Below, piece by piece: positions 1-64,000 of a DNA stretch of 64,000 nt; position 1 is the stretch's first letter, and every line of letters begins with the position of its first letter. Source of the DNA: an uncultured Holophagaceae bacterium (GTDB lineage: Bacteria > Acidobacteriota > Holophagae > Holophagales > Holophagaceae); contig CAIMQW010000093.1 of assembly GCA_903843705.1 (NCBI GenBank), positions 18,803-82,802 of the forward strand, in the 5' to 3' direction. The notes under the pieces were generated by a model. The model was given only the letters and a program-made list of their open reading frames with translations, had not been told where the DNA came from and ran no database searches. The translations under genes and the position numbers were made by a program.

Positions 1-18
1 GGCTGGGCTTCCTCTGAT

Positions 19-807
19 TCAGCGGCCCCGGAGTGCCACCAGCAGCGCCATAGCAACCAGCAGCACAGAGAAGAACTGCTTCAGCCGGCCGCCCGGCAGG
101 CGGGTGGCCACTTTCGCTCCGACCAGCGCCCCAATCGCGAAGCCCACGGCCACGCCGCCGATGATCAGCCAGGGCAGGCCGCCCTGGGCCCTGCTGTAGA
201 TGTAGACCGCCGGCAAACCGATGGGCGGCAGCAGCATCATGAGGCTGGCGAGTTGGGCCTCGTGCTGGGTCATTCGAAACCGCGCAGCCAGCAGGGGGAT
301 GACCACCACCGCGCCGCCCAGACCCGTTAGACCCGAGACCAGGCCCGCCAGCGCGCCAATGGGCAGTCCCTGGGACCAGAGCCCCCGATGTACTTCCAGA
401 GGCTCGGCCTCACGGTCCACGGCGGGCAACTCCAGGCGGAGGTGGGTCCGGATAGCGAGGAACAGCAGGAAAGCCGCGAAGCCATAGCGCAGCAGCCAGG
501 AGGGGATGCCGTTGGCCACCAGGGAGCCACCCGTGACGCCGAACAGGAAGCCCAGGATCAACACGCCCACCAGTGGCAGGCTGGAGGCCACCCCCCGCCG
601 GTGGTACTGCAGTACCGCCGGCAGCCCCGTCGGCAGCAGCATGGCCGCCAGGGTGGCGCCCTGGGCCCGGTGTTGGTCCAGGCCCAGGATCGTACCCAGC
701 AGGGGCACCATGACCAGGCCGCCGCCCACCCCGAACAGCCCGGCCAGAAGCCCGCCACTCAAGCCGGTACCTAGGCCCGCCAGCAGGTGGTTCGTGTCCA
801 TGAGCAT
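19..807 (-). CDS. Sulfite exporter TauE/SafE family membrane protein
   Basis: MLMDTNHLLAGLGTGLSGGLLAGLFGVGGGLVMVPLL... with duplicated GxGGG(L/A)VxxPLL motifs; the track ORF is over-extended and the start is trimmed to MLMDTN (or MDTN at 801). Confidence 0.9.
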   Translation of the reverse strand: MLMDTNHLLAGLGTGLSGGLLAGLFGVGGGLVMVPLLGTILGLDQHRAQGATLAAMLLPTGLPAVLQYHRRGVASSLPLVGVLILGFLFGVTGGSLVANGIPSWLLRYGFAAFLLFLAIRTHLRLELPAVDREAEPLEVHRGLWSQGLPIGALAGLVSGLTGLGGAVVVIPLLAARFRMTQHEAQLASLMMLLPPIGLPAVYIYSRAQGGLPWLIIGGVAVGFAIGALVGAKVATRLPGGRLKQFFSVLLVAMALLVALRGR

Positions 808-906
808 GCACTCTCCCTCCCGGGATTCTGGCGCATTGCGGGCGCCGGCGCGACCAGGGACCGCTCTGACGGCTGCTCGTGGTCCAATGGAGGTCCGGAG
901 GCCCCT

Positions 907-1683
907 GTGCAGGTCCAGCTTAACGAGGAAGTGGTGCTCGACAGCCGTCGGGCCGTCTGGCTGCCCCGGCACAAGACCCTGGTGCTCTCGGACCTCTTTT
1001 TCGGCCTGGGCGCAGCCCGCCGCCGCCGCCCCGACCCCATGCCCGCCACACCTCAGATGGAGATTTGGGAGCGGGTCTTCAGCCTCCTGGACGAGTACGC
1101 GCCGGAGCAGGTGGCCCTCCTGGGGGACCTCAAGCCCAGCCAGGGCACCGTGGAGGGCGAGGAGGCCGACGAGCTCCGCACCATCTTCCGCAAGCTCAAG
1201 GGTGGCGGCCGCAAGGTGATCCAGGTGGTGGGCCACCCGGACCGCAGCAGTGGCCCGGCGCTGGACGGCACCGGCATCGTGCCCGTGGAGCAGCACCGCG
1301 TGGGCCCCTTCACCCTCATGCATCGCCGCCGCATCTTTGTCTATCCCCGCCACGACCCGTCCACAGGCTTCTGGATCAATGGCGGCGTGCACCCCCTCTT
1401 TGCAGTGCCCAGCCCCGGCCCCCAGGGCGAGCCTGACTGGTTGCGCCTGCCTGCCTTCCTCTACACCGGCTTCGCGCTGGTGATGCCGCCCTTCGTGAGC
1501 TACGCCCAGGGCTTCGAGGTGATCCAGCCCGAGCGTCTGCCCCGCCAGGCTCGGGTCTGGAAGCTGCTCGCGGACCGCCTGAGCGCTGTGGATCTGGGCG
1601 AGCTACCGCCCACCCCCGAGCACCTCCGCACCCTCACACGCCCCACCCGGAAGGGCAAGGACCCCAGCAAGGCGGAAGACTAG
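907..1683 (+). CDS. PdeM-like metallophosphoesterase family protein, apparently degenerate metal-binding motifs
   Basis: VLDSRRAVWLPRHKTLVLSDLFFGLG...LLGDLKPSQG...VVGHPD...NGGVHP resembles the ligase-associated PdeM scaffold; GTG start at 907 preferred to upstream ATG 787. Confidence 0.65.
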   Translation: MQVQLNEEVVLDSRRAVWLPRHKTLVLSDLFFGLGAARRRRPDPMPATPQMEIWERVFSLLDEYAPEQVALLGDLKPSQGTVEGEEADELRTIFRKLKGGGRKVIQVVGHPDRSSGPALDGTGIVPVEQHRVGPFTLMHRRRIFVYPRHDPSTGFWINGGVHPLFAVPSPGPQGEPDWLRLPAFLYTGFALVMPPFVSYAQGFEVIQPERLPRQARVWKLLADRLSAVDLGELPPTPEHLRTLTRPTRKGKDPSKAED

Positions 1684-1690
1684 GGCCCGG

Positions 1691-2173
1691 CTACTTCTTC
1701 TTGGCCTTGGCCGCGGGCACCCCGCCGCGCACGACCCGGCCATCGTCCAGGGTGAGCTCCCAGCCCAGGCGGTCGCCCTTCTTCAGGCCCAGGCGCTTGA
1801 AGGTGCCCGCCGCGAACTCGACGAAGTGCCTAGAGGAAACCGATCCCCCGTAGCTGGGACAGTCATCCCCGCGCATGGGGCTGCAGGGGGGAACGTGCTC
1901 GGCGGTCTCCACCACCCGGCCCTCAGCATCAACCCAGGCTACGTCCAGGGCGATGAGGCAGTTCTTCATCCAGATCGCATGGTCGCCGTCCGCGGAATAG
2001 ACGAAGAACATGCAGCGGTCCTTCGGCAGGCTCTGGCGGTACATCAAGCCCTTGGCCTTTTCCGGCTCGGTGGCGGCTACCTCGGATATAAAGGCTGTCT
2101 GCTTGAAGGTGACGGTGCCTCCACCTCCCGCCAGCAGGGGGAGGGACAGCAGGACGGCGAGCCAAAAGCGCAT
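1691..2173 (-). CDS. DUF192 family exported protein
   Basis: Signal peptide MRFWLAVLLSLPLLAGG; DUF192-type GLMYRQSLPKDRCMFFVY...IWMKNCLIALDVAWVD. Confidence 0.9.
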   Translation of the reverse strand: MRFWLAVLLSLPLLAGGGGTVTFKQTAFISEVAATEPEKAKGLMYRQSLPKDRCMFFVYSADGDHAIWMKNCLIALDVAWVDAEGRVVETAEHVPPCSPMRGDDCPSYGGSVSSRHFVEFAAGTFKRLGLKKGDRLGWELTLDDGRVVRGGVPAAKAKKK

Positions 2174-2290
2174 GGTGACTCCTCGAAGCAGGGCCGACCC
2201 GCCGGAGTGGGCCACCCGGGACATGATAACCGGTGGCCTGTGGCACCATGGCGGTGGCGGCCAGGAGGGCGCCCGACCTCCGGGAGACCG

Positions 2291-4720
2291 ATGCGTCTGG
2301 CCGCCGCCATCACCCTGTGCGCCGCCCTCCCGATGTTGGGCGCCCCCGTGGAGGGGCTCCGGGCCGTGCGACTGGCCGCGGGCATCCAAGTGGATGGCCG
2401 CCTAGACGAGCGGGACTGGGCCCGGGCCCCGGTGGCCACGGGCTTCACCCAGGAGTGGCCCATTCGTAGCGGGCCGGCCCACCAGCGCACCGAGGTGCGC
2501 GTGCTCTTCGACGACCGCTTCCTCTACGTGGGGGCCCGGATGCACCACGACCCCGCCCTGGACAAGGGGCCTGCGGACGTGGTCAAGCGCCTCCACCGGC
2601 GGGACCAGGACAGCCTGGGGGACTGGTTTGGGGTGGCCATCGACTCCAACCACGACCACCGCACCGCCATGGTCTTTGAGGTCAATGCCGCCGGGGTCCA
2701 GAAAGACCAGGTGATCTACAACGACGGCAGCTATGACGTGAACTGGGACGGGGTCTGGGAGAGCGGGGTCACTTCCGACGAGGGGGGCTGGACCGCCGAG
2801 CTGAAGATCCCGCTCTCCCTCCTCCGCTTCAAGCCGGGTGAGCAGGCCCAGAGCTGGGGCATCAACTTCAGCCGGGTGGATCAGGGGGTGGTGCGAGAGT
2901 CCAGCCGCTGGATGGTGGTCCCCCGAGGCGGCACCGGCTACGTCAGCCACTTCCCACTCCTGGAGGGCCTGGAGGGCCTCAGCCCCCAGCCTCGGCGGGA
3001 GGTCCTGCCCTACCTGTCGGCCGCCCGGAAATTCGAGACCGCCCGCACCTACGACGACCGCCAATGGGAGGGCCGGGGTGGCCTGGACGCCCGCTGGGGC
3101 CTAAGCACCGCCTCCCAGATTGACCTTAGCGTGCGGCCGGACTTCGGGCAGGTGGAGGTGGACCAGGCAGTGCTGAATCTGGGCACGGTGGAGACCTTCT
3201 TCCCGGAGAAGCGCCCCTTCTTCCTGGAGGGCATGGATATCTTCAGGGTGGCGGGACCGGACCTGCTCTACACCCGCCGCATCGGCCAGGGGCTGGCGGA
3301 TCCCGTCCTCGCCACCGGGGAGACCCTGAAGGACCGGCCCAACGCCACGGACATCCTGGCGGCGGCCAAGTACACCGCCAAGTACCCTACAGGCACCCAG
3401 GTGGGCCTCCTGGCCGCCTCGGTGGAGCCGGCCCGGGCCACTGTGCAGGACCCCAGCGGCCAGGACGTCCAGCGGGAGCTGTGGCCCCACACGGCCTACG
3501 GCATCCTGCGGGTGCAGCAGGTGATGGACGAGCGCGGCAGCTACGTGGGGTTCTTTGCCTCCGCCGTGGACCAGGCGGGACCGGCGGGGCGGGAAGCCCA
3601 GGTCCAGGCCCTGGACTCAGCCTTCAAGAGCGAGGACCGGAGCCGGGTCCTGGAGGTCACCGCCAGCCGCAGCCAGACCGGCACCCAGGCCGCCCAAGAG
3701 CATGGCTGGCGGGGCCGCCTCCGCCTCCACCAGGAGTGGAAGGACGGCTGGGCCCTGGAGGCCCAGGCCATCCAGGCCGGTCGGGCCTACAACCCCAACG
3801 ACTTGGGCTACCTGGGCCGCGCCGACGAGCGCCGCACCTACGCCGCCCTGACCCGGGCCTGGGACCGCAACTGGGGGCCCCTGCTGGCCTGGAGCGCCGG
3901 CCTCAGCCACACCAGCGCCGAGGACCAGGCGGGTCACACCTTCCAGCGCCGCTTCAGCACCTGGGGCCGCACGGACTTCGTGAACTTCTTCTCCCTCTGG
4001 GGCGGAGCGGCCCTGGACCTGCCGGTGGCGGACGACCGGGAGCTTCGGACCTACGCCGACCCCGTGAAGAAATACCTCCCGCGGCCCGCAATCCCCTCCG
4101 CCAACCTGGGCTTCGACACCCCTGCCAACCGACCCTGGTACCTGCGCCTCAGCACCAGCCGGGCCTGGGCCGAGGGCGGCCCCGCCACCTCAGGAACCCT
4201 GTTCCAGAGTGTGAAGCCCGCCACCAACCTGGAGCTCCAGGTCTCCACCTCACTGACCCGGGAGGAGGGTGGTCGCCGCTGGATGGAGACCCCCGTGGCT
4301 ACGCCCATCGTGGGCCTGCGCCGCCTCAGCCAGCTCAACCAGACCCTGCGGGTGGCCTACGCCTTCACGCCTCGCCTCACTGTGCAGTTCTTTAGCCAGT
4401 GGTTGGGCGCCAGCTGGCACTCCCGGGACCTGAAGCACTACGTGGATGACCACACCCTGGGGGACGGCCTGCCCTCGGACCAGCCCGCAGGCACCTCGCC
4501 GCAGACCGCCTTCAGCTACCGGGCCTGGAACCTGAACCTCATCACCCGCTGGGAGTTCCGGCCTGGCTCCACCTTCTTCTTCGTCTACACCCATGGTGCC
4601 AACAGCAGCGTCCTCGCCAACGATCACGCCGCCCTGGTGCCGGGACCCGATCTGGCGGTGCTGCGCCACCTGCCCTCGGACGATGTGATCCAGGCCAAGA
4701 TCAGCTGGCTGTTCCGTTAG
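2291..4720 (+). CDS. DUF5916 / CBM9-like domain protein, probable outer-membrane barrel
   Basis: Signal peptide, IQVDGRLDERDWARA...VRVLFDDRFLYVGARMHHD, C-terminal beta-rich region ending in F-R. Confidence 0.85.
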   Translation: MRLAAAITLCAALPMLGAPVEGLRAVRLAAGIQVDGRLDERDWARAPVATGFTQEWPIRSGPAHQRTEVRVLFDDRFLYVGARMHHDPALDKGPADVVKRLHRRDQDSLGDWFGVAIDSNHDHRTAMVFEVNAAGVQKDQVIYNDGSYDVNWDGVWESGVTSDEGGWTAELKIPLSLLRFKPGEQAQSWGINFSRVDQGVVRESSRWMVVPRGGTGYVSHFPLLEGLEGLSPQPRREVLPYLSAARKFETARTYDDRQWEGRGGLDARWGLSTASQIDLSVRPDFGQVEVDQAVLNLGTVETFFPEKRPFFLEGMDIFRVAGPDLLYTRRIGQGLADPVLATGETLKDRPNATDILAAAKYTAKYPTGTQVGLLAASVEPARATVQDPSGQDVQRELWPHTAYGILRVQQVMDERGSYVGFFASAVDQAGPAGREAQVQALDSAFKSEDRSRVLEVTASRSQTGTQAAQEHGWRGRLRLHQEWKDGWALEAQAIQAGRAYNPNDLGYLGRADERRTYAALTRAWDRNWGPLLAWSAGLSHTSAEDQAGHTFQRRFSTWGRTDFVNFFSLWGGAALDLPVADDRELRTYADPVKKYLPRPAIPSANLGFDTPANRPWYLRLSTSRAWAEGGPATSGTLFQSVKPATNLELQVSTSLTREEGGRRWMETPVATPIVGLRRLSQLNQTLRVAYAFTPRLTVQFFSQWLGASWHSRDLKHYVDDHTLGDGLPSDQPAGTSPQTAFSYRAWNLNLITRWEFRPGSTFFFVYTHGANSSVLANDHAALVPGPDLAVLRHLPSDDVIQAKISWLFR

Positions 4721-5394
4721 CGCGCCGTTGCCAGCAAGGCCTTGAGGCCCACGGGGTAGAGGGGCTCCACCACGGACCTCACGGCGGCGGCGTACTGTTG
4801 GATCTCCCACTGGGCGTGGCCATCTGAGCGGAGGCGGATGAAGTGGGCCACGGCCTGGAGGCTCACGGTCCAGTAGACCTCCGAGTAGAGGCCCAGGGGC
4901 AGCACGCAGCGGGCCTGCTCCCGGCAGACGCCCAGCGACAACAGCTCCTTGTAGTGCGCCACGGCACCACGACAGCTCTCCAGGTAGGTGACCATGGCCT
5001 GCTCCCGGTTGGCCACGTCGATGGCCCCCTCGCTGCCCTGCTTGTTCACCTTTGCCTGCCGGCGGAACGCCTCGGGCACGAAGAACTCGTCCTCAGGGAA
5101 CTCCACATATCGGCCGGAGATCTCATTAAACTCCGACGCAATGCGGTGCTTCATCCACTGCCGGAAGACGAAGATTGGGGCCTTCACGTGGAGGGTGAGG
5201 GCCGTGTGGCGGAAGGGCGAGGTGTGCTCGTGCGCTGCCAGGTAGTCCACCAGCTTGGCGTCGGCTTCCTCGAAGGTCTCCTTGGTCTTACCGAAGGAGA
5301 CCCGGGCTGCATTCACCACACTGAGGTCGGACCCCATGTGGTCGACGAGGCGCACGAAGCCTTTGTCGAGGACCTTGATCTCGGGGTTCGTCAT
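4717..5394 (-). CDS. thyX: FAD-dependent thymidylate synthase
   Basis: ThyX motif [14 protein letters not shown], family-wide similarity. Confidence 0.93.
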
Positions 5395-5489
5395 GGGCGG
5401 GCTCCGGGTCTCAGGGTATCGCGGCGGAGGGGGCCCGTCCCCTCCCGGACCGGCGCCCCCTGGTATCCTGGGGGCCAACCGGAGTCCCC

Positions 5490-6137
5490 ATGCGCTTTTT
5501 TATCGATACCGCCAACATCGACGAGATCAAGCGCATCAACGCGCTCGGCGTCCTGGACGGCGTGACCACCAACCCCAGCCTCATCGCCAAGGAAACAGGC
5601 AAGCCCTTCGAGGAAATCATCGCGGAGATCTGCGGCATCGTGGACGGCCCCATCAGCGCCGAGGTCATCGGCCTGGAGGCCCCGGGCATGATCGAGGAGG
5701 GCCGCCGCCTTGCGAAGATCCACAAGAATGTCGTGGTGAAGCTGCCCCTCATCGCCGAGGGCCTCAAGGCCTGCAAGGCCCTCACAGCCGAAGGCATCCG
5801 CACCAACGTCACTCTTTGCTTCAGCTCCACCCAGGCCCTCATGGCCGCCAAGGCTGGCGCCACCTATGTGTCGCCCTTTGTGGGCCGCCTGGACGACATC
5901 AACCTCGACGGCATGGAGCTGATCCGCGAGATCTGCGCCATCTATGAGAACTACGACTTCGATACCCAGTGCCTGGCCGCCAGCATCCGCAGCCCCCGGC
6001 ATGTCACCGAATCCGCCCTGGCCGGCGCCCATGTGGCCACCATCCCCACCAAGGTCTTCGACCAGATGCTGAAGCACCCTCTCACCGACAAGGGCGTCGA
6101 AGGCTTCTTGGCGGATTGGAAAAAGAGCGGGCGGTAG
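5490..6137 (+). CDS. fsa: Fructose-6-phosphate aldolase/transaldolase family
   Basis: [35 protein letters not shown]...[11 protein letters not shown]. Confidence 0.93.
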
Positions 6138-6252
6138 GGCTCCCCTATACGAATCGTAAAGGCAACCGACCGCCGGGTTCATTCGTGACCAGGTTCTCCG
6201 GTGATCTCAGTACCATGGCCCCTGCCCGGTTCCGGGCCCCGAGGTGCTGTCC

Positions 6253-8112
<1,860 letters not shown>

Positions 8113-8232
8113 CCGCCCAGCACCTACCAGGGGCTCCCGGCGCACTCGGATGCCCGGCTCGCCGGAGGTCCGGTTAAACTGGTTGGTGAACCCCATTTAT
8201 CGACAGCCTTTTTCACCATCGGGAGCCCCCTC

Positions 8233-9771
<1,539 letters not shown>

Positions 9772-9820
9772 CCCATCTGACACAAGCGGTAGGATGCGGG
9801 AACCCCTTCCTGGAGTTCCT

Positions 9821-10423
9821 GTGCGATTGCTTGCCTGCTGCCTGCTGGCCCTCCCGCTCCTTTCTCAGGCCCTGGAGGAAGGCTCCTTCCGGGGTGACCC
9901 CAAGCACCTCGCTGCCGCCTGTGCAGACCGGGCCCGGCTGCTGCGCCCCAAGGACGCCAAGATGCTCGCCGAGTACGGGCGCTCCTTCCTGGTGGCTGGC
10001 GAGCGAGCTAAGGCCGAGGAGTGCTTCCAGGCGGCTCGCATTGAAAGCCCCAAGGACGCGGACGTCCACCGCCTCATCGCTTTAGCCTGGCTGCGGGGCG
10101 GCCAGCGCACCGAGGCCCTGAAGGCCATCGCCGACATGCAGACCCTGGACCCCAAGGCCAAGAACGCCTTCACCCGCGCGGCGGTGAACCTGCAGGACTT
10201 CGGGCTCGCCAAAGAGGCGGACACACTCATGGAGCGGGCCTGGATCCTGGATCCCTCCGACTGGCAAAACTGCATCTTCTTCGGCCGTGCAGCCCTGCGG
10301 AAGGCCCGTCGGGAAGCGGCCGCCAAGTGGTTCTCCCGGGCGACCCAGGCCAAGCCCACGGAGGAGCGCATGTGGAACGCCGTCGCCCTCGCCTACGCCG
10401 ACAACGGCGCCGAACCGAACTAG
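9821..10423 (+). CDS. Exported TPR protein (paralog 1)
   Basis: GTG start VRLLACCLLALPLLSQA; TPR-like repeats; similar to the next ORF. Confidence 0.7.
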   Translation: MRLLACCLLALPLLSQALEEGSFRGDPKHLAAACADRARLLRPKDAKMLAEYGRSFLVAGERAKAEECFQAARIESPKDADVHRLIALAWLRGGQRTEALKAIADMQTLDPKAKNAFTRAAVNLQDFGLAKEADTLMERAWILDPSDWQNCIFFGRAALRKARREAAAKWFSRATQAKPTEERMWNAVALAYADNGAEPN

Positions 10424-10436
10424 CCCCGGGAGTCCC

Positions 10437-11063
10437 ATGCGCGCTGCCCTGCTCCTTTTCGCAACCCTCAGCCTTGCCGGCCAGGGCGCTGCCCCGCTGC
10501 CGGGTCTCGCCTCCTTCGACGAGGCCTTCTTCGCGGGCGACCGGCGCGCCATCCTCGAGGCCTGCGCGGACAAGGCCCGCTCCCTCAAGCCCAAGGACGC
10601 GAAGTACCTCGCAGAGTGCGGCCGAGCCTACCTGGCGGCCCTGGATAAGCCCAAGGCCGAGGCGGCCTTCCGCGAGGCGGAGCTGCGCGAGCCCAAGGAC
10701 GGTCTCGTGCTGCGGCTCATCGCCCAGGGCTGGCTCAAGCATGGCTACAAGAGCGAGGCGCTGGAGGGCTACGGCAAGATCCTCGTACGCGACCCCAAAA
10801 ACAAAGAGGCGGTCAGCCTGGCCGCCGTGGACCTGGCCGAAGTGGGCCTAGTCAATGAGGCCGAGCGTTACATGGGCGCCATGACCCTGCTGGACAAGGA
10901 CGCCTGGGAGCGCTTCCTGCAGTTCGGGCGGGCCCTCCTGGTCGCCGGGCAGCGCAAGAAGGCAGCGACCTGGTTCGCCCGCGCCGCCATCCTGAAGCCC
11001 AACGAGGAGAAGCTGTTCCTTGAGCTCTCCCGCATCTTTGCCGAGACCCAGAGCGTCATGTAA
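10437..11063 (+). CDS. Exported TPR protein (paralog 2)
   Basis: Signal peptide MRAALLLFATLSLAGQ; shares ACADKARSLKPKDAKYLAECGRAYL block with paralog 1. Confidence 0.75.
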   Translation: MRAALLLFATLSLAGQGAAPLPGLASFDEAFFAGDRRAILEACADKARSLKPKDAKYLAECGRAYLAALDKPKAEAAFREAELREPKDGLVLRLIAQGWLKHGYKSEALEGYGKILVRDPKNKEAVSLAAVDLAEVGLVNEAERYMGAMTLLDKDAWERFLQFGRALLVAGQRKKAATWFARAAILKPNEEKLFLELSRIFAETQSVM

Positions 11064-11941
11064 TGCCGGCCTACCTGCGCAAGGTCTTCCTGGATCCCGA
11101 AGGCGCCCTCCGGAATGGCTGGAAGGCCCTGAGCTACTTCCTGCTGGTGGTGGCCCTGAGCCTGCTCCTCACGCCCGTCTACCGCCTGCTGCCACGCCCC
11201 CTCCGGGCCGGGTTCCCGGCCCAGGGGACCGGAGTCCTGGCCTGCCTCGCCGCCGCCTGGTGCTTTCTCCGCACCGAGGGCGCCCCGCTGGGCTCCCTCG
11301 GACTCCGCCTCAACGGTCGCTTCCTGAGCCACCTGCTCCTCGGCACCCTGGGTGGCTGCGCGCTCATCGGAGCCGCGGCCGGGCTGGTCTGGTCCCTGGG
11401 GGGTCTGCACTGGACCCGCACGCCCGGGGTGGGCATTGCCCCCCTCGCCAAGGCCGCGTGGCTCTTCCTTGCTGTCGCCCTCTTCGAGGAGCTGCTCTTC
11501 CGTGGCTACGCCTTCCAGCGGGCCGCCCGGGGCCTAGGTTTCACGGGTGCCCAGACGGCCTTTGCGCTGATCTTCGCCCTGCTCCACTGGGGCAATCCGG
11601 GCATGGCCGGCGCGACCAGGGCCTGGGCCACGGTGAACATCGCCCTGGCGGCGCTGCTGCTGGGCTTTTGCTGGCGCCGCACCGGGAGCCTCGCCCTCCC
11701 CATTGGCGTGCACCTCGGCTGGAACTGGACCCAGGGCAGCCTGCTCGGCTTCGGCGTCAGCGGCACCGCCAGCCAGGGCTGGTGGACGCCCGTCTTCCAC
11801 GGCCGGCCCGAGTGGCTGACAGGCGGCAGCTTCGGCCTGGAAGCGAGCCTTCCTGGTGTCTTGGTGTGCGGAGCGGCGGTGCTGGCGCTGGGGGCCTGGA
11901 AGGGCTCTACCGGCGGTGCTTCCACTGCTTCGGAGTCTTGA
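11063..11941 (+). CDS. CPBP family intramembrane glutamic endopeptidase
   Basis: FEELLFRGYAFQ (EExxxR), LLHWGNPG and HLGWNW motifs, multiple TM segments. Confidence 0.9.
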   Translation: MPAYLRKVFLDPEGALRNGWKALSYFLLVVALSLLLTPVYRLLPRPLRAGFPAQGTGVLACLAAAWCFLRTEGAPLGSLGLRLNGRFLSHLLLGTLGGCALIGAAAGLVWSLGGLHWTRTPGVGIAPLAKAAWLFLAVALFEELLFRGYAFQRAARGLGFTGAQTAFALIFALLHWGNPGMAGATRAWATVNIALAALLLGFCWRRTGSLALPIGVHLGWNWTQGSLLGFGVSGTASQGWWTPVFHGRPEWLTGGSFGLEASLPGVLVCGAAVLALGAWKGSTGGASTASES

Positions 11942-12407
11942 TCCCGGCACCCATCACCAGGCGCATCTCGCTGGTGGGCACGAAGCCCATGCGCTGATAC
12001 ATGCCTTCGGCTTCCAGGCTGGCGTGGAGCTCCATGATCTCGATGCCCAGGCCCCGGGCCAGCTCCAGCGCGGCGTCCGTGATGTGTCCCGCCAGGCCCT
12101 TCCGACGGTGGGAAGGCAGCGTGTACAGGTTGAAGAGATAGCCGCGCACAGAGAGCGGTGTCACCGGCGTGGGCAGGGTGTCCTTCAGCAGCAGCAGGAC
12201 ACTGACCACCGCCCGCCCGTCCTCCTCGAGGAGCAGGCCGCGGCACTGGCCAGTCACCAGCCAGCCGCGCAACTGGGTACGGAAGGCTTCGCCCATGCGC
12301 TTCAGGCCCTCCTCGGTGCCCATCTCCATGTCGCGGAACATGGCGACGCGATGGGCCACATGGGTTTCCAGATCAGACAGGGTAGAGGTACGCAGTGTCG
12401 GAGTCAT
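11907..12407 (-). CDS. GNAT family N-acetyltransferase
   Basis: LYTLPSHRRKGLAGHITDAALELARGLGIEIMELHASLEAEGMYQRMGF. Confidence 0.9.
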   Translation of the reverse strand: MTPTLRTSTLSDLETHVAHRVAMFRDMEMGTEEGLKRMGEAFRTQLRGWLVTGQCRGLLLEEDGRAVVSVLLLLKDTLPTPVTPLSVRGYLFNLYTLPSHRRKGLAGHITDAALELARGLGIEIMELHASLEAEGMYQRMGFVPTSEMRLVMGAGIKTPKQWKHRR

Positions 12408-12435
12408 GCCACCAGTGTAGGCGGTATCCTGGGCC

Positions 12436-13215
12436 ATGCACTATTCAGCACTTTCGTCCGGCTCCAAGGGAAATTGCCATGCCCTGTCGGATGGCGAACG
12501 GACGCTGCTCGTCGATGCGGGCATCTCATTGCGCCAGATCCGGGAGCGACTGGAGGTGGTCGGAGGCGACTTCAGCACCATCCAGGCCCTGGCCCTGACC
12601 CACGAGCACTCCGACCATGTCAGCGCCCTGGGGGTCATCCTCCGGCGCACCCCCTGGGCCATCCTGGCCACCGCCGACACCCGCCGGGCCGTGGAGCAGG
12701 GTCAGCACCTTGAGATCCCCGCCGAGCGCTGGATCGAGGTGGAAGCTGGCCATGCCCTGGACTGGGCAGGCTGGCGCGTGCTGCCCTTCGCCATCCCCCA
12801 CGATGCGGCCGACCCCGTGGCCTACCGCGTGGAGGTCGGGGACCTGGCCTGCGCCGTGGTCACGGACCTCGGCCACCCCACGGCCCTGGTGGCGGATCAC
12901 CTCCAGGACCTGGACCTGCTCGCGCTGGAGGCGAACCACGACGTGGACATGCTGCGGGAGGGGGACTACCCCCCCCACCTCAAGGCCCGGATTTTGAGCC
13001 GGGTCGGCCACCTCAGCAATGCCTCCATGGCGGAGCTGCTGGCCCGGGTCTGCTCGCCCCGCTTGCGGCTGCTCATCCTGGCCCATCTGAGCGAGTCCAA
13101 CACCCACCCCGACCTGGCCCGGTTCGCGGCGGAAGAGATCCTCCAGGGCACCGCCGTGGCGCTGCATGTCGCCCACCAGCGGAATCCCCTGGCCCTCGCC
13201 CTCCCTTCTGTCTGA
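12436..13215 (+). CDS. MBL-fold metallo-hydrolase (YycJ/WalJ-like)
   Basis: SSGSKGNCHALSDG...LTHEHSDHVSALGV (HxHxDH). Confidence 0.92.
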   Translation: MHYSALSSGSKGNCHALSDGERTLLVDAGISLRQIRERLEVVGGDFSTIQALALTHEHSDHVSALGVILRRTPWAILATADTRRAVEQGQHLEIPAERWIEVEAGHALDWAGWRVLPFAIPHDAADPVAYRVEVGDLACAVVTDLGHPTALVADHLQDLDLLALEANHDVDMLREGDYPPHLKARILSRVGHLSNASMAELLARVCSPRLRLLILAHLSESNTHPDLARFAAEEILQGTAVALHVAHQRNPLALALPSV

Positions 13216-13225
13216 GGATCACCTG

Positions 13226-13903
13226 ATGCTTCGGTACGCGGCCTCCCTGCTCCTCCTGGTCCTGCCCGCCCTGGGCCAGGCGCCGCCCCCGCTGCGTGAG
13301 GTGGTGGAGCGCTTCGACGCAGCCCAGGCCCAGGTCCAGACCCTCCAGTGCCCCTTCACCCTCACCCTACGGCGGGCCCTACTCAAGACCCCCTCGGTGA
13401 CCCGGGGAACCCTCTCCCTCCAGGGTTCTGAGTTCGCCCACTTCGCCTTCCAGCCCCCAGACGACTTGATCCTCCACTTGACCCCCAAGGCGCTCATCTC
13501 CTACAGCCCCGAGGCCCGGGAGGGAGAGCTCATGAAGATCGGGATGATCAAGAACTCCGACCGGAAGTTTCTGGGCCTGGGCCAGAAGCTCAGCTACCTG
13601 TCCGACTACTTCCAGATCGAGGTGGGCGAGGCCAAGGTCGGCACCAGCGCCTGGCTGCTGGCCCTGACCCCGCGCACCCTCTCGCTCCGGAAGCGGATGC
13701 AGGCCGTGAACCTCTGGGTGGACAAGGAGACCTGGCTGCCCCGGCAGATCCAGTGGATCGAGCGCAGCGGCGACTCCTGGCTGCTGGAGTTGGGCGCCTT
13801 GCGGATCAACCAGCCCCTGCCCGCGTCTGTCACCGGCTTCAAGCTGCCTGAGGGCATCCCACTCCAGAGCGAGTTTAGCTTCTTCGCCACGCGGAAAAAG
13901 TAG
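13226..13903 (+). CDS. lolA: LolA-like outer membrane lipoprotein carrier protein
   Basis: Signal peptide; VVERFDAAQAQVQTLQCPFTLT...; LolA-type architecture. Confidence 0.75.
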   Translation: MLRYAASLLLLVLPALGQAPPPLREVVERFDAAQAQVQTLQCPFTLTLRRALLKTPSVTRGTLSLQGSEFAHFAFQPPDDLILHLTPKALISYSPEAREGELMKIGMIKNSDRKFLGLGQKLSYLSDYFQIEVGEAKVGTSAWLLALTPRTLSLRKRMQAVNLWVDKETWLPRQIQWIERSGDSWLLELGALRINQPLPASVTGFKLPEGIPLQSEFSFFATRKK

Positions 13904-13932
13904 AGCTACACTGCTAGCTTCCCGAGGGCCCG

Positions 13933-14544
13933 ATGATTGTGATGTGCCCTGCTTGCCAGGCCCGCTTCCAATACGACGACAGTCGCTTCGGCGCGGCTGT
14001 CTCCAAGCGGTTCAAGTGTCCGAAGTGCAGCCACGTGTTTGAGGTCATCAACCCGGCCATGGCCCCGCCCCCGGTGGAAGAGACCCTCTCCCGACCCATC
14101 ACCAGCCCCCTGCCCGAGGAGGCGCCGGCCCCACCCCGTGTGCCCGCCGCCCGGACCACCGCCAAGCGCGACCGGGACTCCATGCTGGCTGCTGCTGGCA
14201 TCCAGGGGATCGGCATTCCGCCGGGGCTCCGCTTCAGCCTCGCCTTTCTGACGGGTCCCCAGGCCTCCATGGTCCACGTGCTCCAGGTCCCCGAGACGGT
14301 CATCGGCCGCGAGGAGGGGGATGTGATCACCCAGGACCCCGAGACTTCCCGCCGCCATGCTCTGCTGGAAATCCACCCCGACGGCTCAGTCTGGATCAGC
14401 GATCTGCAATCCACCAACGGCACCCTGGTCAATGGGGAGCGGATCACAGCCCCTGTCCAGCTCAGCAGCCAGCAGGAGTTCTCCTGCGGCAACAGCACGT
14501 TCATGTTGCTGGTGCGTAACACCGACGAGTTCCCCCTGAACTGA
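13933..14544 (+). CDS. MJ0042-type zinc ribbon + FHA domain protein
   Basis: MCPACQARFQYDDSRF...KCPKCSHVFEV; FHA TVIGREEGDVITQDPETSRRHALLEI...DLQSTNGTLVNGERI. Confidence 0.9.
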   Translation: MIVMCPACQARFQYDDSRFGAAVSKRFKCPKCSHVFEVINPAMAPPPVEETLSRPITSPLPEEAPAPPRVPAARTTAKRDRDSMLAAAGIQGIGIPPGLRFSLAFLTGPQASMVHVLQVPETVIGREEGDVITQDPETSRRHALLEIHPDGSVWISDLQSTNGTLVNGERITAPVQLSSQQEFSCGNSTFMLLVRNTDEFPLN

Positions 14545-14555
14545 GACCTGATGCC

Positions 14556-16211
14556 ATGACGCCCGACACCTACGAGTCCTACCTGCTCCAGGCGGAAGCA
14601 CTCTTCGCCGAGGGGGAGGTCGTCAAGGCCGGCCAGATCTGGCAGGCCATTCTCAAACAGCAGCCTACCCACACGGTGGCCCGCGAGCGGCTCATGGCCG
14701 TGCGGACACGCCTGCTGGCCATCCAGGAGACTGAATCCCGGGGCCCCGCTCCTGAACCCGAGCTGCCGCCAGAAAGCCCAGACCGCGGTAGCCCTTCGTC
14801 GCAGGACGTTGAGCGTCTCCTGGCAGATGGCTGCACCCTCTACGACATGGGCCAGCTTGAGGATGCCCTCCTGAAGTGGGAGGAGCTGCTGTGCCTGAAT
14901 CCGAACCATGTCTTGGCCCGGAGCTACGCCGATGGCGCCCGCCGGGAGCTGGGCAGCCTGCTGGCCCCAGCCGCGGCCACCAAACCAGCGACCACAGCAA
15001 GCCAGGCTCCGCCGACCGAAGAGGACACCGACAAGCTCCAGCGGGAGGCCGTCCAGCTCTACGACCTGGGCCTCGTCGAGGAGGCCATCTCCAAGTGGGA
15101 ACAGATCCTCGCCCTGGAACCCCATCGACAGGAGATTCAGGCCTACCTGCATCAAGCGCAGGCCGAGGTGGGGCAGGTCACCCTCCTCGTTCCCGCCACC
15201 CATGACCGCGAGTCCTTGGACCTCAAGCTGCGCCAGGCCGAGCACCTCCTCATCCTGCAGCGGCACGAAGAGGCCGCCTTCACCTTCCAGCAGGCCCTTG
15301 GCCTCGCCCCGGGGAACGTCAGGGCGCTCCAGGGACTGGCGCGCTGCCAAAAATCGAACCCGGGCGAGGGCAGCCCCTCGGCTCAGCAGGAGGATCCCGG
15401 CCCACCGAAGGGTATCCATCTTCTGGCGCACCAGGACAGCACTCTGGTTGGCGAAGGCCGGGGGGTAGAACCTCCGGCGCTTCTATTGAAAGCCACCCCA
15501 GCCCTCCGGGAGGGCCTCTACCTGCCCGAAGGCCTCCGCGAGACCGCGGACCGGCTGCCCTGGCTGAAGGACCCCCGCCGGATGGCGGCCATCGGAGGCG
15601 CCGTGCTGGCCCTGGCCGCCTGCCTCGCCCTGGTCCACAACTACCGCAAGGATCAGGCCCTGAAGGATGAGGTGCGGGCTGCCCGGGCCGCCGCCGCCGT
15701 GCCCCTGGCCCAGGAAGCCCTGGCCGTGGACCTGGTGGAAACTCCGGCCGCTATCCGCCAGGAGGCGGAGACCGCCCTGGTCACGGATCCCCTGCGCGCC
15801 TACCTGCGGGCGCAGGCCCTCCTGGCACGGGATCCCGCCGACGCGTCGGCGGGGATTCTGCTGGAGAAAGCCCGCGCGGGTCTGCCAGGGGGTGTCTCGG
15901 GAGCCAGCCTCGGCGAGTTCGAGAAGCACCTCCAGAGCGGCAACCTGGAAGGCGCAGCCAAGGTGATCGAGGCCCTGCTCCGGGCGCAGCCCGAGGATGC
16001 CGTGCTGCGCCTCCGCGCCTGCCGGGTGCAGCTGGCGCTCTGCTCCATCCATGCCGCCCAGGCCAAGTGGGAGGCCGCCCAGGAAGACCTGCTCCGGGGT
16101 CGGGCGCTCCAGCCCGGCGACAAGAGCTGGCAGATCCGCCTGCAGCTGCTTGAGCGGGTGAAGGCTCTGCCCAGGACCCAACAGGCAGCGTGGATCCCCT
16201 TGCTGGGCTAG
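14556..16211 (+). CDS. TPR repeat protein with one central TM segment
   Basis: Repeats LYDMGQLEDALLKWEELLCLNPNH / LYDLGLVEEAISKWEQILALEPHR; TM AAIGGAVLALAACLALVHNY. Confidence 0.8.
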   Translation: MTPDTYESYLLQAEALFAEGEVVKAGQIWQAILKQQPTHTVARERLMAVRTRLLAIQETESRGPAPEPELPPESPDRGSPSSQDVERLLADGCTLYDMGQLEDALLKWEELLCLNPNHVLARSYADGARRELGSLLAPAAATKPATTASQAPPTEEDTDKLQREAVQLYDLGLVEEAISKWEQILALEPHRQEIQAYLHQAQAEVGQVTLLVPATHDRESLDLKLRQAEHLLILQRHEEAAFTFQQALGLAPGNVRALQGLARCQKSNPGEGSPSAQQEDPGPPKGIHLLAHQDSTLVGEGRGVEPPALLLKATPALREGLYLPEGLRETADRLPWLKDPRRMAAIGGAVLALAACLALVHNYRKDQALKDEVRAARAAAAVPLAQEALAVDLVETPAAIRQEAETALVTDPLRAYLRAQALLARDPADASAGILLEKARAGLPGGVSGASLGEFEKHLQSGNLEGAAKVIEALLRAQPEDAVLRLRACRVQLALCSIHAAQAKWEAAQEDLLRGRALQPGDKSWQIRLQLLERVKALPRTQQAAWIPLLG

Positions 16212-16225
16212 GGGGTCCGGCGGAC

Positions 16226-17344
16226 TTACAACCCGGGGAGTCCCAGTTGGGCGTCGAAGTCGGCCTGGATCTGCCGGATTTCATCCAGGGAGGCCTCGAA
16301 GGCGCGGTGCACCTCGGGGTCGAAGTGGGTCCCTGCGCTGGCCCTGATGATCCGGATGGCTTCGTCCTCACTCATCGCCTCGCGGTAGGGACGTCGCGTG
16401 GACAGGGCGTCGAAGACATCCACCAGGGCCACGATCCGGGCCTCCAGGGGAATCTGCTCCTTGGCCAGGCCATGGGGATAGCCGCTGCCATTCCACTTTT
16501 CGTGGTGGGACAGGGCGATCTGGGCCGCCGTGTGCAGCAGGGGATTACCACTGATCGGCTCTCCGGAGGGTAGGGGCCCTTCCATCCCAGAGACCAGGCG
16601 GTTGACCGGGTGGTCCCGGCGCAGGATCCCGGCCCCGATGGTGCAGTGCTGCTTGACGATGACCCACTCTTCGCTGGTGAGCTTCCCGGGCTTCAGGAGC
16701 ACGCGATCAGGAATCCCGATCTTGCCAAGGTCGTGCAAGGCGCTCGCGATGAAGATCAGCTCACACTCATCCGCGCTCATGCCCAATTTTGAGGCGAGCG
16801 GCGGACAGTAGTGGCTCACGCGGAAGACGTGTCCGCCGGTGTCCTCGTCACGGTACTCCGCGGCCCTGGCAAGGCTTAGGACGATTTCCTTGTTGGATGT
16901 TTCCAGTGCACGGGTTCTTTCCTTGACCTTGCTCTCCAGGAGGTTGTTCTGCTTCTGGAGCTCTTCCTGGTAGTGCCGAATCCGAAGCACACTCCGCAGT
17001 CTGGCCAGGAGAACCTCAGGATCCACCGGCTTGTCCAGAAGATCCGCGGCGCCGAGGTCCAGGGCGCGCCGCTTGAGGGTCTGGTCCTGCAGCCCCGTGA
17101 CGATGATGACGGGCGGCCCGCCGCTCTCGAGCGCGTGGATCCGGGAGAGGAGCTCGATCCCGTCCATCCCCGGCATCTTCACATCGCTGATGACCACGTC
17201 CACCGGATGGTCCTGGAGGTAGTCCAAGACCGCCTCGGCCGACTCGAAGAACCGCAGCTCCCAGTCCTCACGAAGGTCCTGCAGTGAACGGCGGTAGCCG
17301 CTCAGGATATGGGGCTCATCATCCACAAATACAAGGGTGCGCAT
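16226..17344 (-). CDS. Response regulator with HD-GYP phosphodiesterase domain
   Basis: REC domain TLVFVDDEPHILSGYRRSL...DVVISDVKMPGMDG; HD-GYP HDLGKIGIPD...HHEKWNGSGYPHGL. Start could be 17353. Confidence 0.93.
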   Translation of the reverse strand: MRTLVFVDDEPHILSGYRRSLQDLREDWELRFFESAEAVLDYLQDHPVDVVISDVKMPGMDGIELLSRIHALESGGPPVIIVTGLQDQTLKRRALDLGAADLLDKPVDPEVLLARLRSVLRIRHYQEELQKQNNLLESKVKERTRALETSNKEIVLSLARAAEYRDEDTGGHVFRVSHYCPPLASKLGMSADECELIFIASALHDLGKIGIPDRVLLKPGKLTSEEWVIVKQHCTIGAGILRRDHPVNRLVSGMEGPLPSGEPISGNPLLHTAAQIALSHHEKWNGSGYPHGLAKEQIPLEARIVALVDVFDALSTRRPYREAMSEDEAIRIIRASAGTHFDPEVHRAFEASLDEIRQIQADFDAQLGLPGL

Positions 17345-17410
17345 CGGGCTCATCTCTCTGCTGTCTGGTGAAGTAGAACAGGTGCCCATTCATTAAACTA
17401 AATTTTGATT

Positions 17411-18565
17411 TCAATCCACCCAGACTTCGGGGGGCACAGGGTGACTGAGGAAGTGGGTCATCCCCTCGCTGAGGCCGTAGGCCCCGGTGGTGCCGAAGGC
17501 GAGGAGGTCCCCCGGCGCCAACTCGGGCAGCCGCACGTCCCCCAGTCGGTCCAGGCTGGTGCACAGGGGTCCCGCCAGGGTGAAGGGGACCTGACCCTCG
17601 GGCTTGCCCACAGCCTTCACCGGGAAGGGCTGCCCTGTAAGCAGGGGCCGGAGCAGGTGGTTGATGCCGCCTTCCAGGATGGCGAAGCGGATGCCCCGGC
17701 TCTCTTTGACGCGCACCACGCGGGCCAGGTAGACGCCGCAGGGACCCGCGAGGAAGCGGCCTGGTTCCAGGATCAGCTCCCCGGTGAACCAGGGGTGGCG
17801 CTCCAGCAGGTCAGACAGCCCCCGGCCAAGGACCGCAAGATCCAAGGGGGCCTCCTCCGACGCATAGGGCACACCCAGGCCTCCGCCCAAATCAATCTGC
17901 TCGAAGACGAGGCCATGGGTGGCGCAGAGGCGCCGGGCCAGCTCCAGCACGGCGCTGTGGATGGCCAGCAGCTTGGCCGCGTCACGCTGATTGCTGGCCG
18001 CAAACACATGCAGGCCACGGATGCGGACGTGGCGCAGCGTGACGGCCCGGGCCAACACCGCCGGAACATCCTCCTCGTCCACCCCGAAGGCCGAGGGGCC
18101 GCTGCCGCCGATGATGCGGTTGCCCTCGGTGATATCGATGGCTGGATGCACCCGCAGGTTCACGGACACCTCGGCCTGGGCCAGCTCGTCGATGCGGGCC
18201 AGGTCCTCCCAGCCCTCGGCTTGGACGCGGACCCCCATGGCCAGGGCCTTCCGCAGCTCCGGTCCCCGTTTGCCGGGACCCGCAAAGAAGGCTCGGCCCG
18301 GCGGGAGCGCCAGGGCCTCCACCTTCTCCAGCTCGCCGATGGAGGCGCAATCAAAGCTGGCGCCCAGGGTCGCGAAGCGGCGCAGCAGGGCGGGATGCGA
18401 GTTTGCCTTCACCGCGAAGGCCAGCCGCACCCGAGCAGGCAGCACCGCGCGCAGCCCCGCAAGCTGCTCCTCCGCCACCCGCCCCGAGTAGGCGAAGCAG
18501 GGCGTGCCGTGGGCCTCCGCCAGGGTCTGGCACTGCGCGTCGTTGAAGGCGAAGAGGGGGTTCAT
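17411..18565 (-). CDS. lysA: Diaminopimelate decarboxylase
   Basis: Fold type III PLP decarboxylase; GTPCFAYSGRVAEEQL...FAVKANSHPALLR...DLGGGLGVPY. Confidence 0.9.
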   Translation of the reverse strand: MNPLFAFNDAQCQTLAEAHGTPCFAYSGRVAEEQLAGLRAVLPARVRLAFAVKANSHPALLRRFATLGASFDCASIGELEKVEALALPPGRAFFAGPGKRGPELRKALAMGVRVQAEGWEDLARIDELAQAEVSVNLRVHPAIDITEGNRIIGGSGPSAFGVDEEDVPAVLARAVTLRHVRIRGLHVFAASNQRDAAKLLAIHSAVLELARRLCATHGLVFEQIDLGGGLGVPYASEEAPLDLAVLGRGLSDLLERHPWFTGELILEPGRFLAGPCGVYLARVVRVKESRGIRFAILEGGINHLLRPLLTGQPFPVKAVGKPEGQVPFTLAGPLCTSLDRLGDVRLPELAPGDLLAFGTTGAYGLSEGMTHFLSHPVPPEVWVD

Positions 18566-18575
18566 CACGGGACCT

Positions 18576-19691
18576 TTAACTGAGCCAATGCGGCGCGAGC
18601 CGCTTGACGCCTTCGCGCAGCTGCTCGGGGGTGGCGGCGAAGCTGAGGCGGGCGTGACCGCGGCCGGTTTCGCCAAAGGCGAGGCCCGGGATGAGCACCA
18701 CCTTGGCCTCATCCCGCAGCTTGAGGGCGAATGCCAGGGGGTCCGCATGGGCCGACTCTGGCAGGGGCATGAAGTGGTAGAAGGTGCCGTCCGGGGGCGT
18801 CACCGTCTGGCCCAGGTGCTCCCGCAGGGCCTCCGCCAAGGCCTCCCACCGGCCACGGATGGCGGCACGGGCCTCGGCGAGGATGGATTCAGAGTGTTCA
18901 AGCAGAGCCAGGGCCGCCCACTGAGCGGGCGTGGCCGTGCCGGTCACCGCGTAGCCATGGACCACCCTGGCCGGGGTCAGCCAGACGGGATCGCCGATGG
19001 CCCAACCCACCCGCAGGCCGGGGGCACCCCACCCCTTGCTGACCGAGCTCACCACCACACCACGGTCTGTCACATCCCGCAGTCCGGGGGGGCGCACGCC
19101 GAAGTGCAGGTCCCGGTAGACCTCGTCAGAGATCAGCAGCAGGCTACGGGCCAGACAGGCCTCGGCCACCCGGCGCAGCGCCTCCAGATCCCCGCCCCCG
19201 CCGGTGGGATTGGAGGGCAGGTTGAGGATCACGGCCGAGGCGTCCGGCGTGGCCGCCAGCACCTGCAGCAGCGCATCGGCATCCAGGCGGAAGCGGTCCG
19301 GCGACAGGGCGTAGGGCACCGGCTCCGCGCCCGCCATCCGGGCCAGGGCCGGGTAGGCCACGAAGCCAGGATCAGGCATTAGCACTTTGGTGCCGGGCTC
19401 CACCCAGGCCTGGAAGAGGGCGAAGAGCGCCCCCTGGGAACCCGTGGTGATCAGCACCTCGTCCACAGTGGCGCCATGGAAGGCTGCCACCGCCTTGCGG
19501 AGATCCATCAGGCCCGCGTGGGGCACATAGCCGCAGGGGCCAGGGGCCCGGAGCAGGGCCAGGCGCGCGGGTTCCGGCAGGTCCCAGGTGGGCTCACCAA
19601 GACCCAGCGGAATGGCCCCGGGCGGCGTGCCGTCTGTAATCGCCCGGATGGGGGAGGGCTTGAGCAGGGAGAGGCGGGAGGCTGTTTTCAT
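18576..19691 (-). CDS. Class I/II aminotransferase, candidate N-succinyl-DAP aminotransferase by operon context
   Basis: NLPSNPTGGG...SDEVYRDLHFG...SVSKGWGAPGLRVGW; located in lysine operon. Confidence 0.88.
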   Translation of the reverse strand: MKTASRLSLLKPSPIRAITDGTPPGAIPLGLGEPTWDLPEPARLALLRAPGPCGYVPHAGLMDLRKAVAAFHGATVDEVLITTGSQGALFALFQAWVEPGTKVLMPDPGFVAYPALARMAGAEPVPYALSPDRFRLDADALLQVLAATPDASAVILNLPSNPTGGGGDLEALRRVAEACLARSLLLISDEVYRDLHFGVRPPGLRDVTDRGVVVSSVSKGWGAPGLRVGWAIGDPVWLTPARVVHGYAVTGTATPAQWAALALLEHSESILAEARAAIRGRWEALAEALREHLGQTVTPPDGTFYHFMPLPESAHADPLAFALKLRDEAKVVLIPGLAFGETGRGHARLSFAATPEQLREGVKRLAPHWLS

Positions 19692-19712
19692 GGGTGGTTC
19701 CTGGCTCCGAAG

Positions 19713-20534
19713 CTAGCGGAGGGCCTGTTCCAGAGCCGTGGCGGCGTCAGTCTTGTCATCGCGGTACTTCACGATGCAGGGGGCCGCCAGCTGAAGGCCC
19801 TGGCTCCGGGCGAAGTCGCCGGAGGCAGGCCGGGACCCCGGCACCACCACGGCGCCCTCGGGCACCTCGCGGCGCAGCTCCCGGCCATGGACAAGGTCGT
19901 AGATCACGCTGCTGCCGGTGATGACCACCCCGGAGGCCAGCACCGCGCGCTTGCGCACCACGATGCCTTCAAAGAGGCCCACGAGCCCACCCACGAAGGC
20001 GTCGTCCTCCACCACCACGGGCCGGGCACCCGCAGGCTCCAGCACACCGCCGATCTGGGCAGCGGCCGAGAGGTGTACCCGCTTGCCGATCTGGGCGCAG
20101 CTGCCCACCAGCGCGTGGCTGTCCACCATGGTCCCCTCGTCCACGAAGGCTCCTACGTTCACATAGGCCGGCGGCATGAGCACCACGCTGCGGGCAATGT
20201 GGGCGCCCCGGCGCACGGCGCTGCCGCCGGGCACCAGACGCACCGCGTCCTCCAGGCCAAAGTGCCGGGGTGGATAGGCGGTCTTGTCGAACATCGGAAA
20301 GCCGGGCCCGGCCATCTCCACCAGGCTGGTGCGCCGGAAGCCGAAGAGGATGGCCTGCTTCACCCAGGTGTTGGTCTCCCAGGTGCCGTCCTCGAGCCGC
20401 TCCGCGGCCCGGATGATGCCCGTTTCCAGGGCCACCAGCAGCACCTGGTGCATTGCCGGCGTCTCGGGGTCCGCCAGCACCTCGTCAGCGGGCCGGGAGA
20501 AGAAGGTGCGAATGGTGTTGACGTCGAGGACCAT
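19713..20534 (-). CDS. dapD: 2,3,4,5-tetrahydropyridine-2,6-dicarboxylate N-succinyltransferase
   Basis: Left-handed beta-helix hexapeptides; MPPAYVNVGAFVDEGTMVDSHALVGSCAQIGKRVHLSAAAQIGGVLEP. Confidence 0.94.
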   Translation of the reverse strand: MVLDVNTIRTFFSRPADEVLADPETPAMHQVLLVALETGIIRAAERLEDGTWETNTWVKQAILFGFRRTSLVEMAGPGFPMFDKTAYPPRHFGLEDAVRLVPGGSAVRRGAHIARSVVLMPPAYVNVGAFVDEGTMVDSHALVGSCAQIGKRVHLSAAAQIGGVLEPAGARPVVVEDDAFVGGLVGLFEGIVVRKRAVLASGVVITGSSVIYDLVHGRELRREVPEGAVVVPGSRPASGDFARSQGLQLAAPCIVKYRDDKTDAATALEQALR

Positions 20535-21433
20535 CAGGAGACTCCAGGCAGGGCACCGGTGGCCAGGGCTAGGGCTTCGGCCAGGCGGACACGGGTGGCG
20601 GCGGAGGCCGGCGTGAGGGGCAGGCGCAGGCCGTCCCCCCCGAAGCCGAGCTGCGCCAGGACGGCCTTCACCGGGCTCGGGTTGCTCTCCAGGAAGAGCG
20701 CGTCGATGAGGGGCAGCAGCCGCTGGTTCAAGCGGAGGGCCTCGCCTCTGTCGCCCCGGAGCGCGGCCGCGACCATAGCGGCGGTCTCCCTCGGAAGGAC
20801 GTTGCCCAGCACCGAGATCAGGCCCGTCGCCCCCACGGCGATAGAAGCCACCGCCAGGATGTCATCGCCTGCCAGCAGGGTCTTGCCGTCGGGCAGGGTG
20901 CGGGCTATCTCTGCCACCTGAGCGAGGCTGCCGCTGCACTCCTTCACGGCCACGATCTGCGGGTTCTCCCAGAGGCGGGCGAGGACTGCGGGGGTGATGT
21001 TCTGGCCCGTGCGGCCCGGCACGTTGTAGGCGATGAGGGGCAGGCCCGGCGCGGCGGCGGCGATGGCAGCGAAGTGGGCCACCAGGCCCTCGGCACTGGG
21101 CTTGTTGTAGTAGGGTGTCACCACCAGGGCCCCGGCGGCGCCGAGTTCCTGGGCGCGGCGGGTCATGGCCACCGCCCGGTGGGTGGCGTTGGAGCCGGTG
21201 CCCACCACGACGGGGCGGCCGCCGCATTCCTCCAGCGTGGCCAGGATGATCGCGTCCCGCTCGGTCTCGACCAGGGTCGGGGCTTCGCCGGTGGTGCCGA
21301 GGGGCACCAGCGTGTCCACGCCGCCCGCAACCACGTGGCGCACCAGACGGCGGAAGGCAGGGAAGTCCACCTCGCCCGAAAGGGTGAAGGGTGTGGCCAG
21401 CGCGACGGCCAGGCCTGAGACGTTCAAGGTCAT
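20534..21433 (-). CDS. dapA: 4-hydroxy-tetrahydrodipicolinate synthase
   Basis: ATPFTLSGEVDFPAFRRLV...PLGTTGEAPTL...YYNKPSAEGLVAHF...YNVPGRTG. Confidence 0.95.
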   Translation of the reverse strand: MTLNVSGLAVALATPFTLSGEVDFPAFRRLVRHVVAGGVDTLVPLGTTGEAPTLVETERDAIILATLEECGGRPVVVGTGSNATHRAVAMTRRAQELGAAGALVVTPYYNKPSAEGLVAHFAAIAAAAPGLPLIAYNVPGRTGQNITPAVLARLWENPQIVAVKECSGSLAQVAEIARTLPDGKTLLAGDDILAVASIAVGATGLISVLGNVLPRETAAMVAAALRGDRGEALRLNQRLLPLIDALFLESNPSPVKAVLAQLGFGGDGLRLPLTPASAATRVRLAEALALATGALPGVS

Positions 21434-22152
21434 GGCTTGCCTCCAAAGGTGAAGAGTGGGTCCAGCAGGTCAGCGGCCAGGTCGTCCATGCCGAAGACGC
21501 CCTTGCGGCCATGGAGCCAGCGCGCCGCCACCAGGGCCCCCTGCGCAAAGGGCGCCCGGGAGCGGGCGGTGTGGGTCAACTCCAGCACCTCCGACGGGGA
21601 GTCGAGCCCCACCGTGTGGGTGCCGAACTCCACGCCGGCGCGCACCACGCCGATGTTCAACTGGTGGAGATCGGGCGTTCCCAGGGTCCACTCGGTCTTG
21701 CGGGGGCAGCCCGCCAGCACGGCGGCCGCCAGGGTCTTGGCGGTGCCAGAGGGCGCGTCGGCCTTGAGCCGGTGGTGGTGTTCCAGCAGGTAGGGATCCC
21801 GCGCCGGGTCCAGGGCGGCATAGCGCCCCATGACCGTGGCCAGCCGGGCCATCAGGGCGACGGTGAGAGAGAAGTTGGAGGCGGCGAGCACGCCGATGCG
21901 GCCAGCCACGCGGTGCTCCAGATCTGGCAGGGACCAGCCGGTGGCGCCGATCACCAGATCCGTGCCCGTGGCCAGGGCCCAGTCGAGGTGGCCTGCCACG
22001 GCCTCCGCCACACTGGCGTCGATGGCCACATCCGCAGGACCCGAGGGGGTCTCCCCCATATCCACGGTCCAGGCCAAGGGCTCCGCGGCCTCGGCCGTGA
22101 TGGCCGAACCCAGGCGCCCGCGCCCAAAGAGACCGATGCGCAGGGCGCTCAA
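21430..22152 (-). CDS. dapB: 4-hydroxy-tetrahydrodipicolinate reductase
   Basis: IGLFGRGRLGSAI...GATGW...NFSLTVALMARL...EHHHRLKADAPSGTA. Confidence 0.94.
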   Translation of the reverse strand: MSALRIGLFGRGRLGSAITAEAAEPLAWTVDMGETPSGPADVAIDASVAEAVAGHLDWALATGTDLVIGATGWSLPDLEHRVAGRIGVLAASNFSLTVALMARLATVMGRYAALDPARDPYLLEHHHRLKADAPSGTAKTLAAAVLAGCPRKTEWTLGTPDLHQLNIGVVRAGVEFGTHTVGLDSPSEVLELTHTARSRAPFAQGALVAARWLHGRKGVFGMDDLAADLLDPLFTFGGKP

Positions 22153-23489
22153 GAGGCGCTCCCGACCAGCACTCGGTGCAGGCGCCGCAGGGCCTCGGAT
22201 GTGCTCCCCTGCTTGACCACCAGACTCAGGTTGATCTCGTTGGCGCCCATGCTAATCATCTCGACGTTGATGTCACCCAGGGAGCTGAGCAGCTGCGCCC
22301 CGACGCCCGGCGTGGACTTCAGGCGCTCACCCACGGCGGCAATGATGGCCCGGCCCTCGTGGACCTCGACCTTCGCGAAGACGGCCAGGTCCTGGAGCAG
22401 GGCCTTCAGGGGGACGTCGGCCTCCACGGTGAGCGAGACGCTCACCTCGGCGGTGGCCACCAGATCGACACTCACCTCGCGGCGACCGAACACCTCGAAG
22501 AGGCGAGCCAGGAAGCCGCTCTGGGCCAGCATCCGGGAGCTGCTCACGGTGAGCACAGTGACCGGCCCCCGGCTGGCCAGGGCTGTGATGGGACGACCGG
22601 TCTGCACCTCGGCGGAGATGGTGGTGAAGCGGCCGTGGGGCTTCTGCGTGTGGCGGACCGTGACGGGGATGCCGGCCTCTACCGCGGGCTGGATGGTGGC
22701 GGGATGGAGCACCTTCGCCCCGAAGGCCGCGAGCTCCGCGGCCTCCGCGAAGCTGAGGTCAGAGATCGGCAGGGCCTCGGGCACGATGCGGGGGTCGCAG
22801 GTGAGTACGCCCTCCACGTCGGTCCAGATCTGCACCTCCTCGGCACCCAGGGCGGCACCGAACAGGGCCGCAGAGTAGTCGCTGCCGCCCCGGCCCAAGG
22901 TGGTGGTGAGGCCATCCTCGGTGGCGCCGATGTAGCCCTGGGTCACCACAACCCGGCCGGGACCGAGGTGGGGGGCCAGGTGTTTTCCGGCCAGATCGTG
23001 GACCGCTTCCACCTGGGGCGCGGCTTCGCCGAACACCGCGTCCGTGAGCAGGACGGTCCGGGCATCCACCCAGGCGCCCTCGACGTAGGCCGCGAAGATC
23101 CGGGTGGAGAGCCGCTCACCCAGGGAGGCGACGGCGTCCATGCTTCGGGGACTCAGCTCCCGGAGCATGGCCACGCCGCGTAGCAGCAGCTCCAGCTCAC
23201 CGAAGAGGTCGGTCAGGGCCGCGTCCAGCCCCTCCGGTACGCCACCGGCAAAGAGCTCCTCCGAGGCCTTCCGGTGGGCTGCCATGAGGCTCCGCTGGCG
23301 GTCCATGGCTGCCGCCAGGTCCCCCCGCTCCGCGGCCTTCGCCGCCTCGAAGAGGCCGTTGGTGGTCTTGCCCATGGCCGACAGCACCACCAGCGGGGAG
23401 CGAGGCCGGGCCGCATCCACGAGGCTGGCCACCTGCCGCATGCAGGTCGCGTCCGCGACGCTGCTGCCACCGAACTTGAGGACGATCAT
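22149..23489 (-). CDS. lysC: Aspartate kinase
   Basis: MIVLKFGGSSVAD...TTLGRGGSDYSAALFG...two C-terminal ACT-like regions. Confidence 0.95.
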   Translation of the reverse strand: MIVLKFGGSSVADATCMRQVASLVDAARPRSPLVVLSAMGKTTNGLFEAAKAAERGDLAAAMDRQRSLMAAHRKASEELFAGGVPEGLDAALTDLFGELELLLRGVAMLRELSPRSMDAVASLGERLSTRIFAAYVEGAWVDARTVLLTDAVFGEAAPQVEAVHDLAGKHLAPHLGPGRVVVTQGYIGATEDGLTTTLGRGGSDYSAALFGAALGAEEVQIWTDVEGVLTCDPRIVPEALPISDLSFAEAAELAAFGAKVLHPATIQPAVEAGIPVTVRHTQKPHGRFTTISAEVQTGRPITALASRGPVTVLTVSSSRMLAQSGFLARLFEVFGRREVSVDLVATAEVSVSLTVEADVPLKALLQDLAVFAKVEVHEGRAIIAAVGERLKSTPGVGAQLLSSLGDINVEMISMGANEINLSLVVKQGSTSEALRRLHRVLVGSAS

Positions 23490-24541
23490 CGGAGGTATCC
23501 CTTCGCATGGGCCAGCTCGGCGTTCAGGATGCTGCCACCCGCGGCGCCGCGCTCCGTGTTGTGGCCCAGGAGTGCGAACTTGATGCCGAGGATGGGGCAG
23601 ACCCGCAGGCGGCCCACGTGGACGCTCATGCCTTCGTCGCGGTCCACATCACGGCGGACCTGGGGACGATCCTCCAACGTGTGGACATGGATGGGCACCG
23701 CGGGCGCCGAGAAGAGACCCAGTTGCTGGGGCTCGGGCTTCCAGGCCAGCCAGGCCTCGCGCACGGCGTCCAGGGAGGGGTTGCCCTTGAGCCGCACACT
23801 GACGGCCTCGGTGTGGCCCTCGATGACAGGCACCCGGTGGCACAGGGCGCTCACGAGCATGTCGGCCATCACCACGACCTTGCCGTTGAAGTGGCCCAGC
23901 ATCTTGGGGGTTTCCTCCTCCACTTTCGGCTCTTCGTTCCGGATGAAGGGGATGACGTTGCCCAGGATGTCCAGGCTCGGCACGCCAGGATAGCCAGCGC
24001 CGCTGATGGCCTGCATGGAGGTCATCATCACGGCCTCGATGCCGAAGGCTTCCTGCAGGGGCGCCAGGGCCATGACCAGCACGGTGGCGGTGCAGTTGGC
24101 GTTGGTGACGATGCCGCCGGTCCAGCCGTGGTGATGGCGCTGGATGTCCAGCAGGCCCAGGTGGCTGGGGTTAACTTCCGGCACCAGGAGGGGCACCTCC
24201 GGGGACATGCGGAAGGCCCCGGCGTTCGAGAACACCATGGAGCCCGCCTTGGCAAACTGGGGCTCGAGCTCCGAAGCCGGGCCGGTGTCGAGGGCGCTGA
24301 AGACCACTGGGGACAGGGCGAACTCGGGTGTGCCGTCGGCCATGATCTGGTCGCCCAGGCCACCGTAGGGCTCGCCATCCAGCCGCCAGGCGCAGGCGTC
24401 GCGGTAGCGCTTGCCCGCGCTGCGCTCGCTGGCCGCAAGGTGCTCCACCCTGAAGAGGGGATGGTTGGCCAGGCGGCGCACGAAGCGCTGGCCGACGACG
24501 CCGGTGGCGCCCAGGACGGTGACGGGGATTTTCGCGGTCAT
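23486..24541 (-). CDS. asd: Aspartate-semialdehyde dehydrogenase (archaeal/fungal-type signature)
   Basis: VLGATGVVGQRFVRRLANHP...SNAGAFRM...VTNANCTATVLVMAL...QAISGAGYPGVPSLDI. Confidence 0.93.
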   Translation of the reverse strand: MTAKIPVTVLGATGVVGQRFVRRLANHPLFRVEHLAASERSAGKRYRDACAWRLDGEPYGGLGDQIMADGTPEFALSPVVFSALDTGPASELEPQFAKAGSMVFSNAGAFRMSPEVPLLVPEVNPSHLGLLDIQRHHHGWTGGIVTNANCTATVLVMALAPLQEAFGIEAVMMTSMQAISGAGYPGVPSLDILGNVIPFIRNEEPKVEEETPKMLGHFNGKVVVMADMLVSALCHRVPVIEGHTEAVSVRLKGNPSLDAVREAWLAWKPEPQQLGLFSAPAVPIHVHTLEDRPQVRRDVDRDEGMSVHVGRLRVCPILGIKFALLGHNTERGAAGGSILNAELAHAKGYLR

Positions 24542-24544
24542 AGT

Positions 24545-25579
24545 TCAGTCTCCTAGAAAGTGCAGGGCCAGGCGGCGGTTCAGGTCTACTCCGGCCTCGA
24601 GGTCGGCCAGGCTAAGATGCTCGTCGAGGGTGTGCGCCACGGTGATGCTGCCGGGCCCCGCCAGCACCACGGTGCGGTCGGGCACCAGCACCCGCAGCGC
24701 CGGGGCGTCGGAGCCGAAGGGCATGGCCGCGTGCTCGAAGGCGGGCAGGACAGGATAGAGGTCCGGCGGCTCGTCCATCCGGAGGTCCACCGTGGCGTTG
24801 GGGGGCGCCAGGCGACGGACGTCGTCGAGGAAGGCGCTGCCAGGCACCAGCCGGGCCATGAGGTGCGCCTCCGCAGAGGCTGGCACCGAGTTGAGGGCTT
24901 CTCCGGCCCGCAGGAGGCCCAGGTTCCAGACTTCGGGCCCCAGCTTGGGATCCACGGCACGGGGCTGCTCGCGCAGGCGCTGCAGCCAGTCCAACAGCGG
25001 CCAGGTTGCGTTCTCGCCCAGCTTGGGGCTGCCGCTGTGGGCGGCCCGGCCGCTGCAGTGCAGGCAGAGGTGCATGGCGCCGCGCTGACCCGTGGCCAGC
25101 TTCAACTCCGTGGGCTCGCCATTGATGAGCGCCTTCAGGTCCTGGAGGCGGTCTGCCAGACCCAGGGCTGCGGCGGCACCGGTGCTATCCGTTTCTTCGC
25201 TCACCACCCCCAGCCAGGCGAAGCCGTCACGGCCTTCCGCCAGCAGGGTTTTCACCGCGCCCAGCTGGGCCACGATCTGGCCCTTGGCGTCGCAGGCGCC
25301 GCGACCCCAGACTGCCCCGTCCTGGAGGCGGGGCGGCAGGTAGGGGGGCACCGTGTCCAGGTGGGTGGAGAACAGCACCCGGGGCCGACCCCACAGGGCC
25401 AGCAGGTTCGTGCGTCCCGGACCCACGGGCTGTTCCACCACGGTGGCGCCCAACTCCTGAAGCAGCGTCCGGAGGCCCGACAGGCCCGCATCCTCCTGGC
25501 CCGAGGTGGTCTCGGCCGAGCAGAGCTCCACCAGCCGAGTGCTCAGCCAGGTTCGGAGGTCTGCGGGGATGGCGTTCAT
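24545..25579 (-). CDS. M20 family peptidase, candidate succinyl-diaminopimelate desuccinylase
   Basis: SAETTSGQEDAGL...FSTHLDTVPPYLPPRLQDGAVWGRGACDAKGQIVAQL...VVSEETDSTGAAAAL; first gene of lysine operon. Confidence 0.88.
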   Translation of the reverse strand: MNAIPADLRTWLSTRLVELCSAETTSGQEDAGLSGLRTLLQELGATVVEQPVGPGRTNLLALWGRPRVLFSTHLDTVPPYLPPRLQDGAVWGRGACDAKGQIVAQLGAVKTLLAEGRDGFAWLGVVSEETDSTGAAAALGLADRLQDLKALINGEPTELKLATGQRGAMHLCLHCSGRAAHSGSPKLGENATWPLLDWLQRLREQPRAVDPKLGPEVWNLGLLRAGEALNSVPASAEAHLMARLVPGSAFLDDVRRLAPPNATVDLRMDEPPDLYPVLPAFEHAAMPFGSDAPALRVLVPDRTVVLAGPGSITVAHTLDEHLSLADLEAGVDLNRRLALHFLGD

Positions 25580-25617
25580 AGCTACCTCGGCGTGCCGACG
25601 GTGCCTTCAGGAACGCA

Positions 25618-25815
25618 GTGGGAGGATTCCCGCCGCCGCGCCTCAGGCCCTCCGCGCCGGGTGACCAGCACGACAGCCGCCGGGCTTTCGCCTCAACGTC
25701 CAGGGGGCGCGTCGATGAGCCGCGAACCCTTCGGCGATTCTCCCCTTTCACACCGGGTCAGCAGGTTCATCACCCTCGCCGTGGCTACTGATGGGAACCG
25801 CTCCTCCATCGGAAC
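25618..25815 (-). promoter_or_regulatory. Lysine riboswitch (L-box)
   Basis: Minus-strand RNA: GATGGAGGAGCGGTTCCCATCAGTAGCC...GGTGTGAAAGGGGAGAATCGCCGAAGG...GAGGCGAAAGCCCGGCGGCTGTC...GGGAATCCTCC. GGAGGA/UCCUCC closes as a P1 helix, and the UGAAAGGGGAGnnUCGCCGAAG block matches the known L-box core. Sits directly upstream of the lysine operon. Confidence 0.92.
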
Positions 25816-25864
25816 GTCGAGTTTCCCACGGCTGGGTCGGTTTCTGCAAGCGCCCAGGCCCAAC

Positions 25865-26467
25865 TCAACCACCCCGCTGGGGCTTGGTCGGCACGAGGGC
25901 GTCGGCCAGGCGATGCACGTAGCCGCTAAGATCCGTGACGGCCTCCACAGCCTCTGGCGTGGTCCTGAGGAGCTGGAAGTAGCCCGTATAGGCCGCATAG
26001 GCGAGGAGGGCGCGCTGCCGGGCCTCCTCCTCGGAGAGGCCGAGGGCCTGTAAGGCCTCCCTGCCAAGGGCCAGACGACGCTCGGTGGCGCGGTGCAGGG
26101 TTGGCGCGACCCGCGGGTCCTGGCCCGACACCGTGAGCGCGGCAAAGAACTTCCCGTTCTCCACATCCTCGAAGGCCGCGAAGAGTAGCACCCGCAGCCG
26201 GCGGCGCGGATCCTGAATGCCGCCATAGCGGGCGGCCACATCCGCGCTCTGGTCCTGCTCCCAGGCCTCCAGCACCGCCTGGATCAGGTCGTTCCTGCTC
26301 TTGAAGTGCCAGTAGAAGCTGCCCTTGGTCACCCCCAGAGCCAGCGCCAGCGGCTCCACGGCCACGGCCTGCAGGCCCTCCCGGGCGAGCAGGTTTGTCG
26401 CCGCCAGCACCCAGGCCTCCCGGGAGAGGGCAGGGCTGGGGCGGGGCTTTTTCGGGGTTGGCGACAT
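25865..26467 (-). CDS. TetR/AcrR family transcriptional regulator
   Basis: SREAWVLAATNLLAREGLQAVAVEPLALALGVTKGSFYWHFKSRNDLIQAVLE. Confidence 0.93.
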   Translation of the reverse strand: MSPTPKKPRPSPALSREAWVLAATNLLAREGLQAVAVEPLALALGVTKGSFYWHFKSRNDLIQAVLEAWEQDQSADVAARYGGIQDPRRRLRVLLFAAFEDVENGKFFAALTVSGQDPRVAPTLHRATERRLALGREALQALGLSEEEARQRALLAYAAYTGYFQLLRTTPEAVEAVTDLSGYVHRLADALVPTKPQRGG

Positions 26468-26503
26468 GGGGTCCTTGACAGGCTTGGGACTCAGCCTACC
26501 ATA

Positions 26504-26535
26504 CCATACCGTATGGCAACCATACGCAACCGTAT
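26504..26535. promoter_or_regulatory. Candidate TetR operator region
   Basis: Perfect odd palindrome CCATAC-C-GTATGG (26504-26516) followed by ATACG-CAAC-CGTAT (26522-26535), in the divergent intergenic gap. Confidence 0.7.
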
Positions 26536-26553
26536 TGTCTTGGAGCCCATCCC

Positions 26554-27366
26554 ATGCGAAACCCTCTCCTCGCCGCCCTGGCCGCCTTGCTGCTCCTGGG
26601 TATAGGCTGCGCCACCCCTGAGACAATCCAGCGGCGCAGCAGCCTGGCCTCCTACCTGGGCGCCAAGACGGCCCCAGCCACTGAAGCCCCCGCGGGCCCC
26701 GTGAAGCTCCAGCTGCCTTTGCGCCTGGGCATCGCCTTCATCCCTGCCGAAACGGGTCAGCGGCAGGGCTCCCTCGTAGGGAACGCAGCCACCCACCTGC
26801 TCGCCTCTGGGCAGGAGCAGGAGCTGCATCAGCAGGTGGCGGACCTGTTCGGCCAGAAGCCCTGGACCCTGAGCTTCAAGATCATCCCGGCCCTCTACCT
26901 CACCAAGGAGGGCGGGTTCGAGGACCTGACCCAGGTGGCCCGCAGCTTCGGGGTGGACGTGGTGGCGCTGGTCTCGGTGGATCAGGTGCAGTTCAGCAGC
27001 CCGCGGTGGTATGCGTGGACCTACTGGACCCTCGTCGGCGCCTACATCGTGAAGGGCGACAAGAACGACACCACCACCCTGGTGGACGCCGCGGTCTACC
27101 ACGTGCCCTCCCGCACCTTCCTGTTCCGCGCCGGGGCCGTCGGCACCACCAAGGGCAGCTCCTCCTGGTCCAACCGGGAGGACGCCTTCCGCCAGCAGGC
27201 CCGGGAGAGCCTGAAGCTCGCCATGGGGAACCTCTCCGCCTCGCTGGATCAGGGGGTCGCGGGCTTCAAGCAAGACCTAGTCAAGGGCGCCCGGAAAGAC
27301 GTGCAGCTGGTGGACAAGGATGGGAACCTGCTGGGCAGCAGCAGCTATGACCCCACGCGCAAATAG
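26554..27366 (+). CDS. Predicted lipoprotein (possibly the rhombotarget lipoprotein family; unverified)
   Basis: Lipobox LLLLGIGC; no family confidently assigned. Confidence 0.75.
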   Translation: MRNPLLAALAALLLLGIGCATPETIQRRSSLASYLGAKTAPATEAPAGPVKLQLPLRLGIAFIPAETGQRQGSLVGNAATHLLASGQEQELHQQVADLFGQKPWTLSFKIIPALYLTKEGGFEDLTQVARSFGVDVVALVSVDQVQFSSPRWYAWTYWTLVGAYIVKGDKNDTTTLVDAAVYHVPSRTFLFRAGAVGTTKGSSSWSNREDAFRQQARESLKLAMGNLSASLDQGVAGFKQDLVKGARKDVQLVDKDGNLLGSSSYDPTRK

Positions 27367-27388
27367 CTCATCCCCTCCCGGAGGCTCC

Positions 27389-28066
27389 ATGAAGGCTCTT
27401 GGCTGTGTCCTGTTGCTCTGTTTCGGGGGTCTGAGCTGCGCCCGTATCTATCGGCCCGTCACCCTGGTACCTCCGCCAAAGCTGGCGGCCCAGGGCGAGG
27501 GTCTCTCTGGTTGGCTGGCGCCCCAACCCTGGGGGGACAACTCCCGCTATGAGCGAAAGGCCCACGATGCTAACCTCCGGGTGCTCGCGCTGAGCCTGGA
27601 GAACACTACGGCCGCCGGTGCGGAGATCCTCCGGTTGGACCTGCCCGATGGCGTCACCCCCCTTTCAGCGGAGGCCGCGGCGCGCCTGGTGAAGCAACAC
27701 AGCGGGGCCCACCTCCTCTATCCCCTCATCCCGGCCCTCCTCACTGCGGGATCCAGTGGCGGCGGGGGGGCCAGCGCCACCATCGGTCCCACTCCAGCCA
27801 TGCTCTTCGGCGCGATGGCCGTGGTGGGGCTGCTGGTGGGCCTGCCCAATATGGCGGTCGCCGCCAATAGCAACCGCCGACTGGAGCAATTCTTCCTGGC
27901 AGAGGCCTGGTCTCCTGGCCACCTGGAGCCGGGCCAGGCCCGAGGCGGCCTAGTCTTTCTCCGCAGCCCAGACCCCCACACGCCGCTCACGATCCGAGTC
28001 ATCACCCGCAGCGGGTCGGGAGAGCGGGCACTGGAATTGACCTGTCCTGGGTCCAACCCCCTCTGA
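27389..28066 (+). CDS. Predicted lipoprotein of unknown function
   Basis: [17 protein letters not shown] lipobox; internal Gly/Met-rich hydrophobic segment. Confidence 0.7.
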
Positions 28067-28107
28067 GTCAGGGCCCAGCGGGGCTAGACTGGTGCTTCGG
28101 AGTGCCC

Positions 28108-28884
28108 ATGTCCCTCGTCATCGCCGGCAAGAGTTTCAGCAACCGCCTCATCCTCGGCACGGGCAAGTACAAGGATTTCGCCACCATGCAGGCCTGCTAC
28201 CGGGCCGCGCGGGTGGAGATGGTGACCCTGGCCGTGCGCCGCTTCGACCTGGGGGCCAAGGGCGAGGACAATATCCTGAACTGGATCCCCAAGGACATCG
28301 CCCTGCTGCCCAACACCGCGGGCTGCTACACCCGGGAGGATGCTCTGCGGGTGGCGCGGTTGGCCCGGGAAGCCCTGGAAACCAACTGGATGAAGCTCGA
28401 GGTCATCGGCGATCCCAAGAGCCTCTACCCCGACAACGAAGAGACCCTGGAAGCCGCCAAGATCCTCGTGAAAGAGGGCTTCGTGGTGCTGCCCTACGTC
28501 AACGCGGACCCCATCCTGGCCAAGAAGCTCTGTGATATCGGCTGTGCGGCCGTCATGCCCCTGGGCAGTGCCATCGGCTCAGGGCTCGGGGTGCAGAATC
28601 CCATGACCCTGCTGCTCATCAAGGAGGTGCTGGAGGCCTACCAATTGCCCATGATCGTGGACGCCGGCGTGGGCACAGCCTCGGACGCCGCCCTGGCCAT
28701 GGAGCTAGGCGCCGACGGCGTGCTGCTGAACACGGCTGTGGCCGAGGCGGGAGAGCCCACCAAAATGGCCCAGGCCATGGACCACGCGGTGCTGGCGGGA
28801 CGCCTGGCCTTCGAGAGCGGCCGCATGGCCAAGCGCCTCTACGCCAGCGCCAGCAGCCCCACCACTGGCCTGATCGGCAGGTAG
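28108..28884 (+). CDS. thiG: Thiazole synthase
   Basis: [16 protein letters not shown]...[23 protein letters not shown]...[25 protein letters not shown]. Confidence 0.95.
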
Positions 28885-28889
28885 GCGCC

Positions 28890-29516
28890 GTGCTGGTGTT
28901 CGACCTCGAGCCCCTGGAATGCCGCGTGCTCGGCTGCCTCCTGGAGAAGCAGCTGAGCACCCCAGACATCTACCCCTTGTCCCTCAACAGCCTGATGAAC
29001 GCCTGCAATCAATCCAGCAACCGGGACCCTGTGCTCTCGGTCGGCGAGGGCGAGGTCCAGGCTGCCGTGGACACCCTGATCCAGCGGGGTCTCGCGGAGC
29101 ACTGGCCCGGCCGCGTGGTCAAGATCGCCCACACCGCCAAGCCCACCTGGAACCTGTCCGTGCAGGAGGCGGCCCTGCTGGCGGAGCTGCTGCTCCGTGG
29201 TCCCCAGACCTCCGGCGAGCTGCGCACAAACACCCGGCGCATGTACCCCTTCCCAGATCTCGCCGAAGTCGAGGGCTGCCTGGCGGTGCTGATGGAGGCC
29301 GAGCCGCCGCTAGTGGCCCGCCTGCCCCGGGCCCCGGGTGCAAGGGAAGCCCGCGTGGCCCAGCTCTTGGCGGGTCCCGTGGAGACCGGTGCCACCCCCG
29401 AAGCCGCCCCCGCCCGCACGAGCCGCATGGAGGAGCTCGAGGCGGAAGTGAGCGCTCTCCGCACCGAGCTGGCCAAGCTCCGCCAGGCCTTCGAGGTCTT
29501 CCGGGACCAGTTCTAG
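28890..29516 (+). CDS. YceH family (DUF480) protein
   Basis: LEPLECRVLGCLLEKQLSTPDIYPLSLNSLMNACNQSSNRDPV. Confidence 0.93.
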   Translation: MLVFDLEPLECRVLGCLLEKQLSTPDIYPLSLNSLMNACNQSSNRDPVLSVGEGEVQAAVDTLIQRGLAEHWPGRVVKIAHTAKPTWNLSVQEAALLAELLLRGPQTSGELRTNTRRMYPFPDLAEVEGCLAVLMEAEPPLVARLPRAPGAREARVAQLLAGPVETGATPEAAPARTSRMEELEAEVSALRTELAKLRQAFEVFRDQF

Positions 29517-30595
29517 GGATTCAGACCTGGATAGTCCGTGTAGCCCTTCTCTCCGGGGGTGTAGAAGGTGGCCATGTCATAGGCGGCCAGCGGCGCGCCG
29601 GCCTGGAGGCGGGCCGGGAGATCTGGGTTCGAGATGAAGGGGCGGCCGAAGGCGATCAGGTCCGCCCGGCCCGCGGCCAGGTCCGCCTGCGCCCGCTCGC
29701 GGTCGTAGCCGCCACTCAGAATCAGCGTGCCGCGGTAGGCCTCCCGGATCTTCTGGACCGTCGTCGGCGCCACCGCGGGCGCGCCCATGGGGCTGTGGTC
29801 CACCAGGTGGAGGTAGACGAGACCCAGACCATCGACCTGCCGAGCCAGGGTGGTGTAGGCCACCTCGGTCTCCGCGAAGGGTGCGATGTCGTTGAACACG
29901 CCATGGGGGGACAGCCGGATGCCCACCCGGTCCTTCCCGATGGCAGCCACCGCCGCGGCAGCCACCTCCAGGGTGACGCGGCTACGGTTCTCGAGGGAGC
30001 CGCCGTAGGCGTCTGTGCGGGTGTTGGAGCCTGGATTGAGGAACTGCTCCAGCAGGTAGCCATTGGCAGCGTGGAGCTCCACCCCGTCGAAGCCTGCCTC
30101 CACCGCGTTGGTGCAGCCCTGGGCGAATTCCGCCACGACCTGCCGGATGTCCACATCGCTCATGCCCCGGGGCACGGGGTGCGGCTGCAGGCCCTGGGTG
30201 TCCGTCCAGATCTCCCCCGCCGCGGCCACCGCCGACGGCGCCAGGACCTCGGCCCCTACAGGCAGGTTGGCCGCATGGCCGATGCGTCCCGTGTGCATCA
30301 ACTGGAGGAAGAGGTGCCCGCCCTGGGCATGCACGGCGGCCGTCACCGCCTTCCAGCCCACCAGCTGGGCCTTAGAAAAGATGCCTGGAATGCGAGGGTA
30401 GCCGAGACCATTGGGAGAGGGCGAGGTGCCTTCGGTGATCAGGAGCCCAGCGCTGGCGCGCTGGCCGTAATACGTTGCCACCAGTTCCCCGGGGACGTTG
30501 CCGAGGGACCGGTTGCGGGTCATGGGGGCCATGACCACACGATTCGAGAGGGTGAGGGGGCCGAGAGGGGCGGAGCTGAAGAGGTCGCGACTCAT
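29513..30595 (-). CDS. Old yellow enzyme family alkene reductase / NADH:flavin oxidoreductase
   Basis: SAPLGPLTLSNRVVMAPMTRNRS...GFDGVELHAANGYLLEQFLNPGSNTRTDAYGGSLENRSR. Confidence 0.94.
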   Translation of the reverse strand: MSRDLFSSAPLGPLTLSNRVVMAPMTRNRSLGNVPGELVATYYGQRASAGLLITEGTSPSPNGLGYPRIPGIFSKAQLVGWKAVTAAVHAQGGHLFLQLMHTGRIGHAANLPVGAEVLAPSAVAAAGEIWTDTQGLQPHPVPRGMSDVDIRQVVAEFAQGCTNAVEAGFDGVELHAANGYLLEQFLNPGSNTRTDAYGGSLENRSRVTLEVAAAAVAAIGKDRVGIRLSPHGVFNDIAPFAETEVAYTTLARQVDGLGLVYLHLVDHSPMGAPAVAPTTVQKIREAYRGTLILSGGYDRERAQADLAAGRADLIAFGRPFISNPDLPARLQAGAPLAAYDMATFYTPGEKGYTDYPGLNP

Positions 30596-30657
30596 GGGGA
30601 TCTCCTTTCCAGAAGAGCACCAGAATAGTCACAAACTCAAACAATATGTTGGAACAT

Positions 30658-31104
30658 TTAATTTAGCCCCTCGGGCTTTCCTTCTAACAACGCCTGCACC
30701 CCCTGCTCCAGGTCGCGGAACTGCGAGGGTTCAGCCTGGAGGATCACCCGGAAGGGCCTGGGCGCCAGCTCCTCGGCCACCGCCCGCAGCACGGCCAGCC
30801 AGGTGATGCCATCGATGGGCGGGGCCTCCTGGAAGAGCCGGTCCGCGTCGAGGATCAGGAAGGTGCCCCCCTCAGGCAGGTCCGCGAGCGCATCCCGCAG
30901 GGCATCCCAGGTGCCCCCGAAGTGAGGGGGGAACTGGGCGGCGGCGGCCCACTCGTCCATGAGCCCGTGCCGGGTCCGCATGCGGGCGCCCCGCAACCAC
31001 CAGACCGGCCCCTTGTCCGCAGTGGCGTCCACGAGGGTGGCCGCCGAGCCGCGCCAGACCTGGATCAGGGGATCTCCGGGGGCCGGGTAGGCGAGGCCGG
31101 TCAT
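30658..31104 (-). CDS. Barstar family RNase inhibitor
   Basis: Barstar-like FPPHFGGTWDALRDALADLPE...LILDADRLFQE; adjacent to barnase-like RNase with ATGA overlap. Confidence 0.88.
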   Translation of the reverse strand: MTGLAYPAPGDPLIQVWRGSAATLVDATADKGPVWWLRGARMRTRHGLMDEWAAAAQFPPHFGGTWDALRDALADLPEGGTFLILDADRLFQEAPPIDGITWLAVLRAVAEELAPRPFRVILQAEPSQFRDLEQGVQALLEGKPEGLN

Positions 31105-31511
31105 TTCACCTCAAGGAAGGTTCGGTAGTGGTCGGTGGTGTACCAGGCCCGGCTGTCGTTGCCGGTCACCAGGCGCTCCGCGCCGCGATTGCGGCCCTCG
31201 GCCCGGGGCCGGACGTCCCACTCGCGATACTCGATGCGCTTCCGCCGGGCGTTGTAGCGGGGCAGCTGGCCCTCGTAGTTGCCGTAGACCCGCCCGCCCA
31301 CGAAGCCCGGCGGGGCATAGCCGTGCTGGCGGACATAGGCGAGGGTGTGGCGCACGTGGGCCGGGATGGCGTCGACCTGCACCACGGCCGTGGGCTGTAC
31401 CGGCGCCGGGGGTGCGGCGGGACCAGGACCACAGGCCAGCGCCGACAGGAGGACCCCCAGGCAGACCAGGCCTGCGGCCAGGAGTGCAAGGGTCCTTCGC
31501 CAACGGGTCAT
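31101..31511 (-). CDS. Exported barnase-like ribonuclease
   Basis: GGRVYGNYEGQLPRYNARRKRIEYREWDVRP...GAERLVTGNDSRAWYTTDHYRTFLEVK retains barnase-type Glu/Arg/His; N-terminal signal peptide. Confidence 0.88.
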   Translation of the reverse strand: MTRWRRTLALLAAGLVCLGVLLSALACGPGPAAPPAPVQPTAVVQVDAIPAHVRHTLAYVRQHGYAPPGFVGGRVYGNYEGQLPRYNARRKRIEYREWDVRPRAEGRNRGAERLVTGNDSRAWYTTDHYRTFLEVK

Positions 31512-31541
31512 GGGTCCTCCGGGGCTAGATGAAGTGTACCC

Positions 31542-32837
31542 CTAGGCGGGCTGGTTCGCGGTGGTGATGGTCTCCAGGCCCTTGGCGTCGGGGCCCGTTT
31601 CGGCCCGGCGCAGGAGGTAGGCGAAGAGGAAGCCGAAGAAGCCCAGGCAGCTGAAAATCCACATGCCAAGGTGATAGCCGGCGGGATTCGCGGCGCTGGC
31701 GGAGGAGTGGTCATTGGCCCAGCCGATGAGGAAGTTGAAGCCCGCCAAGCCCACATTCTGGATCAGGGTCATCAGGCCGTAGGCGGTGCCGAGCTTCTCC
31801 TCGGGAACCAGATAGGCCACCGAGGGCCACATCACCGCGGGAATGAGGCTGAAGGCGATGCCCATGAGGGCCATGGGCACGTAGAGGCTCACGTGGGTGT
31901 AGGCCATGAGCAGGTAGACAGGGATCAGCAGGAGGCTGCCCAACATCATGAAGAGGGCCCGCTTGCCGACGCGGTCCACCAGTAGGCCAAAGAGCGGCGT
32001 CCCCACCATGGCGAAGAGGGTCAGCATCGAGGAGAGGAAGCCCCCGGCCTCACGGCTCACGCCGTGGGCATCCTGGAAGAACTTCACGGCAAAAGTCTGG
32101 AAGGGGAAGATGCCGCTGTAGAACGTGATGCAGAGGGCCACCACGTACCAGTAGGTGGGACTGAACTTCAACAGGTCGCCCCAGACCACCTTGTCTGTGC
32201 CCCCCTGGGAGCGCAGCGTGTAGCGCCGGGCTGCCTGATTCTCCATCAGCCAGTAGATCCCCGCCGCGATCACGCAGACCGATCCGAACACCGTGGAGAT
32301 GAGCAGGGGCGTACGCCAGGAGCCGAAGGCCGAGTGAGCCCATGTGGGGCTGTTGAGGGCCGCGAAGGACCCCAGGCGGGCGATGAGCAGGTTGATGCCG
32401 AAGGCGAAGCTCAACTCCTTCCCCCGAAACCACTGGGCCACCGCAGCCGTCACCGCGACGATGAGGCTCTCCGCGCCCAGCCCGAAGATCAGGCGCCCCG
32501 TCGCCATGATGGCGAGGCGGGGGCTCAGGGCCGTCACCGCCGCTCCCAGGAAGCAGAGCAGCGCAAAAATGAAGGTGGCGCGCTTCACCCCGATCCGGTC
32601 GATGAGGATGCCGCCGATGAGCACCATCACCACGTTGGGCACGCTGTAGATGCCCTGCAGCAGGCCAATGTTCGCGTCCGTGAACCCCAGTTGCTTCTGC
32701 AGCACGTCCGCGAGGGGGCTGATGGCGTCATAGACGTAGTAGTTGCCGAACATGGCCAAGCTAATGACCACCAGCACCAGCCAGCGGAAGGCTGGGGGTG
32801 GCGCGGGGCGTTCCTGGGCTGGCACAGACGAGGACAT
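31542..32837 (-). CDS. MFS transporter
   Basis: 12-TM pattern; GGILIDRIGVKRATFIFALLCFLGAAV and FGLLVDRVGKRALFMMLGSLLL. Confidence 0.9.
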   Translation of the reverse strand: MSSSVPAQERPAPPPAFRWLVLVVISLAMFGNYYVYDAISPLADVLQKQLGFTDANIGLLQGIYSVPNVVMVLIGGILIDRIGVKRATFIFALLCFLGAAVTALSPRLAIMATGRLIFGLGAESLIVAVTAAVAQWFRGKELSFAFGINLLIARLGSFAALNSPTWAHSAFGSWRTPLLISTVFGSVCVIAAGIYWLMENQAARRYTLRSQGGTDKVVWGDLLKFSPTYWYVVALCITFYSGIFPFQTFAVKFFQDAHGVSREAGGFLSSMLTLFAMVGTPLFGLLVDRVGKRALFMMLGSLLLIPVYLLMAYTHVSLYVPMALMGIAFSLIPAVMWPSVAYLVPEEKLGTAYGLMTLIQNVGLAGFNFLIGWANDHSSASAANPAGYHLGMWIFSCLGFFGFLFAYLLRRAETGPDAKGLETITTANQPA

Positions 32838-33029
32838 GGAGCTCCCGAATTGGATAACGCTCCATCCTGCCAGCAACAGGGATGAGGCCTTGGAGAGAAG
32901 TGCTGCGATAGAAATTGTTTTCTTGCTTTTTGGCTGATTGCTTTCTATTTTCAAAACACAATCATTCACTGTTTATTCCTTCTCTTATGTCAGACCAGTG
33001 CGACCCTTCGGTCCTCAAAGGAGTTTCCA

Positions 33030-34721
33030 ATGTCAACCCGCCTTGCCTTTCGCCTGATCGCAGCCGGACTGCTTCTGGTGCCCACCCTCGGGGCGCGCGA
33101 CCACGAATCGCCCCTCGCTGCCGAGGCCCAGCGACACCTGGAGGCCCGGGTCTACCAGCTGGGTCTCAGCCGCGACCACAGCTTCGCCACCCGGAACGTG
33201 TTTGAGGAGGCCACGGGCGAAGCCCACGTCCGCCTGAACCAATTCTACAAGGGCGTGCGGGTCTTCGAAGGTGAGTCCATCGTCCACCTCCGGGGCGGCG
33301 CGGTCACCGAGCACACGGATGCCCTGGTCCGAGGCCTCGCCCTGAACGTATCCCCCTCTCTCAGCGCCCCAGAGGCCCTGGCTGTCACCCATGGGCTGCT
33401 CGCACCCCGGGGGGCCTACGCCTACGCGCCCACCGCCGAGATGGTGATCGCCACTCCCACCGAGGGTTCCGAGAAGGGCCGCCCGCCCGCCCCCGCCCTG
33501 GTCTACTACGTGCACACCGAGCTCGAGAACGCCCAGGATGGCATCCGCCACACGGACTTCCTGGTGGATGCCCACACGGGCGCTGTGCTGGAGCAGTGGA
33601 ATGCCCTGCACACCGCCGGTGTCACGGCCACCGGCAACAGCCAGTATTCCGGGGTCGTGTCCCTGCCCGCCAACAGCACGGCCACGGGCTTCGAGTTGCG
33701 GGACATGACCCGGGGCGCCCGCGGCACCTTCGGCAACAACGTGGTGACCAACGCCAACCACGCCGCCACGAGCTCCACCGCGGCTGGCACCGTCTACACC
33801 AGCGCCAGCAACACCTGGGGCGACGGGGCGAACTATGTCGAAGGCAGCGCCACCACCGCTGCCAATGGCCAGACCGCCGCCGTGGACGCGATGTACGGCA
33901 TGGCCCAGACCTGGGACTTCTATGCGAAGGTCTTCGGCCGCAACGGCATCGACAATGCGGGTACCGCCACCTACAGCCGGGTCCACATCGGCAGCGGCTA
34001 CGACAACGCCTTCTGGTCAGACAGCTGCTTCTGCATGACCTACGGCGACGGGACCAGCTTCCTCACCCTGACCGCCCTCGACGTGGCCGGCCACGAGATG
34101 AGCCACGGGGTGTGCGCCCGCACCGCCAACCTGGCCTACCGGGCCGAGTCCGGGGGCTTGAACGAGGCCAACTCGGACATCTTCGGCACCCTGGTCGAGT
34201 TCATGGCCCGCGGCGGCGGCAGCAGCATCATCCCCAACTACACGGCGATCACGAGCACCATCGGCACCGTAGCTGGCGCCGTCCCGGCGGCGAACTACCT
34301 CATCGGCGAGCAGCTCGAGACCAGCGCCTTCCCCAAGCCCCTCCGCTACATGTACAAGCCGAGCCTGGACGGCGCCAGCGCAGACGCCTGGTCCACCAGC
34401 CTCAAGCGGCTCGACGTGCACTACAGCTCCGGCCCCGCGAACCACTTCTTCTTCTTGCTCGCCCACGGCAGCCAGAAGGATGCCTTCTCGGGCGGCATCC
34501 AGTCCCCTCTGGCCAACGGCGTCACCAGCATCACGGGCCTCGGCAACGACCTGGCCGGGCGCATCTGGTACAAGGCTCTCACCGGCTACATGACCAGCAG
34601 CACGACCTACGCTGGCGCCCGCACCGCCACCCTGAGCGCCTGCACGGCCCTGGGCTACAGCGCTGGCAGCACGGTCTACACCACCGTGAACAGCGCCTGG
34701 CTCGCGGTCAACGTCAAGTAG
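33030..34721 (+). CDS. M4 (thermolysin) family metallopeptidase, secreted
   Basis: Signal peptide; DVAGHEMSHGV (HExxH), GGLNEANSDIFG, and HYSSGPANHFFF catalytic-His region. Confidence 0.94.
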   Translation: MSTRLAFRLIAAGLLLVPTLGARDHESPLAAEAQRHLEARVYQLGLSRDHSFATRNVFEEATGEAHVRLNQFYKGVRVFEGESIVHLRGGAVTEHTDALVRGLALNVSPSLSAPEALAVTHGLLAPRGAYAYAPTAEMVIATPTEGSEKGRPPAPALVYYVHTELENAQDGIRHTDFLVDAHTGAVLEQWNALHTAGVTATGNSQYSGVVSLPANSTATGFELRDMTRGARGTFGNNVVTNANHAATSSTAAGTVYTSASNTWGDGANYVEGSATTAANGQTAAVDAMYGMAQTWDFYAKVFGRNGIDNAGTATYSRVHIGSGYDNAFWSDSCFCMTYGDGTSFLTLTALDVAGHEMSHGVCARTANLAYRAESGGLNEANSDIFGTLVEFMARGGGSSIIPNYTAITSTIGTVAGAVPAANYLIGEQLETSAFPKPLRYMYKPSLDGASADAWSTSLKRLDVHYSSGPANHFFFLLAHGSQKDAFSGGIQSPLANGVTSITGLGNDLAGRIWYKALTGYMTSSTTYAGARTATLSACTALGYSAGSTVYTTVNSAWLAVNVK

Positions 34722-34739
34722 ACCCACCTCCCTTCCTGC

Positions 34740-34775
34740 GGCGCCCAGGGCCTTCCTGGGCGCCGTTGTCGTTTG
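34740..34775 (+). terminator. Rho-independent terminator after M4 protease
   Basis: GGCGCCCAGG-gcctt-CCTGGGCGCC perfect 10-bp stem followed by GTTGTCGTTT. Confidence 0.8.
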
Positions 34776-34809
34776 CAGCGCCGCCTCGCCTGTCGGATAG
34801 TTAGGAGTC

Positions 34810-35544
34810 ATGACCGCCCCCGCCCGCAGGACCTGCCCCAGCTGCCAGACGCGCCTGTCGCCTCTGGCCGCGGAGTGTCCCGAGTGCGGGCTGGGCTTGG
34901 CGCCCCCCCGGCAGAGCCGCCCCCTACTGTTCCAGGCCTCAGCCCTGGCCCAGGTGGCGTTCTCGCCGCCGCCCCGGACCCTCACGGCCCCCGCCCTGGG
35001 CCGGGTGGCGCCCATCGCGGTCGAGGTGAGCCCCGACGAGCTCCTGCAGGCGCCCTTCCGGGACCCCGCGCGTTCCGCCGCACCCGAGCCCGCTCACGAC
35101 CTGCTCCCCCAGCCCGCGCTCGGCGCCGAACCCACCACCAGCTTCTGGCCCCTGGTGAAGGTGGAGGCCACTGAGGCGCTGTTGCTGGCCTGCCTCCAGG
35201 TTCTGGGCCTGCTGCTGCCGGCCTGGGTCCTGGGCGTCCCGCCGGCCCGGTTGCTGACGGGGGCCTGGTACTTCATGGTGCCTTACCTGGTCGCGCTGTC
35301 CTGGGTGCTGTTCCTGGCGCCCCTCGGCCTCACGGGACAGTCGCCAATGATGGGCTATTTCGGAGTCACCCTACCCGAGAATACCCCTGAGCGACGCATC
35401 GCCTTCTCCCTGGTGCATCTGGTCTCCGTGGCCTGCTTCCCCCTGAGCTTTCTCTGTATGGTGCTGAGCCCCCGCCACCAGACCCTGGCCGAGCTGCTCA
35501 GCGGCCAGGAGTTGCTGGCCCGGCCGGTACCCAGGCTGCGTTAA
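34810..35544 (+). CDS. Zinc-ribbon + RDD-like membrane protein
   Basis: CPSCQTRLSPLAAECPECGLGL; RDD-like C-terminus SPRHQTLAELLSGQEL. Confidence 0.75.
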   Translation: MTAPARRTCPSCQTRLSPLAAECPECGLGLAPPRQSRPLLFQASALAQVAFSPPPRTLTAPALGRVAPIAVEVSPDELLQAPFRDPARSAAPEPAHDLLPQPALGAEPTTSFWPLVKVEATEALLLACLQVLGLLLPAWVLGVPPARLLTGAWYFMVPYLVALSWVLFLAPLGLTGQSPMMGYFGVTLPENTPERRIAFSLVHLVSVACFPLSFLCMVLSPRHQTLAELLSGQELLARPVPRLR

Positions 35545-35554
35545 CCCACCAGCC

Positions 35555-37483
35555 CTAAGGCAGATGCACGGGCACCGAGGTCACGATCACCCCGGTCCGC
35601 AGCAGCAGCGCCGCCTTGATGCGCAAGGCGCTCTGGTTGTGGAGGAACTGCTGCCACCAGTGGGAGGTGATGAACTCGGGCAGGACGACCGTGAGGGCCA
35701 GCTCAGGCTCCGCCTTTAGCAGGCGCTCCACCTCTTCAAGGATCGGCTCCACCATGCGGCGGTAGGGGCTGGGCAGCACCCGCAGGGGGATGCCCATGCC
35801 GTAGCTGGTCCAGTCCTCCCGGAGCCGCTCGATGGCGCTGCTGTCCCGGCCGCCGTCCGACCCCAGGTCCACCGTGATGGCCTCCACCCGGTCGCCGGAG
35901 ATGAGGCGGGCGTAGAGGAGGGCCTGCACCACGCCGCCGTGGATGCTGTTGACCAGCACCAGCGCGTGGTGCTTGGGCAGCAGCACCGCGTCCGTCCGGC
36001 TGGCGGCCAGCCGCGAGCGCACCCCGACGTAGTGGCGCCGGATGCCGAGGTGGAGCACCACCAGCAGAGGCACCAGCAGGAGGACGATCCAGGCCCCGTG
36101 GATGAACTTGGTGATGGCGATGTCCAGCAGCACGATTAGGGCCGTGACCGCGCCCAGGCCGTTCACGAACGCCTTCAGATGCCAGTGGCGGCCCCGCACC
36201 TTCCGCCAGTGGACCACCATGCCCGACTGGCTGAGGGTGAAGCCGATGAACACGCCCGCGGCGTAGAGGGGCAGCAGCACGTCCGTGTTCGCATGGAACA
36301 GCCACACCAGCAGCGCCGAGAAGAAGAACAGCAGCAGGATGCCGTTGGAGAAGACCAGGCGGTCGCCCTGGCTGGCGAACTGCCGGGGCAGGAAGCCATC
36401 CCGGGCCTGCAGGGCCGCCAGTCGGGGGAAGTCAGCAAAGGCCGTGTTCGCAGCCACCACCAGGATGGCGAAGGTAAAGCCCTGGACCCCGTAGTAGATC
36501 AGCTTGGGCAGCCCCTGGCTAACGTCCCCCAGGATGGCCTTGTTCAGCTTGGACAGCAGGGTCTCGGCCACCATGCTGGGGTCCGCGCTGTGCTGGTAGG
36601 TGACGCCAAAGCGATGCGCGAGGAAGGTGATGCCCAGGAACATGGTGCCCAGCAGCAGCACCATCCAGACCATGGTCTTGGCGGCGTTGGGGCCCGCGGG
36701 CTCGCGGAAGGCGGTGGAGCCGTTGCTGATGGCCTCGACGCCGGTGAGGGCGGTGCAGCCCGCGCTGTAGGCCCGCATGAAGACCCACACCATGGACAGG
36801 CCCGCCAGTTGGACGCTCTGCTCCGCCGCCTGCTGGGCTTCCGGCAGCGCGGGGCCCCACCCCAGGAGGATCTGCACCAAGCCATAACCCAGCACCAGGA
36901 GGATGCTGACGACGAACCCATAGGTGGGGATGGCGAACACGATCCCGCTCTCCCGGATGCCCCGGAGGTTCATCAGGGCGATGAAGCCGATGGCCAGGAT
37001 GGTCAGGAAGACATTGTGGCCCGCCAACGCCGGCACCGCCGCCGTGATGGCCGCCACGCCCGAGGAGACCGACACCGCCACCGTCAGCAGGTAGTCAATG
37101 AGCAGCGAGGCCCCCGCGGTCAGGGCCGGCAGGTCCCCCAGGTTCTCCTTGGCCACGATGTAGGCGCCGCCGCCGCCGGGATAGGCCAGGATGGTCTGCC
37201 GATAGCTGATGGCGAGGATCACCAGCAGGGCCACGATACCCAGGGCCACTGGAATGGACCAGCCGAGGATCCCGTGGCCGGCCACGCCCGCGATCACCCC
37301 CACGCCCGCCACGGGGAGCAGGGCCCCCGACAACGAGGCCATGATCTCCTGGGTGGCGTAGGCCACGGAGGAGAGGGCGTCCGAGCTGAACACCGCCAGA
37401 CCGACGGGATTGCTGATCTTGGTGTGGGGCGTCTCCTGGCTCGACAGCCGTCTGCCCAGGAGGATCCGCCTCAGGCTCTGCAT
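35555..37483 (-). CDS. APC-superfamily permease, KimA(YdaO)-like potassium transporter (paralog 2)
   Basis: VFSSDALSSVAYATQEIM...SYRQTILAYPGGGGAYIVAKENLGDLPALTAGASLLIDYLLTVAVSVSSGVAAITAAVP. Confidence 0.85.
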   Translation of the reverse strand: MQSLRRILLGRRLSSQETPHTKISNPVGLAVFSSDALSSVAYATQEIMASLSGALLPVAGVGVIAGVAGHGILGWSIPVALGIVALLVILAISYRQTILAYPGGGGAYIVAKENLGDLPALTAGASLLIDYLLTVAVSVSSGVAAITAAVPALAGHNVFLTILAIGFIALMNLRGIRESGIVFAIPTYGFVVSILLVLGYGLVQILLGWGPALPEAQQAAEQSVQLAGLSMVWVFMRAYSAGCTALTGVEAISNGSTAFREPAGPNAAKTMVWMVLLLGTMFLGITFLAHRFGVTYQHSADPSMVAETLLSKLNKAILGDVSQGLPKLIYYGVQGFTFAILVVAANTAFADFPRLAALQARDGFLPRQFASQGDRLVFSNGILLLFFFSALLVWLFHANTDVLLPLYAAGVFIGFTLSQSGMVVHWRKVRGRHWHLKAFVNGLGAVTALIVLLDIAITKFIHGAWIVLLLVPLLVVLHLGIRRHYVGVRSRLAASRTDAVLLPKHHALVLVNSIHGGVVQALLYARLISGDRVEAITVDLGSDGGRDSSAIERLREDWTSYGMGIPLRVLPSPYRRMVEPILEEVERLLKAEPELALTVVLPEFITSHWWQQFLHNQSALRIKAALLLRTGVIVTSVPVHLP

Positions 37484-37504
37484 CCTGCCACCCCAGGAGG
37501 GAGG

Positions 37505-39448
37505 CTACTCCACCAGGGGCTCCAGGTGGTAGGGAATCGAGATGACCACCGTCTTGGGCTTCATCAGCAGGGTGCCCTTGATGCGCCAGGCGGTCTGGTT
37601 GTGCAGCACGTTGGCCCACCAGTGACCCGTCACAAACTCGGGCAGGATCACGGTGATGGTGTATTCCGGCTCGACCCGGCGCATGCGGTCAAGCTCATCG
37701 ACGATGGGCTCGACGATCTTCCGATAGGGGCTCTCGATGGACCGTAGGGGAATGCCCTCGCAGTAGTGGGGCCAGTCGGCGCGGAGCTTCTCCAGGGCGG
37801 CGCTTTCCCGGCCGTGCTCGTCCGGGAAGTCCACAGTGAGGGCTTCCACTTCTCCGTGAGCGGCGATGACCTTCGCGTAGTTGAGCGCCTGCACCACGCC
37901 CGAGTGGATGCCTGAGACCAGCACCACCACCCGGTTCCGCCGGTGGGGGAGGAACTCCGTGCGGCTGCCCGCCAGGATCGACTTCACCCGGATGTAGTGC
38001 CGGTGAATCTTCAAGAAGAGCCATACCATCAGGGGGATCAGCACCACCACCAACCAGGCGCCGTGGGCGAACTTGGTGACGGCGATGTCGATCATGACCA
38101 CGCCCGAGGCCACCATCCCAATGCCGTTGGTGATGGCCTTGGCCAGCCAGCGCGGCTCTTCCCGCTTGAGCTTGGTCCAGTGCATGACCATGCCCGCCTG
38201 GGAGATGGTGAAGCCCGTGAAGACGCCCAAGGCGTAGAGCGGCAGCAGCAGGTCTGTGTTGGCGTGGAGGACGAAGACCAGGAAGCAGCTGACGGAAGTC
38301 AGGATCAGGATGCCATTGGAGAAGACTAGGCGGTCCCCCTGGCTGGCGAACTGGCGGGGCAGGTAGTTGTCCCGGCCCATGAGCGCCGCCAGGCGCGGGA
38401 AGTCCGCGTAGGCCGTGTTTGCGGCCACCACCAGGATGGCGAAGGTGAAGCCCTGGGTGAGGTAGTACATCAGCTTGGGCAGGCCGTGGGTGACGTCGCC
38501 GTAGATCGCCTTGGCCAGCTTGGAGAGCAAGGTCTCCGGCACGACGCTGGGGTCGAGGCTGTGCTGGTAGACCACCCCCAGGCGGTTCGCTAACAGGGTG
38601 ATGCCGAGGAACATGATGCCCAGCAGGATGACCATCCAGATCATGGTCTTGGAGGCGTTCCGCTCCGGCGGGTCCTTGAAGGCCTGCACACCGTTGGAGA
38701 TGGCCTCCACCCCGGTCAGCGCGGTACAACCGGCGGAGTAGGCGCGCATGAAGATCCAGATCATCGCCAGGCCGCCGAAGCGCTGGGTGTGCTCCACCGC
38801 GGTCTGCACCTGCACGTGGGTGGGGCCGCCAGAGAGGAGCGTCCGCACCGTCCCGAAGCCGATCATCACCAGCATCAGGAGCACAAAGCCGTAGGTGGGC
38901 ACCGCGAAGAGCGCACCGCTCTCCTTGACGCCGCGCAGGTTCGCCATGGCGATGAGGCCGATGCAGACGATGGTCAGGAAGACGTTGTGCCCGTCGAGGC
39001 TGGGTATGGCGGCAGTGATGGCGGCCACGCCCGAGGACACAGAGGCCGCCACGGTCAGGATGTAGTCAATAAGCAGGCTGGCGCCCGCCACGAGGGCCGC
39101 GATCTCGCCCAGGTTCTCCTTGGCGACGATATAGGCGCCGCCGCCGGTGGGGTAGGCCAGGATGGTCTGCCGGTAGCTGATGCCCAGGATCGCCAGGAGC
39201 CCGATGATGCCCAGGGCCACCGGCACGGACAGGCCGAAGAGTGGGTGCACCGCGGCCACGGTGGCGGCAGCCGCGATGCCGTGGAGGTTGCTGGACAGGC
39301 TGGCCATGATCTCCTGGGTGGCGTAGGCCACCGAGGAGAGGGCGTCCGAGCTGAACACGGAGAGGCCGATGACGTTGCTGACTTTATTGTGGTGGCTCTC
39401 GACGCTGGACAGCCGCCGTCCGAGAAGCATTCGTCTGACGTTGGTCAT
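37505..39448 (-). CDS. APC-superfamily permease, KimA(YdaO)-like potassium transporter (paralog 1)
   Basis: Same motif set as the neighbour; tandem paralog. Confidence 0.85.
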   Translation of the reverse strand: MTNVRRMLLGRRLSSVESHHNKVSNVIGLSVFSSDALSSVAYATQEIMASLSSNLHGIAAAATVAAVHPLFGLSVPVALGIIGLLAILGISYRQTILAYPTGGGAYIVAKENLGEIAALVAGASLLIDYILTVAASVSSGVAAITAAIPSLDGHNVFLTIVCIGLIAMANLRGVKESGALFAVPTYGFVLLMLVMIGFGTVRTLLSGGPTHVQVQTAVEHTQRFGGLAMIWIFMRAYSAGCTALTGVEAISNGVQAFKDPPERNASKTMIWMVILLGIMFLGITLLANRLGVVYQHSLDPSVVPETLLSKLAKAIYGDVTHGLPKLMYYLTQGFTFAILVVAANTAYADFPRLAALMGRDNYLPRQFASQGDRLVFSNGILILTSVSCFLVFVLHANTDLLLPLYALGVFTGFTISQAGMVMHWTKLKREEPRWLAKAITNGIGMVASGVVMIDIAVTKFAHGAWLVVVLIPLMVWLFLKIHRHYIRVKSILAGSRTEFLPHRRNRVVVLVSGIHSGVVQALNYAKVIAAHGEVEALTVDFPDEHGRESAALEKLRADWPHYCEGIPLRSIESPYRKIVEPIVDELDRMRRVEPEYTITVILPEFVTGHWWANVLHNQTAWRIKGTLLMKPKTVVISIPYHLEPLVE

Positions 39449-39451
39449 GGT

Positions 39452-39589
39452 TCAGGATTCCCGGATCATGGCTGCCTTGACCAGAGGCTGGAGACGGTCA
39501 CGGCAAGACCCACCGGCCTGGATGACCCGGGCGGCTCTTGAAAGAAGGGGGCGGGGCAGGCGCGACACCAGCCGGGGGAGAGCATCCAT
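39452..39589 (-). CDS. Possible 45-aa small ORF immediately upstream of KimA-like gene
   Basis: MDALPRLVSRLPRPLLSRAARVIQAGGSCRDRLQPLVKAAMIRES; stop is 3 nt before the permease ATG; no clear SD. Confidence 0.3.
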   Translation of the reverse strand: MDALPRLVSRLPRPLLSRAARVIQAGGSCRDRLQPLVKAAMIRES

Positions 39590-39654
39590 AAGCCAACCAT
39601 TATGGCCTTGAAAACAAGGAGTGGGGACAAGGGTTGACCGTCGCCACAGGCAAC

Positions 39655-40566
39655 TCAGGCACCCGCCCGGGGCGAGTGGAAGGCCACCGCCTCCACCAGG
39701 TGCTGCTGGCCGGGCGCCACGGGCCAGATCCAGCGCTGGGCCCGGAACGGTATTCTCTCGGTCTCCCCCAGCAGAGTCATGACATCCAACCCCGGGAGCG
39801 GGTCGCTGATCTCGAGCCCCTCCGCACCCTTGAGCTGCTGGGGCCAGCGGTCCTCCCAGGGACCCAGGCCCAGGGACTCCTGGGTGAACACCACGGCCCG
39901 GTCGTGCACCAGCCACAGTTCGGCCCCGCTTTCCTGCAGCACAGCCAGGAAGGCCACCGTAGCCTGGCGCGTCCAGGCGTCCAGAACCTCCGCCAGGGGG
40001 TCCATCAGGTCTGGGTCCGGGCTCCAGGGCGAGCCCCCGAAGAGCCCCTCCACCAGCCGCTCGGCGACGACTCCGAACTGGCCCATCACATTGGCGGACA
40101 GGATGGTCCCCGGTCGCCGGGCCGCGATCCAGGCCCGCAGGACGGCGGGGTCTGGGTGCAGTGAGGGCAGCAGCCCGGCGAGCCGGAGGATCGCCTGCTC
40201 CCGGCCCCGGCGCCGGCCGGACCAGGGTTCGGCCACGCTCCGGCGCACGGCGGCCTCTAGGTCCGCCAGCCCGCCCGTGAGGTCAGAGAACACCCAGGGT
40301 GCCCAGCGCCGGTGGCGCAGGGCCGTCCAGCCGCGGCTCCAGGGATCCGCGTCCCAGCCGGTGGTGTCCGGGGGGGCCAGGGCCCAGGGCACTTCCAGCC
40401 CCGAGCCCGCGCCGAGCACCAGCACGGGGCGGGCGGGATCCGCCGCCTGGAGGCCTTCGCCCAGGAAGGCCCGGACCTGGTCCAGGTGCCCGGCCCAGGC
40501 CGAGTGGTCCCGGGTGAGGAAAGCGAGCTGCTCCTGACGCAGCAGCCGGGCGAGGGGAGTGGACAT
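39655..40566 (-). CDS. Hypothetical protein, possible SAM-methyltransferase-like fold
   Basis: VLVLGAGSGLEVPWALA motif; otherwise unknown. Confidence 0.65.
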   Translation of the reverse strand: MSTPLARLLRQEQLAFLTRDHSAWAGHLDQVRAFLGEGLQAADPARPVLVLGAGSGLEVPWALAPPDTTGWDADPWSRGWTALRHRRWAPWVFSDLTGGLADLEAAVRRSVAEPWSGRRRGREQAILRLAGLLPSLHPDPAVLRAWIAARRPGTILSANVMGQFGVVAERLVEGLFGGSPWSPDPDLMDPLAEVLDAWTRQATVAFLAVLQESGAELWLVHDRAVVFTQESLGLGPWEDRWPQQLKGAEGLEISDPLPGLDVMTLLGETERIPFRAQRWIWPVAPGQQHLVEAVAFHSPRAGA

Positions 40567-40632
40567 CCCAGCATCTTACCGACCCTGTCCCTGGGGCGCG
40601 GTGTGCGCGAGACTGGAGGATCAGGAGTCCGC

Positions 40633-41559
40633 ATGCCCCGATTCTCGAAACGCGCCGGCCGGGAAGTCCTCGAGGGACATCCCCGGCTGCCGGAGTGGAT
40701 CACCAAGGAGCGGGTGAAGCTGCGTGACCTCCATGGCATGAAGAAGGACCTGCGCGACTCCCACCTGCACACGGTCTGCGAAGAGGCCCGCTGCCCCAAC
40801 CGCAGCCACTGCTTCACCCAGGGCACCGCCACGTTTCTGCTCATGGGTGGGATCTGCACCCGGGCCTGCGGGTTCTGCAGCATCCAGAGCGGGAAGCCCC
40901 TGGCGCTGGATCCCCGGGAGCCCCAGGAAACCGCCGAGCGCGTAGCCGCCCTGGCCCTGCGCTTCGCCGTGCTCACCAGCGTCAACCGCGACGACCTGCC
41001 GGATGGCGGAGCCGGGCACTTCGCGGAGACCATTCTGGCCATCCGGCGCCGCAATCCCGGAGTGGGGGTGGAGGTGCTGGTGCCGGACTTCCTGGGGGAC
41101 CAGGACGCCGTTGCCCGCGTGGTCGCATCGGGGCCGGCGGTGTTCAACCACAACGCCGAGACCGTGCCCAGCCTCTACGCGGTGGTGCGGCCCGCGGGGC
41201 GCTTCGACCGAACCCTGGGCGTCCTCGCCCACGCCAAGGCTTTGGGCTCGGCCCTCTATGGCCCCGCCTTCCGCACCAAGAGCGGGCTCATGCTGGGCCT
41301 CGGAGAGACCAAGGCAGAACTCCGCACCACCTTCGCGGCCCTGGCGGGCGCCGGCGTGGACATCCTCACCCTGGGCCAATACCTGCGCCCCACACGCCAC
41401 CAGCTGCCCGTGAAGCGCTACGTGCCGCCCGAGGAGTTCACCGCCCTGGGTGAGCTGGCCAATACCTTCGGCTTCAAGACCGTCTACGCGGGCCCCCTCG
41501 TCCGCTCCAGCTTCAACGCCCACGAAGTGGCCGAGACCAGCGGCATCAGCATCCCCTAG
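40633..41559 (+). CDS. lipA: Lipoyl synthase
   Basis: CEEARCPNRSHCF...GGICTRACGFCSI (radical SAM CxxxCxxC) ...SSFNAHEV. Confidence 0.96.
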   Translation: MPRFSKRAGREVLEGHPRLPEWITKERVKLRDLHGMKKDLRDSHLHTVCEEARCPNRSHCFTQGTATFLLMGGICTRACGFCSIQSGKPLALDPREPQETAERVAALALRFAVLTSVNRDDLPDGGAGHFAETILAIRRRNPGVGVEVLVPDFLGDQDAVARVVASGPAVFNHNAETVPSLYAVVRPAGRFDRTLGVLAHAKALGSALYGPAFRTKSGLMLGLGETKAELRTTFAALAGAGVDILTLGQYLRPTRHQLPVKRYVPPEEFTALGELANTFGFKTVYAGPLVRSSFNAHEVAETSGISIP

Positions 41560-42203
41560 TCCCGGCGGGGCTCCACGATGATCGCGGTGGGCTCGGAGGG
41601 GCAGGAGAAGACGCAGAGGCCGCAGCCTGTGCAGGCGTCTGCGGACACCACCGGGTGCCCGATGGACGCGCCCTCGGCAGGGGCCGAGATCCAGATGGCC
41701 TCTTCGGGGTAGGGACACCGGTCCACACAGATCCGGCAGGCCCGGGGTTCCCGGTCTAGGGTGCCCCAGGTGACACAGAGCCCCGGCTTCACCCGGGCGG
41801 TGCCCATGCGCACCGCCTTGGCGCCCTCCAGCACCGTGCCGTCCGCGCGGGTGAGGCGGGGCCAGACCAGGGCCTCGTCCTCGCACTCCGCCACGCAGGG
41901 CAGGGTGGTGCAGAGGAAGCAGGGGATGCTGCGAGGATCGATGTAGGGCGTCTTGAGGGCGAGGCCCATGGTGGGCGGGGCCTTGATCACGGCATTCTCG
42001 GGACAGGCCCGGATGCACTTGTCGCAGCGGGTGCACTTGACGAGGAACTCGAACTCATCCAGGGCGCCAGGTGGCCGCAGCAGCGTGGGTCCCAGGCCAG
42101 TCACCGTGTCCTCGATGCGGTTCGCCACGAAGCCAGCAAAGAGTGTCCCCAGGGACTTGAAGAAGTCCCCCCGCTCTTGAGGTTCGTCGAGCTTCTTGGC
42201 CAT
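41556..42203 (-). CDS. Multi-4Fe-4S ferredoxin-type protein (MauM/NapG-like)
   Basis: Four Cys clusters: CTRCDKCIRACPE, CFLCTTLPCVAEC, CRICVDRCPYPEEA, CTGCGLCVFSCPSEP. Confidence 0.88.
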   Translation of the reverse strand: MAKKLDEPQERGDFFKSLGTLFAGFVANRIEDTVTGLGPTLLRPPGALDEFEFLVKCTRCDKCIRACPENAVIKAPPTMGLALKTPYIDPRSIPCFLCTTLPCVAECEDEALVWPRLTRADGTVLEGAKAVRMGTARVKPGLCVTWGTLDREPRACRICVDRCPYPEEAIWISAPAEGASIGHPVVSADACTGCGLCVFSCPSEPTAIIVEPRRD

Positions 42204-42209
42204 GGCTTC

Positions 42210-43037
42210 CTACATCAGCCCCAACAGCCGCAGCGTCGGCCTCAGCACGCCCCAGAGCACCGGGTCGAAGCCCAGGGTCAGCACAGCGGCCTTGCTGTCG
42301 CTGGCGAGGTCGAAGTTGGCCAGGAGGTCGGCGCTGACCGCCACGTCCCGAGAGCTGGGGGCGGCGTCCACCCACTGCACGCCTGCCGGGGCCTCCTTCT
42401 TCGCCAGGGTGTGGCCTTCCTGGGCGCGCACCTGCAGGACCAGCAGGTCGCCATGGAAGGAAGGCACCCGGATCTCCATGAGTCGCCCCTTGCCCACGAC
42501 GGGCGAGACGGGCACCACCTCGAAGGCCTGGCGGTAGCCCAGCTTGCCGGGCTGAGGATCCTCGCCGTTCAGCACCGCCAGGGTCTGTTCCACGAGGCCA
42601 TCGAGGCCACGGTCCCCCAGCCAGGCCACGGAGCGCAGGTGCGTGCCCCCAACCTCGCCGACGCCCTCCACCAGGGAGGGGATGAGGGCGAGAACCTGCT
42701 CCAGGGCAGGGCGTCCCCGCAGGCTCTTGGTGCCCTGGGGCCAGGTTCCCGCGAGCGGCGCGGCATCGATCCTGGCCTCTGGCTCGGCCCGCAGGTCCAG
42801 GATACGGCCCGGGAAACCCTCCAGGAGGGCTGGATCCGGCGTAGCGACGAGGAGCACCGCATCCAAGCCCTCGAGCAGCAGCTGGCTGGGAGCGAAGACC
42901 ACGAGGTCGCCCACCTCTTCGTCCACCGTGAGGGCCCCGACGGAGAGGGGCACCACGGAAGCCTCGCAGGCCTCCAGGGCGCTCACCAGCTCGCGACCCA
43001 GCAGGCTCTGGGCACCAATGACGGCAAGTTTCAACAT
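42210..43037 (-). CDS. Aspartate-semialdehyde dehydrogenase-like (USG-1-like) protein, likely non-catalytic
   Basis: MLKLAVIGAQSLLGRELVSALE Rossmann start and Asd-type C-terminal segment; no catalytic-Cys motif seen. Confidence 0.7.
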   Translation of the reverse strand: MLKLAVIGAQSLLGRELVSALEACEASVVPLSVGALTVDEEVGDLVVFAPSQLLLEGLDAVLLVATPDPALLEGFPGRILDLRAEPEARIDAAPLAGTWPQGTKSLRGRPALEQVLALIPSLVEGVGEVGGTHLRSVAWLGDRGLDGLVEQTLAVLNGEDPQPGKLGYRQAFEVVPVSPVVGKGRLMEIRVPSFHGDLLVLQVRAQEGHTLAKKEAPAGVQWVDAAPSSRDVAVSADLLANFDLASDSKAAVLTLGFDPVLWGVLRPTLRLLGLM

Positions 43038-43092
43038 GCGGGTTCCTCTCGGGTGGTGCATTCAAAGCGCGGGGGGTGTCTCCCCGCGCGGA

Positions 43093-44544
43093 TCAAACCC
43101 GCACGGCGGCTGCGTCGGCGGGGACATGGTCCTGGAGAGCCTGGGCCACGGGTCCCGCAAGGAACTGGCGGACCTGGTCGCCGGCGCGGCCCGTGAAGCG
43201 CCGGGCATCGAGCAGGGCGGCCAGCTCGGCCTCGGTCATGGCCCAGGCGGGGTCCGCGGCCAGGAGCTGTAGCAGCTCGTTGGGACGCCCCTCGGCCTTG
43301 ATGCGGCGCCCGGCTTCCAGGGCCGAGACGCGGAACCGCTCGTGCAGGTCCTGCCGGTCCCCGCCACGCTTCACCGCTTCCATGAGCAGGACCTCGGCTG
43401 CCATGAAGGGCAGCTCCTGAGCGAGCCGGGCTTCGATCATCTTCGGGTACACGACCAGACCCGACGCCACGTTGCGCAGCAGCACCAGGATCGCGTCCGC
43501 CGCCAGGAGGCCTTGGCTGATGGTGAGGCGGCGATGGGCGCTGTCATCGAGGGTGCGCTCCATCCACTGGCTCGCGCTGGTCTGGTAGCTCGAGGGCATC
43601 AACCCCAGCACGAAGCGGGCGAGGCCGTTGATGCGCTCTGACCGCATGGGGTTGCGCTTGTAGGGCATGGCACTGGACCCGACCTGCTTGGTCTCGAAGG
43701 GCTCTTCGACTTCCTTGAGGTGCTGGAGTAGGCGCAGGTCGCAGGCAAACTTGGAAGCCGAGGCCGCGATGCCGCACAGCACCTGGCCGATGCGATCCTC
43801 CAGCTTGCGGGTGGCCGTCTGGCCTGAGACAGGAATGGCCGGGAAGCCCACCTTCGCGCAGAATCGGGCCTCGAGCGCCTCGACCTTCGCACCGTCCCCA
43901 TCGAACAGCTCCAGGAAGCTGGCCTGGGTGCCCGTGGTGCCCTTCACGCCGCGCACCGGGGTGGTGCGCATGAGGTGATCCAGGTCCTCCAGGTCCAACA
44001 GCAGGTCCTGGATCCAGAGGGTGGCGCGCTTGCCCACGGTGGTGGGCTGGGCGGGCTGGAAGTGCGTGAATCCCAGGGTCGGCTGGTCCTGCCACTGGGC
44101 GGCGAAGGTCTTCAGCTCCGCGAGCACATCCTGCAGGCGCCGCCGCAGGAGGACCAGGGCCTCGTGCACGATGAGCAGGTCCCCGTTGTCGGTCACGAAG
44201 CAGCTCGTGGCGCCGAGATGGATGATGGGCCGGGCCCCGGGCGCCTGCTCACCCCACGCGTGAATGGCGGCCATGACGTCGTGGCGCAGGGCGGCTTCGT
44301 GACTGGCAATCACATCGAGGTCCACGTCATCCTGGGTGGCGCGCAGCTCGGCGAGCTGGGCCTCGGTGACGGGCAGTCCCAGCTCCGCCTCGGCCTCGGC
44401 CAGGGCGATCCAGAGGCGCCGCCACACGCGCTGACGATAGAGCGGGGAGAGCAGCCGCACCATGGCCTTGCTGGCGTAGCGGCTGGCCAGAGGGTGCTCG
44501 AAGCGCTCCAGCTCGGGGCCCTCGTGGGGGGGAAGGAAGGACAT
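43093..44544 (-). CDS. purB: Adenylosuccinate lyase
   Basis: HEAALRHDVMAAIHAWGEQ...GATSCFVTDNGDL...GSSAMPYKRNPMRSERI. Confidence 0.95.
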   Translation of the reverse strand: MSFLPPHEGPELERFEHPLASRYASKAMVRLLSPLYRQRVWRRLWIALAEAEAELGLPVTEAQLAELRATQDDVDLDVIASHEAALRHDVMAAIHAWGEQAPGARPIIHLGATSCFVTDNGDLLIVHEALVLLRRRLQDVLAELKTFAAQWQDQPTLGFTHFQPAQPTTVGKRATLWIQDLLLDLEDLDHLMRTTPVRGVKGTTGTQASFLELFDGDGAKVEALEARFCAKVGFPAIPVSGQTATRKLEDRIGQVLCGIAASASKFACDLRLLQHLKEVEEPFETKQVGSSAMPYKRNPMRSERINGLARFVLGLMPSSYQTSASQWMERTLDDSAHRRLTISQGLLAADAILVLLRNVASGLVVYPKMIEARLAQELPFMAAEVLLMEAVKRGGDRQDLHERFRVSALEAGRRIKAEGRPNELLQLLAADPAWAMTEAELAALLDARRFTGRAGDQVRQFLAGPVAQALQDHVPADAAAVRV

Positions 44545-44662
44545 GGGAACTCCGGCTTCCAGTGTCGCATGGCCACGGGACTGTGATCCTGCTCACGAAG
44601 AGGGCCCCTTGGACGCGCCCCGGCGCGGCTAGGATAGGGGCATCACCAATGGAGCCCCCCCC

Positions 44663-45901
44663 ATGTATGAAGTGATCCGAGCCGCTGACCCCGCCGTGTT
44701 CCAGGCCCTGGAACTGGAGGTCCAGCGCCAGCGGCACCACCTGGAGCTCATTGCTTCAGAGAATTACGCCTCCCGGGCTGTCATGCAGGCCATGGGCTCC
44801 CACTTCACCAACAAATACGCCGAGGGCTATCCGGGCAAGCGCTACTACGGCGGCTGCAGCCAGGTGGACATCATCGAGAACCTGGCCCGGGATCGGGCCC
44901 GCCACATCTTTGGGGCCGAGCACGCCAACGTCCAGCCCCACAGCGGCGCCCAGGCCAACATGGCCGTCTACCTCGCGGCGCTGAAGCCCGGCGACACCGT
45001 CATGGGGTTGGATCTGTCCCACGGCGGCCACCTCACCCACGGCCACCCCCTGAACAGCTCGGGCATCCTCTACAAGTTCGTGCCCTACCACGTGCGCCAG
45101 GAGGACGAGCGCGTGGACATGGACGAGGTCCGGGCCCTGGCCCTCCAACACCGGCCCAAGATGATCGTGGTGGGTGCCTCCGCTTACAGTCGCACCTGGA
45201 ACTTCCCCCTCTTCCGCGAGATCTGCGACGAGGTCGGGGCTCTGCTCATGGTGGACATGGCCCATATCGCGGGACTTGTCGCCACCGGACACCACCCGAG
45301 CCCCGTGCCGCACGCGGATTATGTAACCACCACCACCCACAAGACCATGCGCGGCCCCCGCGGCGGCCTAATCCTCTGCAAGTCCCACTACGCGAAGGAC
45401 ATCGATCGGGCGGTCTTCCCGGGAGTCCAGGGTGGCCCCCTCATGCACGTCATCGCCGCCAAGGCTGTGGCGCTGCACGAGATCATGCAGCCGGACTTCA
45501 AGGCCTACAGCGGCCAGGTGATCCGGAACGCCCACGCCCTCGCCAAGGGCCTGCAGGAGCGTGGCTGGCGCATCGTCAGTGGCGGCACTGACACCCACGT
45601 GTTCCTGGTGGATCTCCGGGACCACGGGCTCCTGGGTCACGAGGCTGAGGAGTGCCTCCACCGGGCCGGCATGACCACCAATAAGAACGGCATTCCCTTC
45701 GATCCAAACCCGCCCCTCAAGCCCTCCGGCGTGCGCCTCGGCAGCCCCGCGCTCACCACCCGCGGCATGAAGGAGGATGAGATGGACCACATCGCCCGCT
45801 TCTTCGACCTGACCCTGCGCCACCGGGCTGATGAGAGCACCTTCGCCCGAGTCCGCCAGGAGGTCTTCCACTTGACCGATCAGTTTCCCATCCCGGAGTA
45901 G
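44663..45901 (+). CDS. glyA: Serine hydroxymethyltransferase
   Basis: [39 protein letters not shown]...[17 protein letters not shown]. Confidence 0.96.
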
Positions 45902-45922
45902 TTCCGCCCTGGGGCTTGACCA

Positions 45923-45959
45923 CCGCCAAAACGCTCTGCGTTTTGGCGGATTATTTTTC
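45923..45959 (+). terminator. Rho-independent terminator after glyA
   Basis: CCGCCAAAACGC-TCT-GCGTTTTGGCGG perfect 12-bp stem followed by ATTATTTTT. Confidence 0.93.
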
Positions 45960-45969
45960 AGGGGGTCAC

Positions 45970-46401
45970 ATGGCTGGCGCCGACGGGCTGTTCGTTTATG
46001 GCACGCTGCGGGAGGGCGGGCCGAACCATGCCTGGCTGCTTCGGACGCACCCCGAGGGGCTGACCCACGCCCGGGTTCCGGGCCGGCTCTTCCAGTTGTC
46101 GGCGGGCTATCCCGCCCTGGTGCCTGGGCCGGAGCCCGAGGCGCCGCCGCCCTGCCCTGGTTGGGTCTTCGGCGACTTCGTGGGCTATGAGGACGGGGGC
46201 GACCTTGATTCGGCCCTGGCGGACTTGGACCCCCTGGAGGGCGTCGAGGAGGGGCTCTTCAGCCGCGAGATCCTGCCCGTAATCCTCGAAGGAGGCCAGC
46301 ATTACCAGGCCTGGGTCTATGTGTTCCATGTGGAACGTCTGCCCCGGCTGCTGCGGGAGGCCGTGGAGCTGACGGATGGGGACTGGTCTTCCTACCTCTA
46401 G
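45970..46401 (+). CDS. Gamma-glutamylcyclotransferase-like protein
   Basis: LFVYGTLREGGPNH...GYPALVPG. Confidence 0.88.
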   Translation: MAGADGLFVYGTLREGGPNHAWLLRTHPEGLTHARVPGRLFQLSAGYPALVPGPEPEAPPPCPGWVFGDFVGYEDGGDLDSALADLDPLEGVEEGLFSREILPVILEGGQHYQAWVYVFHVERLPRLLREAVELTDGDWSSYL

Positions 46402-46450
46402 TCTCCAGGGCGAGGTGGGGTACCGCCTGGACACCCCCGAGCTGCGGGGC

Positions 46451-47257
46451 CTAACGGATCTGCACCCTTGCGGGCGGTGCCTTCGCCGCCGGGGGCCGGT
46501 GCTTGAGCACCCAGGCCACGTCCGCCCAGCCGGCCAGCAGCACCAAGCCCAGGGTGAAGGCCATGGTGACCGATACCCAGCGGTGGCCCCGCTGGAGATC
46601 CGCCCGACCCTGGGCCACCTGCAGGTAGCCGGCGATGCCCAGGCCCAGGGTGACGCCCACCAGCAGGCCACCCCACAGGTGGACCATGTCAGGAAAGGCC
46701 TCCGTATCAATGAGCCGCAGGCTCAGCCACCGCACCCCAAGGAAGAACCCCGCCCAGGCTGCCAGGTCCAGCAGCAGCCACAGGGACCGGGAGCGCACCT
46801 GGATGGACACCGCGTGAAAGAACAGCAGCAGGACCAGGCTCCCGGCTAGGCCGACCCCGAGGATGGACCCGACATCCTTGAGCCCGAGCTGGCGCCAGAG
46901 GCCACTCAGCAGCACTGAGGGCAGGCTGGCGAGAATGCCTGCCACCAGGGCCAGGCCCAGACCTGCCATCACCTTGCCCAGGAAGATCTGGGCTGGATGG
47001 AGGGGCTGGTTCAGGAGAAACCCGAAGCGCCGCTCCTCCAGGTCCCGGCTCACCATGGTCGCCCCGAAGAGGAGGGCTATGACCCAGGCGAGCATGGTCC
47101 CCGAAAACACCCCCATGAAGGAGGCCTTGTCCTGGGTGGTCACGGGGTTCGGATCGAAGTAGAGCCCCAGGAGCTGGATGACACCAATGCCCAGGGCCAG
47201 CAGGAGGGCGTTGCGGCGGCCGGTCCACTCCCGGCGGGTGACGGCAAAGATGCTCAT
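46451..47257 (-). CDS. ABC transporter permease
   Basis: MSIFAVTRREWTGRRNALLLALGIG; six-TM pattern; coupled to an ATPase. Confidence 0.85.
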   Translation of the reverse strand: MSIFAVTRREWTGRRNALLLALGIGVIQLLGLYFDPNPVTTQDKASFMGVFSGTMLAWVIALLFGATMVSRDLEERRFGFLLNQPLHPAQIFLGKVMAGLGLALVAGILASLPSVLLSGLWRQLGLKDVGSILGVGLAGSLVLLLFFHAVSIQVRSRSLWLLLDLAAWAGFFLGVRWLSLRLIDTEAFPDMVHLWGGLLVGVTLGLGIAGYLQVAQGRADLQRGHRWVSVTMAFTLGLVLLAGWADVAWVLKHRPPAAKAPPARVQIR

Positions 47258-48144
47258 GAGGCCACCTCGGATTCACTGCCCACCAGGGCGACAAACAGCT
47301 CTTCCAGAGACAAGGGATGGGCCTGCAGGCCCGGGACCTGGCTCGGATCACCCTGGGTGAGGATGGCCTCCCCGCCCAGGCTGCCCGCACGGCTCCAGAG
47401 GGGTGCGAAGGGGGCCAGGTCCCCGGGGTCCACCGCCTGGGTGGGCGCCCAGCTCACCTTCCGGTGCCGGGCCTTGAGGTCCTCCAGACTGGCGTCCACG
47501 AGGAGCCGGCCCTGGTGCAGGATGCCGATGCGATCCGCCAGACCCTCGATGCCCGCCAGATCGTGGGTGGTGAGGAGCACCGTGGTGCCGCGCTCCCCCA
47601 GTTCTCCCAGCAGCTCATCGTAGACCTCGCGCCGGGCCACAGCGTCCAGGCCCAGGGTCGGGTCGTCCAGCACCAGCAGGGCCGGCTTGGGGCCCAGGGC
47701 CAGGGCCAGGGCGACCTGCCCCTTCTGGCCCCGGGACAAGCGGCCGAAGGGCAGGTCCATGGGGATGCGGAAGCGCTGCAGCCGCTGGTCCACGCCCACC
47801 TGGTCCCAGGTGGGGTAGAGGCCCCCGCAGAACCGGACCAGCTGGCGGGTGGTCATGAGGGGCGGTGCGTCCGGCTCCTCGGCCACCACGCCCACGCGGT
47901 GCATGAGGGCCTGCCGGGAGGACCACACATCCTGGCCAAAGAGCTCCACCCGCCCGGCCGTGGGCCTCTGGTGGCCCAGGAGGCAGCGCACCAGAGAGGT
48001 CTTGCCGGAGCCATTGCGCCCTAGCAGGGCATAGACCTGCCCCGGCTCCACCTGGAAGGTGGCCCGGTCCAGGGCCTGGGTGTGGCCGTAGCGCACCCCC
48101 ACTTGGCGGCAATCCACGGGCAGCGACGCTGCTTGGATGGTCAT
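47254..48144 (-). CDS. ABC transporter ATP-binding protein
   Basis: Walker A GRNGSGKTS, signature LSRGQKGQVALALAL, Walker B ALLVLDDPTLGLD. Confidence 0.95.
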   Translation of the reverse strand: MTIQAASLPVDCRQVGVRYGHTQALDRATFQVEPGQVYALLGRNGSGKTSLVRCLLGHQRPTAGRVELFGQDVWSSRQALMHRVGVVAEEPDAPPLMTTRQLVRFCGGLYPTWDQVGVDQRLQRFRIPMDLPFGRLSRGQKGQVALALALGPKPALLVLDDPTLGLDAVARREVYDELLGELGERGTTVLLTTHDLAGIEGLADRIGILHQGRLLVDASLEDLKARHRKVSWAPTQAVDPGDLAPFAPLWSRAGSLGGEAILTQGDPSQVPGLQAHPLSLEELFVALVGSESEVAS

Positions 48145-48548
48145 GACTGGCCTCCTGTCGGGGCTGGTTTGAGCGTCTTCCAGGCGATACCCAGGGTGGT
48201 GGTGGCCTCTGCCTGGTCCGCCCCCACGGAGAGGGCCGTGGTGGCAAAGCGCAGGGCCCCTTCGCGCAGCAGGCCGAGGCGCTCGGCGGGGCTGAAGCCC
48301 GGGGGTGTCTCGGACACATAGGTCCCGTCCCCCCGACGCACCGTGAGGACGCCCGCCTCCACCAGGTGCTGGTAGGCCCGCACCACGGTGTTGGGGTTCA
48401 CCCCCAGCTCCCGGGCGAGGTCCCGCACCGAGGGCATGAGGGCCCCGGCGGCCAGGCCACCCGTGGCCACCAGGCGGCGCACACCCTCTTCGATCTGCCG
48501 CCACAGGGGCGCTGCTTCTGCTGGATCCACCTGAAGGATGGCCTTCAT
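48141..48548 (-). CDS. GntR family (YtrA subfamily) regulator
   Basis: PLWRQIEEGVRRLVATGGLAAGALMPSVRDLARELGVNPNTVVRAYQHLVEAGVL. Confidence 0.94.
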   Translation of the reverse strand: MKAILQVDPAEAAPLWRQIEEGVRRLVATGGLAAGALMPSVRDLARELGVNPNTVVRAYQHLVEAGVLTVRRGDGTYVSETPPGFSPAERLGLLREGALRFATTALSVGADQAEATTTLGIAWKTLKPAPTGGQS

Positions 48549-48569
48549 GCGTTGCCTCCCGAGCGGGCT

Positions 48570-48593
48570 ACTGTATCGCTGGATTAATACAGT
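48570..48593. promoter_or_regulatory. Candidate YtrA-family operator
   Basis: Perfect inverted repeat ACTGTAT-N10-ATACAGT just upstream of the GntR start. Confidence 0.75.
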
Positions 48594-48677
48594 AAGTCAG
48601 TCTTGGGGCCCGTCAAGGGGGAAAGACGCGGGGGATGGAGAAACCCTATCTGGAGGAGGAGACAAGGAACCACAACA

Positions 48678-48717
48678 CCAAGACAAACAGCGCGAGTGAT
48701 CGCGCCGTTTATCTTGG
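48678..48717 (-). terminator. gyrA 3' hairpin, terminator-like
   Basis: Minus RNA CCAAGAUAAACGGCGCG-AUCACU-CGCGCUGUUUGUCUUGG, 17 bp including two G-U wobbles; only moderately U-rich downstream. Confidence 0.65.
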
Positions 48718-48731
48718 TGAAGGCCTGGAGG

Positions 48732-51338
<2,607 letters not shown>

Positions 51339-51393
51339 GGGTCTTCCAGTGTTCTACGTGGAACGCGGCTCGACATAACTGTAAAAAAAGAAC

Positions 51394-55144
<3,751 letters not shown>

Positions 55145-55358
55145 ATATCACCCTTGATGATGCTGAAGACCGGGGCAGCCTGTGGAAAGTCGCGTCAAAG
55201 CCCTATCCTACCGGAGTTTCCTTGCATGGGACAGGCTGTGGAAACCCCCCGGTACGTGGTGCAAGCCGGCATTTCGGGATCCCAGAGGTCGTCCTTCGGG
55301 GGCGAGTGTGGAGTCTGAGGGGCCCGGCTCTGTGGAAAAGTAAGGAAGTCTTTTGAAA
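55145..55358. other. Candidate origin of replication (oriC)
   Basis: dnaA-dnaN intergenic gap with four same-orientation TGTGGAnnn DnaA-box-like 9-mers (55181, 55237, 55307, 55331) and AT-rich flanks. Confidence 0.75.
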
Positions 55359-56732
55359 TCAATGAATGCTGTTCAGGAGGGCTTGGACCATCCTGTGGAA
55401 TTCGGGATCCCGCTTCATGCGCTCCCGCACCGAATCGATGGCATTCATCACGGTCGAGTGGTGCATGTTGAAGGATCGGCCGATGTCCGCGAAGGGCAGT
55501 GAGGCGATTTCCCGGGCTAGATACATGGCGACCTGGCGGGGGAGAAGGATGGCCTGCTGCCGGGAGCGCTTCTTCATCAGGTCCGCGAAGGAGACGTTGA
55601 AGGTCTCGGCAGTCATGCGGAAGATGCGCTCGGGCGGGATTGGCGCAGAGGCCTCCTCGCCGCTCTGGCCCAGGAACGCCGCGTGGGCGACCTCGAGGCT
55701 GGGAGGCACACCAATGAGGCTGGCCTGGAAGATCACCCGGGTGAGGAAGCCCTCCAGGTCGCGAACACTGCCCTTTGCTTTGTGGGCAATGAAGGTCAGG
55801 ACGTCCTCGGGGATGGGAGGAACATTCGAGAAGTCGGCATCTTCCAGCTTCTTGCGCAGAATGGCGATGCGGGTCTCGAAGTCGGGCGGCTGGATGTCGG
55901 CGGTCAGTCCCCACTTGAAGCGGGTGATGAGCCGCTCATGACAGCCTTCCAGACGCTGGGGCGGCTTGTCTGAGGTGATGACGATCTGCTTCCCATGCTG
56001 GAGCAGGTGCTCCAATACGTGGAAGATCTCTTCCTGGGTCCGCTCCATCTTGCCGAGGGTCTGCACGTCATCCAGCAGGAGCACGTCGTTCTGCTGATAC
56101 TTCTTGCGCATGGGCTCGGTATTTTTGGCCCGGATCGCGACGGTGAGCTCGTTGAAGAAGTTGTCCACCTTGACGTAGACGACGCGGAGCTTGGGATCCC
56201 GGTCCAGCAGGCCCTTCCCGATGCCCACCATGAGGTGCGTCTTGCCCAGGCCCGCGCCGCCATAGATGAACAGAGGGTTCATGCTGAGGGGCGTGGCGGC
56301 CTTGCCGTAGCTGTCCACCACCGCCTTGGCTGCCGCGAAGGCGAGCTGGCTCCCAGGGCCCACGACAAAGCGGTCGAGGGTGTAGCGATTGAACAGATAG
56401 GGGAAGGATGCGGGGGGCTCCACAGGACCCGCCGCGGTGGACTGGGCGCGCCGCACCGCCTTGGGTTCGGCCACCGGGGTGCCGTTCACCCGAAACTCCA
56501 GGCGCAGGTCGCCCAGGCCACCGACCGCGAGCGCATCGCTGAACTCTTCGGGGAGCTGCTGCTCGATCCAGAGCTTCGCCGCGGCGCTGGGAACCTGGAT
56601 CCACAGCGTGCCGCCCTTCATCTCCAGCGGTGCGCAAGGCGCGATCCACTCCTTGAAGCTGGCCTCCGGCAGCTGCTTGGACAGGCCTTGCCGGATGGTG
56701 TCCCAAAGGGCGGTGGGGTCGGTGGATCGCAT
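55359..56732 (-). CDS. dnaA: Chromosomal replication initiator DnaA
   Basis: [22 protein letters not shown]...[15 protein letters not shown]...LLLDDVQTL...[26 protein letters not shown]. Confidence 0.97.
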
Positions 56733-56944
56733 GGTTAGCACCGGAGAAAAGCGAGCACTGGCGCGCCCCTGTCGACGAAGGGCGCATCGCGCGCTCCGGC
56801 CTCACAGGGCTCGCAGAGGGGAAAGATCAATCTAGCATCCCGGGCGGGGATGCGCCGGTGGAAATGCCCTTGAGTTGTACGGACCTCACTGGTATCGTTG
56901 AAGGTTCGTCCTCCTCCCCGGGAGGGGACCCCCGAGGTGGAACC

Positions 56945-57079
56945 ATGAAGCGCACCTTTCAGCCCAACAACCGCCGCCGCGCCAAGACCCACGGGTTCCT
57001 GAGCCGGATGAAGACCAAGAACGGCCGCCTGGTGCTTAAGCGCCGCCGCGCCAAGGGCCGTCACGTCCTGGCGCTCTAG
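56945..57079 (+). CDS. rpmH: 50S ribosomal protein L34
   Basis: [44 protein letters not shown]. Confidence 0.98.
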
Positions 57080-57100
57080 TCTCCGCCCAGGCCCTGGCCC

Positions 57101-57469
57101 GTGATCTTCAAGGACCGATTCCGCACGGTCCGCCACAAGGACCACGCGGTTCCCACACCCCCGCCCCGGCCCCTGCTGGGGCAATCCTCGTTCCTGGACA
57201 TCCGGGCCTGGCAGCACACCGAAGCGGACCAGCCGCTGCTGCTGGTGACCTCGCCACGGAAGACCGGGGGCGCGGTCCAGCGGAATCGCTTCCGGCGGCA
57301 GGTGCGCATGGCCTTCCTGGCCAGCGCCGGATCCCTCCCGGGCGGCCCCTGGGTGATATGGGTGCGGCCCAGCCGCTCGGCGCCAGCCCTCGGCGCCATC
57401 AGCTTCCAAGACATTGAAAGCCAGCTTCGGCAGGCCCTGCGTCGTCTTTCCCCCCGGGAAACCCCATGA
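57101..57469 (+). CDS. rnpA: Ribonuclease P protein component
   Basis: GGAVQRNRFRRQVRMAF RNR motif; position between rpmH and yidC. Confidence 0.9.
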   Translation: MIFKDRFRTVRHKDHAVPTPPPRPLLGQSSFLDIRAWQHTEADQPLLLVTSPRKTGGAVQRNRFRRQVRMAFLASAGSLPGGPWVIWVRPSRSAPALGAISFQDIESQLRQALRRLSPRETP

Positions 57470-59007
57470 AAAATCGCAACGTCATCCTCTTCGTCATCGG
57501 CAGCATGATTCTGCTGGGCGGCCAGCTCTGGCTGTCCTCGCGCTATGCCAAGCCTGTTCCCGGGGCGGAAGCCCCCCGAACCGAACCGGTTCCCACCAAG
57601 CCTGAGCCAACCGCTCCAGCGGTAGTTCCGACGGCCACCAAGCCCGCCGAAGGCGTGAAGACCGCGGACGCGGCCGCCACCCACACCCTGTCCAACAACG
57701 AGCTGACCCTGACCTGGCAGGTCTCCACCGGCGCCCTCAAGCAGGTCGTCTGGCGGCAGGACGGCACGAAGTTCTTCCCGGCGGGTTTTCCGGGCCTGGG
57801 TGCCACCCGCGGCGCTGGCTTCGAGGCCGTTCGCCAGGAGGAGAGAGGCGCCAAGGGGACGGCTGTGATCTTCGAGAACGCTGCCGGCGAGCGCCTGGGC
57901 TACCTGGTTCCCCCCCTCGGCCACGTGCTTCGGGTGGAGGGCACCTCCCCCACCGGTGCTGCGGCTCTGTTGATCCCAAACCCCACCACCGAGGAACCCG
58001 TCAAGCACCTGGGCCGCGTGTTCACGCTTACCGACAAGGGCATCGAGGCCGTTGCCTGGACCGATATGCTGAGCGACCCCTTCTTCAGCTTCCTGGGCTC
58101 CAAGCGCAAGGTGCTGCCGCCCGCCGCAGAGCGGCTGGGCCTGGATGCAGGGCTTGAAAAGGACGAAAAGAACCAGCGCAACCACTACTTCGCCGCCCTC
58201 TGGAAGCTGCCGCGCCCGGCGGCCCGGGACAACGCCGGCTATACCCTGCTGCCCGAACAGGGTCGCCTGGAGGCCACACTTTACCTCGGGCCCAAGCAGG
58301 ATGAGCCCCTCCTGGCCTTCGAGAAGCCCTTCACCCAGGTCATCGACTACGGCTTCTTCGGCGCCGTGGCCCACCTGCTGTTCTGGATCCTCAAGAAGAT
58401 CCACGCCCTGGTCGGCAACTGGGGTTGGTCCATCGTGCTCTTCACCGTGGTCATCCGCCTTGCCACCTGGCACCTGAACACCAAGCAGACCATCTCCATG
58501 CTGCGCATGAAGGACTTCGAGCCCCACCAGAAGGCCATCCAGGCCAAGTACGAGAAGTTCGGCAGCGACATGACCAAGAAGGCCGAGATGCAGAAGGAGC
58601 TCATGGAGCTCTACAAGAAGAACGGCCACAACCCCATGGGTGGCTGCCTGCCCATGCTGCTGCAGATGCCCATCTTCCTGGCCCTCTGGTCCATGCTCAA
58701 TGCCGTCTTCGAGCTCCGCAACGCCCCCTTCTTTGGTTGGATCATCGACCTCTCTTCCCGGGATCCCTACTTCATCTACCCTGTGCTCATGGGCGGCTCC
58801 ATGTTCGCCCAGCAGTACATGACCCCAGCCGTGGGGGACCCCGCCCAGCGCAAGATGATGCTCGTGCTCATGCCCGCGATGATGACCTTCATGTTTGCCC
58901 AGAGCCCCGCAGGCCTCACGATCTACTACTTCATCTTCAACATGATCGGCCTGACCCAGACCTGGTGGATCATGCGGTCCTACCAGCCCCAGTCCATCAC
59001 GCTGTAG
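57466..59007 (+). CDS. yidC: Membrane protein insertase YidC
   Basis: N-terminal TM, periplasmic domain, C-terminal HNPMGGCLPMLLQMPIFLALWSMLN. Confidence 0.97.
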   Translation: MKNRNVILFVIGSMILLGGQLWLSSRYAKPVPGAEAPRTEPVPTKPEPTAPAVVPTATKPAEGVKTADAAATHTLSNNELTLTWQVSTGALKQVVWRQDGTKFFPAGFPGLGATRGAGFEAVRQEERGAKGTAVIFENAAGERLGYLVPPLGHVLRVEGTSPTGAAALLIPNPTTEEPVKHLGRVFTLTDKGIEAVAWTDMLSDPFFSFLGSKRKVLPPAAERLGLDAGLEKDEKNQRNHYFAALWKLPRPAARDNAGYTLLPEQGRLEATLYLGPKQDEPLLAFEKPFTQVIDYGFFGAVAHLLFWILKKIHALVGNWGWSIVLFTVVIRLATWHLNTKQTISMLRMKDFEPHQKAIQAKYEKFGSDMTKKAEMQKELMELYKKNGHNPMGGCLPMLLQMPIFLALWSMLNAVFELRNAPFFGWIIDLSSRDPYFIYPVLMGGSMFAQQYMTPAVGDPAQRKMMLVLMPAMMTFMFAQSPAGLTIYYFIFNMIGLTQTWWIMRSYQPQSITL

Positions 59008-59016
59008 GAGTTCGCC

Positions 59017-59481
59017 ATGCGCAAGAGCGGCGCCAGCCTGGAGTCCGTGCCTGAACTCATCGCCCGCTGGGCGGGCCACCTCGGCTTCACGGTCGAGGCC
59101 AAGTTCGCCCCCTCCGGGGACGAGGAGGCCTTCCCCAACCGCGTAGCGATCTCGGGACCCGACGCCTCCTCTCTGGCCGCCAACCGGGGTGTGGCCCTGG
59201 ATGCGCTTCAGTTCCTGGTCCACGAGGCCCAGGGCGAGCGCGAGGACTCGAAGCTGGCCTACCTGGACGTGAAGGGCGCTCGCCTCTTCCGCATGCAGGA
59301 GGTCATGGCCATGGGCCTCTATGCCGCCGAGAAGGCCCGGGAGCTGGGCAGCCACACCTTGGGCGCCCTGAGCGCCCGGGAGCGCCGCTGGGTGCACCTG
59401 GTGGTCAGCCGCGAAGCGGGTCTGGGCACCGAGAGCGAGGGGATCGGCACCTTCAAGCCCGTGAAGGTCTTCCGGAAGTAG
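59017..59481 (+). CDS. jag: Jag/SpoIIIJ-associated KH-R3H domain protein, short form
   Basis: DASSLAANRGVALDALQFLVHEAQG (KH) and LSARERRWVHLVVSREAGLGTESEG (R3H). Confidence 0.9.
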   Translation: MRKSGASLESVPELIARWAGHLGFTVEAKFAPSGDEEAFPNRVAISGPDASSLAANRGVALDALQFLVHEAQGEREDSKLAYLDVKGARLFRMQEVMAMGLYAAEKARELGSHTLGALSARERRWVHLVVSREAGLGTESEGIGTFKPVKVFRK

Positions 59482-59490
59482 ACTGGGCAC

Positions 59491-60798
59491 GTGCCCGCCG
59501 CTCTGGATCCCATTTGCGCCCCCGCCACCCCGCTGTTTCCCGCGGCCGTGGCCGTGGTGCGGGTCTCTGGGGCCAGCCTCCAGCGCGTCCTCGCGCCCCT
59601 GTTGGAGCTGCCGCGGCCCCGCCGGGCCGAGCTTCGCACGCTCACTTGGGGCGGGTTTCAGGAGAAGGCCCTGGTGCTGTTCTTCCCGGGCCCGGCCAGT
59701 TACACCGGAGAGGATGTGGTGGAGCTCCAGGTCCACGGCAATCCCCTGCTAGTGCGCCGGCTGCTGGGGCACCTCGGCAGCTTGGGGGTGCGGCTGGCGG
59801 AACCCGGTGAGTTCACCCGGCGGGCCCTGCTGAACGGCAAGCAGGGATTGCTGGAGGCCGAGGCCCTGCGGGACCTGGTGGCCGCGGAGACCGACACCCA
59901 GGTGCGGCTCGCTCAGGCCCGGGCGGGGGCCCAGCCGGACTGGCTCCTGGAGGCCCGGCGTCGATTGGCGCCCTGGATGGCCCGGGCCGAGGCGGTCGTG
60001 GACTATGGCGAGGAAGAGGGCATCGCGCTAAATCTAAAAGACTTGGGTGTAGACCTGGAGCCGCTTCAGGCAAGGTTCCACGTGGAACAGACCCGCTGCG
60101 GGGCTGCCCGGAACCTGCGGGAGGGCCTCCGCCTGGCCCTGGTGGGACGGCCGAACGCCGGGAAGAGCACCCTGTTCAACGCCCTGGCCGGGGAGGATCG
60201 GGCCATCGTCACCGACATCCCGGGTACTACCCGGGATGTGCTGGAAGTCCGCTGCGAGTGGCGGGGCCTGCCGCTGCGCCTGTTCGACACAGCGGGTGTG
60301 CGGGAGACCGAGGATCCCCTGGAGCGTCTGGGGGTCGCCCGGGTGCGCCCCGTGCTGGAGACTGCGGACCTGATTCTCCACCTGATCCCCGCCCAGGATC
60401 AAGCTCCTGATGAGGCCCTGAGGCTGGCCCTCGGCCCCTTCCTGGGCAAGGTGGCCGAGGTCCGGACCTTCGGGGACCAGGTGGCGACGGCCGGACCCGC
60501 CATCTCGGCCCTGCTGGGGGACCTGGACGCCCTGGAGGCGATCCTGAAGGCGCGCCTGCTGGGGGGCCTGGCTCCGGAGGCCTGCTTCGGGGCCCTGGCC
60601 ACGGACCGGCAGGGCGCGCTGCTGGATGACCTGGTCCGGCAGCTGGACCTGCTGCTGGCGCTGACCCCCGGAGACCCCCCCGAGCTGGCGGCCTCGCTCC
60701 TCCAGGGCGCCTGGGGATTGCTTGCGCGCCTCACCGGCGAGGACCGGGCCGAGACGGCCCTCGACGCCTTGTTCAGCGGTTTTTGTCTGGGCAAGTAG
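59491..60798 (+). CDS. mnmE: tRNA modification GTPase MnmE
   Basis: N-terminal TrmE fold, GTPase GRPNAGKSTLFNAL...DIPGTTRDVLE...DTAGVRETEDPLE, terminal CLGK. Confidence 0.97.
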   Translation: MPAALDPICAPATPLFPAAVAVVRVSGASLQRVLAPLLELPRPRRAELRTLTWGGFQEKALVLFFPGPASYTGEDVVELQVHGNPLLVRRLLGHLGSLGVRLAEPGEFTRRALLNGKQGLLEAEALRDLVAAETDTQVRLAQARAGAQPDWLLEARRRLAPWMARAEAVVDYGEEEGIALNLKDLGVDLEPLQARFHVEQTRCGAARNLREGLRLALVGRPNAGKSTLFNALAGEDRAIVTDIPGTTRDVLEVRCEWRGLPLRLFDTAGVRETEDPLERLGVARVRPVLETADLILHLIPAQDQAPDEALRLALGPFLGKVAEVRTFGDQVATAGPAISALLGDLDALEAILKARLLGGLAPEACFGALATDRQGALLDDLVRQLDLLLALTPGDPPELAASLLQGAWGLLARLTGEDRAETALDALFSGFCLGK

Positions 60799-60873
60799 CC
60801 CCCTCTGGGAACCCCCGTCCCGCTTCGGCGCACCTGCCTTCGACCCTCGATGCCATTCGTTCTGGAGCCACCC

Positions 60874-61617
60874 ATGCAGCGATCTCTCATCCTTCTGTTG
60901 CTCTCGGCCCTCGGGCTGCGGGCTGATGGCGTGGCGGACCTGCGGGCAGCCCTAAGCCGGCTGCAGGGCACCACGACCCTCAAGGGGACCCTGGAGGTGA
61001 AGCGCTGGAACCGGAACGGCGAGGGCAAGGAGGCCATCGAGCGATCCGGCCACGCCTCGGCCTGGGTCGAGGATGGGCCCCAGGGGTTGCGGATGTTCTG
61101 GGACCGGAACCTGCTGGGTCAGGTGGGCCAGGAGGTGCGGGCGATCCGGAAGGATCCGAACGCGAAAAACCCCGCCACCACGGGTCTGGGGGCTCTCTCT
61201 CCCAAGCTGGTGACGGAACAGATCAATGCCGCGGAAGTCGTGGCCGGACAGCTTGAGCATGCCAACTTCCAGACCGAATCCCGTGAGATCTGGCAGGGTC
61301 GGCCCGCCCGGGTATTGACATTTGGATTGACAGTAAAGGGGCTTAGCGATCGAGATCGAAAATACGTGAAGGATTTCACCGGTACAGCCCAGATCTGGAT
61401 CGATGAGGACGGCACACCCCTCGCCTCCACCACCAAGGTGAGCCTGAAGGGGCGGGCCTTCCTGGTGGTCTCCTTCAACCAGGAGCAGGAGGAGTCCTCG
61501 GCCTACCAGAAGGTGGGGGACCGGCTGGTCTGCGTGCGCACAGAGCTGACCTCCGCCGGCAGTGGGGCTGGCGAGAAGGGGAAGACCCACAACGTGACCA
61601 CCTTCGCCATCCAGTAG
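60874..61617 (+). CDS. Hypothetical secreted protein
   Basis: Signal peptide MQRSLILLLLSALGLRADG; ORF fits gap between mnmE and gatB. Confidence 0.75.
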   Translation: MQRSLILLLLSALGLRADGVADLRAALSRLQGTTTLKGTLEVKRWNRNGEGKEAIERSGHASAWVEDGPQGLRMFWDRNLLGQVGQEVRAIRKDPNAKNPATTGLGALSPKLVTEQINAAEVVAGQLEHANFQTESREIWQGRPARVLTFGLTVKGLSDRDRKYVKDFTGTAQIWIDEDGTPLASTTKVSLKGRAFLVVSFNQEQEESSAYQKVGDRLVCVRTELTSAGSGAGEKGKTHNVTTFAIQ

Positions 61618-61656
61618 GAGGGTTGGCCCCGGCTACACTGGCCCTGCGGGGGAGGC

Positions 61657-63105
61657 ATGTTCGAGGCAGTGATCGGGTTGGAGGTCCACGTCCAGTTGAG
61701 CACGCGGACCAAGATGTTCTGCGGTTGTGCCAACCACTATGGCGCCCCGCCGAACACCCAGACCTGCCCGGTGTGCCTAGGCCTGCCCGGGGCCCTGCCC
61801 GCGCTGAACCGGGAGGCGGTCCGCATGGCCCTGGCCCTGGGCCTGTCGGTGGACGCCCGGATCCAGCCCCGCAGCACCTTCTACCGGAAGCAGTATTTCT
61901 ATCCGGACCTGCCCAAGGGCTACCAGATCACCCAGGGCCCCGTGGCGATCGTCGAGGAAGGCTGCCTGGAAATTCCTGGCGACGCCGCCGTCCGCGGGGG
62001 CGAGGGCCTCGTGCCGATCCGCCTGGAGCGGGCCCACCTGGAGGAGGATGCGGGAAAGAGCCACCACGACCTCGATGGGCAGAATAGCCACGTGGACCTG
62101 AACCGCGCCGGCGTGCCACTGCTGGAGATCGTCGGCGCCCCGGACCTGCGCAGCGCCCAGGAGGCTTCGGACTACCTCAAGGCTCTGCACCGTCTGGTGG
62201 TGGCTCTGGGGATCTGTGACGGCAACATGGAGGAGGGCAGCTTCCGTTGTGACGCCAACGTCAGCCTCCGACGGGTGGGGGAGCCCTTCGGCACCCGGGT
62301 CGAGGTCAAGAACCTGAACTCCTTCCGCTTCGTCCGCCAGGCCCTGGAGCACGAGTCCGACCGCCAGGCGGCCCTGCTGGCGCGGGGCGAGTCGGTGGCG
62401 ATGGAGACCCGGGGCTGGGATGCCGCTGCGGGCGAAACCCGGGGCCAGCGCACCAAGGAAGCCGCCATGGACTACCGCTACTTCCCGGAGCCGGACCTGC
62501 CGGTCCTGACCGTGGATCCCGCCGAGATCGAGGCGGTACGGGCCACCCTGCCCGAGCGGCCCGACCGGCAGGTCCGCCGCTGGCAGGAGGACTACGGGCT
62601 GGGCGCCGGGGAGACCCAGACCCTGGCCCAGAGCCCTGCCTTCGCGGCCTACTTCGAAGCCCTGGCTCAGGCGAGCGGCAGCGGCAAGGGCGCCGCCGCC
62701 TGGCTGCTGGGCGAGGTCAGCCGAATCCTGAACGAGCGCGGAATCGGCATCGAGGCCTTCCCGGTGACCCCCGAAGCTCTGGCCGGCCTCGTTCGGCTGG
62801 TGGAGAGCCGCGCGGTGTCCTTTGGCGCGGCCAAGGAGCAGGTCTTCCCGGCCCTGCTGGCCGGCGAGGGCAGCGCCGAGGCCATCGTGGCCCGGAAGGG
62901 CTTGGCCCAGGTCAGCGACCGCGGGGCCATCGAGCTCCTGGTGGCCCAGGTGCTGGCGGAAAACCCCGGCCCCGTGGCCCAGATCAAGGCCGGCAAGGCC
63001 AGTCTGAAGGGGTTCCTGGTGGGTCAGGTCCTCAAGGCGGGTCGGGGTCAGCTCGACGCCAAGGCTGTGAACGAGATCCTGACGGAAGCCCTGGCCAAGG
63101 ACTAG
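61657..63105 (+). CDS. gatB: Asp-tRNA(Asn)/Glu-tRNA(Gln) amidotransferase subunit B
   Basis: MFEAVIGLEVHVQLSTRTKMFCGC...QTCPVCLGLPGALPALN...EEGSFRCDANVSLR. Confidence 0.97.
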   Translation: MFEAVIGLEVHVQLSTRTKMFCGCANHYGAPPNTQTCPVCLGLPGALPALNREAVRMALALGLSVDARIQPRSTFYRKQYFYPDLPKGYQITQGPVAIVEEGCLEIPGDAAVRGGEGLVPIRLERAHLEEDAGKSHHDLDGQNSHVDLNRAGVPLLEIVGAPDLRSAQEASDYLKALHRLVVALGICDGNMEEGSFRCDANVSLRRVGEPFGTRVEVKNLNSFRFVRQALEHESDRQAALLARGESVAMETRGWDAAAGETRGQRTKEAAMDYRYFPEPDLPVLTVDPAEIEAVRATLPERPDRQVRRWQEDYGLGAGETQTLAQSPAFAAYFEALAQASGSGKGAAAWLLGEVSRILNERGIGIEAFPVTPEALAGLVRLVESRAVSFGAAKEQVFPALLAGEGSAEAIVARKGLAQVSDRGAIELLVAQVLAENPGPVAQIKAGKASLKGFLVGQVLKAGRGQLDAKAVNEILTEALAKD

Positions 63106-63126
63106 CCGCCGCCCCATGCTGGCTCC

Positions 63127-63414
63127 ATGAGCAACGAGATCCCCTCCGCCCTGCAGGCCTATCATCCCGGCGTGGTCCACATCTGCCAGAAGTGTGGCTG
63201 CTCGGTTGTGGACGCCGTGGAGACCCCGGGCGAGCCCTTCCACTGCCTGGACTGCCGACATCTGGTCCCGCCCCCGGAGGACGAGCTGACCCGGGCGGCC
63301 CTGGAAGACCGCGGCCCCTATGACATGCCCGATGACAAGCCCACCTTCTGGCGCGTCATTGCCATCATCGTCTTCGCTGTGGTGGCCCTGGGCATCGTGT
63401 TCTGGAAGCGGTAG
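63127..63414 (+). CDS. Small zinc-ribbon protein with C-terminal TM anchor
   Basis: CQKCGCSVVDAVETPGEPFHCLDC; C-terminal RVIAIIVFAVVALGIVFWKR. Confidence 0.7.
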   Translation: MSNEIPSALQAYHPGVVHICQKCGCSVVDAVETPGEPFHCLDCRHLVPPPEDELTRAALEDRGPYDMPDDKPTFWRVIAIIVFAVVALGIVFWKR

Positions 63415-63476
63415 CGGGCGTCCTGGCCCATGACCAGAAGCCGCACCGGCCCTATGCTGGAGGATCGGAGCCGAGC

Positions 63477-64000
63477 ATGTCCAAATCCTGGGGACCCACC
63501 ACCACCGCCATCCATGCCGGGAAGCACTTCAACACCACCCGGGCCGTGACCACGCCGATCTTCCAGACCTCGGTCTTCCAGCTCATGGAGAACCAGGAGG
63601 GGGCCACCTTCTCGGCCAGCATCGAGCCCCCGGCCTTCTACACCCGCTGGGGCAACCCCAATAGCAGTGAGGTGGAGGCGGTGCTGGCCCAGCTCGAGGG
63701 GGCCGAGCGGGCCCTGGTGACGGCGTCGGGCATGGCCGCCTTCGCCCTGGTCTTCGAGGCCTTCCTGAAGCACGGGGACCACCTGGTGGCTCCCTGTGCC
63801 ATCTACCTGGGCACCGAGCAGCTCATCCGCCGCTGGGAGGCCGAGCGCGGGCTGCAGGTGACCTGGGTGCAGGACACCCTGGACCTCGGGGAGTGGGAGG
63901 CGGCCCTTCGCCCCGAGACCCGGATGCTCTGGGTGGAGACCCCCTCCAACCCCACCCTGGCCCTGACGGACCTGGCGGGGGTGGCGGCCCTGGGCCAGCA
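63477..64000 (+). CDS. Trans-sulfuration PLP enzyme (cystathionine gamma-synthase/lyase family), truncated by window end
   Basis: MSKSWGPTTTAIHAGKHFNTTRAVTTPIFQTSVFQL...YTRWGNPNSSEVEAVLAQLEGAERALVTASGMAAF; not in the ORF track because the frame is open at the end. Confidence 0.9.
   Translation, partial: MSKSWGPTTTAIHAGKHFNTTRAVTTPIFQTSVFQLMENQEGATFSASIEPPAFYTRWGNPNSSEVEAVLAQLEGAERALVTASGMAAFALVFEAFLKHGDHLVAPCAIYLGTEQLIRRWEAERGLQVTWVQDTLDLGEWEAALRPETRMLWVETPSNPTLALTDLAGVAALGQ

Follow-up and report, generated by a model that had tools for sequence, protein, structure and literature searches.

The lysine operon and its leader

The window, a stretch of DNA of 64,000 nucleotides, derives from a member of the Geothrix group of the Holophagaceae (Acidobacteriota) and carries on its minus strand eight co-directional genes in the order M20-asd-lysC-dapB-dapA-dapD-aminotransferase-lysA, preceded by a lysine riboswitch (Table 1). 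The genes are tightly spaced, with distances of -4 to +21 nt such that neighbors either overlap by 1-4 nt or are separated by gaps of no more than 21 nt. An earlier note described this as a complete lysine operon, which is correct for the eight nearly overlapping pathway genes but does not extend to dapF, as this gene is located on a different contig and thus outside of the operon. For the first gene, the best NCBIfam match of the encoded M20 protein is succinyl-DAP desuccinylase at a score below the cut-off, and only weak paralogs of this protein occur in the genome. Two further aspartokinases are encoded elsewhere in the genome, and the aminotransferase probably functions as a succinyl-DAP aminotransferase as judged from its context. 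An HD-GYP response-regulator gene at 16226-17389 was considered as an additional operon member but does not adjoin the operon in the relatives that were examined, with the exception of one 29% match at locus L033. No similar DNA was found in plasmids.

Table 1. Leader elements and genes of the lysine operon, given as positions in the window
Feature	Coordinates	Strand	Basis or remark
Lysine riboswitch aptamer, five-helix, RF00168	25637..25816	(-)	cmscan full model; covariation and kissing loop in 37 leaders
Strand A, P1 5' strand CCGAUGG	25806..25812	(-)	also complementary to strand C
Strand B, P1 3' strand CCUGAGG	25641..25647	(-)	pairs with strand A
Linker hairpin X, GCGG-N-GGG/CCC-N-CYGC	25615..25636	(-)	compensatory changes
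Outer stem, GCGUUC (25611-25616)/GAACGC (25572-25577)	25572..25616	(-)	surrounds Shine-Dalgarno hairpin and start codon
Strand C, anti-Shine-Dalgarno strand ACCGUCGG	25595..25602	(-)	
Strand D, CCGAGGU holding Shine-Dalgarno GAGG	25584..25590	(-)	
M20 family DapE-like deacylase, probable succinyl-DAP desuccinylase	24545..25579	(-)	Pfam Peptidase_M20 and M20_dimer
asd	23486..24541	(-)	TIGR00978 over cut-off
lysC, lysine-sensitive aspartokinase 3 type	22149..23489	(-)	NF006570, 462 bits (cut-off 455)
dapB	21430..22152	(-)	Pfam DapB_C and DapB_N over cut-off; TIGR00036 below
dapA	20534..21433	(-)	TIGR00674 over cut-off
dapD, N-succinyltransferase type	19713..20534	(-)	NF008808 over cut-off
Class I/II aminotransferase, probable succinyl-DAP aminotransferase	18576..19691	(-)	Pfam Aminotran_1_2
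lysA (start taken at MNPLF)	17411..18565	(-)	Pfam Orn_Arg_deC_N and Orn_DAP_Arg_deC over cut-off; TIGR01048 below

The aptamer and its P1 helix

The lysine riboswitch claimed in the earlier note is borne out by a cmscan analysis of the window, in which the RF00168 model is matched over its complete length (model positions 1-182) with 63.2 bits and an E-value of 3.6e-14, about twice the gathering threshold of 30 bits. RF00168 is the sole Rfam family detected in the window and has one match across the whole 3.7 Mb genome. The sequence motifs quoted previously are indeed present. However, the aptamer ends at 25637, as positions 25615-25636 constitute a separate linker hairpin, and the M20 start codon (ATG, 25579) is located 57 nt past the aptamer end instead of the 40 nt originally given.

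Conservation of the element was analyzed with an alignment of 37 distinct Geothrix-group leaders. The covariation score of the RF00168 structure is 0.113 in these leaders versus 0.079 in shuffled alignments, with 0 of 500 shuffles reaching 0.113, and the pairing and covariation of the aptamer exceed those of all shuffles and slid controls. Compensatory two-sided changes are present in P2, P3 and P5 with none in P4, while the GAUGA/UCAUC kissing interaction between L2 and L3 is paired in 99.5% of alignment cells, though it is almost invariant. Linker hairpin X is paired in 100% of cells and contains three pairs with two-sided changes, a score that is matched by 0 of 500 shuffles. Folding of the leader as a single sequence is uninformative given that the RNA is GC-rich; its stability is not above that of shuffles (z of 0.58 and -0.03), and the aptamer is not retrieved when the entire leader is folded without constraints. 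The covariance model match, the compensatory changes together with the kissing loop, and recurrence in relatives (see below) thus support the presence of a lysine riboswitch that leads the lysine operon. Judged by its sequence, this segment is a genuine, functional-looking riboswitch of an ordinary kind that would bind lysine.

The element shares with the RF00168 L box, as known from T. maritima and B. subtilis lysC, the same complete consensus with five helices, the core motifs and the L2-L3 kissing loop, but differs in P1, which has a Watson-Crick center in those RNAs. In the present leader, strands A and B form four Watson-Crick pairs, two on each side of a G.A/A.G/U.U center, and this non-Watson-Crick core is nearly constant within the genus. 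A:B is paired in 57.9% of cells among Geothrix-group leaders. A GGAGGA/UCCUCC helix that had previously been proposed as P1 is not the P1 defined by Rfam and is rejected, since UCCUCC (about 25619-25624) falls within a variable segment of linker hairpin X and is not conserved in relatives.

The three non-standard P1 pairs could be viewed as signs of a decayed riboswitch that has lost lysine binding, as could the score of 63, which is below that of other Acidobacteriota (up to 119), and the apparent loss of the aptamer from one Geothrix MAG. We give this explanation almost no credence, as the aptamer core is invariant across all 37 leaders and its helices have undergone compensatory changes.

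A Shine-Dalgarno hairpin and a proposed translational switch

Downstream of the linker hairpin, strand C pairs with strand D, which contains the Shine-Dalgarno sequence, in 96% of cells. The outer stem that encloses this hairpin is paired in 100% of cells with G-U exchanges at three positions, and its pairing is kept despite sequence differences in codons 2 and 3. With strand C free to pair, the Shine-Dalgarno sequence has a predicted unpaired probability of about 0.05 versus 0.28 in shuffles. Removal of C leaves the Shine-Dalgarno sequence still mostly paired by prediction (mean unpaired 0.18), albeit weakly and with coding sequence; opening the stretch from the Shine-Dalgarno sequence to AUG costs 9.3 kcal/mol with C free versus 4.8 kcal/mol with C removed. 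Burial of the Shine-Dalgarno sequence recurs in other genera with unrelated sequences, though not everywhere, and pooling over ten leaders, one per lineage as chosen by us and with dinucleotide shuffles as the only null, gives a p value of about 6e-5. A consensus scan recognized no intrinsic terminator between the aptamer and the start codon. No sigma-70 consensus promoter was found. Upstream of the aptamer (25820-25870, minus strand) are TTGC and RTGGGA blocks that are conserved in the genus and perhaps represent promoter elements deviating from the sigma-70 consensus.

Strand C is also complementary to strand A, which suggests that A is common to P1 and to an anti-sequestering helix. The A:C pairing is present in 99.6% of cells with one position exhibiting U.G, U-A and C-G, and in the absence of ligand a forced A:C helix is on average 7.9 kcal/mol more favorable than a forced A:B helix, as would be needed by an OFF switch. 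Covariation of A:C is thin since both strands are nearly invariant. About 8.5% of shuffled versions of the GC-rich leader contain a seven-pair match of this type by chance, and the A:C duplex energies do not beat those of shuffles. With match length and duplex energy within the range of shuffles, A:C does not qualify as a statistically proven helix, and we consider it a likely one, from which we infer the strand swap.

Given a conserved hairpin that buries the Shine-Dalgarno sequence and an anti-Shine-Dalgarno strand that is complementary to the P1 5' strand, we favor a lysine-induced block of translation initiation, and assign a probability of roughly three in four to the model in which the riboswitch is an OFF switch that controls the eight-gene operon at this step. 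In the absence of lysine, strand A would pair with the downstream strand C, and C held in this manner could not cover the Shine-Dalgarno sequence, so that M20 and the tightly spaced downstream genes would be translated. When lysine is present, the aptamer would close with A pairing to B in a weak, ligand-stabilized P1, and C would thereby be freed to fold onto D within the outer stem that extends beyond the start codon. We also count in favor of the OFF switch the lysine-sensitive type of the aspartokinase encoded by the operon; against it we count the weak pairing predicted for the Shine-Dalgarno sequence after removal of C and the absence of the aptamer from the unconstrained fold of the leader.

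There are two alternatives to this switch that retain a functional riboswitch. In the first, control is exerted mainly at the RNA level, with lysine exposing the transcript to Rho-dependent termination or RNase cleavage and the Shine-Dalgarno hairpin having a secondary role. There is precedent for such control in E. coli lysC, where a translational block is combined with RNA decay, and related leaders of the KSB1 type end in intrinsic terminators composed of a hairpin followed by a T run. We nevertheless regard predominant RNA-level control as unlikely, because the region between the present aptamer and the start codon is devoid of a recognizable intrinsic terminator and because burial of the Shine-Dalgarno sequence is kept across genera. 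The second alternative holds that A:C is the physiological P1 when lysine is bound, with the switch reversed or the junction enlarged. While A:C does pair in far more cells than A:B, strand B is at its canonical place after the GGAG junction, the GG/CC pairs of P1 beside the pocket are invariant, and the other Holophagaceae aptamers examined likewise have a P1 with two or three non-standard pairs. Additionally, a lysine-induced ON switch would be unphysiological for a lysine biosynthesis operon, and we therefore view this second alternative as highly improbable.

Distribution and related systems

RF00168 recurs above the cut-off in 42 of 396 sampled genomes of the phylum, which include 24 of 27 from the same genus, 7 of 12 from others in the family and 11 from outside of the family. 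The M20 protein shares 95-96% identity with its counterparts in Holophagaceae MAGs and 75-83% with those of named Geothrix species. One of the three genus members that lack a match (G190) has kept the M20 gene at 80% identity with no Rfam match at the locus. This genome is taken to be the source of locus L073 (JAUXSE010000014.1, positions 9940-10010), a Geothrix MAG contig with an 80% M20 match and an intact operon, in which the middle of the aptamer is missing such that its first ~30 nt run directly into the Shine-Dalgarno hairpin, as a result of either a natural deletion or an assembly error. Two M20 matches (G390:C215 and G308:C221) are identical in score and E-value even though their genomes are assigned to different genera, which suggests a shared contig or a binning error in one of them.

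Two genomes carry two lysine riboswitches, one ahead of a lone M20 gene and the other ahead of lysC and the remaining genes. In G340, where the operon is split, a lysC-dapB-dapA-dapD-aminotransferase-lysA block and the M20 gene reside on separate contigs and are each preceded by a riboswitch (L033:11481-11659 and L084:4505-4684). In G316, the M20 gene is distant from lysC, and each has one riboswitch (L032:2835-3014 and L006:1501-1679). We count the presence of a riboswitch on each half of the G340 operon, and on both M20 and lysC in G316, in favor of the OFF switch. That an M20 gene standing alone is led by a lysine riboswitch supports a lysine-related role of the M20 protein. At L006 and L033, a spacer intervenes such that lysC starts about 200 nt past the aptamer.

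Lysine operons that likewise begin with an M20 gene and have RF00168 upstream are present in MAGs labelled as Planctomycetota, Spirochaetota or KSB1 as well as in unclassified ones, with M20 identities of roughly 36-60%. Their riboswitch loci (L086, L087, L094, L096, L102, L114, L115, L117 and L123) have outputs of the terminator or Shine-Dalgarno type; for example, in spirochaete-type leaders GGAGG is buried in GGGAUCUCC...GGAGGUCCC.

Among known systems, the B. subtilis lysC riboswitch is a transcriptional system and the E. coli lysC element is a translational variant (PMC13273304). The present leader probably hides the ribosome-binding site as does that of E. coli lysC, but differs in that its anti-Shine-Dalgarno strand is complementary to the P1 5' strand and that it precedes an eight-gene operon. 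An acidobacterial lysine riboswitch was already reported in 2017 ahead of the lysine genes asd-lysC in Candidatus Solibacter usitatus, which belongs to a different order of the phylum and has just two genes in this arrangement (PMC5584792). Likewise, in Thermotogae one riboswitch precedes nearly the whole pathway, but the gene order differs from the M20-first order observed here and dapF is often inside the operon (PMC5584792). Judged by title and abstract, those of the searched papers that mention both Geothrix and riboswitches concern other subjects.

This riboswitch belongs to a well-known family and is ordinary for it, apart from a switching part that is slightly unusual, and its interest rests on the unusual P1 and on the comparative set of expression platforms. 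Tentatively, and at clearly less than even odds, we suggest that the lysine riboswitches of Holophagaceae possess a lineage-specific weak P1 whose core is non-Watson-Crick and whose 5' strand is a decoy that engages the anti-Shine-Dalgarno strand, a design that may have a similar form in spirochaete relatives. If true, then the 5' edge of the aptamer competes directly with the ribosome-binding site. For a phylum that has received little study, the analysis provides a regulatory annotation of an entire biosynthetic operon, and it links a previously unassigned M20 enzyme to lysine synthesis. Finally, the M20-first operons of several phyla, with their two types of output, constitute a useful natural set for examining how expression platforms vary around a retained aptamer.
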